A DNA stretch of 48,467 nt from Dactylosporangium sp. AC04546 (GTDB lineage: Bacteria > Actinomycetota > Actinomycetes > Mycobacteriales > Micromonosporaceae): assembly GCF_022095675.1 (NCBI RefSeq), contig NZ_JAHYSG010000092.1, positions 1 through 48,467 of the forward strand. The letters are read 5' to 3'. Numbering within the stretch: position 1 is the stretch's first letter; each line of letters opens with the position of its first letter. A model generated the notes under the pieces. That model worked only from the letters and a program-made list of their open reading frames with translations. It was not told where the DNA came from and ran no database searches. Shown in pieces: positions 1-48,467 of the stretch. The position numbers were made by a program, and so were the translations under genes.

Positions 1-720
1 GGACGGGACGGCGTGGAGGTGGCGGTACGGGCGGGGTCGGCGCGGAGCCGGGGTCGGCCGGCTCAGCTCGCCCAGTGACGGGCTCAGGCCGCACCAGGCC
101 GGCAGGTCCGCGTACGGGTCCGGGGCGCCCAGGTCGGTCACCAGGCCGAAGCCCGCGCCCCGTTCCACCTGCAGCTGCGCCGCCTGGTCGAGCTCCCACG
201 GCGGCACCGCGTGGACCAGGTGGCCGTCGCCGGGGCGGGCGCCGTCGCACGACCACCGGCGGTAGTCGCGCCAGTTGCCGTCGAACACGCACACCGGCAG
301 GCCCAGGTCGCGGTAGGCCTCGTCCGGCGGCTCGCCCGGGTTCAGCACGACCTCCGGCAGGCCGGCGCGGTTGGCGGCCTGGGCGGTGACGGCGACCGGG
401 CCGATCGTGTACGGGCTGACGGGGGTGTGGTCGAGGAAGATCCCGCGGACCGGGTAGCCGGCCCAGCGGTAGACGTCGGCGCGGATCTCGGCGATCGGGC
501 GCGTGCCGTAGTCCAGGTCGACGTAGCCGAGCAGCCGCACACCCGCCGCGTCCAACCGGCTCATGGCCGCGGTCCACAGCGGATCCCGGCCGCTGCCGGG
601 TCCGTGGGCGACGTCGACGACGACGCTGAACGCCGGACCGTGTCCCGCGATGATCTCCCATGCGTGTGGCCGGGCGAGCGGATGCGCCCGCAGTGGCAGG
701 AGCGTCGGAACCCGGTCCAC
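1..720 (-). CDS. Spherulin-4-like (spherulation-specific family 4) protein, C-terminus cut by window edge
   Basis: An uninterrupted minus-strand frame runs from about 720 off the left edge (240 codons visible). The protein reads VVVDVAHGPGSGRDPLW, then GVRLLGYVDLDYGTRP, then YPVRGIFLDHTPVSPY. This is the pattern of the spherulin-4 / spherulation-specific family 4, a TIM-barrel-like group related to glycosidases: GPG motif, GYVxTxYGxR strand and GIFLDE-type strand. Biochemical function is not established for the family. No signal peptide is visible. The frame continues past the usual domain end into a Pro/Arg-rich stretch, and the stop is outside the window. The GTG at 720 puts the start just before VPTLLPLRAHPL. 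A TTG at 750 overlapping the CAP gene stop (TTGA) is an alternative. It lies directly downstream of the CAP gene, so the two are probably co-transcribed. Confidence 0.75.
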   Translation of the reverse strand, partial: MDRVPTLLPLRAHPLARPHAWEIIAGHGPAFSVVVDVAHGPGSGRDPLWTAAMSRLDAAGVRLLGYVDLDYGTRPIAEIRADVYRWAGYPVRGIFLDHTPVSPYTIGPVAVTAQAANRAGLPEVVLNPGEPPDEAYRDLGLPVCVFDGNWRDYRRWSCDGARPGDGHLVHAVPPWELDQAAQLQVERGAGFGLVTDLGAPDPYADLPAWCGLSPSLGELSRPTPAPRRPRPYRHLHAVPS

Positions 721-746
721 GACCGGACTAACGATGCTGGGCCCCC

Positions 747-1376
747 TCAAGCACGCCCGGTGTCCACGGTCCAGTAGGCCGTGCGGCCGCGCATCGCGGC
801 GCCGACACCGATCGATGTGATGTCGCAGTCGACCAGGACATCCCGGTCGCCGTCGTCACGCAGCCAGCGCTTGACCACGTCGCCCGCGTCGCCGCCCTTG
901 GCGACCAGCTCCTGCTCGAAGCCGCTGAACCCGGCCCGCTGCGCGCGGTCGGCCGGCTCGCTGCCGTCGCTGCCCTTGGTGCCGGTGAAGTCACCGGTTG
1001 CCATGTCGGCACTGTGCGCCCGGGCCGCGGTGCGCAGCTTGGCGTCCATCCGCACCGGCTCGCACTTCTCCTTGCGCCGCTCGTTGTTGACCAGCTGGAC
1101 GACGCGGTCCTCGTAGGAGTTGTTGAAGTTGGCGGACACGAGGGTGGGGGCGGCGGACGTGGGCGCGGCCGAACTGGGGGCGGCCGAGGACGGCGGCGGC
1201 GCCACAGAGGACTCGGCGGGCAGTGAGGGAGCGGGTGCCGCGTTGTGCCCGGAAGCGGGGCCGGCGTCGGTCAGCGCCGGAACGATCAGGAAACCCAGCC
1301 CGGACAGGATGAGCACGGCGGTGACCGCCGCGGCTATGCCGACCGGGCCCAGCCGGTCCACCAACCGCGGCACCAT
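747..1376 (-). CDS. Membrane-anchored CAP/SCP-domain (YkwD-like) protein
   Basis: The 209-aa protein has a hydrophobic segment at about residues 12-34. A Pro/Ala/Ser linker with APSSAAPTSAAP-type repeats follows (about 40-80), then a compact CAP domain (about 85-209). Seen motifs are the opening helix YEDRVVQLVNNERRK, the first CAP histidine in RAHSADMA (H121) and the closing strand YWTVDTG. C105 and C184 may form a disulfide. The second CAP histidine is not where expected, since the strand reads DGDRDVLVD, so the cation site may be incomplete. The ATG at 1376 has a GGGAGA ribosome site 8-10 nt upstream and puts the membrane segment at the N-terminus; an in-frame extension to 1610 looks non-coding. 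Likely an extracytoplasmic, membrane-tethered protein of unknown activity. Confidence 0.8.
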   Translation of the reverse strand: MVPRLVDRLGPVGIAAAVTAVLILSGLGFLIVPALTDAGPASGHNAAPAPSLPAESSVAPPPSSAAPSSAAPTSAAPTLVSANFNNSYEDRVVQLVNNERRKEKCEPVRMDAKLRTAARAHSADMATGDFTGTKGSDGSEPADRAQRAGFSGFEQELVAKGGDAGDVVKRWLRDDGDRDVLVDCDITSIGVGAAMRGRTAYWTVDTGRA

Positions 1377-1689
1377 CGCGTGTGTCTCCCGGGTCTGCTG
1401 AACTGGCGGAGAAGGAAGAATTTCCGGGGAAGACGCTACTTTGCAGTGGCGCTGCGGGGCAACCGGTGGCACACTGCCACGATCGGCGCGGCGGTGCGGA
1501 TCACGCACCCGGGTGAGTGAGAACACCCTGGCCAGGACGTTTGGCGTGCCGGTCGGCTTGACTAACTCGCGGCCCCGGCGGAACATAGAGGGGTCGCCAG
1601 TCGCGCCCATTTATGCCCTTGTGCTTCGGTCGCGGGTGCTGGGCGCGCGTTTGCCGGAGTCGACCGGCTGCGCTTAACAAGGAGACGAT
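1377..1689. other. Divergent intergenic region
   Basis: This 313-base gap separates the CAP gene (leftward) from the small coiled-coil gene (rightward) and must hold both promoters. A possible rightward promoter is TTGACT (1558-1563), 17 nt, GAACAT (1581-1586), a weak -10 that would leave a leader of about 100 nt. A clear AAGGAG ribosome site lies at 1679-1684. I see no convincing gene, RNA or repeat here. Confidence 0.5.
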
Positions 1690-1884
1690 ATGGCTAAGGC
1701 CCTCTTCGGCCACGTAGGCAGCGCGCCCGATCGGCGCCTTGTCGACGAGGTCACCCAACTGCGTGCCAAGGTTCGGGCCCTCGAATTCGAGGTTGTCCGG
1801 TTGCGCGCCGAAAACGACCGGCTTGCCGCGGCGGCTTCGGAGGCGGAGCAGCTGTCCCGTCTCGTCGAGCCGGCAATGGCCTGA
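1690..1884 (+). CDS. Small coiled-coil protein (64 aa)
   Basis: The 64-aa acidic/basic helical protein begins MAKALFGHVG. Residues about 20-58 look like a short coiled coil: EVTQLRAKVRALEFEVVRLRAENDRLAAA, with leucine/valine heptad spacing. There is no membrane segment or catalytic motif. The ATG at 1690 follows AAGGAG by 5 nt, a strong ribosome site. Short proteins of this type are common in actinobacteria and have no assigned reaction. It may pair with a larger coiled-coil partner, but proximity to smc does not prove a link. A GC-rich hairpin follows at 1932-1962. Confidence 0.75.
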   Translation: MAKALFGHVGSAPDRRLVDEVTQLRAKVRALEFEVVRLRAENDRLAAAASEAEQLSRLVEPAMA

Positions 1885-1931
1885 CCTTTCGGGGCGAGCA
1901 CGACCCGCACGTAAAACTGAACAGCAAACCC

Positions 1932-1962
1932 GCGCGCCGACATCCCAGGGGTCTCGGCGCGC
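1932..1962 (+). terminator. GC-rich hairpin after the small coiled-coil gene
   Basis: The stem GCGCGCCGA / TCGGCGCGC is a perfect 9 bp with a 13-nt loop, 48 bases after the stop at 1884. There is no T-run after it, as is common for actinobacterial terminators. It may separate this transcript from smc. Confidence 0.4.
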
Positions 1963-2127
1963 AGTCATGTTCGGTGGTGGTAACGACACGGACGTCCGGT
2001 TGGTTGCGCGAGTGGCCCGAGTGGCCGGTGTGCCCACGACACGCGCATTATGGTGTGCGGCGCTGCCGGGTTGGGTACTCTCCCGGCGGTACCCTGCCGG
2101 ATAAGAGACGTCGACCAGTGGAGATCC

Positions 2128-5100
2128 GTGCACCTCAAGAGCCTGACGGTCAAGGGCTTCAAGTCCTTCGCCTCAGCGACCACGCTGAGGCTCGAACCGG
2201 GCATCACCTGCGTCGTCGGGCCGAACGGCTCGGGCAAGTCCAACGTGGTCGACGCCATCTCCTGGGTGCTCGGCGAGCAGGGCGCCAAGGCCCTGCGCGG
2301 CGGCAAGATGGAGGACGTCATCTTCGCCGGGACCGCGGGCCGGGCCCCGCTGGGACGCGCCGAGGTCACCCTCACGATCGACAACGCCGACGGTGCGTTG
2401 CCGATCGACTACACCGAGGTCTCGATCACCCGCCGGATGTTCCGCTCCGGCGAGAGTGAGTACGAGATCAACGGCAACCAGTGCCGCCTGCTCGACATCC
2501 AGGAGCTGCTCTCCGACTCCGGCATCGGCCGCGAGATGCACGTGATCGTCGGCCAGGGCCGGCTCGACGGCGTGCTGCATGCCCGGCCGGAGGACCGCCG
2601 CTCGTTCATCGAGGAGGCCGCCGGCGTCCTCAAGCACCGCAAGCGCAAAGAGAAGGCCATCCGCAAGCTCGAGGCGATGCAGGTCAACCTCAACCGCCTC
2701 GGTGACCTCACCACCGAGCTGCGCCGCCAGCTCAAGCCGCTGGGCCGGCAGGCCGAGGTGGCCCGCCGCGCCGCCGGCATCCAGGCCGACCTGCGCGACG
2801 CCCGGCTCCGGCTGCTCGCCGACGACCTGGCCACGCTGCGCACGACGCTCGACAAGGAGATCGCCGACGAGACCGCCCTGCGCGCCCGGCGTGAGGAGGT
2901 CGAGGCCGAGGTCGAGGCGGTCAACGAGCGGCTCACCGCGCTGGAGGCCGAGCACGCGGCCGACGCGCCGGTCCTCGCCGAGGCCCAGGACACCTGGTAT
3001 CAGCTGTCGAACCTCCAGGAGCGGTACCGCTCGCTCCACCAGCTTGCGGGGGAGCGCTACCGCAACCTGTCCGCCGCGCCCGTCGAGGAGCGTCCCGGCC
3101 GCGACCCCGACCAGCTCACCGCCGAGGCGGAGAAGGTCCGCGAGCAGGAGGAGGAGCTCCGCGCCGCGCTGGAGGCCAGCCAGGAGCGCCTGGCCGAGGC
3201 GGTCGAGCGCCGGCAGGACCTGGAGCGCCGGCTCGCGTTCGCCGAGAAGGCCATCGTCGCGGCCCACAAGGCCATCGCCGACCGTCGCGAGGGCCTGGCC
3301 AAGCTGACCGGCCAGGTCGAGTCGGCCCGCAGCCGTGCGACCGCCGCCGCCGACGAGATCGAGCGGCTCGCGGTCCAGCTCGCCGAGGCCGAGACCCGCG
3401 CCGATCACGCCCAGGGCCTGTACGAGGAGGCCAGCGCGGGCGCGTCCGTCGCCGACCGGGACAACGCAGACCTGGAGCTGCGCCACCAGGAGGCCACCCG
3501 CGAGCTCGAGACGATCAACGGCGAGGTCCGCACCCACAGCGACGCCGAGCGGGCGGCCGAGAAGGACGTCGCCCAGTGGAAGGCGCGCGAGGAGGCCCTG
3601 GCGATGGGCCTGCGCCGCAAGGACGGCGCCGGCACGCTGCTGGCCAGCTCCGATCGCGTGCCGGGCATGCTGGGCAGCGTCGCCGCCCTGCTGTCGGTCG
3701 AGGCCGGCCACGAGGCCGCGCTGGCCGCGGCGCTGGGCGCGCTCGCCGACGCGGTGGCGGTGTCCGGCGTCGACGCGGCCGTCGCCTCGGTCGAGCTGCT
3801 CAAGCACGACGACGCCGGCCGGGCCGCGCTGCTCATCGCCTCGGCGCCGATGCTGGACGCGCCGGCGGTCGAGCGGGTGCCGCTCCCACCGGGCGCCCAC
3901 TGGGCGATCGACCTGGTCCGCGCCCCCGATGAGCTGCGCCCGGCGTTGGAGCGGGCGCTCGGCGACGTGGTGTTCGCCCCCGACCTGGCCGTCGCGAAGC
4001 GGATCGTGTCGTATGCGCCGGGCCTGCGGGCCGTGACCCCCGAGGGCGACGTGCTCGGCGCCTACGCGGCGGCTGGCGGCTCCGGCAAGCAGCACAGCTT
4101 CATCGAGGTCCAGGCCGCCGTCGAGGAGGCCCGCCAGAAGAAGGTCGACGCCGAGCGGCGCGTCGCCGAGGCCCGCGAGCTGCTCGCGCTGGCCCGCAAC
4201 GCCGCCGGGGTAGCCAAGGAGCAGGTCGCCGAGGCCGCCGCCGCCAAAAAGGAGGCCGACAGCCAGCGCAACGCGGCGGCCCGCCGCCTCGCCGAGTTCG
4301 GCGCCGCCGCCAAGTCGGCCAAGGCCGAGGTCGAGCGGCACGCGGCCGCCAAGGGCAAGGCCGAGTCCGCCCGCGAGTCCGGCCTGACCAGCCTGGCCGA
4401 GTTGGAGGAGCGCCTCGCCGCGGCCGAGGAGACGCCGATCGACGAGGACCCGTCGACGATGGAGCGCGACGATCTCGCCGAGCAGGTGCCGGGCGCGCGC
4501 CAGCACGAGATGGAGGTCCGCCTCGCCGTGCGCACCGCGGAGGAGCGGGTCGGCGCCCTGGCCGGGCGGGCCGACGCGCTGCTGCGCCAGGCCGCGGCCG
4601 AGCGGCAGGCCCGCGAGCGGGCGGCGGCGCGCAAGGCCACCCGGGCCCGCGGCGCCAAGGTCGCCGAGACCGTGATGTCCGGGGCGGCGATCGCGCTGGA
4701 GCAGCTCGCGTCCTCGATCGCCGAGGCCGCCGAGACCCGCGACATGCTCGCCGAGACCCGCGCCGAGCGCGAGTCCGAGCTGACCGAGGTCCGCGGCCGG
4801 GCCAAGCAGTTCACCGCCGAGCTGGAGCGGCTCACCAGCGCCGTCCACCGCGACGAGGTCGCCCGGGCCGAGCAGCGGCTGCGCATCGAGCAGCTGGAGG
4901 CCCGCTCGGCCGAGGAGTTCGGCCTCGACGCCGACACGCTCGTCGCCGAGTACGGGCCGGACGTCGAGGTGCCGCCGACCGCCCCCGACATCGCCGCGGC
5001 CGAGGCCGACGGTCGGCCGGCGCCCGTGCCGGTGCCGTTCGACCGGGCCACGCAGGAGAAGCGGGCCGCCAAGGCCGAGCGCGAGCTCAACCTCCTCGGC

Positions 5101-5700
5101 AAGGTCAACCCGCTGGCCCTGGAGGAGTTCGCGGCGATGGAGGAGCGCTACAAGTTCCTCTCCGACCAGCTCGAGGACCTCAAGGCGACCCGGCGCGACC
5201 TGCTCACCGTGGTCAAGGATGTCGACGACCGGATCCTCGAGGTCTTCACCAGCGCGTACCACGACACGGCCCGCGAGTTCGAGCAGGTCTTCTCGGTGCT
5301 CTTCCCGGGCGGCGAGGGCCGGCTGGTGCTCACCGACCCCGACGACATGCTCACCACGGGCATCGAGGTCGAGGCCCGCCCGCCGGGCAAGAAGATCAAG
5401 CGGCTGTCGCTGCTGTCCGGCGGCGAGCGCTCGCTCACCGCGGTCGCGCTGCTCTGCGCCATCTTCCGGGCCCGACCCAGCCCGTTCTACATCATGGACG
5501 AGGTGGAGGCGGCGCTCGACGACGTCAACCTCGGCCGGCTCATCACGCTGTTCGAGCAGCTGCGCGAGCGCAGCCAGCTGATCATCATCACGCACCAGAA
5601 GCGGACGATGGAGGTCGCCGACGCGCTCTACGGCGTGACGATGCGCTCCGGCGTCACCGAGGTCATCTCCCAGCGACTCCGAACGGAAGAAGCGGCCTGA
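2128..5700 (+). CDS. smc: Chromosome segregation ATPase SMC
   Basis: The 1190-aa protein has full SMC architecture. Walker A is GPNGSGKS at residues 31-38. Long acidic/basic coiled coils (about 170-500 and 670-1010) flank a hinge at about 510-660. The C-terminal head has the ABC signature LSGGE (1096-1100) and Walker B PFYIMDE (1119-1125). SMC with ScpA/ScpB organises the chromosome and helps origin segregation. The GTG at 2128 gives the usual N-terminus VHLKSLTVKGFKSFA, while the frame upstream to 2050 looks non-coding. The next gene starts one base after the stop, so the HAD gene is probably translationally coupled. Confidence 0.97.
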   Translation: MHLKSLTVKGFKSFASATTLRLEPGITCVVGPNGSGKSNVVDAISWVLGEQGAKALRGGKMEDVIFAGTAGRAPLGRAEVTLTIDNADGALPIDYTEVSITRRMFRSGESEYEINGNQCRLLDIQELLSDSGIGREMHVIVGQGRLDGVLHARPEDRRSFIEEAAGVLKHRKRKEKAIRKLEAMQVNLNRLGDLTTELRRQLKPLGRQAEVARRAAGIQADLRDARLRLLADDLATLRTTLDKEIADETALRARREEVEAEVEAVNERLTALEAEHAADAPVLAEAQDTWYQLSNLQERYRSLHQLAGERYRNLSAAPVEERPGRDPDQLTAEAEKVREQEEELRAALEASQERLAEAVERRQDLERRLAFAEKAIVAAHKAIADRREGLAKLTGQVESARSRATAAADEIERLAVQLAEAETRADHAQGLYEEASAGASVADRDNADLELRHQEATRELETINGEVRTHSDAERAAEKDVAQWKAREEALAMGLRRKDGAGTLLASSDRVPGMLGSVAALLSVEAGHEAALAAALGALADAVAVSGVDAAVASVELLKHDDAGRAALLIASAPMLDAPAVERVPLPPGAHWAIDLVRAPDELRPALERALGDVVFAPDLAVAKRIVSYAPGLRAVTPEGDVLGAYAAAGGSGKQHSFIEVQAAVEEARQKKVDAERRVAEARELLALARNAAGVAKEQVAEAAAAKKEADSQRNAAARRLAEFGAAAKSAKAEVERHAAAKGKAESARESGLTSLAELEERLAAAEETPIDEDPSTMERDDLAEQVPGARQHEMEVRLAVRTAEERVGALAGRADALLRQAAAERQARERAAARKATRARGAKVAETVMSGAAIALEQLASSIAEAAETRDMLAETRAERESELTEVRGRAKQFTAELERLTSAVHRDEVARAEQRLRIEQLEARSAEEFGLDADTLVAEYGPDVEVPPTAPDIAAAEADGRPAPVPVPFDRATQEKRAAKAERELNLLGKVNPLALEEFAAMEERYKFLSDQLEDLKATRRDLLTVVKDVDDRILEVFTSAYHDTAREFEQVFSVLFPGGEGRLVLTDPDDMLTTGIEVEARPPGKKIKRLSLLSGGERSLTAVALLCAIFRARPSPFYIMDEVEAALDDVNLGRLITLFEQLRERSQLIIITHQKRTMEVADALYGVTMRSGVTEVISQRLRTEEAA

Positions 5701-5701
5701 C

Positions 5702-6319
5702 GTGGTAGAGAAGCCGACCGCACTGTTGATCGACTTCGACGGGGTGCTGCGCACATTCGACACGTCCGTGAACGCGGTGATCGAGCAGCGGTACGGGCTG
5801 GAGCCCGGCACGGTGCTCAACACCGCCCTGGAGTGGGACCGGCTGCTGCCGGCGATCACCGGCCTGATCACGCGCGAGCAGTGGCTGCAGGCCGTGGCCG
5901 AGGCGCTGCAGGACCGGGTCGGCGGCCCCGACCAGGCGGCCGCCCTGATGAAGGAGTGGGTCGTCTACCCCGGCCACATCCGCCCCGAGGTGCTCGCGTT
6001 CGTGCGCGACGTGCGGGCCGCCGGCCTGCCGGTGTGCCTGGCCACGAACGCGACCGACGACCTCGGCAACGTGCTGTCCACGTTCAACCTCGCCGGCGAG
6101 TTCGACGCGGTGGCCAACTCGTCGGAGATCGGCATCCACAAGCCGACCAAGGAGTACTTCGCGGCGGCGTGCGCCCTGATCAACACTCCGCCGGCCCGGT
6201 GCCTGCTGGTCGACGACACCGACCGGATGATCCGCGGTGCGCGGGTGGCCGGCCTCACCGCCTACCGGTACGCCGACGGTGACGACCTGACCTACCCGCG
6301 CCGCGCGCTCGGGATCTAG
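5702..6319 (+). CDS. HAD-superfamily hydrolase
   Basis: The 205-aa protein has all four HAD motifs: DFDGVLR (nucleophile D11 and acid D13), a Thr/Asn motif LATNAT, the lysine in GIHKPTKEYF, and the acidic pair LLVDDTDRM. It resembles phosphoglycolate-phosphatase or haloacid-dehalogenase-type enzymes with an alpha-helical cap between motifs I and II, and the substrate cannot be read from sequence. The GTG at 5702 lies one base after the smc stop, implying co-transcription. Its TAG stop (6317-6319) overlaps the stop of the convergent glutathione peroxidase gene within CTAG. Confidence 0.88.
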   Translation: MVEKPTALLIDFDGVLRTFDTSVNAVIEQRYGLEPGTVLNTALEWDRLLPAITGLITREQWLQAVAEALQDRVGGPDQAAALMKEWVVYPGHIRPEVLAFVRDVRAAGLPVCLATNATDDLGNVLSTFNLAGEFDAVANSSEIGIHKPTKEYFAAACALINTPPARCLLVDDTDRMIRGARVAGLTAYRYADGDDLTYPRRALGI

Positions 6320-6798
6320 AGCGCGCCCTCGATCGACGAGACGATCTCGTCGGCCTTCGGCTGGGTGCGCGGGCCGAAGCGGGCCGCCACCGCGCCGTCC
6401 TTGCCCACCAGGAACTTCTCGAAGTTCCAGCGGATGTCCCCGGTGTGGCCCTCGGCGTCGGCGACCGGGGTCAGCACGTCGTAGAGCGGGTGCCGGCCAT
6501 CGCCGTTGACCTCGACCTTCTCGGTCATCGGGAACGTGATGCCGTAGGTCGTGCTGCAGAACTCGGCGATCTCCTCGGCCGTGCCCGGCTCCTGCCCGGC
6601 GAACTGGTTGCACGGCACGCCCAGCACGGAGAAGCCGCGGTCCTCGTAGGTCCGCTGCAGTTCTTCCAGCTCCGCGTACTGCGGGGTCAGCCCGCACCGC
6701 GACGCGACGTTGACGACCAGCACCGGGCGCCCGCGGAACTGCCCAAGGTCGAGCGGCTTGCCCTGAAGGTCTGCGATCTCGATGTCGTAGAAGCTCAT
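6316..6798 (-). CDS. Glutathione peroxidase family (probably thioredoxin-dependent) peroxidase
   Basis: The 160-aa protein is a thioredoxin-fold peroxidase that reduces hydroperoxides. It has peroxidatic Cys35 in NVASRCGLTPQY (an ordinary TGC codon, not selenocysteine), catalytic Gln69 in CNQFAGQEPG, and a Trp-Asn pair in IRWNFEKFLV. Cys81 (AEFCSTTYG) sits where thioredoxin-using CysGPx enzymes have the resolving cysteine, so electrons probably come from thioredoxin or mycothiol systems. The start MSFYDIEIADLQG at 6798 is preceded on the minus strand by TACGAT ending 7 nt before the ATG, with no ribosome site. The transcript is probably leaderless. Confidence 0.93.
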   Translation of the reverse strand: MSFYDIEIADLQGKPLDLGQFRGRPVLVVNVASRCGLTPQYAELEELQRTYEDRGFSVLGVPCNQFAGQEPGTAEEIAEFCSTTYGITFPMTEKVEVNGDGRHPLYDVLTPVADAEGHTGDIRWNFEKFLVGKDGAVAARFGPRTQPKADEIVSSIEGAL

Positions 6799-6805
6799 GC
6801 GCTTG

Positions 6806-6811
6806 ATCGTA
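6806..6811 (-). promoter_or_regulatory. Predicted -10 element of the leaderless peroxidase gene
   Basis: TACGAT on the minus strand (TANNNT pattern) ends exactly 7 nt before the ATG at 6798, and no Shine-Dalgarno lies between. No good -35 is seen. Confidence 0.5.
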
Positions 6812-6821
6812 TGCCGGGCGC

Positions 6822-6849
6822 TTGACTTCACTGGTTCGGCAGGTATTTT
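6822..6849 (+). promoter_or_regulatory. Predicted promoter of the aldehyde dehydrogenase / ABC transporter operon
   Basis: TTGACT at 6822-6827, a 16-nt spacer and TATTTT at 6844-6849 form a good sigma-70-type promoter. It opens the 6799-6964 gap, divergent from the peroxidase promoter. TTTTAC (6847-6852) is an alternative -10. The leader would be about 110 nt. Confidence 0.5.
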
Positions 6850-6964
6850 TACAAAGGCAACCCTCGATGCAACATCTCGCCGGTCGGCGCCGGCGGACCT
6901 GTCCTGCCCGGCAGCAGGACGCGCCCGCACCGGATCGTCGAGAGCATCGAGGAGGGGCAGCCGC

Positions 6965-8350
6965 ATGCCCGTTGTCACCGTGCGCAATCCCGGGACCGGG
7001 GAAGTCCTGGGCGAGGTTTCCGCGCACGACGCCACCCAGGTCGCCGCGATCGTCGACGCCGCCCAGGAGGGCCAGCGCGCGATGGCCGCGCTGGCGGCCC
7101 ATGAGCGCGAGGCGCTGCTGCGCCGGGTCGCCGACCTGGTCGAGGCCGAGCAGGAGAGCCTGGCCCGGCTCCTGGCGGCCGAGAACGGCAAGCCGATCAC
7201 GCAGACCCGCGGCGAGGTGCAGGCCGCCGTGCGCATCTTCCGCGGCTACGCGGGGGAGGCGACCCGGCTCCTGGGCCGCCAGATCCCGCTCGACGCGGTA
7301 CCGGGGCTGGAGCGCCACCTCGCCGTGACCCTGCGCGAGCCGCTCGGCGTCGTCGCCGCCCTCGTGCCGTTCAACTATCCCGTCGAGCTCTACGCCCACA
7401 AGGCGGCCGCCGCCCTGGCCGCCGGCAACGCCGTCGTGGTGCAGCCGCCGGCGAAGTGCCCGCTCGCGGTCCTGCGGGTGGCCCAGCTCGTCGAGCAGGC
7501 CGGGGCGCCGCCGCACGCGCACCAGATCGTCGTCGGTGACGCGGCCGTGTCCCGTCAGCTCGCCGGAAGCGCGGGGATCGCCGCGATCAGCCTCACCGGC
7601 AGTACCGCCGCCGGAAGAGCCGTCGCGCGGGAGGCCGGCCTGAAGAAGGTGTACCTCGAGCTCGGCGGCAACGACGCGCTCATCGTCTGCGCCGACGCCG
7701 ACGTCGAGGAGGCGGCGCGGGCCGTCGTCCTGGGCCGGCTGGCCCGCGGCAACGGGCAGATCTGCTGCGCGGTGAAGCGGGTGTACGTCCAGCGGCCGGT
7801 CCACGACGCCTTCGTGGACGCCCTCGTCGCCGAGGCGGCGAAGCTCACCGTCGGCGACCAGCTGTTGGAGCCGACCGATGTCGGGCCACTGATCACCGCG
7901 GATGCCGCCGAGCGCGTCGAGCAGGCTGTGCGGGCGCTGGTGCACGACGGCGCCCGCCTGCTCACCGGAGGCGGCGCCAGCGGTGCCTTCGTCGACCCGG
8001 CCGTGCTCGTCGACGTGCCGGCCGACAGCCCCGCCTTCGCCGAGGAGATCTTCGGCCCGGTCGCCCCGGTCGCGCGGTTCGACGACCCGGAGGAGGCGGT
8101 CGCGCTGGCCAACGCGTCGCCGTACGGCCTGCAGGCCGCCGTGTTCACCCGGGACGTCTCGCGGGCGCTGAGCATCGCGCGGCGCCTCGACGTGGGCGGC
8201 GTGATCGTCAACGGCTCGACCGCCCTGCGCGCCGAGAACCTGCCGTTCGGCGGGACCAAGGACACCGGGGGATACCGCGAGGGCATCCACGACACCGTCC
8301 TCGACTTCACCCGCCAGAAGACGGTCGTCGTGATGGACGCGTTCCGGTGA
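6965..8350 (+). CDS. NAD(P)-dependent aldehyde dehydrogenase family protein
   Basis: The 461-aa length is typical for the family, which oxidises aldehydes to acids with NAD(P)+. Seen features are PFNYPVELYAHKAAAALAAGNAVV (cofactor domain), Glu232 in YLELGGND, and catalytic Cys267 in GNGQICCAVKRVYV. The EEIFGPVAPV and NLPFGGTKDTG motifs are also present. The ATG at 6965 follows a GAGGAGGGG ribosome site, while the frame upstream to 6797 is not protein-like. It overlaps the ABC ATPase gene by 4 bases (GTGA). Leading a sugar-importer operon, it may act on an aldehyde formed from the imported compound. The substrate is not assignable. Confidence 0.9.
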   Translation: MPVVTVRNPGTGEVLGEVSAHDATQVAAIVDAAQEGQRAMAALAAHEREALLRRVADLVEAEQESLARLLAAENGKPITQTRGEVQAAVRIFRGYAGEATRLLGRQIPLDAVPGLERHLAVTLREPLGVVAALVPFNYPVELYAHKAAAALAAGNAVVVQPPAKCPLAVLRVAQLVEQAGAPPHAHQIVVGDAAVSRQLAGSAGIAAISLTGSTAAGRAVAREAGLKKVYLELGGNDALIVCADADVEEAARAVVLGRLARGNGQICCAVKRVYVQRPVHDAFVDALVAEAAKLTVGDQLLEPTDVGPLITADAAERVEQAVRALVHDGARLLTGGGASGAFVDPAVLVDVPADSPAFAEEIFGPVAPVARFDDPEEAVALANASPYGLQAAVFTRDVSRALSIARRLDVGGVIVNGSTALRAENLPFGGTKDTGGYREGIHDTVLDFTRQKTVVVMDAFR

Positions 8351-9795
8351 CGCTGCGACTCCGGGATGTCCGGAAGCGGTACGGCGGGGTCGAGGTGCTG
8401 CACGGCGTGAGCCTGGCGGCCGCCGCCGGGTCGGTGCTCGCGCTTGTCGGGGCCAACGGTGCCGGCAAGTCGACGCTGATCCGCATCCTGTCCGGCGCGG
8501 TGCGGGCGGACGGGGGCGAGGTCCTCGTCGACGGTGTGCCGGCCGACCTCTCGTCACCGCATCATGCGCACGCGCTCGGGATCCGCACGGTGTACCAGGA
8601 GCTGTCGCTCGTCCCGCAGCTCAGCGTGACCGAGAACCTGCTGCTCGGGCGGTTTCCCCAGCGGTACAACATGATCGACTGGACGGCGGCCCACCGTCGC
8701 GCACAGGAACTGCTGGACCGGGCCGGCTTCGGGATGATCGACCCGCGCGAACTCGCAGGCCGGCTGCCCGTGGCCCGCCAGCAGATGGTCGAGATCGCGA
8801 AGGCGCTGGCCGACGAGCCCAGGGTCCTCATCCTCGACGAGCCTTCGGCGGTACTGGCGGGCAGCGACCTCGACGCCCTGTACGCACTCGTGCGGGAGCT
8901 GCGGCAACGGGGCGTGCTGGTGGTGTACGTGTCGCACCGGCTGGCCGAGGTGCTCGACCTGGCCACCGACATCGTGGTGCTCAAGGACGGGCAGGTCGTC
9001 GAGACCACCACGCCGGCCCGCACGTCCGAGCCCGAGCTGATCCGGCTGATGGCCGGCCGCCGGCCCGAGCGGATCTACCCGCCGCGCCGGCCGGCGCCGG
9101 GCGACGTCCGGCTGCGGATCGAGGACCTGAGCCGGCCCGGCGAGTTCACCGGCGTCTCGTTCGAGCTGCGGGCCGGCGAGATCGTCGGGCTGTTCGGCCT
9201 GGTCGGGTCGGGCCGCAGCGAGCTGGCCGCATGCGTGTTCGGCGCGTCCCGGCCGTCCTGCGGCAGCGGCGCCTACGGGAGCCCGGCCGACGCGATCAGG
9301 CACGGGGTCGCCATGGTCACCGAGGACCGCGCCGGCAGCGGGCTCGTGCTCGGCCTGACCGTGCGGGACAACATCGGCCTCACCACCTGGCACGGCGCGT
9401 GGATCGACCAGGCCCGCCAGCGCCGCGACGTGGCGACCATGATCGAGCGGCTGGACATCCGGCCGCCCGGCTGCGCCGCGATGCCGGTCGTCCGGCTCAG
9501 CGGCGGCAACCAGCAGAAGGCCGTCCTGGCCAAGTGGCTGCTCGTCGAGCCGAAGGTGCTCATCCTCGACGAGCCGACCCGCGGCGTCGACATGGCGACC
9601 CGCGTGGAGATCTACCGGATGGTCGACGGCCTGGCCCGCGAGGGGCTCGCCGTCCTGCTCATCTCCTCCGACCTCACCGAGGTGCTCGGCGCCACCGACC
9701 GGGTCCTGGTCATGAACCAGGGCCGGATCACCGGCGAGCTGCCGTCGGAGGGCACGACCGAGGACCAGGTGCTGGAGAGGGCGATCGCGGCATGA
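8347..9795 (+). CDS. Sugar ABC importer, RbsA-like duplicated ATPase
   Basis: The 482-aa protein has two fused ABC ATPase domains, as in ribose/xylose-type importers (CUT2). The first half has Walker A GANGAGKST (about 37-45) and Walker B VLILDEPSAVL, but a degenerate signature, LPVARQQMVEIAKAL. The second half has a degenerate Walker A, GLVGSGRSE, with an intact signature LSGGNQQKAVLAKWL and Walker B VLILDEPTRGVD. That division is normal for the family. The GTG start at 8347 overlaps the aldehyde dehydrogenase stop. It should energise import through the permease encoded downstream. The ligand is unknown. Confidence 0.93.
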   Translation: MTLRLRDVRKRYGGVEVLHGVSLAAAAGSVLALVGANGAGKSTLIRILSGAVRADGGEVLVDGVPADLSSPHHAHALGIRTVYQELSLVPQLSVTENLLLGRFPQRYNMIDWTAAHRRAQELLDRAGFGMIDPRELAGRLPVARQQMVEIAKALADEPRVLILDEPSAVLAGSDLDALYALVRELRQRGVLVVYVSHRLAEVLDLATDIVVLKDGQVVETTTPARTSEPELIRLMAGRRPERIYPPRRPAPGDVRLRIEDLSRPGEFTGVSFELRAGEIVGLFGLVGSGRSELAACVFGASRPSCGSGAYGSPADAIRHGVAMVTEDRAGSGLVLGLTVRDNIGLTTWHGAWIDQARQRRDVATMIERLDIRPPGCAAMPVVRLSGGNQQKAVLAKWLLVEPKVLILDEPTRGVDMATRVEIYRMVDGLAREGLAVLLISSDLTEVLGATDRVLVMNQGRITGELPSEGTTEDQVLERAIAA

Positions 9796-9881
9796 CCGGT
9801 TCCGGAGCGAAGCGGAGGAGGCCGGTCATCATGGGGCCGGTTCGGAAGGCATGCGGCCGGAGCGAAGCGGAGGACGCATGA
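9792..9881 (+). repeat. Operon spacer with duplicated ribosome-site segment and a 29-codon bridging frame
   Basis: The spacer between ATPase and permease carries CCGGAGCGAAGCGGAGGA twice (9802-9819 and 9857-9874, 55 bp apart), each preceded by GCATG. The second copy supplies the permease ribosome site. A 29-codon frame starts at 9792 overlapping the ATPase stop (ATGA) and ends at 9881 overlapping the permease start (ATGA). It may be a coupling leader peptide or an accident of the duplication. Confidence 0.55.
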
Positions 9882-10831
9882 CCACGTTGGCGGTGCGGGT
9901 GCGGGGCCGGGACGTCACGGCCGAGCTCGCGTTCGCGGTGCTCGTCGTGGCGCTCGTTGCGGTCGCCGCGACCACGTCGGACAGCTTCCTGACCCAGACC
10001 AACCTCACCAACCTGCTCAAGCAGATGGTGACCATCGGGCTGCTCGCGTTCGGCATGCTCGTGGTCATCCTCACCGGCGGCATCGACCTGTCGGTGGGCT
10101 CGGTGGTCGCGTTCGCCGGCATCGTCACCGCCGGGCTCGCGGCCGACCTGCCGATCCCGCTGGCGATGGCGGTCGGGATCGCGAGCGGTGTCGCGTTCGG
10201 CTCGCTCAACGGCCTGCTCGTGGCCCGCTTCGAGCTGGCGCCCTTCGTGGTGACGCTGGCGGCCCTGACGACCATCCGCGGGCTCGCGTTCGTCTACTCC
10301 GAGGTGCCGATCTCCCCGGCGGATCCGGGGTTCCTCTGGCTCGGCTCGGCGATGGCCGGGCCGATCCCGCTGATCACGCTCGTCATGCTGGCCGTCTTCG
10401 GCGTCGGGGGCGTGTTCCTGGCCCGGACGCCCGCGGGGCGCTCCATCGTCGCCATCGGCGGCAACGCGGAGACGGTCCGGCTGGCCGGCATCGGCGTACG
10501 CCGGCACCTGGTGCTGGCGTACACGATCAGCGGCTTCTGTGCCGGCCTGGCCGGGGTCATCCTGACCAGCCGGGTCGGCATCGCACAACCGAGCGTCGGG
10601 GTGGCCTTCGAGCTCGACGCGATCGCGGCCTGCGTCATCGGTGGCGCAAGCCTGTCCGGCGGCCGGGGTTCGGCGAAGGGCGCCTTCGGCGGGGTGCTCG
10701 TCCTGGTCCTGATCAACAACCTGCTCAACCTGTACGGCGTACAGAGTTTCTGGCAGCAGGTGCTCAAGGGACTGATCATCGTCGCGGTCATCCTCGTGCA
10801 GCGCACGCGGCGGCCGCGCTCTGCTCGATGA
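9878..10831 (+). CDS. Sugar ABC importer, RbsC-like permease
   Basis: The 317-aa protein has about eight to ten hydrophobic segments and the conserved CUT2 permease features VVILTGGIDLSVGSVVAFAG and a late GGASLSGGRGS loop. It forms the membrane channel with the RbsA-like ATPase. The ATG at 9878 (MTTLAVRVRG) has GGAGGA 4 nt upstream and was preferred to the in-frame ATG at 9851, which lacks a site. Only one permease gene is present, so the channel is probably a homodimer. The stop overlaps an ATG of the binding-protein frame (ATGA at 10828). Confidence 0.92.
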   Translation: MTTLAVRVRGRDVTAELAFAVLVVALVAVAATTSDSFLTQTNLTNLLKQMVTIGLLAFGMLVVILTGGIDLSVGSVVAFAGIVTAGLAADLPIPLAMAVGIASGVAFGSLNGLLVARFELAPFVVTLAALTTIRGLAFVYSEVPISPADPGFLWLGSAMAGPIPLITLVMLAVFGVGGVFLARTPAGRSIVAIGGNAETVRLAGIGVRRHLVLAYTISGFCAGLAGVILTSRVGIAQPSVGVAFELDAIAACVIGGASLSGGRGSAKGAFGGVLVLVLINNLLNLYGVQSFWQQVLKGLIIVAVILVQRTRRPRSAR

Positions 10832-10842
10832 AAGGGCGGCAC

Positions 10843-11781
10843 ATGAAGAAGTTATGGGCGGGCCTGCTGGTGCTCGGGCTGGCTCTGACCGGTTGCTCCG
10901 ACGACCCGGCCGACAAGTCCGGCTCCTACACCGTGGGGGTCGCGAACTTCCTGCTCAGCGGCCCGTACTTCAGCGGCATGGACGCCGCGATCGCTGCGCA
11001 GGCCAAGACCAAGGGCAACGTGAAGATCATCAGCAACGACGCCGGGGGCGACGCCGCCAAGCTCGCCGCCAACGTCGAGGACCTGCTGAGCAAGAACGTC
11101 GACGCGATCATCATCTCCGGCGGCCCGCTGGAGTCGGCGCCGGCCGCGCTCAACGCGATCAAGGCGGCCGGCAAGCCGGTGATCCTCGTCGACCGCAAGT
11201 TCGCCGTCGGCGAGTACACCAGCTGGATCGGCCCCGACAACGAGGCCATCGGCAAGCAGGACGGCGAGTTCCTGACCAAGAAGCTCACCGCCGGCGGCAA
11301 GGTCGCGATCATCAAGGGCGGCCCGGCCGACAACTCGATCGGCCTGGCCCGCACCAACGGCCTCAAGTCGGTGCTGTCCGGCAACTCGAAGTTCACGCTG
11401 GTCGAGGCGCCCGACTTCGGCAACTGGGGCTCCGACGGCGGCCTGACCGTCATGGAGGGGCTGCTCGCCAAGCACTCGGACCTGGTCGCCGTCTTCTGCG
11501 AGAACGACGCGATGTGCCTGGGCGCCCAGCGGGCGATCGCCTCCGCCGGCAAGGCGAACCAGATCGTGCTGGCCGGCGTCGACGGCCAGGCCGAGGCGCT
11601 CAAGGCCATCCTCGACGGCACCAACTACGTGGTGACCGGCCTGAACAGCCCGAACGTCATCGGCAAGCTCGCCCTCGACCGCACCGTCGAGGTGCTCGGC
11701 GGCGCCAAGGTCGAGAAGGACACCGTCGTCCCGTCGCCGCAGATCACCAAGGACAACGCCGCGCAGTACCTCAACACCTGA
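10843..11781 (+). CDS. Sugar ABC importer, periplasmic-binding-like lipoprotein (RbsB type)
   Basis: The 312-aa protein starts MKKLWAGLLVLGLALTGC, a lipoprotein signal with lipobox LTGC, so it is tethered outside the membrane. The body is a two-lobe sugar-binding fold of the RbsB/Peripla_BP_4 type: YTVGVANFLLSGPYFSGMD, VDAIIISGG, KPVILVDR, AVFCENDAMCLGAQRAI and VLAGVDGQAEALKAI. The ATG at 10843 follows AAAGGGCGG. An ATG at 10828 (MKGRH...) overlaps the permease stop and would only extend the signal peptide. It delivers the ligand to the transporter encoded upstream. Ligand not assignable; a CUT2 system for a pentose, deoxysugar or similar molecule is likely. Confidence 0.92.
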   Translation: MKKLWAGLLVLGLALTGCSDDPADKSGSYTVGVANFLLSGPYFSGMDAAIAAQAKTKGNVKIISNDAGGDAAKLAANVEDLLSKNVDAIIISGGPLESAPAALNAIKAAGKPVILVDRKFAVGEYTSWIGPDNEAIGKQDGEFLTKKLTAGGKVAIIKGGPADNSIGLARTNGLKSVLSGNSKFTLVEAPDFGNWGSDGGLTVMEGLLAKHSDLVAVFCENDAMCLGAQRAIASAGKANQIVLAGVDGQAEALKAILDGTNYVVTGLNSPNVIGKLALDRTVEVLGGAKVEKDTVVPSPQITKDNAAQYLNT

Positions 11782-11790
11782 GGAGGCCTT

Positions 11791-13578
11791 GTGAAACCGC
11801 ACGCCCTGCTGGCGCCGCTGCTCTTGGCCGGCTCGCTCGTCGCGCTTCCCGCCGCCCCGTCCGCGGCCGCCGTCTCGTGGCGGCTGCTGTACTCCGAGAA
11901 CTTCAGCACACCGATCAACAGCAACAACACGGCGTGGGTGCGCGACACCTACGCCAACCCGTTCGACACCATCACCGACGACCCCGGCCAGTGGTACCGC
12001 AACGACTACGGCCCCGCCTGGACGACCCAGCTGAACTCCTTCTACACCTACCGCAAGGAGTTCACGCTCGGCCAGAACGGCTGGCTGACGGCGTCGCTGT
12101 CGGCCCGCGACTTCAACAAGGACGGCGTCATCGAGTCGCCGCCGTCGATCACGACCCAGGCCGTCGGCGGCGCCAACGCGGCCGTGATGAACGTGCCCGA
12201 GAGCACCGGCGGCGCGATCTTCCGGCCGACCAATCGGCTGCCCGACCAGTACCGCGTGGAGTACAAGCTCAAGACGCTGAACTTCGGCGGCAAGCGCAAC
12301 GGCACGATCAACTACGACGGCAAGATCAACGGCTACTCGCCGACGGGCTGCAAGACCCAGCATCCGTGGGGTGAGGGCTCCAACAGCCCCGGCTGGAGCG
12401 GCGACGCCTCCGTCCCCTACTGCGAGTGGCAGGACGTCCGGGCCGGGCCGTACGGGTACAACGGCTTCCACTTCCTGTCGATCGTGGACTTCGCGAACCC
12501 GGCGCCGCGCAACAACCACTTCTGGCACTACCACCGCAAGGTGCTGATGGACCAGTTCGCGCAGCACCCGGACCGGGTCGGCAGCGGCACCGGCGGGCGG
12601 GTGTGCAACTCGAACACCAACACCTACTACAACTACCGCGACGGCAACTTCAACACCGTCAACATGTGGATCAGCGGGATGCCGAACTGGAACCCGGGCC
12701 CGGGCGGCCTGCCCGGCAACTCGCAGTGGTTCATGACCAGCTGCTCCGGCGGCGCGGCCGAGAACCAGCTGTCCAGCGCGGCCGAGCTCCAGCCCGAGCT
12801 GATGCCGAACGAGTTCTACACGTTCGCGATCGAGCGCGACGCGACCGGCTACACGCTGGAGGCGAGCGGCAACTTCGCCCGTGTCGGCGTGAAGACCCTG
12901 CGCTTCCACCGCCCGTTCGTGGTCAACGGCGTGCCGATCTGGCACTACAACACCCAGGCGTCGGAGTACAACGGCCAGTTCAACGGCACGCTCACCCAGA
13001 ACGACGACTTCGGCAGCGCGTCGTGGCCGAACCAGTGGCCGGCCGGCTCGTCGTACCCGGACTGGTTCGTGATCGGCGATCTGTACACGAACGTCTACGA
13101 GGGCAGCGCGTCCGTGACGGACATCAAGCTGTTCGTGCCCGAGACGACCCCGGCGCCGAACCTGGCGCTGAACAAGCCGGCCACGGCCTCGAACCAGTGC
13201 GCGGCCGCGGAGGCCCCGGCGAAGGCGGTCAACGGCAGCTGGACCGGCGGCCTCTCCGACAAGTGGTGCGCGCTGGGCAGCAACAAGTGGCTGCGGGTCG
13301 ACCTCCAGTCGTCCCAGTCGGTCGGCCGGGTGGTGCTGCGCCACTCGGGTGCGGGTGGTGAGAAGCCGTCGTGGAACACGCGCGACTTCGACCTGCAGAC
13401 GTCCACGGACGGCAACACGTGGACCACGGTGGCGTCCGTACGCGGCAACACCGCGGACGTGACGACGCACACGTTCACGCCCCGCCAGGCCCGATATCTC
13501 CGCCTGAACGTGATCACCCCGACCAGTGACTCGGACACGGCGGCGCGCATCTTCGAGCTGGAGGCCTACGCGAGCTGA
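11791..13578 (+). CDS. Secreted protein with C-terminal F5/8-type C (discoidin/CBM32-like) domain
   Basis: The 595-aa protein has a Sec signal peptide (residues about 1-27, ending APSAAA). Residues about 28-450 form a large Trp/Tyr/Asn-rich region with beta-sandwich character, which I cannot assign to a family. Residues about 455-595 read as an F5/8 type C domain: NLALNKPATASNQCAAAEAPAKAVNG, KWLRVDLQSSQSVGRVVLRH and ARYLRLNVITPT. Such domains usually bind glycans. The GTG at 11791 has a perfect AGGAGG 4 nt upstream. As last gene of the importer operon it may bind or cleave an extracellular glycan whose products are imported. I see no obvious GH16 ExDxxE motif. Confidence 0.8.
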   Translation: MKPHALLAPLLLAGSLVALPAAPSAAAVSWRLLYSENFSTPINSNNTAWVRDTYANPFDTITDDPGQWYRNDYGPAWTTQLNSFYTYRKEFTLGQNGWLTASLSARDFNKDGVIESPPSITTQAVGGANAAVMNVPESTGGAIFRPTNRLPDQYRVEYKLKTLNFGGKRNGTINYDGKINGYSPTGCKTQHPWGEGSNSPGWSGDASVPYCEWQDVRAGPYGYNGFHFLSIVDFANPAPRNNHFWHYHRKVLMDQFAQHPDRVGSGTGGRVCNSNTNTYYNYRDGNFNTVNMWISGMPNWNPGPGGLPGNSQWFMTSCSGGAAENQLSSAAELQPELMPNEFYTFAIERDATGYTLEASGNFARVGVKTLRFHRPFVVNGVPIWHYNTQASEYNGQFNGTLTQNDDFGSASWPNQWPAGSSYPDWFVIGDLYTNVYEGSASVTDIKLFVPETTPAPNLALNKPATASNQCAAAEAPAKAVNGSWTGGLSDKWCALGSNKWLRVDLQSSQSVGRVVLRHSGAGGEKPSWNTRDFDLQTSTDGNTWTTVASVRGNTADVTTHTFTPRQARYLRLNVITPTSDSDTAARIFELEAYAS

Positions 13579-13586
13579 GGTGGTTC

Positions 13587-13627
13587 AGACGTTGGTCGAT
13601 CTACCTTGGGTGGATCGACCAACGTCT
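13587..13627 (+). terminator. Strong hairpin terminator of the importer operon
   Basis: The arms AGACGTTGGTCGATC and GATCGACCAACGTCT pair perfectly over 15 bp. Four more inner pairs (one G-U) leave a 3-nt loop. It begins 9 bases after the stop at 13578 and lies just before the next gene's own promoter. Confidence 0.85.
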
Positions 13628-13642
13628 CCGCGCCCACGGGCC

Positions 13643-13648
13643 TATCGT
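13643..13648 (+). promoter_or_regulatory. Predicted -10 of a leaderless gene
   Basis: TATCGT ends exactly 7 nt before the GTG at 13656. There is no Shine-Dalgarno, and a terminator lies immediately upstream. Confidence 0.5.
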
Positions 13649-13655
13649 TGGACGC

Positions 13656-14090
13656 GTGGCGCAGGTGCGGGTCGCGGTCGGGGCGGTGGTCCGGCGCGGC
13701 AGAGACGTGCTGCTCGTCCGGGACGGCGACGACTGGGCGCTGCCCGGGGGTGCCGTCGGCGACGGGGAGCCGCTGCTGCGCCGGGTCGCCGCCGAGGCCG
13801 GCTACGCGGACGTCGTCGCCGAGCGGCTGGTGTGGGTCGCGAGGTACACGGCGGGCGGCCAGCGGTACGAGATGATCGGCTTCGAGGTCACCGGGGTCGG
13901 GCCGCACGGAGGCGGCGGCGAGTGGGTGGCCCTCGGCGAGGCCCTCCAGCGGCTCGGGACCATGTGGTTCGCGCCCATCCGGGAGCCCGCCGTCGCCTAC
14001 CTCAGCGGGCGGGCCCGCGTCGCAACCCTCTGGTCCTGGCCCGACCTGGACGGGCCACCCGACACCGTGCCGCCCGTCAGTCCAGCTTGA
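13656..14090 (+). CDS. Degenerate Nudix-fold protein
   Basis: The 144-aa protein begins VAQVRVAVGAVVRRGRDVLLVRDGDDWALPGGAVGDGEP, the normal opening of a Nudix hydrolase. The Nudix box is damaged: after GE only three residues (PLL) precede RRVAAEAGY, where the family has seven residues and then REUxEExG. The metal-binding Glu pair is therefore not intact. It may be an inactive Nudix-fold regulator or a decayed enzyme. The GTG start has no ribosome site and sits 7 nt after TATCGT, so it is probably leaderless. Its 3' end overlaps the convergent phosphatase gene by 14 bases. Confidence 0.75.
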   Translation: MAQVRVAVGAVVRRGRDVLLVRDGDDWALPGGAVGDGEPLLRRVAAEAGYADVVAERLVWVARYTAGGQRYEMIGFEVTGVGPHGGGGEWVALGEALQRLGTMWFAPIREPAVAYLSGRARVATLWSWPDLDGPPDTVPPVSPA

Positions 14091-15732
14091 GCACGGCCAC
14101 CTCGCCCAGCGTCTTGTCCGGCCGGGTGCCCTGGAAGTTGACGTGTGCCGATCTCCCCTGGAGCACCAGCAGGCCCACCGCGTTGCCGAAGTGCGGGCCC
14201 GCGAGCTTCTTCCAGCGCACGACCGGCTTGCGGACGCCGAACATGCGCGCCACCGAGCGCATCAGGCGGGCCGCGGGCGGGTTCCAGCCGAACTTCATCG
14301 CCGGGCGGATCAGCTTGGGCATGTCGTTGTGGACCGGCGAGCAGGTCAACTGGTACACCGGCGTCACCACCTCCGGGCCCAGGCGGGCCTTCGCCGCGTA
14401 GGAGTGGTGAACGTCACCCGAGAGCACGCTGATCGTCGCCGGGGGTGGCGCCACACCGCCCTGGCCGGCGCCGATCTGGCCCAGCAGGGCCGTGAGGGCG
14501 TCGAACGAGCGGCCGAAGGCGGCCCAGTGCTCCAGGTCGACGGCCTGGCGGAGCTTCTCGCCGAGGCGGCCGACCCAGCCGCGCGGCGACTCGGCCAGCT
14601 TCTCGGTCATCGACTCCAGGTGGTGGATGGCCGGCGGCAGCAGCCACGGCAGCGAGGAGCCGATCAGCAGGTGGTCGTAGTCGCCAGGCAGCTGCTTGGC
14701 GAACCATGCCCACTCGCTGTCCAGCAGCATCGCCCGCTTGCCTTGCTCCAGCTCGCGGGCGGCCCGGTTGTCGACCATCACCAGGCGGGTGCGGTCGATG
14801 TCGACGGTGTAGCTCCAGCGGTACGAGGCGCGGTCGCGGTCGGCCCGGGAGCCGAACTCGTCGAGGATCCCGGTCGCGTCGCCGGCCGACACGACAGCCG
14901 CGTAGATCGGGCACTCCGCCAGGGCGCTCGGGGCCAGGTTCCCCAGGTGCTGGTACACCCAGTACGACGCCAGTCCGGCCTGGATGCGCTGCGGCCACCA
15001 GCTGAGCTGGTCCATCTGCTCGCGCCAGCGCTGCGAGGTGTTCCAGTCGTCGATGATCTCGTGGTCGTCGAAGATCATCACGCTCGGCACCGTCGACAGC
15101 AGCCAGCGGATCTCGGGATCGGTCCACGAGTCGAGGTAGAGTTTCGTGTACTCGTGGAAGTCCACGACCTGGGTCGAAGGCGCGTCGGCGCGCCGGGCGG
15201 CCCGCCGGTTCTTCAGCCAGCGCTGGATCTTCTCCGGGGTCTCGTCGGCGTAGACCTGGTCGCCGAGCAGGACGAGCAGGTCGGGCCACTCGGTGGGGGC
15301 CGCCGAGCGGATCGACTCGATGAGCCGCCCCGAGTAGGCGTCCAGCGCGTCCGGGGGATAGCGCGTGACGCTCAGCGGGCTCGCCTCCCGGCAGGAGCCG
15401 AACACGAGCCGCACGGGCGCGCCCGTGGGTCGGGTCCGGATGACCGGGGGCGGCGCGGGGTCGTCGGGCCGGGGCCAGACCTCGACGCCGTCGATCTTCA
15501 CGGTGTACCGCGTGACGGCGTCCGCCGGCAGGCCGGAGACCACGACGAGGGCGTAGTGGTGGCCGTGGACCGAGAACGTCCGGGCGGCCCCGCCTGCGGG
15601 CGCGGCGTCGACCTCGACGGTCGCGGGGTGGGCGGTCTCCACCCAGATCGTCGCCTGGTCACCCTCGACGCGCCGGAGGACAGGGCCTAGGACGAGGACG
15701 CCCTTGTCGGCGTCGAGATCGGCTTCGGGCAT
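14077..15732 (-). CDS. PhoD-like metallophosphatase (alkaline phosphatase D family)
   Basis: The 551-aa protein has an N-terminal beta domain (about 1-100), then a PhoD-like metallophosphoesterase domain. Seen motifs are VFGSCREAS, LLVLLGDQVYADE, VMIFDDHEIIDDWN (metal ligands), RLVMVDNR and ISVLSGDVHHSY. PhoD enzymes are Ca/Fe-dependent phosphodiesterases or monoesterases. No signal peptide or Tat motif is present, unlike classical secreted PhoD, so this version is probably cytoplasmic. The ATG at 15732 has GGGAGG upstream. It converges with the degenerate Nudix gene (14-base overlap) and diverges from ftsY. Confidence 0.9.
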   Translation of the reverse strand: MPEADLDADKGVLVLGPVLRRVEGDQATIWVETAHPATVEVDAAPAGGAARTFSVHGHHYALVVVSGLPADAVTRYTVKIDGVEVWPRPDDPAPPPVIRTRPTGAPVRLVFGSCREASPLSVTRYPPDALDAYSGRLIESIRSAAPTEWPDLLVLLGDQVYADETPEKIQRWLKNRRAARRADAPSTQVVDFHEYTKLYLDSWTDPEIRWLLSTVPSVMIFDDHEIIDDWNTSQRWREQMDQLSWWPQRIQAGLASYWVYQHLGNLAPSALAECPIYAAVVSAGDATGILDEFGSRADRDRASYRWSYTVDIDRTRLVMVDNRAARELEQGKRAMLLDSEWAWFAKQLPGDYDHLLIGSSLPWLLPPAIHHLESMTEKLAESPRGWVGRLGEKLRQAVDLEHWAAFGRSFDALTALLGQIGAGQGGVAPPPATISVLSGDVHHSYAAKARLGPEVVTPVYQLTCSPVHNDMPKLIRPAMKFGWNPPAARLMRSVARMFGVRKPVVRWKKLAGPHFGNAVGLLVLQGRSAHVNFQGTRPDKTLGEVAVLKLD

Positions 15733-15840
15733 GGTTCGGGGACCTCCCGGGTGGTCGCGGGGTGCCTACGAATGATCCTGCCCGGACCGTCTCGGCGCCA
15801 CCGCAAGCCGCTTTCCCCGGCGTCTGGGAGGATTCCTGCC

Positions 15841-17046
15841 ATGGAGTCGTACATCGTCTTCGGCCTGGTGCTGCTCGTCGTCGTGATCGGGGCCACGCTC
15901 GCGCTCATCGCGCCCCGCTATCGGAAGCCTCCGACGCTGCCTCCCACTGAGGAGAAGAAGGCTCCGCCTGTGGTGTCGGCGCCGCCTGTGGTTTCGGCGC
16001 CGCCTGCTGTCGAGACGCCTCCCGTCGTCTCGGCGCCCCCTGTCGTCTCGGCCCCGCCGGTGGTCGAGGCCCCGCCGCCGGTGGTCGAAGCACCTCCGCC
16101 GGTCATCGAGAAGCCCGAACCCACCGCCGGTCGCCTGGTGCGGCTGCGGGCCCGCCTCTCCCGCTCCCAGAACGTCTTCGGCAAGGGCCTGCTCGCCCTG
16201 CTGTCCCGCGACAGGCTCGACGACGACACCTGGGACGAGGTCGAGGAGACCCTCATCGGCGCCGACGTCGGCGTCGCCGCCACCACCGAGATCGTCGGCA
16301 AGCTCCGCGAGCGGGCCCGCGTCCACGGCACCGCCACCGCCACCGAGCTGCGCGCGATGCTCGCCGACGAGCTGGTCACCGCGCTCGAGCCGGAGATGGA
16401 CCGCAGCCTCGCCGCCACGCCGCGGGACGGGCGCCCGGCGGTGCTGCTCGTCGTCGGGGTCAACGGCGCCGGCAAGACCACCACCTGCGGCAAGATCGCC
16501 CGGGTGCTCGTGGCCGACGGCCACACGGTCGTGCTGGGTGCGGCCGACACCTTCCGCGCCGCGGCCTCCGAGCAGCTCGCCACCTGGGCCGGCCGGGTGG
16601 GCGCCGACGTCGTCCGGGGACCCGAAGGGGCGGATCCGGCCTCGGTGGCGTTCGACGCGGTCAAACGGGGTATTGACGCGGGTGTGGACACGGTGCTCAT
16701 CGACACCGCCGGGCGGCTGCAGAACAAGGTCGGGCTCATGGACGAGCTGGGCAAGGTCAAGCGGGTGATCGAGAAGCACGGGCCGGTCGACGAGACGCTG
16801 CTCATCCTCGACGCCACCACCGGCCAGAACGGCCTGGAGCAGGCCCGGGTGTTCACCGAGGTGGTGGACGTCACCGGCGTGGTGCTGACCAAGCTGGACG
16901 GCACCGCGAAGGGTGGCATCGTCATCGCGGTACAGCGCAAACTGGGCATTCCGGTGAAGCTCGTGGGGCTGGGGGAGGGGCCCGACGACCTCGCTCCGTT
17001 CGATGCCCGACAGTTCGTCGACGCGCTCGTTGGCACCGACGCGTAA
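15841..17046 (+). CDS. ftsY: Signal recognition particle receptor FtsY
   Basis: The 401-aa protein starts with a membrane segment (residues about 4-24, YIVFGLVLLVVVIGATLALIA). A Pro/Val-rich linker with repeated APPVVSAPP/VVEAPP units follows (about 40-90), then the NG GTPase domain: G1 GVNGAGKTTT (about 207), DTFRAAASEQL, DTAGRLQNK and TKLDGTAKGG. FtsY receives Ffh-bound ribosomes at the membrane. The ATG at 15841 follows GGGAGG, while upstream in-frame codons look non-coding. Actinobacterial FtsY commonly has a true N-terminal membrane anchor. The repeat linker replaces the acidic A domain of E. coli FtsY. Confidence 0.97.
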   Translation: MESYIVFGLVLLVVVIGATLALIAPRYRKPPTLPPTEEKKAPPVVSAPPVVSAPPAVETPPVVSAPPVVSAPPVVEAPPPVVEAPPPVIEKPEPTAGRLVRLRARLSRSQNVFGKGLLALLSRDRLDDDTWDEVEETLIGADVGVAATTEIVGKLRERARVHGTATATELRAMLADELVTALEPEMDRSLAATPRDGRPAVLLVVGVNGAGKTTTCGKIARVLVADGHTVVLGAADTFRAAASEQLATWAGRVGADVVRGPEGADPASVAFDAVKRGIDAGVDTVLIDTAGRLQNKVGLMDELGKVKRVIEKHGPVDETLLILDATTGQNGLEQARVFTEVVDVTGVVLTKLDGTAKGGIVIAVQRKLGIPVKLVGLGEGPDDLAPFDARQFVDALVGTDA

Positions 17047-17062
17047 CCTCGGACGGTACCTT

Positions 17063-17077
17063 GGGACCGTAGGTCCC
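17063..17077 (+). terminator. Small hairpin after ftsY
   Basis: GGGACC / GGTCCC is a 6-bp stem with a 3-nt loop, 16 bases after the ftsY stop. It is a weak terminator candidate in the 54-base gap before the kinase gene. Confidence 0.3.
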
Positions 17078-17100
17078 CGGACCGGTTCCACTCAGCTCTG

Positions 17101-17907
17101 GTGACGAAGGACGATCACGTGACGCAGCAGGAGATCCCGCTCCACGGCGGGAATACCTCCGTCGTGGTGCGCTCGGGCGACACGGTGCGCCGCAACGCGG
17201 GCCCTTGGACGCCCGCTGTGCACGCCTTGCTGCGCCACCTGGAGTATGTCGGGTTCACCGGCGCGCCGCGGGCCTTCGGCATCGACGAGCGGGGCCGTGA
17301 GGTCCTCTCGTATCTCGAAGGCGAGTGCGGCGAGTATCCGCTCGCACCGCACTGGGTGACCGACGAGGCGATGGTCACCGTGGCCACCATGCTGCGGATG
17401 TTCCACGACGCCCAGGCCGGGTTCCGCCCGTCGCCCAACGCGGTCTGGCGCTCCTTCGGCCCGCCGCCGCCGGACACCGAGGTCATCTGTCACCACGACG
17501 CGGCGCCGCACAACGTCATCTGGCGCCCCGACGGCACGCTGTCGCTGATCGACTTCGACCTGGCCTCGCCCGGCGCGCGGATCTACGACGTGGCCTACGC
17601 GGCGTGGACCTGGGTGCCGCTGTTCTCCGACCGCGACTCCTACACGCTCGGCTGGAAGCGGCCCAACCGGCCGCGGCGGCTGCGGATGTTCGCCGACGCC
17701 TATGGCCTCACCCCGCGCGACCGGCACCGCCTGGTGCGGGTGATCCGCAAGCGGATCGTCGACCATATCGAAGGCATCCGCCGTATGGCGGCCGCCGGAG
17801 ACCCCGCATTCGTGCGGATCGTGCACAAGGGACATCTCCGTCGTCCGGTGCGCGACCTGCGCCTCATCGACTATGAGCGGCACACGCTGGAGTACGCACT
17901 TCGATAG
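17101..17907 (+). CDS. Aminoglycoside-phosphotransferase-family kinase
   Basis: The 268-aa protein has an APH/choline-kinase-like fold. The catalytic loop is VICHHDAAPHNVIW (HxDxxxxN) and the metal-binding motif is LIDFDLASPGARIYDVAYA. A short N-terminal lobe (about 1-90) carries RNAGPWTPAVHALLRHLEYVGF and a GEVLSYLEGE-like hinge. The family phosphorylates hydroxyl groups of small molecules. The substrate is unknown, and resistance should not be assumed from fold alone. The GTG at 17101 is the longest start; a second GTG at 17119 is possible. It sits alone between ftsY and the nitrogen genes on the same strand. Confidence 0.82.
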   Translation: MTKDDHVTQQEIPLHGGNTSVVVRSGDTVRRNAGPWTPAVHALLRHLEYVGFTGAPRAFGIDERGREVLSYLEGECGEYPLAPHWVTDEAMVTVATMLRMFHDAQAGFRPSPNAVWRSFGPPPPDTEVICHHDAAPHNVIWRPDGTLSLIDFDLASPGARIYDVAYAAWTWVPLFSDRDSYTLGWKRPNRPRRLRMFADAYGLTPRDRHRLVRVIRKRIVDHIEGIRRMAAAGDPAFVRIVHKGHLRRPVRDLRLIDYERHTLEYALR

Positions 17908-17921
17908 ACCGTGAGCGTTTC

Positions 17922-17958
17922 TTCACACGCTGGAAACATGACGTGACGCGGTAGAAAC
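17922..17958 (+). promoter_or_regulatory. Probable GlnR-binding boxes upstream of amtB
   Basis: GTGAC-GCGGTA-GAAAC (17943-17958) matches the actinobacterial GlnR consensus gTnAC-n6-GaAAC exactly. TTCAC-ACGCTG-GAAAC (17922-17937) lies 21 bp upstream with one change in the first half-site. Two boxes about two helical turns apart, about 110 bases before amtB, are typical of GlnR-controlled amtB promoters. Confidence 0.7.
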
Positions 17959-18070
17959 CGCGCAGCGCCGGTGCGCGAAACGTGGGACCTGAAAGCTCTC
18001 GCGCAACCGGCTGAAGGGCGATGCTGCTCCGAAGGTCGGGAGGGAGGATCTCGACTACTAGGAGGCCAGC

Positions 18071-19459
18071 GTGCCTGAAGCGACCATCGATACCGGCAAC
18101 ACCGCATGGTTGCTGGTATCGACCGCGCTCGTGCTGCTCATGACGCCCGGTCTGGCACTGTTCTACGGTGGCCTGAACCGCTCCAAGGGCGTCCTCAACA
18201 TGATGATGATGAGCTTCTCGACGATCGGGCTCGTCAGCATCCTGTGGTTGTTCTACGGATTCAGCGCCGCCTTCGGCGCGGACTCCGCGGGCGGGTTGTT
18301 CGGTGACCTGGGACAGTACTTCGGCTCCAAGACCTACATCGACCAGTTCTGGGGCGCCACCGCCGAAAGCCCCAGCGGCATCGGTATCCCCACCTATGTC
18401 TTCATGGTGTTCCAGATGACGTTCGCCGTCATCACGGTCGCCCTGATCAGCGGCGCGATCTCCGACCGCGCGAAGTTCGGCGGCTGGCTGCTCTTCGCGT
18501 TCGGCTGGGCCACGCTGGTCTACTTCCCGGTCGCCCACAACGTGTGGGGAGGCGGCTGGATCACCCAGAAGCTCCACCCGCTCGACTTCGCCGGTGGTAC
18601 CGCGGTCCACATCAACGCCGGTGCGGCAGCACTCGGCGTGGCCCTGGTCCTCGGCAAGCGCATCGGCTGGCCGCGGGAGAGCATGAAGCCGCACAACGTG
18701 CCGTTCGTCGCCATCGGCGCCGGCCTGCTGTGGTTCGGCTGGTTCGGCTTCAACGCGGGCTCTGAGCTCACCGTCGACGGCGTCACCGGCCTGGCCTTCG
18801 TGAACACGCAGGTCGCGACCGCCGCCGCGGTGCTCGGCTGGGTCATCGTCGAGTGGATCCGCGACCGGAAGCCGACCCTCGTCGGCGCGTCCTCCGGTGC
18901 GATCGCCGGCCTGGTCGCGATCACCCCCGCGTGTGGCTTCATCGACTCGTGGGCGGCCGTCCTGCTCGGCCTCGTCGCCGGCATCGTCTGCGCCCTGGCT
19001 GTCAGCCTGAAGTACCGCTTCGGCTTCGACGACTCGCTCGACGTGGTCGGCGTCCACTTCGTCGGTGGCTGGATCGGCTCCCTCTGGCTCGGCTTCTTCG
19101 CCAACCCCGACCTGAACTCGGCCATCACCGGCGCCCTGGGCGCGAAGGCCGGTCTGTTCAACGGCGGCGGCGCGGCCCAGCTGGGCGCGCAGGCCGGTGC
19201 CAGCGCTATCGTGACGGTCTACTCGTTCGCCGTGGCCTTCATCCTCGCCTTCATCATCGAGAAGACGCTTGGCTTCCGGGTGAGCGCCGAGGCCGAGGTC
19301 GAGGGCATCGACATCGCCGAGCACGCCGAGAGCGGCTACGACCTGACCCCGGCGAGCGGCAGCAGCGGCGGCGCGTTCGCCCTCGCGGGAGTGGGAACGA
19401 GCAAGGCAGCAGCAGCGTCGGCGGCGGAAGCCCCGGCGTCCGAAAAGGTAGCCGGATAG
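18071..19459 (+). CDS. amtB: Ammonium transporter AmtB
   Basis: The 462-aa protein has about 11 membrane helices and family motifs: ALFYGGLNRSKGVLNMMM near the N-terminus, and the pore twin-histidine helices GGTAVHINAGAAAL and DVVGVHFVGGWIGSL. A hydrophilic tail of about 50 residues (rich in Ala, Ser and Glu) follows the last helix, where PII docks nearby. It conducts ammonium/ammonia across the membrane. The GTG at 18071 has AGGAGG 6 nt upstream. It is followed by PII and glnD genes, the standard actinobacterial nitrogen operon, and preceded by probable GlnR boxes, implying induction under nitrogen limitation. Confidence 0.97.
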   Translation: MPEATIDTGNTAWLLVSTALVLLMTPGLALFYGGLNRSKGVLNMMMMSFSTIGLVSILWLFYGFSAAFGADSAGGLFGDLGQYFGSKTYIDQFWGATAESPSGIGIPTYVFMVFQMTFAVITVALISGAISDRAKFGGWLLFAFGWATLVYFPVAHNVWGGGWITQKLHPLDFAGGTAVHINAGAAALGVALVLGKRIGWPRESMKPHNVPFVAIGAGLLWFGWFGFNAGSELTVDGVTGLAFVNTQVATAAAVLGWVIVEWIRDRKPTLVGASSGAIAGLVAITPACGFIDSWAAVLLGLVAGIVCALAVSLKYRFGFDDSLDVVGVHFVGGWIGSLWLGFFANPDLNSAITGALGAKAGLFNGGGAAQLGAQAGASAIVTVYSFAVAFILAFIIEKTLGFRVSAEAEVEGIDIAEHAESGYDLTPASGSSGGAFALAGVGTSKAAAASAAEAPASEKVAG

Positions 19460-19825
<366 letters not shown>

Positions 19826-19839
19826 GCCGCTGCGATCTC

Positions 19840-19845
19840 TACGCT
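19840..19845 (+). promoter_or_regulatory. Predicted -10 of a leaderless glnD transcript
   Basis: TACGCT ends exactly 7 nt before the glnD ATG at 19853, and no Shine-Dalgarno lies in the 27-base gap after PII. glnD may have its own transcript besides readthrough from amtB. Confidence 0.45.
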
Positions 19846-19852
19846 GAACAGC

Positions 19853-22093
19853 ATGACGCAACCGTCGGCGCCCGCTCCGGTCCTTTCCACCGGGGCGGGC
19901 GCCGCCGCGCGAGCCGAGCGCTCCGCCGTGCTCGACGGCTGGCTCGCCAAGGTGTACGCCGAGGCGGGCGGCACCACCGACGGCCTGGCCCTGGTCGCGG
20001 TCGGCGGCCTGGGGCGGCGCGAGTGCGCCCCGCGCAGCGACCTGGACCTGGTCCTGCTGCACACCGGGCCCTCCTCGGCCGCCGGTGACCTCGGGGCGCG
20101 CATCTGGTACCAGGTGTGGGACGCGAAGTTCGCCCTGGACCACTCGACTCGCACCCCGCAGGAGGCGCTGTCGGTCGCCCGCGAGGACCTGAAGGTCGCC
20201 CTGGGGCTGCTCGACGCCCGGCTCGTGGCCGGAGACGCCGCTCTGCTCGCCCAGCTGCACGCTGACGCCGTGGCCCAGTGGCGGGCCCAGGCCCGTTCGG
20301 CCCTGCCGCTCCTGCGCCAGCTCACCCACGACCGCTGGAAGGCCCACGGCGAGCTGGCGTTCCTTCTCGAGGGCGACGTCAAAGAATCCCGTGGTGGCCT
20401 GCGCGACTTCGGCGTCCTGCGCGGCATCGGGTTCGCCGGCGTCGCCGACGGTCCGCGACCGGCCGTCCGGGGCGCGCACCTGACCCTGCTCGACGTCCGC
20501 GACGCCCTGCACGCCGTGCGCGGCCGCCGCGTCGACCGCCTCCTGGCCCAGGACCGCGACGAGGTCGCCGAGCTGCTCGACCTGGGCGACCGGGACGAGG
20601 TGCTGCGGCGCATCGCCGAGTCCGCGCGCACCATCGCGTACGCCAGCGACGACGCCTGGCGGGCCGTCGAGCGCTGGGCCGCCCCGCGCGGCACCGCTTC
20701 ACGCCGCCCGCTCGCGCGCGACGTCGTCGAGCAGAACGGCGAGGTCGTCCTGGCCCGCGCCGCCGTCACCCCGCGCCCCGACCCGGCCCTCCCGCTGCGG
20801 GTCGCCGCGACCGCCGCCCGGGCCGAGCTGCCGATCTCGCACGCCACCCTCGAGTGGCTCGGCGGCTTCGCCGGCCCGATGCCCCAGCCCTGGCCGGCCC
20901 CGGCCCGCGACGCCCTCCTCACGCTCCTCGGCAGCGGCCCGTCCATGATCGAGGTCTGGGAGGCCTGCGACCGCTACGGCCTGGTCGTCAACTGGCTGCC
21001 CGAGTGGGCCCGCGTGCGCAGCCTGCCCCAGCACAACCCCGTGCACCTGTTCACCGTCGACCGCCACCTGGTCGAGACCGCCCTCCATGCGGCCGCCCTG
21101 GCGCGCGACGTCGACCGCCCCGACCTGCTCGTGCTCTGCGGCCTGCTGCACGACATCGGCAAGGGCCTGCCCGGCGACCACAGTGTCGTCGGCGCCCCGA
21201 TCGCGGCCGCGATCGCCGCCCGCCTGGGCCTGCCGCCGGCCGAGGTGGCCCAGGTCGAGAAGGTCGTCCGCCTGCACCTGCTGCTGCCCGACACGGCCAC
21301 CCGCCGCGACCTGTCCGACCCCCAGACGATCACCACGGTCGCCACCGCCGTCGGCGACGCCTCCACGCTCGGCCTGCTGCACGCCCTGGCCCGCGCCGAC
21401 GCCGCCGCGACCGGCCCGGCCGCGTGGTCGGACTGGAAGGGGCGCCTGATCGCCGAGCTGGTCCGCCACGTCGACCGCGCGCTCGACACCGGCGTGGTCG
21501 ACCCGCCCCCTTCACCCGCCGCGGCCCTTCCGGTGCCGGCCGGGCTGCCAGCAGTACACCTGGATGAGGACTCGGTGTCGGTGACCGCGACCGACCGCCG
21601 GGGCCTCCTGGCGTCTGTGGCCGGGTGCCTGTCCCTGCACCGCCTGGACGTCGTCACGGCCGACACCGTCACGGTCGACGGCGTGGCCCGGATGGTCTGC
21701 GCCGTCCAGCCTCGCTACGGGGGCGAGCTCGACCGCGAGGCGATCGTCTCTGATCTTCGCCGCGCGGTGACCGGCGACCTCCCGCTGGCCGAACGCCTGG
21801 CCGCCCGTGACCGCTCCTCCCGCCGCAGCGCTTCGGCCCCGCCGCGGGTCGTGTGGCAGCCGCCGTCGGCCGCTACGGACGCTACGGTGTTCGAGCTCCG
21901 CGCTACGGACACGCCGGGGCTGCTGTTCCGGGTGGCGAGCGCGTTGGAGGACGTGGGCGCGGACGTACGCTCGGCGCGCATCTCTACCCTGGGCGGCGCT
22001 GTCGTGGATGCGTTCTACCTGGCCGGGTCGTGGGACGCGGATGCTCGCGGCCGCATCGAGGCGGCGGTCCTTCAGGCGGCGAAAACGTCCTGA
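19853..22093 (+). CDS. glnD: PII nucleotidyltransferase / nucleotidyl-removing enzyme GlnD
   Basis: The 746-aa protein contains an N-terminal nucleotidyltransferase domain (VAVGGLGRRECAPRSDLDLVLL, about 45-70). An HD hydrolase domain (VLCGLLHDIGKGLPGDHS, about 425-445) and two C-terminal ACT domains (about 565-640 and 670-745) follow. It modifies and demodifies Tyr51 of PII in response to nitrogen status; in actinobacteria the modification is adenylylation. It is shorter than E. coli GlnD (about 890 aa), as usual for this phylum. It directly follows the PII gene. The ATG at 19853 lacks a ribosome site and is placed for leaderless initiation. Confidence 0.95.
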   Translation: MTQPSAPAPVLSTGAGAAARAERSAVLDGWLAKVYAEAGGTTDGLALVAVGGLGRRECAPRSDLDLVLLHTGPSSAAGDLGARIWYQVWDAKFALDHSTRTPQEALSVAREDLKVALGLLDARLVAGDAALLAQLHADAVAQWRAQARSALPLLRQLTHDRWKAHGELAFLLEGDVKESRGGLRDFGVLRGIGFAGVADGPRPAVRGAHLTLLDVRDALHAVRGRRVDRLLAQDRDEVAELLDLGDRDEVLRRIAESARTIAYASDDAWRAVERWAAPRGTASRRPLARDVVEQNGEVVLARAAVTPRPDPALPLRVAATAARAELPISHATLEWLGGFAGPMPQPWPAPARDALLTLLGSGPSMIEVWEACDRYGLVVNWLPEWARVRSLPQHNPVHLFTVDRHLVETALHAAALARDVDRPDLLVLCGLLHDIGKGLPGDHSVVGAPIAAAIAARLGLPPAEVAQVEKVVRLHLLLPDTATRRDLSDPQTITTVATAVGDASTLGLLHALARADAAATGPAAWSDWKGRLIAELVRHVDRALDTGVVDPPPSPAAALPVPAGLPAVHLDEDSVSVTATDRRGLLASVAGCLSLHRLDVVTADTVTVDGVARMVCAVQPRYGGELDREAIVSDLRRAVTGDLPLAERLAARDRSSRRSASAPPRVVWQPPSAATDATVFELRATDTPGLLFRVASALEDVGADVRSARISTLGGAVVDAFYLAGSWDADARGRIEAAVLQAAKTS

Positions 22094-22213
22094 GTTCGGT
22101 CGGCTCGCTCCGCTCTCGGAACTACGTTTGTCGATGCTCGTGTTGATCTCGCGGGACGAGCGTTGATCGACCACCGTCTGCGCTCCGCGTGTCGGCCGCC
22201 GCGCACGCCAATC

Positions 22214-22796
22214 TCGGTCGATCGACCGACCGAGTGGGTGAACTGTGTGGGGCCCCTGCGGGGTGGTGGTCGCCGCTGGTGCTCGGAGGTTCGGTCGGTC
22301 GACCGACTGATTGTCCGGCGCTCATTCGGTCGGTCGACTGACCGACTTGAGGTGGGTGTGGTGCGGCTTCAGCCGACGGGCCGGCCGGGCGGGCGAGGCG
22401 CTCGGGAGGGGCTCGGGAGAGGTCTGGGTGCGGTGGTGGCCGGCGCCGTGGTTTCGGTCGGTCGGCCGACCGATTGCCCCCTGCTCATTCGGTCGGTCGA
22501 CTGACCGACTGGAGTGGGCGTGGTCGGCTTCAGTCGACGGCCAGGCGGGCGGCCGGGCGGCCGGGCGGGCGAAGCGCTCGGAAGGGGCTCGGGAGAGCTC
22601 GTGCTGCGGTGGTGGCCGGCGCCGTGGTTTCGGTCGGTCGGCCGACCGATTGCCCCCTGCTCATTCGGTCGGTCGACCGACCGACCGAGCGGGGCGGACG
22701 GTGCGGTTTCGACCGGCCGAGCGAGCCTGTCGGGCATCGTGCGGTTTCGGTCGGTCGACCGACCGACCTGGGCGGGCGTGGTGCGGTTTCGGTCGG
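22214..22796. repeat. Array of palindromes arranged as 33-35 bp pairs in a 163-176 bp tandem repeat
   Basis: Eight palindromes of the TCGGTCGGTCGACCGACCGA type lie at 22214-22229, 22291-22310, 22326-22345, 22458-22473, 22489-22508, 22634-22649, 22665-22684 and 22747-22766; a half copy is at 22789-22796. Copies 2+3, 4+5 and 6+7 form pairs with centres 35, 33 and 33 bp apart. Each of the last two pairs joins TCGGTCGGCCGACCGA to a 20-mer through the identical linker TTGCCCCCTGCTCAT. The larger units repeat at 163-176 bp and share GC-rich interiors containing GAGGGGCTCGGGAGAG-like and GGTGGTGGCCGGCGCCGTGG-like blocks. Copies 7 and 8 are perfect 20-bp palindromes. Function unknown. Confidence 0.85.
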
Positions 22797-22842
22797 TTGC
22801 TGGCTCGACCCCAGCGACGGTCGGCGTCCGAGCCCTTGATCT

Positions 22843-22920
22843 GCGTCTCGCTCCATGATCAAGGGAAACTTCTGGCTGCCATAGCAGCCAAATCCTTCCC
22901 TTGATCATGGAGCGAGACGC
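22843..22920. repeat. Long perfect inverted repeat (25-bp arms) with nested hairpin
   Basis: Left arm 22843-22867 and right arm 22896-22920 are perfect 25-bp reverse complements containing CTCCATGATCAAGGGAA. The 28-nt interior carries a second stem TGGCTGC (22873-22879) / GCAGCCA (22884-22890) with tetraloop CATA. The structure is symmetric, so it could act as a bidirectional terminator, a structured RNA or a small palindromic mobile element. There is no coding capacity. Confidence 0.8.
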
Positions 22921-23000
22921 GAGCCAAGCGGGTTGTTGATCTTCCGTATCGAGATAGAGCGCGTCGAAGTGCGTGGCGCGAAGGAATCTGCACCGTCGCG

Positions 23001-23006
23001 TACCCT
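23001..23006 (+). promoter_or_regulatory. Predicted -10 of ffh
   Basis: TACCCT lies 33 bases before the ffh GTG at 23040, with GAGGA (23026-23030) as ribosome site. No clear -35 is seen. Confidence 0.35.
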
Positions 23007-23039
23007 TCAAGGGACTCCTACACCCGAGGACGGATCGTC

Positions 23040-24561
<1,522 letters not shown>

Positions 24562-24578
<17 letters not shown>

Positions 24579-25656
24579 GCCCCTCCACGTCCGCGGGATC
24601 ATCCTGCCGGACGGGGAGCGGCGCGACATCTGGCTGGTCGGCGACCGGGTGACCTTCGAGCCGGTCAGAGGCGCGCTGACCGTGGCCGACGGCGGGTTCG
24701 TCCTGCCCGGCCTCGTCGACGCCCACTGCCACCTGGGCATCGCCCCCGGCGGTCGGCCGTCCGACGGCGTGGACCAGGCCCGGTCGCTCGCCGTCGTCGA
24801 CCGCGACGCGGGCGTGCTCGCGATCCGCGACGCCGGCTCCCCGATCCCGTATGCGCAGCTCGACGACGACCCCGACGTGCCCCGGCTGGCGCGGGCGGGG
24901 CGGCATGTCGCGCCGCCCAAGCGGTACCTGAAGGACATCGGCGTCGAAGTGGGCGAGGCCGGCCTGAATGCCGAGGTGGCCAGGCAGGCCGCCGCCGGGA
25001 ACGGCTGGGTGAAGCTGGTCGGCGACTGGATCGACCGCGGGGTCGGCGACCTCGCCCCGGCGTGGGACGTGCAGGCGATGGCGGGTGCCGTCGCGGCCGC
25101 ACATGCCGCCGGCGCGCGGGTCGCGGTCCACACGTTCGCCGAGGAGTCCGTGGCCGCCCTGGTGCGGGCCGGGGTCGACTCGGTCGAGCACGGCACCGGG
25201 CTGTCCGAGGACGACGTCGCCGAGATGGCGGCGCGAGGCACCGCGCTGGTGCCGACAATGATCAACATCGCCACGTTCGGCGGCATCGCGGCTCAGGCGG
25301 AGGAGAAGTTCCCGGGGTACGCCCGCCACATGATCGCACTCCGCGACCGCTTCCCGGCGGTCGTCCGCGCGGCCCACGAGGCCGGCGTGCCGATCTACGT
25401 CGGCAGCGACGCGGGCGGCGGCATCGACCACGGGATGGCCGCGCGGGAGATGCTCCTGCTGCACCGCGAGGCCGGCCTGCCCGCCGAGGCGGTCCTGCGC
25501 GCCGGCTCCTGGGGTGCCCGGGAGTGGCTCGGCTTCCCCGGCCTGGTCGAGGGCGGGCTGGCCGACCTGGTCGTGTATGCCGAGGACCCGCGCAGCGACC
25601 TGACCACCCTGCTACGGCCGCAGCGCATCGTGCTGCGCGGCAGGGTGGTCGTCTAG
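24562..25656 (+). CDS. Metal-dependent amidohydrolase family protein
   Basis: The 364-aa protein is of the imidazolonepropionase/prolidase-like amidohydrolase type. Metal-site motifs are GLVDAHCHLG (HxH), GWVKLVGDW (possible carboxylated Lys), RVAVHTFAEES, SVEHGTG and YVGSDAGGG (Asp). Small N- and C-terminal beta strands (LVDRV...GGFVLPG; LADLVVYAEDP) form the composite domain. Substrate unknown. The GTG at 24562 lies inside the end of ffh (17-base overlap), suggesting coupling. The stop TAG (25654-25656) is part of the predicted -10 of the next gene. Confidence 0.88.
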
Positions 25657-25659
25657 ACT
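25654..25659 (+). promoter_or_regulatory. Predicted -10 of the leaderless first DUF402 gene
   Basis: TAGACT ends exactly 7 nt before the GTG at 25667 and includes the stop codon of the amidohydrolase gene. No ribosome site is visible. Confidence 0.5.
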
Positions 25660-25666
25660 CACGAGC

Positions 25667-26317
25667 GTGCCGCTGCGTCCCGGAAGACCGGTTCTGCACC
25701 GGCATTTCGCCCGCGACACACTGGTCTGGGCGCCCATGACCCGGGTCGTGTCCGACGACGAGCAGGGCACGCGCCTCTGGCTCGCGACCGGCAGCCCGCT
25801 CATCCGCGAGGTCACCGTCGACGGCGCCGGGCCGCGCGACATGCCCTTCGCCGACTGGATCGAGACCCCGAAGAAGATCATCCAGGATGCGTACCGCGGG
25901 CCGAACTGCCTCAAGTACCACCCCCGCGACGCCGCCTACTCCGTCTGGTGGCTCTTCGACCGCTCGCTCGCCTTCCTCGCGTGGTACGTCAACCTCGAAG
26001 AACCGTCGGTGACCTGGGACGACGGTGAGCTCGCCGGCATCGACCTCACAGATCAAGACCTTGACATCTGGGTGTACCGCGACCGCCGCTGGGGCTGGAA
26101 GGACGAGGACGAGCTCGAGGAGCGCCTCGCCTTCCCCGACGCCTACTGGGTGGACGATCCCGACGCCGTCTGGGCCCAGGGCCGCGCGATCGTCCCCGCG
26201 ATCGAAACGGGTGCCTGGCCGTTCGACGGCACGTGGACCGACTTCCGGCCGCCGGCCGACTGGACCATCCCTGAGCCCGTCACCAAGGGCTGGGACCGAC
26301 CGAGGGAGCGCGGTTGA
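25667..26317 (+). CDS. DUF402-domain protein (first of tandem pair)
   Basis: The 216-aa protein has the DUF402 pattern: a small N-terminal barrel (VLHRHFARDTLVWAPMTRVVSDDEQG), then AWYVNLEEPSVTW, a DQDLDIWV strand and WGWKDEDELEERLAFP. It ends WPFDGTWTDFRPPADW. DUF402/FomD-type proteins include nucleoside diphosphatases and nucleotide-cytidylyl hydrolases, but the substrate here is unknown. The GTG start is 7 nt after TAGACT, so translation is probably leaderless. It overlaps its paralogue by 4 bases (TTGA). Confidence 0.82.
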   Translation: MPLRPGRPVLHRHFARDTLVWAPMTRVVSDDEQGTRLWLATGSPLIREVTVDGAGPRDMPFADWIETPKKIIQDAYRGPNCLKYHPRDAAYSVWWLFDRSLAFLAWYVNLEEPSVTWDDGELAGIDLTDQDLDIWVYRDRRWGWKDEDELEERLAFPDAYWVDDPDAVWAQGRAIVPAIETGAWPFDGTWTDFRPPADWTIPEPVTKGWDRPRERG

Positions 26318-26973
26318 GCGTCGTCTTCACGCCCGGACAGGTGATCATGCACCGCAACGTGCGCCGCGGGCGGCTCGGCTGGGTGCGCCCGGCCCGGGTC
26401 GTCTCCGACGACGAGCGCGGGCTGCTGGTGTGGGTCGCCCGGGGCACGCCCGTCGTCAACGAGGTGTCGGCGGACGGGCGCGGGATGCGGTCGATGCCGT
26501 TCGCCGAGTACGTCAAGCTCGGCGCCCCGACCCTCCGGCACGGCACCTGGAACGGGCCGGGCGTGCTGAAGCTGCACCGGCCGGGTGATCCGGCTCACTC
26601 GGTGTGGTGGTTCCGCGACGACGACGGGCGATTCACCGGGTGGTACGTCAACCTGGAGCGCCCCGCGGTCCGCTGGAGCGACGAGGGCGGTGCGGCCGGG
26701 GTCGACGTCACCGACGAGGACCTCGACGTGCAGGTCGCCCCCGACCGGACCTGGAACTGGAAGGACGAGGAGGAGTTCCTGGAGCGCCTCGCGATCCCGG
26801 AGCACTACTGGGTGCGTGACGAGGCGGCGGTACGTGCGGAGGGCGAGCGGGTCATCAAGGAGATCGAGGCGGGGATGTTCCCGTTCGACGGCACGTGGAC
26901 CGACTTCCGCCCGCCGGCCGAGTGGGACATTCCGGGCCTGACACCCGGCTGGGACCGCCGCCCGCTGCAGTGA
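26314..26973 (+). CDS. DUF402-domain protein (second of tandem pair)
   Basis: The 219-aa paralogue of the preceding protein shares RVVSDDE, GWYVNLE-P--RW, DVTDEDLDV, WNWKDEEEFLERLAIP--YWV and the terminal block FPFDGTWTDFRPPAEW. The two came from a local duplication. The start is TTG at 26314 overlapping the upstream stop, with GAGGGAG about 8 nt upstream. An alternative ATG at 26347 would remove part of the conserved first strand. Function as for its neighbour; the pair may form a heteromer or differ in substrate. Confidence 0.8.
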   Translation: MSVVFTPGQVIMHRNVRRGRLGWVRPARVVSDDERGLLVWVARGTPVVNEVSADGRGMRSMPFAEYVKLGAPTLRHGTWNGPGVLKLHRPGDPAHSVWWFRDDDGRFTGWYVNLERPAVRWSDEGGAAGVDVTDEDLDVQVAPDRTWNWKDEEEFLERLAIPEHYWVRDEAAVRAEGERVIKEIEAGMFPFDGTWTDFRPPAEWDIPGLTPGWDRRPLQ

Positions 26974-26983
26974 GCCCTGGTTT

Positions 26984-27011
26984 TTGCGCTCGGTAGCGGG
27001 TCTGGCACAAT
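26984..27011 (+). promoter_or_regulatory. Predicted promoter of the rpsP operon
   Basis: TTGCGC (26984-26989), 16 nt, then CACAAT (27006-27011) lies in the gap before rpsP. TAGTCT directly after it (27011-27016) is an alternative -10. The leader would be about 130 nt. Confidence 0.4.
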
Positions 27012-27147
27012 AGTCTGCTGGTATCCGGTGTGCGTCCGAGCCCTCTAACCCGGCGTCGCGCCAGTCCAATAGAGCAGCCGACCGCGTCATCCCCACGACG
27101 TCCGGGCGGTCGCTCGGCTTCCAACAGATCCAGGAGCGAGCAACCAA

Positions 27148-27618
27148 GTGGCCGTCAAGATCCGGCTCCTGCGGATGGGCAAGATCCGCAACCCGCAGTA
27201 CCGCATCGTCGTCGCCGACTCGCGCACCAAGCGCGACGGCCGGGCGATCGAGTTCGTCGGGCTTTACCACCCGAAGGAGGAGCCCTCGCGCATCGAGGTC
27301 AACTCCGAGCGCATCCAGCACTGGCTGTCGGTCGGCGCGCAGCCGAGCGAGCCGGTGCTGGCGATCCTCAGCAAGACCGGTGACTGGCAGCGGTTCAAGG
27401 GCCTGCCCGCGCCGGCCGAGCCGCTGAAGGTGCGCGCCGCGGCGCCCGACCGTCGCGCGACCTACGAGGCCGAGGCCCAGGCCGCCGCCGGTGTGGCGGA
27501 CGCGCCGAAGGCCAAGAAGGCCGCCGAGCCCAAGAAGAAGGCCGAGGCCGAGGCGCCTGCCGCCGAGGCCGCGCAGGCTGAGGAGCAGTCCGGTGCCGGC
27601 GCCGGCGCGGAGGCCTGA
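27148..27618 (+). CDS. rpsP: 30S ribosomal protein S16
   Basis: The 156-aa protein starts [42 protein letters not shown], the S16 signature. Residues 1-85 are the core; the rest is an Ala/Lys/Glu-rich tail ([21 protein letters not shown]) typical of actinobacterial S16. S16 is a primary binder in 30S assembly. The GTG at 27148 has AGGAGCGAG about 8 nt upstream. It heads the operon rpsP-khpA-rimM-trmD-rplS behind a 130-nt leader. Confidence 0.97.
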
Positions 27619-27619
27619 C

Positions 27620-27850
27620 GTGCTGCGCCCCGCGCTGGAGCACCTGGTCAAGGGCATCGTCGACAATCCCGACGATGTCCGCGTCCGCATGGTCGACTCC
27701 CGTCGCGGTCAGCGTCTCGAGGTCCGGGTCAACCCGGAGGACCTCGGCACGGTGATCGGGCGCGGTGGGCGCACCGCCAAGGCGCTGCGGCAGGTCATCA
27801 CCTCGATCGGCGGCCGCGGCGTGCGCGTCGAGATCGTCGACGCGTACTGA
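27620..27850 (+). CDS. khpA: KH-domain RNA-binding protein KhpA
   Basis: The 76-aa protein is a single KH domain: LRPALEHLVKGIVDNPDDVRV, then VNPEDLGTVIGRGGRTAKALRQVI with the RNA-binding GxxG loop GRGG at 47-50. In other bacteria KhpA works with KhpB/EloR as an RNA-binding pair affecting growth and division. The GTG at 27620 is one base after the rpsP stop. Its place between rpsP and rimM is conserved in many Gram-positive bacteria. Confidence 0.93.
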   Translation: MLRPALEHLVKGIVDNPDDVRVRMVDSRRGQRLEVRVNPEDLGTVIGRGGRTAKALRQVITSIGGRGVRVEIVDAY

Positions 27851-27854
27851 CCGC

Positions 27855-28406
27855 ATGCTCCTCGTCGTCGGTCAGGTGATCCGCGCGCACGGCGTCCACG
27901 GTGAAGTCGTGGTCGACGTCCGCACGGATGCTCCGGCTGAACGTTTCGCCGTCGGGTCGGTCCTCACGACCGACTCGACGGCGGTTCGCCGTCTGCAGAC
28001 CGTCCCGGCCGGGGCCTGGCGGCCGCCGGCGACGCTGACGGTCGAGACCGTCCGGCCGCACCAGGGGCGGCTGCTGATCGTCTTCGACGGCATCTACGAC
28101 CGCAACCTCGCCGAGGACATGCGGGGTGTGCTGCTGTGCGTCGACAGCGACACGATCCCGCCCAGTGACGACCCCGACGAGTTCAACGATCACGAGCTGA
28201 TCGGCCTCGCGATCGTCCGGCCCGACGGCGAGCGCATCGGCGAGCTGCTGCGCATCGACCACGCGCCCGCCCACGACCTGCTCGTCGTGCGGCTCACCGA
28301 CGGGCGCACCGGGCTGGTCCCGTTCGTCCGCGAGATCGTCCCCGAGGTCGACGTGCCCGGCGGGCGGATCGTCGTCACACCGCCGGAAGGCCTCTTCGAC
28401 CTATGA
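27855..28406 (+). CDS. rimM: Ribosome maturation factor RimM
   Basis: The 183-aa protein has an N-terminal RimM domain ([21 protein letters not shown]) and a C-terminal PRC barrel ([34 protein letters not shown], then [21 protein letters not shown]). RimM helps mature the 30S head region around S19. The ATG at 27855 lies 4 bases after the khpA stop and overlaps trmD at its end (ATGA), showing a tight operon. Longer in-frame extension upstream is not protein-like. Confidence 0.95.
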
Positions 28407-29107
28407 GGGTCGACGTCGTCACGATCTTCCCCGACTACCTCGCGCCGCTGGAGCTGTCGCTCATCGGCAAGGCGCGGGCGGCGGGCACGTTGAAGGTCGA
28501 CGTCCATGACCTGCGCCGCTGGACGCACGACGTGCACCGCACGGTTGACGACTCGCCCTACGGCGGCGGCCCCGGCATGGTCATGCGCCCCGAGCCGTGG
28601 GGCCAGGCCCTCGACGAGCTGGCCGGCCCCGACACCCACCTCGTCGTGCCCAGTCCGGCCGGAACCCCGTTCACGCAGGCCACCGCCCGCGCCCTGGCCG
28701 AGGACCCGCACCTGCTGTTCGCCTGCGGGCGGTACGAGGGAATCGACCAGCGCGTCATCGACCACGCGAGCACGCGCATGCGGGTGACCGAGCTCTCCCT
28801 CGGCGACTACGTGCTCTTCGGTGGCGAGGTCGCCGTGCTGGTCGTCCTGGAGGCGGTCACCCGGCTGCTGCCCGGGGTGCTGGGCAACGCCGACTCACTG
28901 GTGGACGAGTCGCACGCCGCCGGCGTCCTGGAGGCGCCGATGTACACCAAACCCCCGACGTGGCGCGGTCTCGACGTCCCGGAGATCCTCCGGTCGGGCG
29001 ACCACGGCAAGATCGCCCGCTGGCGCCGTGAGCAGGCACTGCTGCGCACCGCCGAGCGCCGGCCCGACCTGCTCGCGGCCCTCGAGCCCGGTGATCAAGG
29101 GACCTGA
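28403..29107 (+). CDS. trmD: tRNA (guanine37-N1)-methyltransferase TrmD
   Basis: The 234-aa SPOUT (knotted) methyltransferase makes m1G37 in tRNA, which prevents frameshifting. Motifs are [41 protein letters not shown] and [32 protein letters not shown]. The C-terminal domain includes [25 protein letters not shown]. The ATG overlaps the rimM stop. Length and motifs are normal. Confidence 0.97.
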
Positions 29108-29224
29108 TTTCAGGTTCCGGGTGTCGATGTGGCAAAGTGGTGAGGTTGCCACGGGCATTCGCCCCACAAAACCTATGCGCGTCCCCCAGTCGGGCGTGCC
29201 TTGAAGTGACGAGGAACAGCCGCG
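29108..29224 (+). promoter_or_regulatory. Leader region of rplS with a hairpin
   Basis: The 117-base trmD-rplS spacer is longer than other gaps in the operon. It contains GTGGCAA (29129-29135) / TTGCCAC (29146-29152), a 7-bp stem with a 10-nt loop, and GAGGAA before the rplS ATG. It could be an internal promoter or a ribosomal-protein regulatory leader. Confidence 0.35.
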
Positions 29225-29584
29225 ATGAACACGCTGGACGCGCTGGACGCACAGTCGCAGCGGACCGATATCCCCAGCTTCCGCGCCGGTGACACCGTCA
29301 AGGTGCACGCCCGCGTCGTCGAGGGCAACCGGTCCCGGGTCCAGATCTTCCAGGGCGTGGTGATCCGTCGCCAGGGCGCCGGCCTGCGGGAGACTTTCTC
29401 GGTCCGCAAGGTGAGCTTCGGCGTCGGCGTCGAGCGCACCTACCCGGTGAACAGCCCGGCCGTCGACCGGATCGAGGTCGTGACCCGCGGTGACGTGCGC
29501 CGCGCCAAGCTCTACTACCTCCGTGACCTTCGCGGCAAGAAGGCGAAGATCAAGGAGAAGCGCGAGACCAAGGTCAGCAGCTGA
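29225..29584 (+). CDS. rplS: 50S ribosomal protein L19
   Basis: The 119-aa protein has the L19 signature: [64 protein letters not shown]. It ends with a basic tail, [20 protein letters not shown]19 sits at the 30S-50S interface. The ATG at 29225 follows GAGGAACAGCCGCG. It is the last gene of the rpsP operon and is followed by a strong terminator. Confidence 0.97.
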
Positions 29585-29608
29585 CCCTGCGGTTCGCCAC
29601 AATGCCAC

Positions 29609-29638
29609 CAGGGAGGGGCGCCAAGCGCACCCTCCCTG
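29609..29638 (+). terminator. Terminator of the rpsP-rplS operon
   Basis: CAGGGAGGG / CCCTCCCTG (9 bp) continues into GCGC / GCGC after a single bulged A, with loop CAA. The hairpin starts 25 bases after the rplS stop and precedes an independent promoter. Confidence 0.85.
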
Positions 29639-29704
29639 AGCCATGTCTCGGAACGGCCTTTTCGGCCGCGAGGGACTGGTCTCCCCAAAGCGGTCTTGTG
29701 CCTT

Positions 29705-29710
29705 TAGGCT
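29705..29710 (+). promoter_or_regulatory. Predicted -10 of the leaderless lepB gene
   Basis: TAGGCT ends exactly 7 nt before the ATG at 29718, with no ribosome site. A terminator lies upstream. Confidence 0.5.
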
Positions 29711-29717
29711 GACGCCG

Positions 29718-31037
29718 ATGGCAAGCGACCCCTACGGCCGCGATGGTTACGACGATCGCGGCGATGACTCACCCCCACGTCAACGCCCCCTCGACCAGGA
29801 GGGCGAGCAGCGTGGGCAGTTCGGTTTCGGCGGCGTGAGTTACCCGGGACACGACTACTGGGCAGCCACGGGCCGGCCCGAGAACGTGGACCAGCGCTCG
29901 TATGACGGCAGTTGGAACCGCGACGGCTACGGCACCGAGCCGCAGCGCGACGACCGTCACGACGAGCCGCAGGGTGGCTGGAACGCGGGCCGGGCCTACG
30001 ACGAGCCGTATGGCGGCGGCCGGGGTCGCTGGGACCAGGAGCGGTATGACGAGCCGCCGATGGTGCGCGACCGGGCCTTCGAGGACCAGCGCTCGCCTTA
30101 CGACGACCGCTACGAGCGCAGCTTCGACCGCCGGCGCCCGGCGGCGCGCGACGACTACGACGACGACGACAGCTCGTCCCAGTCGTGGCGCAGCAAGGTG
30201 CGCAAGAAGCGCAAGAACATGCCGCTCTGGCAGGAGCTGCCGCTGCTGCTGATCGTGGCGTTCTGCCTCGCGGTGCTCATCCGCACCTTCCTGGTGCAGG
30301 CGTTCTTCATCCCGTCCGGCTCGATGGAGGAGACCCTCCTCGTCGGCGACCGCGTCCTGGTCAACAAGGTGCTGTACGACGTCCGGGAGCCCCAGCGGGG
30401 CGAGATCGTGGTCTTCGAGGGACCGCCCAACTGGGCGCCGGAGAACCAGATCGACAAGGACGCGGGCTTCTTCGCCGAGCTCGGCCGCACGGTCGGCGAC
30501 CTGGTCGGGTTCTCCCAGCCGGGCGAGAAGGACTTCATCAAGCGGGTCATCGGCCTGCCCGGTGACACCGTCGCCTGCTGTGACGTGCAGGGCCGGGTGA
30601 CGGTCAACGGGTATCCGCTCGACGAGTCGTCGTACGTCTACGAGGACTCGCCGCTCGACGCCACCCCCAACCCGCGGCAGTGCACCGCCCGCCGCTTCGA
30701 CCCGGTGAAGGTCGAGCCGGGGCAGATGTTCGTGATGGGCGACCACCGCGGGGTGTCGCAGGACTCCCGCTGCCAGGGCCAGGTGCCGATCGACAACGTG
30801 ATCGGGCGGGCGTTCGTCATCCTGTGGCCGAGCAGCCGGTGGGGCTGGCTCTCGGTACCGGAGACGTTCAAGAACGTGCCGAAGAACGCGGCGGCGCCGG
30901 CGGCGCCCGGCCCGCGGATCACCCGCGCGCCGCAGATTCCATTGACGCCGGACTTCTTCGTCGCCCCCTTGGCGGCTTCTGCCATGGTTTCGACCCGTTC
31001 GGCGCGTCAGCAGCGGTTGAGGCGTCGCCGATGGTGA
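29718..31037 (+). CDS. lepB: Signal peptidase I with long acidic/tyrosine-rich N-terminal tail
   Basis: The 439-aa protein has a cytoplasmic N-terminal tail of about 150 residues rich in Asp, Tyr, Arg and Gly (DPYGRDGYDDRGDD-type repeats). One membrane helix follows (LPLLLIVAFCLAVLIRTFLVQAFF), then the peptidase domain. The catalytic Ser202 is in IPSGSMEETL and Lys275 in DFIKRVIGLPGD; MGDHRGVSQDSR is box E. An insertion (about 240-265) and a basic C-terminal extension make it longer than usual. It removes signal peptides from exported proteins. The start at 29718 follows TAGGCT by 7 nt; the in-frame extension to 29643 overlaps the terminator region. Confidence 0.93.
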   Translation: MASDPYGRDGYDDRGDDSPPRQRPLDQEGEQRGQFGFGGVSYPGHDYWAATGRPENVDQRSYDGSWNRDGYGTEPQRDDRHDEPQGGWNAGRAYDEPYGGGRGRWDQERYDEPPMVRDRAFEDQRSPYDDRYERSFDRRRPAARDDYDDDDSSSQSWRSKVRKKRKNMPLWQELPLLLIVAFCLAVLIRTFLVQAFFIPSGSMEETLLVGDRVLVNKVLYDVREPQRGEIVVFEGPPNWAPENQIDKDAGFFAELGRTVGDLVGFSQPGEKDFIKRVIGLPGDTVACCDVQGRVTVNGYPLDESSYVYEDSPLDATPNPRQCTARRFDPVKVEPGQMFVMGDHRGVSQDSRCQGQVPIDNVIGRAFVILWPSSRWGWLSVPETFKNVPKNAAAPAAPGPRITRAPQIPLTPDFFVAPLAASAMVSTRSARQQRLRRRRW

Positions 31038-31045
31038 CGAGCACG

Positions 31046-31051
31046 TACCCT
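31046..31051 (+). promoter_or_regulatory. Predicted -10 of the leaderless second lepB gene
   Basis: TACCCT ends exactly 7 nt before the GTG at 31059, with no ribosome site. The sequence resembles the predicted ffh -10 region. Confidence 0.5.
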
Positions 31052-31058
31052 TCAGGGC

Positions 31059-31703
31059 GTGATTGACGAGCAGACCAAGAAGCGCGGCAGTTTCTGGCGC
31101 GAGTTGCCAGTGTTGCTGGGCGTGGCGATCATCGTCGCCGTCGTGGTGCGGGCCTTCGTTCTCCAGACCTTCTTCATTCCCTCCGAGTCGATGGAGAACA
31201 CCCTCCTGATCAAGGACCGGGTGCTCGTCAACAAGCTGGTCTACGACTTCCGCTCGCCGCACCGCGGTGAGGTCATCGTGTTCGAGGCGCCGAACTCCTG
31301 GCGCAACGACCCGTCGGAAGTGGACTTCATCAAGCGGGTGATCGGGGTCGGCGGCGACCACATCGTGTGCTGCGACGACAAGCAGCGGATCACGGTCAAC
31401 GGCACGCCCCTCGACGAGACGTACATCTACACCAACGAGGACGGGCTGCAGGACCTGCCGAGCGAGGAGCAGTTCGACGTCACGGTGCCCAAGGGGCGGC
31501 TGTGGGTGATGGGGGACCATCGGTCGCGATCGGGCGACTCGCGGTACAACTTCATCAGGATGAACAAGGATCCGGTCCAGGCCACCATCTCCGAGGACGA
31601 CGTGATCGGCCGCGCGTTCGTGGTCTTCTGGCCGTTCTCCAGAGCCAAATGGCTCAGCGTCCCCGACACCTTCGAGAAGGTGCCCAGTCCCGCCGCGAGG
31701 TGA
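31059..31703 (+). CDS. lepB: Signal peptidase I (second, compact copy)
   Basis: The 214-aa enzyme has a short cytoplasmic tail, a membrane helix (LPVLLGVAIIVAVVVRAFVL), catalytic Ser44 in IPSESMENTL and Lys92 in DFIKRVIGVGGD. The family box MGDHRSRSGDSRYN is present. It is a paralogue of the preceding protein without the long tail. Multiple adjacent type I signal peptidases are known in Streptomyces; two here suggest division of substrates. The GTG start has TACCCT 7 nt upstream. It ends 21 bases before the Nudix gene. Confidence 0.94.
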   Translation: MIDEQTKKRGSFWRELPVLLGVAIIVAVVVRAFVLQTFFIPSESMENTLLIKDRVLVNKLVYDFRSPHRGEVIVFEAPNSWRNDPSEVDFIKRVIGVGGDHIVCCDDKQRITVNGTPLDETYIYTNEDGLQDLPSEEQFDVTVPKGRLWVMGDHRSRSGDSRYNFIRMNKDPVQATISEDDVIGRAFVVFWPFSRAKWLSVPDTFEKVPSPAAR

Positions 31704-31711
31704 CCACGTCG

Positions 31712-31717
31712 TAGTCT
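31712..31717 (+). promoter_or_regulatory. Predicted -10 of the leaderless Nudix gene
   Basis: TAGTCT ends exactly 7 nt before the ATG at 31725, with no ribosome site in the 21-base gap. Confidence 0.45.
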
Positions 31718-31724
31718 CGTCGGT

Positions 31725-32183
31725 ATGACGGACGGCGCTGGGGTCATCGATCGCAGGGCGGCCCGGGTGCTCCTGATCGATCCGGCCGGACGGGTCCTGC
31801 TGTTGCACGGCTGGGATCCGGCCCGTCCCGACCACCGCTACTGGTTCACCGTGGGCGGCGGGCTGGAGGACGGGGAGACGCTTCTCGACGCCGCCGTGCG
31901 GGAGGTCTACGAGGAGACAGGGCTGCGCGTCGGGCCGGCCGACCTCACCGGGCCGGTCCGCACCGACGTGGTCCGCTTCCCGTTCGACGGGCAGTGGTAC
32001 ACGCAGGAGCAGTCGTTCTTCGTCGTGCGTACGCTGGAATTCGAGGTCGACCTGACCCACCTGGGGGAGTACGAGCTCGGCTGCATCGACGTCGGCCGGT
32101 GGTGGTCGGCCGACGAGCTGCGGGAGACGTCGGAGCGGTACTACCCCGAGGACCTCGTCGCGCTCCTGCGGGAGGTGGGGTGA
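31725..32183 (+). CDS. Nudix hydrolase
   Basis: The 152-aa protein has a complete Nudix box, GGLEDGETLLDAAVREVYEETGL (residues about 46-68, GX5EX7REUXEEXGU). Before it is ARVLLIDPAGRVLLLHGWDP, and a C-terminal helix carries WWSADELRETSERYYPEDL. Nudix enzymes cleave nucleoside-diphosphate-linked compounds, and this one is not specific enough to name. The predicted leaderless ATG is at 31725. The rnhB GTG starts one base after its stop, so the two are probably co-expressed. Confidence 0.92.
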   Translation: MTDGAGVIDRRAARVLLIDPAGRVLLLHGWDPARPDHRYWFTVGGGLEDGETLLDAAVREVYEETGLRVGPADLTGPVRTDVVRFPFDGQWYTQEQSFFVVRTLEFEVDLTHLGEYELGCIDVGRWWSADELRETSERYYPEDLVALLREVG

Positions 32184-32184
32184 C

Positions 32185-32931
32185 GTGCTGGCGCCCCCAC
32201 GCACCGTCGTGCACCGCGCCGCGGGCCTGTGGGCCCTGGAGCGGGCGCTGCAGCGGCGCGGCTTCGACCGGGTCGCCGGGGCCGACGAGGCCGGCCGTGG
32301 CGCGTGCGCCGGGCCGCTCGTGGTCGCCGCGGTCGTGCTGCCACAGGGCCGCCGGGGCGAGATCGAGGAGCTCAACGACTCCAAGCTGCTGACCGCCGCC
32401 GCCCGCGACCGGATCTACGAGGAGGTCGTGCGGCGGGCCGAGGCCTGGTCGGTGGTCATCATCCCGCCGGCCGACATCGACCGTCGCGGCCTGCACGTGT
32501 GCAACCTGGCCGGCATGCGGCGGGCGTTCGCCGGGCTGTCGATCCGCCCCGACTACGTGCTCACCGACGGCTTCCGGGTCGACGGGCTGGGCGTGCCCGG
32601 GCTGGCGGTGTGGAAGGGTGACCAGGTCGCTGCCTGCGTCGCCGCCGCAAGCGTCGTGGCGAAGGTCACCCGGGACCGGATCATGCAGGACCTGCACAAG
32701 ACCCACCCGGAGTACGGCTTCGACGAGCACAAGGGCTACTCGACCCCGGATCACCAGGCCGCGCTCTCGGCGCACGGGCCGTGCGCCGAGCACCGTTTCT
32801 CATATGCGAACGTGGCGGCGGTAGGGCGCCCGGGCCAAAGGCGCGGTAACGTCGGCGTGGCGCCCGGCGCGCCCGCACGGGTGCCGGCGCAAGTGGGCGA
32901 CAATGTGGCTATGGAAGGCGGACCGCGATGA
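32185..32931 (+). CDS. rnhB: Ribonuclease HII
   Basis: The 248-aa protein has the RNase HII active site: VAGADEAGRGACAGPLVVAAV (D34, E35), LNDSKLL, PDYVLTDGF and DEHKGYSTPDH. It cuts RNA in RNA-DNA hybrids and at single ribonucleotides. The GTG at 32185 follows the Nudix stop by one base, and its stop overlaps the ATG of DUF2469 (ATGA). The last 35 residues (after YANVAAVG) are an Ala/Gly/Pro-rich tail beyond the domain. Confidence 0.96.
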   Translation: MLAPPRTVVHRAAGLWALERALQRRGFDRVAGADEAGRGACAGPLVVAAVVLPQGRRGEIEELNDSKLLTAAARDRIYEEVVRRAEAWSVVIIPPADIDRRGLHVCNLAGMRRAFAGLSIRPDYVLTDGFRVDGLGVPGLAVWKGDQVAACVAAASVVAKVTRDRIMQDLHKTHPEYGFDEHKGYSTPDHQAALSAHGPCAEHRFSYANVAAVGRPGQRRGNVGVAPGAPARVPAQVGDNVAMEGGPR

Positions 32932-33248
32932 GCGCCGAAGATCTCGAGAAGTACGAAACCGAGATGGAGCTCCAGCTCTACCGGGAGTACCGCGACATCG
33001 TCCGCCAGTTCTCCTACGTGGTGGAGACCGAGCGCCGGTTCTACCTGGCCAACCAGGTCGACCTGCACGTGCGCAACTCCGACGGCGAGGTCTACTTCGA
33101 GGTCGAGATGCACGACGCCTGGGTCTGGGACATGTACCGTCCGGCCCGCTTCGTGAAGAACGTGCGGGTGATGACCTTCAAGGACGTCAACGTCGAGGAG
33201 CTCGAGAAGCCGGACATCTCGCTCCCCGACAACGGGTTCGGCTCGTAG
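32928..33248 (+). CDS. DUF2469-family protein
   Basis: The 106-aa acidic protein is MSAEDLEKYETEMELQLYREYRDIVRQFSYVVETERRFYLANQVDL, ending in a tail with DISLPDNGFGS. It is a highly conserved actinobacterial family found next to rnhB, with no established function. There is no membrane segment or known catalytic motif. The start overlaps the rnhB stop. Two DnaA-box-like 9-mers follow immediately after its TAG. Confidence 0.93.
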   Translation: MSAEDLEKYETEMELQLYREYRDIVRQFSYVVETERRFYLANQVDLHVRNSDGEVYFEVEMHDAWVWDMYRPARFVKNVRVMTFKDVNVEELEKPDISLPDNGFGS

Positions 33249-33275
33249 TTGTCCACAAGGCCGTCGTTGTCCACA
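33249..33275 (+). promoter_or_regulatory. Pair of DnaA-box-like 9-mers
   Basis: TTGTCCACA occurs at 33249-33257 and 33267-33275, same orientation, starts 18 bp apart, directly after the DUF2469 stop. TTGTCCACA is the actinomycete DnaA-box consensus. A matching pair with the same spacing lies at 37014-37040. Confidence 0.55.
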
Positions 33276-33328
33276 GATCTTGAGGATCGGGGCGACGGCG
33301 GCCGTCCTGTCTGCGGGACCCTTCCGGG

Positions 33329-33895
33329 GTGCTCGCTCTGCTGCTCGCCCTCACGCTGTTCCGTGCCCCGCTGCCCTTGGACGTAGTCCGCCCGTTCGAG
33401 GCGCCGCCCTCTCCGTATGCGCCCGGCCACCGGGGTGTCGACCTCGCGGGAGTCGACGGCGCCCAAGTGGTCAGTGCCGGGCTCGGGGTCGTGACGTTCG
33501 CCGGGCCCGTGGCCGGTCGGGGCGTCGTCGTCATCGCCCATCCGGGCGGTCTGCGCACCACCTATGAGCCCGTCGAGCCACTGGTCAAGGCCGGGTTCAC
33601 GGTGGCGGCCGGGACGCCGATCGGCCTGCTGCGGGCCGGTCATTGCCCCAACGTCTGCCTGCACTGGGGCCTGCGGGACGGCGACACGTACCTTGACCCG
33701 CTGAGCCTGCTGGGCCGCGGCCGGGTGCGACTGCTCCCCATCACCGCAGCAGCTTCGGCAGCCCCTCGGCGAGCCGCTGGAAGTCCTCCACGCGGTTGTA
33801 GACCTGGGCCGACAGCCGCAGGTAACCCCGGCCGTGCCAGGCGGCGAGCGCGACTTCGGCGCCGAGCTCGTCCGAGATCCGCCGCCGGAGGGTGA
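33329..33895 (+). CDS. M23-family (LytM-like) peptidase-type protein, secreted
   Basis: The 188-aa protein has a short hydrophobic N-terminus (MLALLLALTLFRAPL) and a compact M23 domain. Metal ligands H34 and D38 are in HRGVDLAG, and H112 in VCLHWGLRDGDTYLDPLSLL; the usual first His of HxH is Cys (CLH). M23 enzymes cut peptidoglycan cross-links or, when degenerate, activate amidases. The domain ends near residue 130. Residues 138-188 are encoded opposite the conserved end of the convergent aminotransferase gene and look like arbitrary Arg/Ala/Pro sequence. The GTG at 33329 has GACCCT 6 nt upstream and no ribosome site. Confidence 0.8.
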   Translation: MLALLLALTLFRAPLPLDVVRPFEAPPSPYAPGHRGVDLAGVDGAQVVSAGLGVVTFAGPVAGRGVVVIAHPGGLRTTYEPVEPLVKAGFTVAAGTPIGLLRAGHCPNVCLHWGLRDGDTYLDPLSLLGRGRVRLLPITAAASAAPRRAAGSPPRGCRPGPTAAGNPGRARRRARLRRRARPRSAAGG

Positions 33896-34910
33896 CGGCC
33901 GAGGTCAGGTCGGCGGCGACGCCCGGCGGCAGCGGCACCAGTGTCATCGGCAGCCCGGTCGGCGCCGGCACCTCGGCGCCGATCGCGGCGGCGACGACGT
34001 GCTGCCCGTGCTCGGCGAGGGCCGCGTTGTGCCGCCGCACGGCGTCCACGCCCAGCGACCGCAGCACGAACAGGCCGGTGGGCGCGGCGAGCCACGGGGT
34101 GTAGTCGTGGGCGCCGACCCACTCCAGGTTGGCCGGGAAGCCCGCCTCGGTCGACCACGACAGCACCAGCGGCCGGATGCGGGCCCGCCAGGCCGGCGCG
34201 ACGCTGAGCAGCGCCGTGCCCCGGGGTGCGTAGGCCCACTTGTGCAGGTTGCCGACCCAGAAGTCGGCGCCGAGCTCGCTGACCGGGTCGTCGACGATCC
34301 CCGGGCCGTGCGCCGCGTCGACGTGGACGGCGATGCGGTCACCGGCCGCCGCACGCACCGCCTCGACGATCCGGCGGGCCGGGAACAACCGCGCCGTCGC
34401 GGCGGTGACCCGGTCGACGATCACCAGCCGGGTCCGCGGCGTGATCGCGCCCAGCACGGCGGCCGTCACCGTCGTGTCTTCGGCGTCCATCGGGACCTGC
34501 GCCACCCGGTGGACGGCGCCGGTCCGCCGGCAGGTCTCGTCGACCGCCAGGTCCACGGCGCCATATCCGTGGTCGGTGGTGATGATCTCCTCGCCGGTAC
34601 CGAAGGGAATGCTCGACAGCACGATCGAGGTCCCGGTGGTGGCGTTGTCGACCAGCGCCGTGCCCTCCGGGTCGGCGCCCACGAACGCCGCCAGGTGCCG
34701 GCGGACGTGCGCGACGCGCTCCTCCAGCCCGACGCTGAAGAACCGGTGCGGGTTGGCCTCCATCTCGTCGCGGAAGCGCTGCTGGGCCCGCTGGACCGTG
34801 ATCGGCACCATGCCGAAGGAGCCGTGGTTGAGCTGGGCGACGGTCGCGTCGTTGGAGAAGAGCAGCCGCGCGCCCGGGATCGGGTCAGGCACGCGGGTGG
34901 GCTTGTTCAT
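33741..34910 (-). CDS. Class V aminotransferase-fold PLP enzyme (isopenicillin-N-epimerase-like)
   Basis: The 389-aa PLP enzyme is of the cysteine-desulfurase/isopenicillin-N-epimerase group. It has the N-terminal LNHGSFGMVP, FVGADPEGTALVDNATTGTSIVL, VHVDAAHGPGIV (PLP Asp), and the lysine in FWVGNLHKWAYAPRGTALL. The substrate cannot be assigned. The ATG at 34910 (MNKPTRVPDPIPG) was chosen over 34940. The start lies 26 bases inside the upstream xerC gene, implying coupling, and the 3' end overlaps the convergent M23 gene by 155 bases. Confidence 0.9.
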   Translation of the reverse strand: MNKPTRVPDPIPGARLLFSNDATVAQLNHGSFGMVPITVQRAQQRFRDEMEANPHRFFSVGLEERVAHVRRHLAAFVGADPEGTALVDNATTGTSIVLSSIPFGTGEEIITTDHGYGAVDLAVDETCRRTGAVHRVAQVPMDAEDTTVTAAVLGAITPRTRLVIVDRVTAATARLFPARRIVEAVRAAAGDRIAVHVDAAHGPGIVDDPVSELGADFWVGNLHKWAYAPRGTALLSVAPAWRARIRPLVLSWSTEAGFPANLEWVGAHDYTPWLAAPTGLFVLRSLGVDAVRRHNAALAEHGQHVVAAAIGAEVPAPTGLPMTLVPLPPGVAADLTSAVTLRRRISDELGAEVALAAWHGRGYLRLSAQVYNRVEDFQRLAEGLPKLLR

Positions 34911-35775
34911 ATGCGGCACGCAATCGCTCGATCGACACATGAGTGTAGATCTGCGTGCTCGACAGCGAGGCGTGTCCGAGCAACTCCTGCACGGAGCGCA
35001 GATCGGCCCCGCCCTCCAGCAGATGCGTCGCGGCCGAGTGCCGCAGGTCGTGCGGCGAGGTGTGCGGCAGCCCGGCCGCCCGGGCGTAGCCGTCGACGAT
35101 CCGCCGCGCCGCGGTCGCCTGCAGCCGGCCGCCCCGCGCGCCCAGCAGCAGCGCGTTGCCGCTGGCGGAAATGGCCAGCGCCGGCCGGCCGTGCCGCAGC
35201 CAGGCGGTGAGGGCCTGGTCGGCCGGCAGCCCGTACGGCACGGACCGCTCCTTGTCGCCCTTGCCGACCACCCGCACGACCCGCCGCATCCGGTCGACGT
35301 CGGCCAGGTCGAGCCCGCACAGCTCGCTGACCCGGACGCCGGTGGCGTAGAGCAGCTCCAGCACGAGGCGGTCGCGCAGGCCGACGGCGTCGGCGCGGCC
35401 CGCCGGCCCGGTCACGAGCGTCGCGGCCTGGTCCTGGCGCAGCACCGTGGGCAGGTCGCGGTGGGCCTTCGGGCTGGCCAGGCGCTGGCCGGGGTCGGTC
35501 GGGATGAGGCCCTCGCGGTGGGCCCAGGCGGTGAAGGTGCGGGCGGCGGCCGCGTGCCGCGCCAGGCTGGTGCGGGCATCCCCGGCGGCCCGGCGGCGGG
35601 CCAGCCAGCCGCGCAGGACGGCGAGGGTGAGGTCCTGCGGGCCTTCGGCACCGCCCTCGGCGGCGTGCCGGAGCAGGTCGGTGATGTCGCCGACGTAGGC
35701 GCGCACGGTGTGGGCGGACCGGTTGCGCTCGGCGGCGAGGTGCCGGGCGAACGCATCGACCGCCTCCGCCATCAT
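34885..35775 (-). CDS. xerC: Site-specific tyrosine recombinase XerC
   Basis: The 296-aa protein has an N-terminal SAM-like DNA-binding domain (about 1-90) and a catalytic domain with the full set: Arg148 (ATGVRVSELCG), Lys172 (GKGDKE), His242-x-x-Arg245 (PHDLRHSAATHLL), His268 (LLGHASLSST) and Tyr277 (QIYTHV). With XerD it resolves chromosome dimers at dif during division. Its length and lack of phage context argue against an integrase. The ATG at 35775 overlaps the ACT gene stop (ATGA). Confidence 0.94.
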   Translation of the reverse strand: MMAEAVDAFARHLAAERNRSAHTVRAYVGDITDLLRHAAEGGAEGPQDLTLAVLRGWLARRRAAGDARTSLARHAAAARTFTAWAHREGLIPTDPGQRLASPKAHRDLPTVLRQDQAATLVTGPAGRADAVGLRDRLVLELLYATGVRVSELCGLDLADVDRMRRVVRVVGKGDKERSVPYGLPADQALTAWLRHGRPALAISASGNALLLGARGGRLQATAARRIVDGYARAAGLPHTSPHDLRHSAATHLLEGGADLRSVQELLGHASLSSTQIYTHVSIERLRAAYEQAHPRA

Positions 35776-36002
35776 GCGTCCACGATAGCGGCCGCTCTGA
35801 CTCCGGGGATCTCCTCCAGCAGCGTGGGCAGCGACCGTTCGATCACGGGCCCGGGAACGCTGACGGTGAACTCGTCGGTCGCCACGGCGCCGTCGCGGCT
35901 GAGCACCCGCAGCTCATGGATGTCGACGCCAAGGCGACCGAGCAGGGTCGTCACCTGGCCGAGGGAGCCGGGACGGTCGGGGAGCTCCACGATGAGTCTC
36001 AT
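35772..36002 (-). CDS. ACT-domain protein
   Basis: The 76-aa protein is a single ACT domain: MRLIVELPDRPGSLGQVTTLLGRLGVDIHELRVLSRDG, then ATDEFTVSVPG. ACT domains bind amino acids or similar small ligands and often regulate enzymes. No enzyme is fused here, so it probably acts as a small regulator or dimer. It is the first gene of the leftward unit ACT-xerC-aminotransferase, divergent from the MarR-GNAT gene 96 bases away. Confidence 0.85.
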   Translation of the reverse strand: MRLIVELPDRPGSLGQVTTLLGRLGVDIHELRVLSRDGAVATDEFTVSVPGPVIERSLPTLLEEIPGVRAAAIVDA

Positions 36003-36062
36003 GGGACGAGCCTTGCGAACGTGCGTTTCCGGGCGATTTCGACGCCACGTCGTTCGTGTTCG

Positions 36063-36097
36063 TTGACTTTGTCAACCGATTGCTTGACGATGTCAAG
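36063..36097 (+). promoter_or_regulatory. Twin operator and predicted leaderless promoter of the MarR-GNAT gene
   Basis: Two palindromes TTGAC-N3-GTCAA lie at 36063-36075 and 36084-36096 (extended CTTGAC/GTCAAG at 36083-36097), centres exactly 21 bp apart. The first contains a -35 (TTGACT, 36063-36068). The second covers a -10-like GACGAT (36086-36091) after a 17-nt spacer. The ATG at 36099 follows the -10 by 7 nt. This is a strong candidate for autorepression by the encoded MarR domain. Confidence 0.7.
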
Positions 36098-36098
36098 T

Positions 36099-37046
36099 AT
36101 GACGACCGAGGCAGTGGCGGCCGTGCGGAGGTTCAGCCGCTTCTACACCAACATGATCGGCGCGCTGCGGGCCGGGCTGCTCGACTCGCCGTACTCGCTG
36201 TCGGAGAGCCGCGTGCTCTTCGAGCTCGCCCAGACGCCGGAGGGCGTCGACGTCGCCGAGCTGCGGCAGCGGCTCGACATGGATGCCGGCTACCTCAGCC
36301 GGATCCTCGGCCGCTTCGAGGCCGACGGCCTCGCTCTGCGGGAGCGCTCGACGGTCGACGCCCGCCGCCAGCGGATCAGCCTGCTGGACGCCGGCCGCTC
36401 GATGGCCGCCGACCTGAGCCGGCGCTCGGACGAGCAGGCCGCCTCGCTGCTCGCCTCGGTGAGCGACGTGGACCAGCGGCGGCTGGTGGGGGCGATGGCC
36501 GCCATAGAGGCGATCCTCGGGGACCCGACGCCCTCGGCCCCGGCGGTGGTGCTGCGGCCGGTCGGCCCCGGTGACCTCGGCTGGGTGGTGCAGCGCCACG
36601 GCGTGCTCTACGCCGGTGAGTACGGCTGGGACGAGACCTTCGAGGCGATGGTGGCCCGCATCGTCGCCGACTACGCCGCCGGGCACGACCCGCGCCGCGA
36701 GCACGCCTGGATCGCCGAGGTCGACGGGGAGCCGGTCGGCTCGATCTTCTGCGTGCGCGACACCGAGACGACCGCGAAGCTGCGGCTGCTGTTCGTCGAC
36801 CGGAAGGCCCGCGGCCTCGGCGTCGGCACCCGGCTCGTCGACGAGTGCCTGCGGTTCGCCACCCGGGCCGGCTACCGCGACATCGTGCTGTTCACCCACG
36901 ACGTGCTCGCCGACGCCCGCCGCATCTACCAGCGGGCGGGGTTCGAGCTGGCCAGCTCCGAGCGGGCGCCGGCCTACGGGCACGACCTTGTGCACCAGTA
37001 CTGGCGGAGGTCGTTGTCCACAAGCGACCCGTTATCCACAGTTTGA
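36099..37046 (+). CDS. MarR-GNAT fusion: transcriptional regulator with acetyltransferase domain
   Basis: The 315-aa protein combines a MarR winged-helix domain (about 1-150: YSLSESRVLFELAQTPEGVDVAELRQRLDMDAGYLSRILGRFEADGLALRERSTVDARRQ) with a C-terminal GNAT N-acetyltransferase domain. The GNAT part (about 155-305) shows AWIAEVDGEPVGSIFCV, LRLLFVDRKARGLGVGTRLVDECLRFA with the acetyl-CoA loop, and ARRIYQRAGFELASSE. The MarR part probably binds the twin TTGAC-N3-GTCAA operator over its own promoter. The ATG at 36099 fits leaderless start; 36090 is an in-frame alternative inside the operator. Its last codons carry two DnaA-box-like sequences. Confidence 0.9.
   Translation: MTTEAVAAVRRFSRFYTNMIGALRAGLLDSPYSLSESRVLFELAQTPEGVDVAELRQRLDMDAGYLSRILGRFEADGLALRERSTVDARRQRISLLDAGRSMAADLSRRSDEQAASLLASVSDVDQRRLVGAMAAIEAILGDPTPSAPAVVLRPVGPGDLGWVVQRHGVLYAGEYGWDETFEAMVARIVADYAAGHDPRREHAWIAEVDGEPVGSIFCVRDTETTAKLRLLFVDRKARGLGVGTRLVDECLRFATRAGYRDIVLFTHDVLADARRIYQRAGFELASSERAPAYGHDLVHQYWRRSLSTSDPLSTV
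37014..37040 (+). promoter_or_regulatory. Second pair of DnaA-box-like 9-mers
   Basis: TTGTCCACA (37014-37022) and TTATCCACA (37032-37040) lie in the same orientation with starts 18 bp apart, inside the last codons of the MarR-GNAT gene. TTATCCACA is the classical DnaA box. Spacing and flanks (ACAAG, ACAG) match the pair at 33249-33275. Confidence 0.55.
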
Positions 37047-37094
37047 TCTTCGCCCGCCATCGCGCCGGGCCGGTTTTTGGCAAAGTCCCCGGCC

Positions 37095-37460
37095 ATGACC
37101 CACCACAACCAGCTCGTCGCGGGTTACGGGGAGCGCCTTGCCGGTCGCTATCTCGTGTCCCAGGGCCTCGTGATCCTCGACCGCAACTGGCTGCCGCCCG
37201 CCGGCTCGCCTCGCGGGGAGCTCGACCTCATCGCCCGGGACGGCGCCGACGTCGTCTTCGTGGAGGTCAAGACCCGCCGCAGCGTCCGCTACGGAGGGCC
37301 GGCCGAGGCGGTCGTGCCCAGCAAGGCGCGCCGCCTGCGCCGGCTGGCCCTGCAGTGGCTGGCCGCCAACGACGCGACCTACCGCAACGTCCGCTTCGAC
37401 GTCGTCAGCATCCTGCTGCGCCGCCCGATCGCCGTTCAGCACCTGCGCGGGGCCTTCTGA
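37095..37460 (+). CDS. YraN (UPF0102) family nuclease-fold protein
   Basis: The 121-aa protein is of the YraN/UPF0102 family with a restriction-endonuclease-like fold: GYGERLAGRYLVSQGLVILDRNW, GELDLIARDGADVVFVEVKTRRSVRYGGPAEAV. The E...D...ExK residues (GELDLI and EVKTR) match the PD-(D/E)XK nuclease core. Exact role unknown. The ATG at 37095 (MTHHNQ) gives the family length; TTG at 37077 is an extension. The stop overlaps the next ATG by one base (TGATG). The neighbours are the conserved pair ComM-like and DprA. Confidence 0.92.
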   Translation: MTHHNQLVAGYGERLAGRYLVSQGLVILDRNWLPPAGSPRGELDLIARDGADVVFVEVKTRRSVRYGGPAEAVVPSKARRLRRLALQWLAANDATYRNVRFDVVSILLRRPIAVQHLRGAF

Positions 37461-38968
37461 TGGGCTACGCACAGGTGCGGTCGGTGGCGCTGTCCGGCGT
37501 CGTCGGCGAGGTGATCGTCGTGGAGGCCGACGTCGCCCCCGGCCTGCCCAGCCTGGTCGTGTCCGGCCTGCCGGACGCGGCGCTGAGCGAGGCCCGCGAC
37601 CGCATCCGCGCCGCCGTCCACAACTCGGGCGGGTCGTGGCCGCAGCAGCGCATCACGGTCAACCTGCTGCCGGCCCACCTCCGCAAGCACGGCTCGGGCT
37701 TCGACGCAGCGATGGCGCTGGCCGTCCTGGCCGCCGGCGCCGGCCTGCCCATCGGCCGGCTCGCCGACGCCGTGGTCCTCGGCGAGCTCGGCCTCGACGG
37801 CACCGTCCGCCCGGTCCGCGGCGTCCTGCCGGCGGTGCTGGCGGCCAGCCGCGCGGGCGTCGGCGCCGCCGTGGTCCCGCTGGCCAACGTCGCCGAGGCG
37901 CGCCTGGTGCCGGGCGTGGAGGTGCGGGCCGCCGACAGCCTGGGCCGCATCATCGGCTATCTCCACGGCACCGAGCACCTGCTCGACCCGGCCCCCGGCA
38001 CGTCCGTGCCGGAGCCGCCGCCGCTGGATCTCGCCGACGTCCTCGGCCAGGAGCGCGGCCGGCGGGTCATCGAGCTGGCCGCGGCGGGCCGCCACCACGT
38101 GGCGATGTTCGGCCCGCCGGGCGCCGGCAAGACGATGCTCGCCCACCGCCTGCCGGGCATCCTGCCGCCGCTGGGCGACGAGGAGGCGATCGAGGCGACG
38201 GCGCTGCACTCGGTGGCGGGCACGCTGCCGCCGGGCAGCGGCCTGATCCGCCGGCCGCCGCTGCAGTCGCCGCACCACACGGCGTCGGTGGCCGCCCTGG
38301 TGGGCGGCGGCTCGGGCCTGGCCCGGCCGGGCGCCATCAGCCTGGCCCACAACGGCGTGCTGTTCCTGGACGAGTGCGCGGAGTTCCAGCCGGGTGCGTT
38401 GGACGCGCTCCGGCAGCCCCTGGAGGAGGGGCGGATTCGGCTGCGGCGAGCGTCGGGGGAGACGGTCTATCCCGCCCGGATGCAGCTGGTGATGGCGGCG
38501 AACCCGTGCCCGTGCGCCCGGCTGCCGCACCTGTGCCAGTGCCCCTCGGTGGTGCGCCGGCGCTACCTGGGCCGGCTGTCCGGTCCGTTGATGGACCGGG
38601 TCGACCTGCAGGTCGACCTCGACCCCGTCCGCTCGGCCGCCCTCGTCGACACGGAGGTGGTCGAGCCCTCGGAGGTCGTTGCCAAGCGGGTGGCGGAGGC
38701 CAGGGGCATCGCCGCCGAGCGGTGGAAACCATGGGCCAAGGCCAACGCCGAGGCGCCCGGCCACGTCGTCCGCCAGCACCGGATGCGACTGCCACGGCCG
38801 GTCCTCCGCCCACTCGTCCAGGCCGTGGACCGGGGTCGCATGTCGGCCCGCGGGTTCGAGCGTTGCGTGCGCGTCGCCTGGACCATGGCCGACCTCGACG
38901 GCCGCGCGGCTCCCGACGCGGGCGACGTGGCCGAGGCCCTGCAGATGCGGTCGCGGAGCAGTCGATGA
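37460..38968 (+). CDS. Mg-chelatase-like AAA+ ATPase (ComM/YifB family)
   Basis: The 502-aa protein has an N-terminal Lon-protease-like fold domain (MGYAQVRSVALSGVVGEVIVVEADVAPGLPSLVVSGLPD, about 1-170). An AAA+ domain follows with Walker A MFGPPGAGKTMLAHRLPG and Walker B GVLFLDECAEF, plus the Cys-rich NPCPCARLPHLCQCPS motif. ComM is a helicase that helps branch migration of incoming DNA during natural transformation. Its position before dprA fits a DNA-processing role. The ATG at 37460 overlaps the yraN stop, and the stop overlaps the dprA ATG (ATGA). Confidence 0.94.
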   Translation: MGYAQVRSVALSGVVGEVIVVEADVAPGLPSLVVSGLPDAALSEARDRIRAAVHNSGGSWPQQRITVNLLPAHLRKHGSGFDAAMALAVLAAGAGLPIGRLADAVVLGELGLDGTVRPVRGVLPAVLAASRAGVGAAVVPLANVAEARLVPGVEVRAADSLGRIIGYLHGTEHLLDPAPGTSVPEPPPLDLADVLGQERGRRVIELAAAGRHHVAMFGPPGAGKTMLAHRLPGILPPLGDEEAIEATALHSVAGTLPPGSGLIRRPPLQSPHHTASVAALVGGGSGLARPGAISLAHNGVLFLDECAEFQPGALDALRQPLEEGRIRLRRASGETVYPARMQLVMAANPCPCARLPHLCQCPSVVRRRYLGRLSGPLMDRVDLQVDLDPVRSAALVDTEVVEPSEVVAKRVAEARGIAAERWKPWAKANAEAPGHVVRQHRMRLPRPVLRPLVQAVDRGRMSARGFERCVRVAWTMADLDGRAAPDAGDVAEALQMRSRSSR

Positions 38969-40161
38969 GCGACGAGCGCGAGGCTCGGATGGCGCTCGGG
39001 GTGCTGGTCGAGCCCGGGAGCCGGGAGCTGGGGCTGCTGGTCCGGGCCGAGGGGGCGCCCGTCGCGCTCGACTGTGTGCTGCGGGGCGTCGGGGTCACCG
39101 ACTACCTCGCCGGGGCGGTCCGCGCGCGGCTGGCGTCGGCCGGGCTGACCGGCGCGCCGGACGTTGTCGCCCGGATCGTGGAGGGGATGACCGAGCGGGC
39201 CGACCGGCTCGGCGCCCGGATCGTCACCGCGGCCGACGACGAGTGGCCGGCGGCGCTCGACGACCTCGTGTCGGCCAGCCGCGAGGGCAACATGCTGCGG
39301 CGGGACACGGATCCTCCGCTCGCGTTGTGGATCCGGGGCGCCGGGCGGCTCGTCGACGTGCTGGAGCGGTCGGTGTCGGTGGTCGGCGCGCGGTCCATGA
39401 CCTCGTATGGCGAGTTCGTCGCCTCCGAGTTCGCGTACGGGCTGGCCCAGCGCGGCTGGACGGTCGTCTCCGGCGGCGCGCTCGGGGTCGACGTCACCGC
39501 CCACCGCGGCACGCTGGCGGCGGGTGGGCTCACCGTCGCGGTGCTGGCGTGCGGGATCGACCGCAACTACCCGGCCGCCAACGCCACCGTGCTGGAGCGG
39601 ATCGCGGAGGAGGGGCTGCTGCTCACCGAGTGGCCGCCGGGCACCAACCCGCACAAGACGCGGTTCCTGACCCGCAACCGGGTCATCGCGGCGGCGACGC
39701 GCGGCACGGTCGTGGTCGAGGCCGGGTCGCGCAGCGGGGCGCGAAACACGCTGGCGTATGCGCGGCTGCTGCGGCGCTCGGCGATGGTCGTGCCCGGGCC
39801 GATCACGTCGGCGATGTCGATCGGCTGCCACGTGGAGCTGCGGGTGCCGGGCACGGTGCCGGTGACCCGGGTCGAGGAGATCATCGAGGAGGTCGGGGCG
39901 GTGGGGGAGCTGGCCGACCCGATCCAGGGCGCGGGGCGGCCGGAGGACGTGCTCGATCCGTTGCAGGCCCGGATCCTCGACGCGGTGCCGCCGCGCCGCC
40001 CGCGCACGGCCGAGGAGGTCGCCGCCGTGGCCGGGGTCAGCGGCCGCGAGGCGCGGCGCAACCTGCCGCTGCTGGAGGAGCTGGGGTTCGTGGTCCGGGG
40101 CGACGCCGGCTACCGGCTGGCGACCGGGCCCGACGTGCCTCGGCCGCCGGAGGAGGGCTGA
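38965..40161 (+). CDS. dprA: DNA-processing protein DprA
   Basis: The 398-aa protein contains an N-terminal helical (SAM-like) region and the Rossmann-type DprA core. Seen blocks are VSVVGARSMTSYGEFVASEFAYGLAQRGWTVVSGGALGVDVTAHRG, AVLACGIDRNYPAAN, LTEWPPGTNPHKTRFLTRNRVIAA and VVEAGSRSGARNTLAYA. A C-terminal winged-helix domain (about 320-390) completes it. DprA loads RecA onto incoming single-stranded DNA. The ATG at 38965 overlaps the upstream gene. It ends 10 bases before the stop of the convergent aminotransferase. Confidence 0.95.
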   Translation: MSDEREARMALGVLVEPGSRELGLLVRAEGAPVALDCVLRGVGVTDYLAGAVRARLASAGLTGAPDVVARIVEGMTERADRLGARIVTAADDEWPAALDDLVSASREGNMLRRDTDPPLALWIRGAGRLVDVLERSVSVVGARSMTSYGEFVASEFAYGLAQRGWTVVSGGALGVDVTAHRGTLAAGGLTVAVLACGIDRNYPAANATVLERIAEEGLLLTEWPPGTNPHKTRFLTRNRVIAAATRGTVVVEAGSRSGARNTLAYARLLRRSAMVVPGPITSAMSIGCHVELRVPGTVPVTRVEEIIEEVGAVGELADPIQGAGRPEDVLDPLQARILDAVPPRRPRTAEEVAAVAGVSGREARRNLPLLEELGFVVRGDAGYRLATGPDVPRPPEEG

Positions 40162-40171
40162 GATGCGCGGC

Positions 40172-41338
40172 TCAGAGCCGTTGCAGGCGGGCGACGGCCT
40201 CGTCGAGCACCTCGTCACGCTTGCAGAAGGCGAAGCGCACGAGCCGGCGGCCCGCGGACACGTCGTCGTAGAAGACCTGGGTGGGCACGGCGACGACGCC
40301 GCAGCGCTCCGGCAGCGCGAGGCAGAACTCGACGCCGTCGGTGCCGCCGAGCGGGGTGATGTCGGCGGTGACGAAGTACGTGCCCTCCGGGCGCAGCACC
40401 GCGAAGCCCGCCTCGGAAAGGCCCTGGCACAGGCGGTCGCGCTTGCGCTGGAGGTCGTCGCGGAACTGCTCGTAGTAGGACGGCGGCGAGTCCAGCGCCA
40501 CCGCGATCGCCGGCTGCAGCGGGCCGGCGTTGACGTAGGTCAGGAACTGCTTGACCCGCGTCACCGCCGACACGAGCGGGCGGGGGCCGCAGGCCCATCC
40601 GATCTTCCAGCCGGTGCACGAGAAGGTCTTGCCGGCGGAGGAGATCTGCACGGTGCGCTCGCGCATGCCCGGCAGTCCGGCCAGGGGCACGTGCGGCGCG
40701 GCGGCGTCGGTGAAGACCAGGTGCTGGTAGACCTCGTCGGTGACGGCGTAGGCGTCGAACTCGGTGCACAGGGCGGCGACCTGCGCCAGCTCGTCGGCGG
40801 TGAAGACCTTGCCGGTGGGGTTGTGCGGCGAGTTGAGCAGCACCAGGCGGGTGCGCGGGCCGAAGGCGGCGCGCAGCTCGGCCGGGTCGAAGGTGTAGCG
40901 CCCGTCGTGGGCCCGCAGCGTCACCGGCCGCCGGACCGCGCCGGCGAGGGCGATCGAGGCCGCGTAGGAGTCGTAGTAGGGCTCGAAGCAGACGACTTCG
41001 TCGCCGGCCTCGCACAGCGCCAGGATGCTGGCGGCGATGGCCTCGGTCGCGCCGGCCGTCACCAGGATCTCGCCGTCGGGGTCGTAGTCGAGTCCCCAGA
41101 AGGCCTTCTGGTGCGCGGAGACCGCGGCGCGCAGCTCCGGGACGCCGGGGCCCGGCGGGTACTGGTTGCGGCCGCCGTGGATCGCCGCCGCGGCCGCGTC
41201 GAGCATCGCGGCCGGTCCGTCGGTGTCGGGGAAGCCCTGGCCGAGGTTGACCGAGCCGGTGCGCACGGCGAGCGCCGACATCTCGGCGAAGATGGTGGTG
41301 CCGAAGGGGCGCATGCGGGCGACGAGGGGATCAGTCAC
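40172..41338 (-). CDS. Class I/II pyridoxal-phosphate aminotransferase
   Basis: The 388-aa enzyme has the class I fold: VNLGQGFPDTDGP, YPPGPGVPELRAAVSAH, VTAGATEAI, NSPHNPTGKVF, TDEVYQHLVF and the PLP lysine in SSAGKTFSCTGWKIGW. It resembles kynurenine aminotransferase and N-succinyldiaminopimelate aminotransferase (DapC) types, which sequence alone cannot separate. The GTG at 41338 has CATACT 6 nt upstream on its strand and no ribosome site, so it may be leaderless. It converges with dprA. Confidence 0.92.
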   Translation of the reverse strand: MTDPLVARMRPFGTTIFAEMSALAVRTGSVNLGQGFPDTDGPAAMLDAAAAAIHGGRNQYPPGPGVPELRAAVSAHQKAFWGLDYDPDGEILVTAGATEAIAASILALCEAGDEVVCFEPYYDSYAASIALAGAVRRPVTLRAHDGRYTFDPAELRAAFGPRTRLVLLNSPHNPTGKVFTADELAQVAALCTEFDAYAVTDEVYQHLVFTDAAAPHVPLAGLPGMRERTVQISSAGKTFSCTGWKIGWACGPRPLVSAVTRVKQFLTYVNAGPLQPAIAVALDSPPSYYEQFRDDLQRKRDRLCQGLSEAGFAVLRPEGTYFVTADITPLGGTDGVEFCLALPERCGVVAVPTQVFYDDVSAGRRLVRFAFCKRDEVLDEAVARLQRL

Positions 41339-41415
41339 CCCCCGAGTATGGGGCCCGCCACGCCGGACCTGCGCCGGGTGGCGGTGATCATGCTAAAGGC
41401 CTACCGTGACGGACC

Positions 41416-42357
41416 GTGGATGGACGCCGCAGTTTCCCGGATCCGGATGCCGAACCCCGCTGGTATCCGGATGATCGGGGATATGACGACCGTGTCCGGG
41501 ACGAATCGCCCCGTGACGAACGAGGATACGGGGACGACCGGGGATACGGCGATGAGCGGGACCGCGGCTACGTGCCGACCCGGTACGCCGAGGAACGCGA
41601 CGGCTATCGGGTGCCCGAGCCGCGCCAGACCGGCCGGGGGTACGAGCCGGCGTATGGCGACAGCCCGAGCGGGCAGTTCCCGGGCCCGTTGAACCGCGAC
41701 CCGTACGGCAACGACTCCGCCGAGATGCCGCTCGAGTCGGTGAGCCGGTCGCGCCGCTCGGAGGCGATCGACCGCAGCACGCTGCAGCGGCCGACCTCCG
41801 GGGCGCCGGCCGCGCCCGAGCCGGTGCCGACGACGGCGCCGCTGCCCGGCCCGCCGATGTCGGGGCCGCCGCAGTCGGCGTCGCCGATGTCGGGGCCGCC
41901 GCTCACGCTGCCGACCGTGCCGCCGCCCGCGCCGGGTGGCCACGGCGGCCACGGCGGGTACGCGGGGCCGCCGCCCGGCGCCGAGGGCACCAACGCCTTC
42001 GCCGCGCCGACGGCGCTGACCGCCACGGTCCCGCCGCCCGGTGCCGAGCCGGGTGGCTCGGTGTACCGCGGCAAGCGGCCGGGGCTGGCCGTCGTGCTGG
42101 TGGTGCTGACCGTGCTGTTCGAGCTGCCGGTGCTGCGGCTGTTCCTGACGGCGGTGACCGCCGACCGGATCGAGGCCGGCGGGACGCTCGCCGGCATCTT
42201 CATGATGGTCGGGATGCCGATGTTCGCCATGGGGCTCTACGGGCTGATCGGCGGCGCGGCGGGCTCGGCGCCAGGGGCGCGGGCGTGGGCGCGGACGCCG
42301 CTGGCGTATCTGCCGGTGGCCCTGCTGCTGTTCGTCGCGGCCGGCCTGGCCGCCTGA
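41416..42357 (+). CDS. Membrane protein with long disordered N-terminal tail
   Basis: The 313-aa protein I do not recognise. Residues about 1-75 are Asp/Arg/Tyr/Gly-rich (RGYDDRVRDESPRDERGYGDDRGYG). Residues about 120-215 are Pro/Gly/Ser/Thr-rich, with GPPMSGPP and PPPGAEG repeats. The C-terminal 100 residues hold about three membrane helices (LAVVLVVLTVLFELPVL; GIFMMVGMPMFAMGLYGLIGG; PLAYLPVALLLFVAAGLAA). The tail resembles that of the first signal peptidase here. The GTG at 41416 lies 8 nt after TACCGT (41402-41407), without a ribosome site. A terminator-like hairpin follows at 42435. Confidence 0.75.
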   Translation: MDGRRSFPDPDAEPRWYPDDRGYDDRVRDESPRDERGYGDDRGYGDERDRGYVPTRYAEERDGYRVPEPRQTGRGYEPAYGDSPSGQFPGPLNRDPYGNDSAEMPLESVSRSRRSEAIDRSTLQRPTSGAPAAPEPVPTTAPLPGPPMSGPPQSASPMSGPPLTLPTVPPPAPGGHGGHGGYAGPPPGAEGTNAFAAPTALTATVPPPGAEPGGSVYRGKRPGLAVVLVVLTVLFELPVLRLFLTAVTADRIEAGGTLAGIFMMVGMPMFAMGLYGLIGGAAGSAPGARAWARTPLAYLPVALLLFVAAGLAA

Positions 42358-42404
42358 CCAGCGCGTGACCGACGCCTGACCGACGCCTGACCCAGCGCCT
42401 GACC
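42351..42404 (+). repeat. Five 9-bp units at an 11-bp period carrying stop codons
   Basis: CGC(C/G)TGACC occurs at 42351, 42362, 42373, 42384 and 42396. The first copy holds the stop of the membrane-protein gene, and the TGA in each further copy covers the other frames. Confidence 0.7.
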
Positions 42405-42434
42405 AACGCCGCAAAACCACCCGAACCGGTCGTG

Positions 42435-42463
42435 GCCGGGGGGATTCGAGCTCTCCCCCCGGC
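42435..42463 (+). terminator. Hairpin between membrane-protein gene and rpsB
   Basis: GCCGGGGGG / CCCCCCGGC is a perfect 9-bp stem with an 11-nt loop, 77 bases after the upstream stop. It ends 6 bases before the predicted rpsB -10, so it may also influence that promoter. Confidence 0.6.
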
Positions 42464-42469
42464 TACGCG

Positions 42470-42475
42470 TACACT
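42470..42475 (+). promoter_or_regulatory. Predicted -10 of the rpsB-tsf operon
   Basis: TACACT lies just after the hairpin at 42435-42463. No convincing -35 was found. The leader to the rpsB ATG would be about 205 nt. Confidence 0.35.
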
Positions 42476-42686
42476 TTCCACCGGCGACCGCGCACGCGCG
42501 GTCGACCTCGCGCGCCCTCCCACAGCCCGCCGCGCTTCTTCGCGCCGGGCGATCAAGGGCGGCGGCCGCCCTGGTCCCGAGATCAGCAGTCAGCATGCAC
42601 TCGGGTGAGAACGGCCGACGACCGGGCGCCAGGACGGCGGTCCGACCGGCCCGCCGTGACAACCAGGATCGAAGGGATCCACCAAC

Positions 42687-43511
42687 ATGGCTGTGACCAT
42701 GCGCCAGCTGCTTGAGAGCGGCGTGCACTTCGGGCACCAGACTCGCCGCTGGAACCCGAAGATGAAGCGCTTCATCTTCACCGAGCGCAACGGCATCTAC
42801 ATCATCGACCTGCGCCAGACCCTCGACTACATCGAGAAGGCCTACGACTACATCCGCAACACCGTCGCCGAGGGTGGCTCGGTGCTGTTCGTGGGCACGA
42901 AGAAGCAGGCGCAGGAGGCCATCGCCGAGCAGGCGACGCGTGTCGGCCAGCCCTACGTGAACCACCGCTGGCTGGGCGGCATGCTCACCAACTTCCAGAC
43001 CGTCTACAAGCGGCTGCAGCGCATGAAGGAGCTGGAGTCGCTCGACCTCACCGGCACCGCGCAGGGCTACACCAAGAAGGAGACCCTGCAGCTGTCCCGC
43101 GAGCAGACCAAGCTGAGCCGCACGCTCGGCGGTCTCCGCGACATGCAGAAGCTCCCGTCGGCGATCTGGGTCATCGACACCAAGAAGGAGCACATCGCGG
43201 TTGACGAGGCCCGCAAGCTGGGCATCCCGGTCATCGCCGTGCTCGACACCAACTGCGACCCGGACGAGGTCGACTTCCCGATCCCCGGTAACGACGACGC
43301 CATCCGCTCCGCCGCGCTGCTGACCCGCGTGGTCGCCGACGCGGTCGCCGACGGCCTCATCGCCCGGTCCGGACGGGCCACCCGCGCCGACCAGAAGCCC
43401 GAGCCGGGCGTTGTGGCCGGTGACGAGCCGCTCGCTGAGTGGGAGCGTGAGCTGCTCGAGGGTGCCAAGCCCGCCGACGCCGCCCCCGCCGAAGACACCA
43501 CCCAGGCGTAA
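42687..43511 (+). CDS. rpsB: 30S ribosomal protein S2
   Basis: The 274-aa protein has the S2 signature [31 protein letters not shown], then [41 protein letters not shown] and the late block [30 protein letters not shown]2 is a late-assembling 30S protein. The ATG at 42687 follows GAAGGGA, which sits in the loop of a small GGATC/GATCC hairpin. It forms an operon with tsf, which starts 22 bases downstream. Confidence 0.98.
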
Positions 43512-43533
43512 CCCCGAAGAGCGAGAGAGAGTC

Positions 43534-44361
43534 ATGTCCAACTACACCGCCGCGGACGTCAAGCGACTCCGCGAACTCACCGGCTCCGGCATGATGGACT
43601 GTAAGAAGGCGCTCGAAGAGGCCGAGGGCGACTTCGACAAGGCTGTCGAGCTGCTGCGCATCAAGGGTGCCAAGGACGTCGGCAAGCGCGCCGGCCGCAC
43701 GACGGCCAACGGCCTTGTCGCGCACGCCGGCTCGGGTCTGGTCGAGATCAACTGCGAGACCGACTTCGTCGCCAAGAACGAGGCGTTCGTCGAGCTCGGT
43801 CAGAGGCTGGCGGAGCACGTCGACGCGACCAAGCCGGCCGACGTCGACGCCCTGCTCGCCTCGAAGCTCGGCGACAGCACCGTCGCCGACCTGATCCAGG
43901 CCGAGTCGGCCCGGATCGGCGAGAAGATCGTCGTGAACCGCATCGCGGTCCTCGGCGAGCCGGTCGCCATCTACATGCACCGCAAGAGCCCCGACCTCCC
44001 GCCGCAGGTCGGCGTCGCGGTCGAGTTCAACGGCAAGACCGACGAGGCTGCCATCGCCGACGCCCGTGGCGTGGCGATGCAGATCGCCGCGATGCGCCCG
44101 AAGTACCTCACCCGCGAGGAGGTGCCCGCCGACGTCGTCGAGTCGGAGCGCCGCATCGCCGAGGAGACCGCTCGCGAGGAGGGCAAGCCGGCGGCTGCCC
44201 TGCCGAAGATCGTGGAGGGCCGGGTCAACTCGTTCTACAAGGACTTCGTCCTCATCGAGCAGCCCTCGGTCGGCGACAACAAGAAGACCGTCAAGCAGGT
44301 GCTGGCCGAGGCCGGTATCGAGGTGACGCGGTTCGTGCGCTTCGAGGTCGGCCAGGCCTGA
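43534..44361 (+). CDS. tsf: Elongation factor Ts
   Basis: The 275-aa protein has an N-terminal UBA-like domain ([45 protein letters not shown]) and the nucleotide-exchange motif [15 protein letters not shown]. The dimerisation domain ends [33 protein letters not shown]-Ts recycles EF-Tu-GDP. The ATG at 43534 has GAGAGAGA upstream; the frame upstream to 43411 overlaps rpsB and is not coding. A strong hairpin follows. Confidence 0.98.
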
Positions 44362-44394
44362 TCCGGCGCAGCCGAGAACGGTAGCGATCGCGCA

Positions 44395-44436
44395 GAGGGG
44401 GTCACGGTGTCCACATGTGGAGGCCGCGACCCCCTC
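44395..44436 (+). terminator. Hairpin between tsf and pyrH
   Basis: GAGGGGGTC / GACCCCCTC (9 bp) encloses CGG/CCG and an inner TCCACATGTGGA palindrome. It starts 34 bases after tsf and ends 45 bases before pyrH. It may terminate rpsB-tsf or attenuate pyrH. Confidence 0.7.
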
Positions 44437-44481
44437 GTCGTACATACCAACCAGAGTCCGACCGCTCGAAAGGTGCCATAG

Positions 44482-45273
44482 ATGACGAACACCGCCATGG
44501 AAGCGACACGACAGGCACTGGCGCCCACCCCGATCGGGGCGCGGCGCGTCGTGCTCAAGCTCTCCGGCGAGGTGTTCGGCGGCGGTGCCGTCGGTGTCGA
44601 TCCGAACGTCGTGCGGCACATGGCCCGCCAGATCGCGACGGTCTCCCGCCGCGGCGTGCAGGTCGCCGTGGTCGTCGGCGGCGGCAACTTCTTCCGCGGC
44701 GCCGAGCTCTCCCGCGCCGGCATGGACCGGTCCCGCGCCGACTACATGGGCATGCTGGGCACCGTCATGAACTGCCTGGCGCTGCAGGACTTCCTGGAGA
44801 AGGAAGGCATCGACACGCGCGTGCAGAGTGCGATCAGCATGGCGCAGGTCGCCGAGCCGTACATCCCCCGGCGCGCGATCCGGCACCTGGAGAAGGGCCG
44901 CGTGGTCATCTTCGGCGCGGGCGCCGGCATGCCCTACTTCTCGACCGACACGGTCGCCGCCCAGCGGGCGCTGGAGATCCACGCCCACATGGTGTTGATG
45001 AGCAAGAACGGCGTCGACGGCGTGTACACCGCCGACCCGCGCACCGACCCGACCGCGCGGAAGCTCGACAGCCTGACCTTCGCGGAGGCGCTGCTGCAGG
45101 GCCTGCGGGTCGTCGACCAGACGGCGTTCAGCCTCTGCCAGGAGAACGCGCTGCCGATGCTGGTCTTCGGCGCGGAGGGGGAGGACAACGTCGCTCGCGC
45201 GTTGAGTGGTGAGAGGATCGGCACGCTCATCACCGCCGAGCCCATCCCGGACCGAGGAGGAAAGACCACGTGA
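44482..45273 (+). CDS. pyrH: UMP kinase
   Basis: The 263-aa amino-acid-kinase-fold protein converts UMP to UDP. It has [66 protein letters not shown] and [15 protein letters not shown]. The first 20 residues extend beyond the usual start; the ATG at 44482 has GAAAGG upstream. The stop overlaps the frr GTG (GTGA). Hexameric UMP kinases are feedback-controlled by UTP and GTP. Confidence 0.97.
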
Positions 45274-45827
45274 TCGAAGAGACACTCTTCGAGGCCGAAG
45301 AGAAGATGGAGCGCGCGATCGAGCACGCCAAGGAGGAGTTCGCGGTCATCCGTACCGGCCGCGCCACCCCGGCGATGTTCGGCAAGGTGATGGTCGACTA
45401 CTACGGCACGCCAACCCCGCTGCCGCAGATGTCCTCGATCGGGATCCCCGAGCCGCGCATGGCGATCATCAAGCCGTACGACACCTCGCAGATCGGCGCC
45501 ATGGAGCGCGCCATCCGCGACTCGGACCTGGGTGTGAACCCCAACAACGAGGGCACTCAGATCCGCATCCTGCTGCCGCAGATGACCGAGGAGCGCCGCC
45601 GCGAGATGATCAAGGTGGCCCGGCACAAGGCCGAGGATTCGCGGGTCGCGATCCGCAACGTCCGGCGCAAGGCCAAAGAGGAGCTCGACCGCATCGTCAA
45701 GGACGGCGAGGCGGGTGAGGACGAGGGGCGCCGCGCCGAGAAGGAGCTCGACGACCTGACCCACCGGTTCGTCGTTCAGGTCGACGAGCTGCTCAAGCAC
45801 AAGGAAGCCGAGCTTCTCGAGGTCTGA
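45270..45827 (+). CDS. frr: Ribosome recycling factor
   Basis: The 185-aa protein has normal RRF length and sequence: [46 protein letters not shown], then [22 protein letters not shown] and [33 protein letters not shown]. With EF-G it splits post-termination ribosomes. The GTG at 45270 overlaps the pyrH stop, and the end shares one base with the cdsA ATG (TGATG). Confidence 0.98.
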
Positions 45828-46810
45828 TGGCCCACCTCGACCGAGCACACCGGCTCCCCGGAGACCCGTCGACCCGGGCGCGGCAGGACGTTGCCGCGCC
45901 CGAGTTGTCTGCGAGCCTTGCACAAGAGGTGGTACCGGCTGCCGTGTCAGCGAACGGAAAGACGCCCGCGCCGGGCGAGCCGAAGCGCAAGAGTCGCGCG
46001 GGCCGGAACCTGCCTGCCGCGATCGGCGTCGGCGCCGGCCTCGGCGCGCTCGTCGTCGTCTCGCTGTTCATGTTCGACAAGTGGCTCTTCCTCGGGCTGG
46101 TCATCGCGGCGGTGCTCGTCGGCAGCTGGGAGATGGTGCGCGCGGTCAGCGTGCAGAAGGCCCGGCCGCCCCTGGTGCCGCTGCTGCTCGGCGGCCCGCT
46201 CATGGTGTGCCTCGCCTGGTTCGGCGGCGCCGCCGAGCTGCCGGTCGGGCTGCTCGCCACACTGCTCGCGATCTTCCTGTGGCGCTTCGGCGCCGGGCCG
46301 GCGCACTATCAGCGCGACGTCACCGCCGGCGCGTTGATCGCCGTATACGTCCCGTTCCTCGGATCCTTCGCCGCGCTCCTGGCCTATCCGGCCGAGGACG
46401 GCAGCGTCCGGGTGCTGGTGACGGTTCTCGCCGTGGTGCTGTCCGACACCGGCGGCTACGTCACCGGCGTGTTCCTCGGCAAGCACCCGATGGCCCCGTC
46501 GGTGAGCCCGGCCAAGTCGTGGGAGGGCTTCGCCGGCTCGATCGTCTGGACCGGCGCCGGCAGCGCGGTCGCCCTGCCGTTGCTGCTCGACGACGCCGTC
46601 TGGTGGCACGGCGCGGTCTTCGGCGTCGCCGTGTCGATCGCCTCCGTCCTCGGCGACCTCGGCGAGTCGCTGATCAAGCGGGATCTCGGCGTGAAGGACA
46701 TGAGCAACCTGCTGCCCGGGCACGGCGGGCTCATGGACCGCCTCGACTCGGTGCTGCTGGCCCTGCCGACCGCGTACGCCGTTCTGGCGTTTCTCGTCCC
46801 TCCCTGGTAG
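45827..46810 (+). CDS. cdsA: Phosphatidate cytidylyltransferase
   Basis: The 327-aa protein has a hydrophilic N-terminal tail of about 60 residues, then about eight membrane helices. The CDP-diglyceride synthetase signature reads [11 protein letters not shown] ... [33 protein letters not shown]. It makes CDP-diacylglycerol from phosphatidate and CTP for phospholipid synthesis. The ATG shares one base with the frr stop. Small alternative hairpins follow at 46813-46834. Confidence 0.96.
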
Positions 46811-46878
46811 CTGAGCGTGACGCTCTCGCGAGCGGCCTTGTAGATCAGGCGCCTCGGCATGGGACACTGGGAAACGCC

Positions 46879-48069
46879 ATGACACAACTTCCCGTACTGA
46901 ACTTCTCCTCCGAAGCGACCGGCACGACCCGTGACGGCCGACGAGCGTCGTTGCCTCCGCGCCACCTGGCCGACCTCGATCTTGCCGGGCGCCGCGCGGC
47001 CGTCGCCGAGCTCGGTGAGCAGGCGTTCCGGGCCGGGCAGGTGTCGGCGCACTACTTCGGCCGCCTCATCCGCGACCCCGCCGAGATGACCGATCTTCCG
47101 GCCCGCAGCCGCGCCGCGATCACCGACGCGCTGATGCCCCAGTTGTTACACCCGGTGAGCGAACTGGCGACCGACAACGGCACCACTCGGAAGACCTTGT
47201 GGCGCCTTCACGACGGCTCTCTCGTTGAGAGCGTCCTGATGGGATATCCAGATCGCGTGACGGTATGCGTGTCGAGTCAGGCGGGGTGCGGGATGGCGTG
47301 CCCGTTCTGCGCGACCGGCCAGGCCGGCCTGACCCGCAACCTGTCGACCGCGGAGATCGTGGACCAGGTCGTGTGGTTCGCCGGCCAGGCCGCCCGCGGC
47401 GCGCTGCCGGGCTGCCCCGACCGCCTGTCGCGGGTCGTGTTCATGGGCATGGGCGAGCCGCTCGCCAACTACAACCGGGTCATCGCTGCCGTCCGCCGCC
47501 TGACCGAGCCTGCGCCGGAGGGGCTGGGGCTGTCGCAGCGGCACATCACGGTGTCCACCGTCGGGCTGGTCCCGGGGATCCGCCGGTTGACGGAGGAGGG
47601 GCTGTCGGTGACGCTTGCGCTGTCGCTGCACGCACCCGATGATGATCTGCGCGACACGCTCGTGCCGGTCAACCAACGTTGGAAGGTCGCCGAAGTGCTG
47701 GATGCCGCGTTTGACTATGCGGCTCGCACCGGTCGGCGCGTGTCCATTGAGTACGCAATGATCCGGGATGTGAACGACCATCCTTGGCGGGCGGATTTGC
47801 TCGGTCGGCTCTTGTCCGGCCGTCTCGCGCATGTCAATCTCATCCCGCTCAATCCGACTCCGGGCAGCAAGTGGGACGCTAGCCCTAAGCCGGTCGAGCG
47901 CGAGTTCGTCCGACGCCTCCGGGCTGCCGGTGTCGCGACTACCGTTCGTGACACCCGGGGTCGGGAGATTGACGGAGCCTGCGGGCAGCTTGCCGCCTCA
48001 TCAGGTGGCAAGGTGGGAGAGCGCGAAGACGGCTTGCTAGCACGGCGAGCGAACGAGGAGACACAGTGA
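46879..48069 (+). CDS. rlmN: Dual-specificity 23S rRNA/tRNA adenine-C2 methyltransferase RlmN
   Basis: The 396-aa radical-SAM enzyme has the cluster motif C137GMAC141PFC144, with Cys130 seven residues before it, as in E. coli Cys118. A C-terminal Cys is in [11 protein letters not shown] (equivalent of Cys355, which carries the methyl group). Other blocks are [30 protein letters not shown] and SLHAPDD. It makes m2A2503 in 23S rRNA and m2A37 in tRNA. The ATG at 46879 has no clear ribosome site. The stop overlaps the next GTG (GTGA). Confidence 0.96.
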
Positions 48070-48467
48070 GTCAGGGTCAGCGGTTCCGGCGCCGTGCGAT
48101 GCGTCGGGGATACAAGGTCGACGAGGTCGACTCGTTCCTCGACCGGGTGGAAGCAACGCTCTCCGGTGACCCTATGGGCGCGCCGGTGAGCGCTCAGGAG
48201 GTCCACGACGTGGTCTTCCGTGTGCGCTTCGGTGGTTATGACGAGTGGCAGGTCGACCTGCACCTCGACCGCGTCGAGCGCCAGCTGGCCGAGTTGGAGG
48301 AGCGGGGCGGCGGCTTCGGCCGCGCCCTCGACTCGCGCAACGAGATGCGCATGGGCCCCGGGCCCATGCCGGAGCGGATGCCCGAGCGCATGGGTCCGCC
48401 GCCGGTCGACCGCATGGGCCCGCCCCCGATGGGCCCGCCCGACCGGATGGGCCCGCCGCCCATGGAC
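48066..48467 (+). CDS. DivIVA-domain protein, C-terminus cut by window edge
   Basis: The 134 visible codons begin [80 protein letters not shown]. This shows two copies of the DivIVA-domain helix/turn motif ([30 protein letters not shown]). A Met/Gly/Pro-rich stretch (RMGPPP repeats) follows and runs off the edge. DivIVA-domain proteins organise poles and septa in actinobacteria. This one lacks the long coiled coil in the visible part, so it is a DivIVA-like accessory rather than Wag31. The GTG overlaps the rlmN stop. Confidence 0.85.

Follow-up and report, generated by a model that had tools for sequence, protein, structure and literature searches.

The array lies between glnD and ffh in the window, the 48,467-nt stretch of Dactylosporangium sp. 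AC04546 DNA analysed here. NCBIfam models confirmed the identities of both flanking genes. A scan of the window with the 20-mer TCGGTCGGTCGACCGACCGA returned eight copies with zero or one mismatch over 553 bp, two of them exact (starts 22665 and 22747), and an additional, overlapping register of the 20-mer at 22669. The features of the locus are as follows.

19853..22093, + strand: glnD, [protein-PII] uridylyltransferase, upstream flank (NCBIfam)
22083..22968, no strand: 886-bp stretch between syntenic flanks where D. sucinum has 13 bp (blastn and congener spacers)
22214..22233, no strand: palindrome 1, TCGGTCGATCGACCGACCGA, one mismatch to the consensus, unpaired
22290..22696, no strand: three units with start spacings of 163 and 176 bp, one pair each
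22291..22310, no strand: palindrome 2, first member of pair A
22326..22345, no strand: palindrome 3, second member of pair A, 35 bp from palindrome 2
22454..22473, no strand: palindrome 4, first member of pair B, with a perfect 16-mer inside (22458-22473)
22489..22508, no strand: palindrome 5, second member of pair B
22630..22649, no strand: palindrome 6, first member of pair C, with a perfect 16-mer inside (22634-22649)
22665..22684, no strand: palindrome 7, second member of pair C, perfect 20-mer
22747..22766, no strand: palindrome 8, exact 20-mer, unpaired
23040..24578, + strand: ffh, signal recognition particle protein, downstream flank (NCBIfam)

The eight palindromes that the initial annotation had reported within less than 560 bp are real. 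Positions 22214-22796 hold eight near-perfect 20-bp dyads, whereas 70 of 80 other 583-bp windows held none and the remaining 10 held one each. The excess over composition, which the annotation had left to be checked, was confirmed: dinucleotide shuffles of 22214-22796 (n = 500) contained 0.07 dyads on average and two at most, and shuffles of the whole window a mean of 0.03 matches at ≤3 mismatches. The unit spacings of 163 and 176 bp had been given correctly, as had the identical 15-nt linker of pairs B and C (TTGCCCCCTGCTCAT). The reported pair spacings of 35, 33, and 33 bp are recovered when the inner perfect 16-mer TCGGTCGGCCGACCGA is taken to head the second and third pairs, whereas the 20-bp register gives 35 bp for all three. 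That the array makes no coding sense holds in the window according to our own gene calls, but several arrays elsewhere in the genome are translated. No Rfam family matched the window at gathering scores.

A separate inverted repeat of 78 bp with 37-bp arms (RNA fold z −13.1) was observed in the window at 22843-22920. Relatives of this hairpin were found at nine AC04546 array loci (L044, L049, L055, L056, L058, L064, L065, L068, and L069) and at one D. sucinum locus (L223), and together they make up a MITE-like hairpin family. Hairpin-like intergenic sequences of other kinds occur at the orthologous spacers L204, L205, and L207 in D. sucinum and L047 in AC04546, which suggests that the genus Dactylosporangium carries several palindromic families.

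We searched for the 20-mer in the AC04546 assembly (13.0 Mb, 348 contigs, estimated contamination 11.5%) and in six congeners (estimated contamination 4-10%), among which D. sucinum, taken as JCM 19831, was the nearest genome compared. At ≤2 mismatches there were 292 matches in AC04546, 30 in D. sucinum, and one each in D. vinaceum (G001), G005, and G006; G003 and G004 had no match. A control with the reversed 20-mer gave no matches in any of the seven genomes. At ≤3 mismatches the counts were 348 in AC04546, 31 in D. sucinum, and one to four in the other congeners, with zero to three for the controls. The 305 AC04546 copies found at ≤4 mismatches fall in the window and 37 other loci and represent, among the matches listed, at least about 40 sites, three of them single-copy. 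Loci L071 and L075 map to the same D. sucinum contig and so look like opposite ends of a single array. D. sucinum has twelve sites, mostly intragenic, and among the seven Dactylosporangium genomes only AC04546 and D. sucinum have multiplied the palindrome. A genome search had been put forward by the initial annotation as the way to recognise a repeat family, and the motif does recur at many AC04546 sites. We found no earlier report of the family or motif in an open-access library whose coverage leaves out most subscription journals. The exact 20-mer was absent from viral_contigs, and L074, the one array of the 38 loci compared with plasmids, had no plasmid match; on these grounds a phage or plasmid origin was rejected.

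Conservation between arrays is limited to the 20 bp and has a sharp edge, with linkers and unit lengths both specific to each array. The spacing of neighbouring palindromes (≤60 bp apart) ranges over 27-60 bp and peaks at 33, 35-36, 42-43, and 45 bp; the commonest array spacing, 36 bp (17 of 38 loci), corresponds to about 3.4 helical turns. The suggestion that a protein binds one face of the DNA was rejected on the spread of these spacings. In some arrays, such as L042, decayed units appear as double spacings. The 16-nt linkers of 17 AC04546 loci (e.g., L042, L046, L054, L056, and L076) have a weak common centre, GCGCTT, which may be a second site or the remnant of a common 36-bp unit.

The glnD-ffh array is not ancestral. 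The spacer between the two genes measures 58-74 bp in G001, G003, G004, and G006, and the 3.7-kb glnD-ffh loci of all six congeners showed no palindrome copy at ≤5 mismatches, so a conserved local site, the other possibility that had been raised for this array, is not supported. Absence from syntenic DNA was common elsewhere too. Of 40 query pieces, a total that counts the window, 34 were mapped to D. sucinum and six were not. No copy was present in the fetched syntenic DNA for 29 of them, and five were shared, with copy numbers of 11/4, 5/6, 21/4, 8/5, and 1/1 (AC04546/D. sucinum). Both flanks were found in 23 of the 29 copy-free loci, and in 20 of these 23 the spacer was longer in AC04546. 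On the chromosome of D. vinaceum, which by eye starts with dnaA, dnaN, recF, and gyrB, the 15 loci with matches of ≥84% lay at 1.8-2.8 and 7.5-11.9 of 11.96 Mb; of six weaker loci (77-82%), three were mid-chromosome (L056 at 6.08, L057 at 5.07, and L066 at 4.10 Mb) and the other three lay outside this middle stretch, on a map restricted to matches of at least ~70 bp. Gene conservation alone would be expected to produce such a pattern, and we therefore claim no bias with respect to the origin.

We compared the units of individual arrays to estimate the constraint on palindromes and linkers. Palindromes differed by 8% and linkers by 30%, and linkers were the more divergent part in 36 of 39 groups, three of which came from D. 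sucinum; the comparison used units of equal spacing, collapsed identical units, and was confined to copies with ≤5 mismatches, which favours low palindrome divergence. In the palindrome arms, 412 changes were one-sided and 10 two-sided, five of the latter complementary, against ~23 two-sided changes expected under independence; this count covers copies with ≤4 mismatches and so understates double changes. Because palindromes vary so much less than linkers and compensatory changes are not in excess, we read the palindromes as putative protein sites in preference to RNA hairpins.

In relatives, palindrome pairs stand upstream of a gene for a TetR-family protein with a TetR_N domain, whose divergent neighbour is often a gene for an NnrU-family membrane protein together with an alpha/beta hydrolase. 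The AC04546 TetR gene lies at G000:C38:73182-73733; its product, P0121, has 194 aa, and a TetR 96% identical to it occurs in Dactylosporangium sp. NPDC005572. In a search of 354 genomes of the family that scored eight candidates per genome, 26 had a TetR ortholog (E ≤ 1e-35), and 23 of the 26 carry a palindrome with ≤2 mismatches within ~120 bp of it; the remaining three (G023, G370, and G015) have pairs at 3-5 mismatches. Anywhere in the genome, a match at ≤2 mismatches was present in 24 of the 26 genomes with the TetR gene vs 24 of the 328 others (p = 8e-22), and one at ≤1 mismatch in 14 of 26 vs 1 of 328. Within the genus, the gene is absent from exactly G003 and G004, the same two genomes that lack a palindrome at ≤2 mismatches. 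At all 24 TetR loci read by script, two palindromes lie 33-36 or 38-39 bp apart. The 38-39 bp cases carry a sister core, TCGGTCGATCGACCGA, and reading four bases over gives 34-35 bp. The loci of AC04546 (L116) and D. sucinum (L115) are not among the 24, and their sites were taken from coordinates; the AC04546 twin is spaced 36 bp by core centres and 38 bp by the 20-mer register. Beside the TetR gene there are nine copies in AC04546 (≤5 mismatches) and five in D. sucinum, against two at the loci read in relatives. On the strength of this synteny and of co-occurrence with the TetR gene we identify the palindrome as an operator, and the dispersed palindrome very probably derives from the operator of this TetR. 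Protein binding, with a repressor as one candidate, was among the initial proposals for the array; a sequence-specific protein, above all a repressor, is now the best-supported binder, given a twin operator adjoining a TetR gene.

The TetR proteins of AC04546 and D. sucinum are united in a single clade with a long branch (0.7), placed weakly beside that of G355, and the other Dactylosporangium TetRs group apart from it. The stretch SQIHYHF is constant in 20 of 20 aligned TetRs, and the array-bearing lineage departs from the others at nearby residues. An AlphaFold2 model of the protein (pLDDT 77.5) has TetR folds at the head of its PDB match list; 4gct ('No factor'), which we take to be SlmA, ranks 14th and shows no special closeness. 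In AC04546, a TetR-adjacent gene at L057:5426-7552 encodes an alpha/beta hydrolase fused to a glycosyltransferase-28 C-terminal domain, and a motif-based look for the NnrU-family gene at locus L057 gave no match.

The profiles of 46 operators and 306 array copies, compared over 10 symmetrised positions, were uncorrelated (rho = 0.195, p = 0.59), the operator profile being built from pairs at 23 loci after G001 was dropped by a stricter filter. Positions 5, 6, and 10 reach 0.96-1.0 in both sets, and relative to operators the arrays are more variable at positions 7 and 9 and less so at position 4.

The two array-bearing genomes differ in where the copies lie. Based on gene positions from a custom, unvalidated gene caller, 25 of 30 D. 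sucinum copies are inside called genes, with the other five at the TetR promoter, vs 17 of 299 in AC04546. Seven D. sucinum sites are singles, six of which have orthologs (L137 has none); five (L132, L135, L136, L140, and L142) align without an indel to the one to five congener sequences available per site, and L143 has gaps beside the site. The indel-free alignments imply that these five arose by substitution in near-matching coding DNA. The five other Dactylosporangium genomes have no site at ≤2 mismatches away from the TetR gene, which makes chance alone unlikely and leaves selection or templated copying. Spacings are divisible by three in 12 of 14 cases in coding arrays of D. sucinum and in 10 of 10 in those of AC04546, vs 121 of 207 for arrays outside coding sequence, so that coding arrays mostly preserve the reading frame. 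An acyl-CoA dehydrogenase carries its array as an in-frame insert in both D. sucinum and AC04546 (P0001 and P0002), and the insert is missing from eight other Dactylosporangium proteins (10 of the 120 listed matches were aligned). Three acyl-CoA dehydrogenases of other Dactylosporangium (P0021, P0031, and P0032) have different inserts at another position. The intragenic D. sucinum arrays L133 and L141 correspond to arrays outside called genes in AC04546 (L066 and L073), whose host genes therefore look broken there. Gaps that hold arrays are convergent in 12 of 29 cases vs 12 of 121 control gaps (p = 1.8e-4); unlike a regulon, the arrays avoid promoters rather than seek them. Tolerated insertion fits this convergent-gap preference as well as function does.

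We propose that the starting state was the twin operator, with centres 33-36 bp apart, that stands in the promoter of the TetR gene in relatives. Multiplication of this operator would have begun in the ancestor of the AC04546 species and D. sucinum, with new single sites appearing in genes via point substitution and growing into tandem arrays that often retained the twin spacing. About 40 sites would then have accumulated in the AC04546 species, mostly as arrays within expanded intergenic spacers like that between glnD and ffh. A TetR dimer would occupy each palindrome, cooperatively on pairs and arrays, and the arrays, with several sites each, would anchor protein at dispersed positions and at the same time pull TetR off its own promoter. 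The sequence comparisons point to operator identity and show multiplication, lineage specificity, and a stronger constraint on palindromes than on linkers. TetR probably binds the dispersed copies, and would do so cooperatively in pairs. The explanation taken whole appears likely to us. TetR binding alone does not explain dispersal to unrelated loci. The arrays might hold a selected genome-wide role as opposed to being a tolerated spread, although we lean slightly away from this. A more far-reaching version, which we regard as rather unlikely, is that a local TetR became a genome-wide array-binding protein, nucleoid-organising or division-linked, while its operator became a repeat that multiplies by substitution into coding DNA and by tandem growth, often in frame.

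The strongest rival is a selfish or neutral, minisatellite-like spread, in which operator-like palindromes, after they have formed, expand via replication slippage or template switching, with copies tolerated at the least harmful positions and TetR binding incidental. We do not favour it but take it as a serious possibility, and one compatible with operator origin, so that the two likelihoods need not sum to one. The 29 of 34 mapped loci for which the syntenic DNA fetched from D. sucinum holds no copy, the spacers enlarged in 20 of 23 comparisons, the bias towards convergent gaps, the array-specific unit lengths, the two apparently broken host genes, and the other in-frame repeat inserts in the same dehydrogenase of other Dactylosporangium are all as this rival would have them. 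It fits less well with a linker divergence almost four times that of the palindromes among the filtered copies, with the way one 20-mer and spacings of 33-36 bp recur around different linkers, and with the D. sucinum singles, which reach the consensus through substitution within genes. A titration role, with arrays as decoy operators that sequester TetR and thereby increase or sharpen the expression of the divergent operon that TetR targets, would suit a TetR promoter at which the usual two copies have become nine in AC04546 (≤5 mismatches) and five in D. sucinum, and the hundreds more elsewhere in AC04546. A few extra sites or a weaker repressor would presumably suffice for that purpose, however, and we consider titration unlikely.

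RNA hairpins acting as terminators or stabilisers in 3' regions would account for the enrichment in convergent gaps, and each palindrome could form an 8-bp stem. Among copies with ≤4 mismatches, however, the five two-sided complementary changes stand against 23 two-sided changes expected, most D. sucinum copies (25 of 30) are within called genes, and the window matched no Rfam family at gathering scores, which leaves this reading highly improbable. An REP/BIME-like element mobilised by a RAYT (Y1/HUH) transposase seems even more so. Short palindromes, often paired, mostly extragenic in AC04546 and species-specific, resemble REPs as described in PMC2817692. The same search for PF01797 that gave two matches in G003 and found the domain in 5 of 14 control genomes gave none in AC04546 or D. 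sucinum at the sensitivity used, though, and the flank consensus is missing a head of the GTAG type (GT(A/G)G). Nor was there an excess of compensatory arm changes, whereas PMC2817692 reports that Stenotrophomonas REPs preserve their pairing. An REP/RAYT origin was rejected on these three points. Of the REP/MITE-like family anticipated in the initial annotation, recurrence at many sites stands, but a canonical REP with its Y1 transposase does not. The array family is, in our assessment, operator-derived and dispersed, neither a local site nor a canonical REP family.

The closest known arrangement is that of twin TetR operators in divergent promoters, with which the family has in common the palindrome and the distance between pair members; those operators adjoin a gene whose product has a TetR_N domain. 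TetR-family operators normally occupy few sites per genome, whereas AC04546 has hundreds, mostly off promoters and in arrays. Rickettsia palindromic elements are likewise palindromic repeats kept in frame inside genes, but are longer; the AC04546 family differs from them in a 20-bp core that matches an operator and in copies that form arrays. SlmA resembles our candidate in its TetR fold and many chromosomal sites, but its sites are not known to form tandem arrays, orthologs of the AC04546 TetR look like local regulators, and an origin bias of the arrays is unsupported. According to PMC4117426, SlmA is a TetR-family nucleoid occlusion protein with many specific chromosomal SBS sites, for which dimer-of-dimers binding is cited, and it illustrates that a TetR-family protein can do a genome-wide job. 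REP/BIME elements and their RAYTs, as PMC2817692 describes them, share with the AC04546 family dispersed paired palindromes, species-specific copy number, and a partner protein that evolves fast and whose presence follows copy number. The AC04546 family differs in having no Y1 transposase match or head motif, in a partner that is a repressor, and in singles gained by substitution. It would be a dispersed bacterial palindrome family whose source is not a transposase but an operator for which a candidate binder can be named. Its stages appear to be preserved, from the twin site in relatives through the twelve mostly intragenic sites of D. sucinum to the ~40 of AC04546. The family thereby opens two questions to testing: by what route short palindromes spread in the absence of a transposase, and whether a local repressor can turn into a genome-wide DNA-binding protein.
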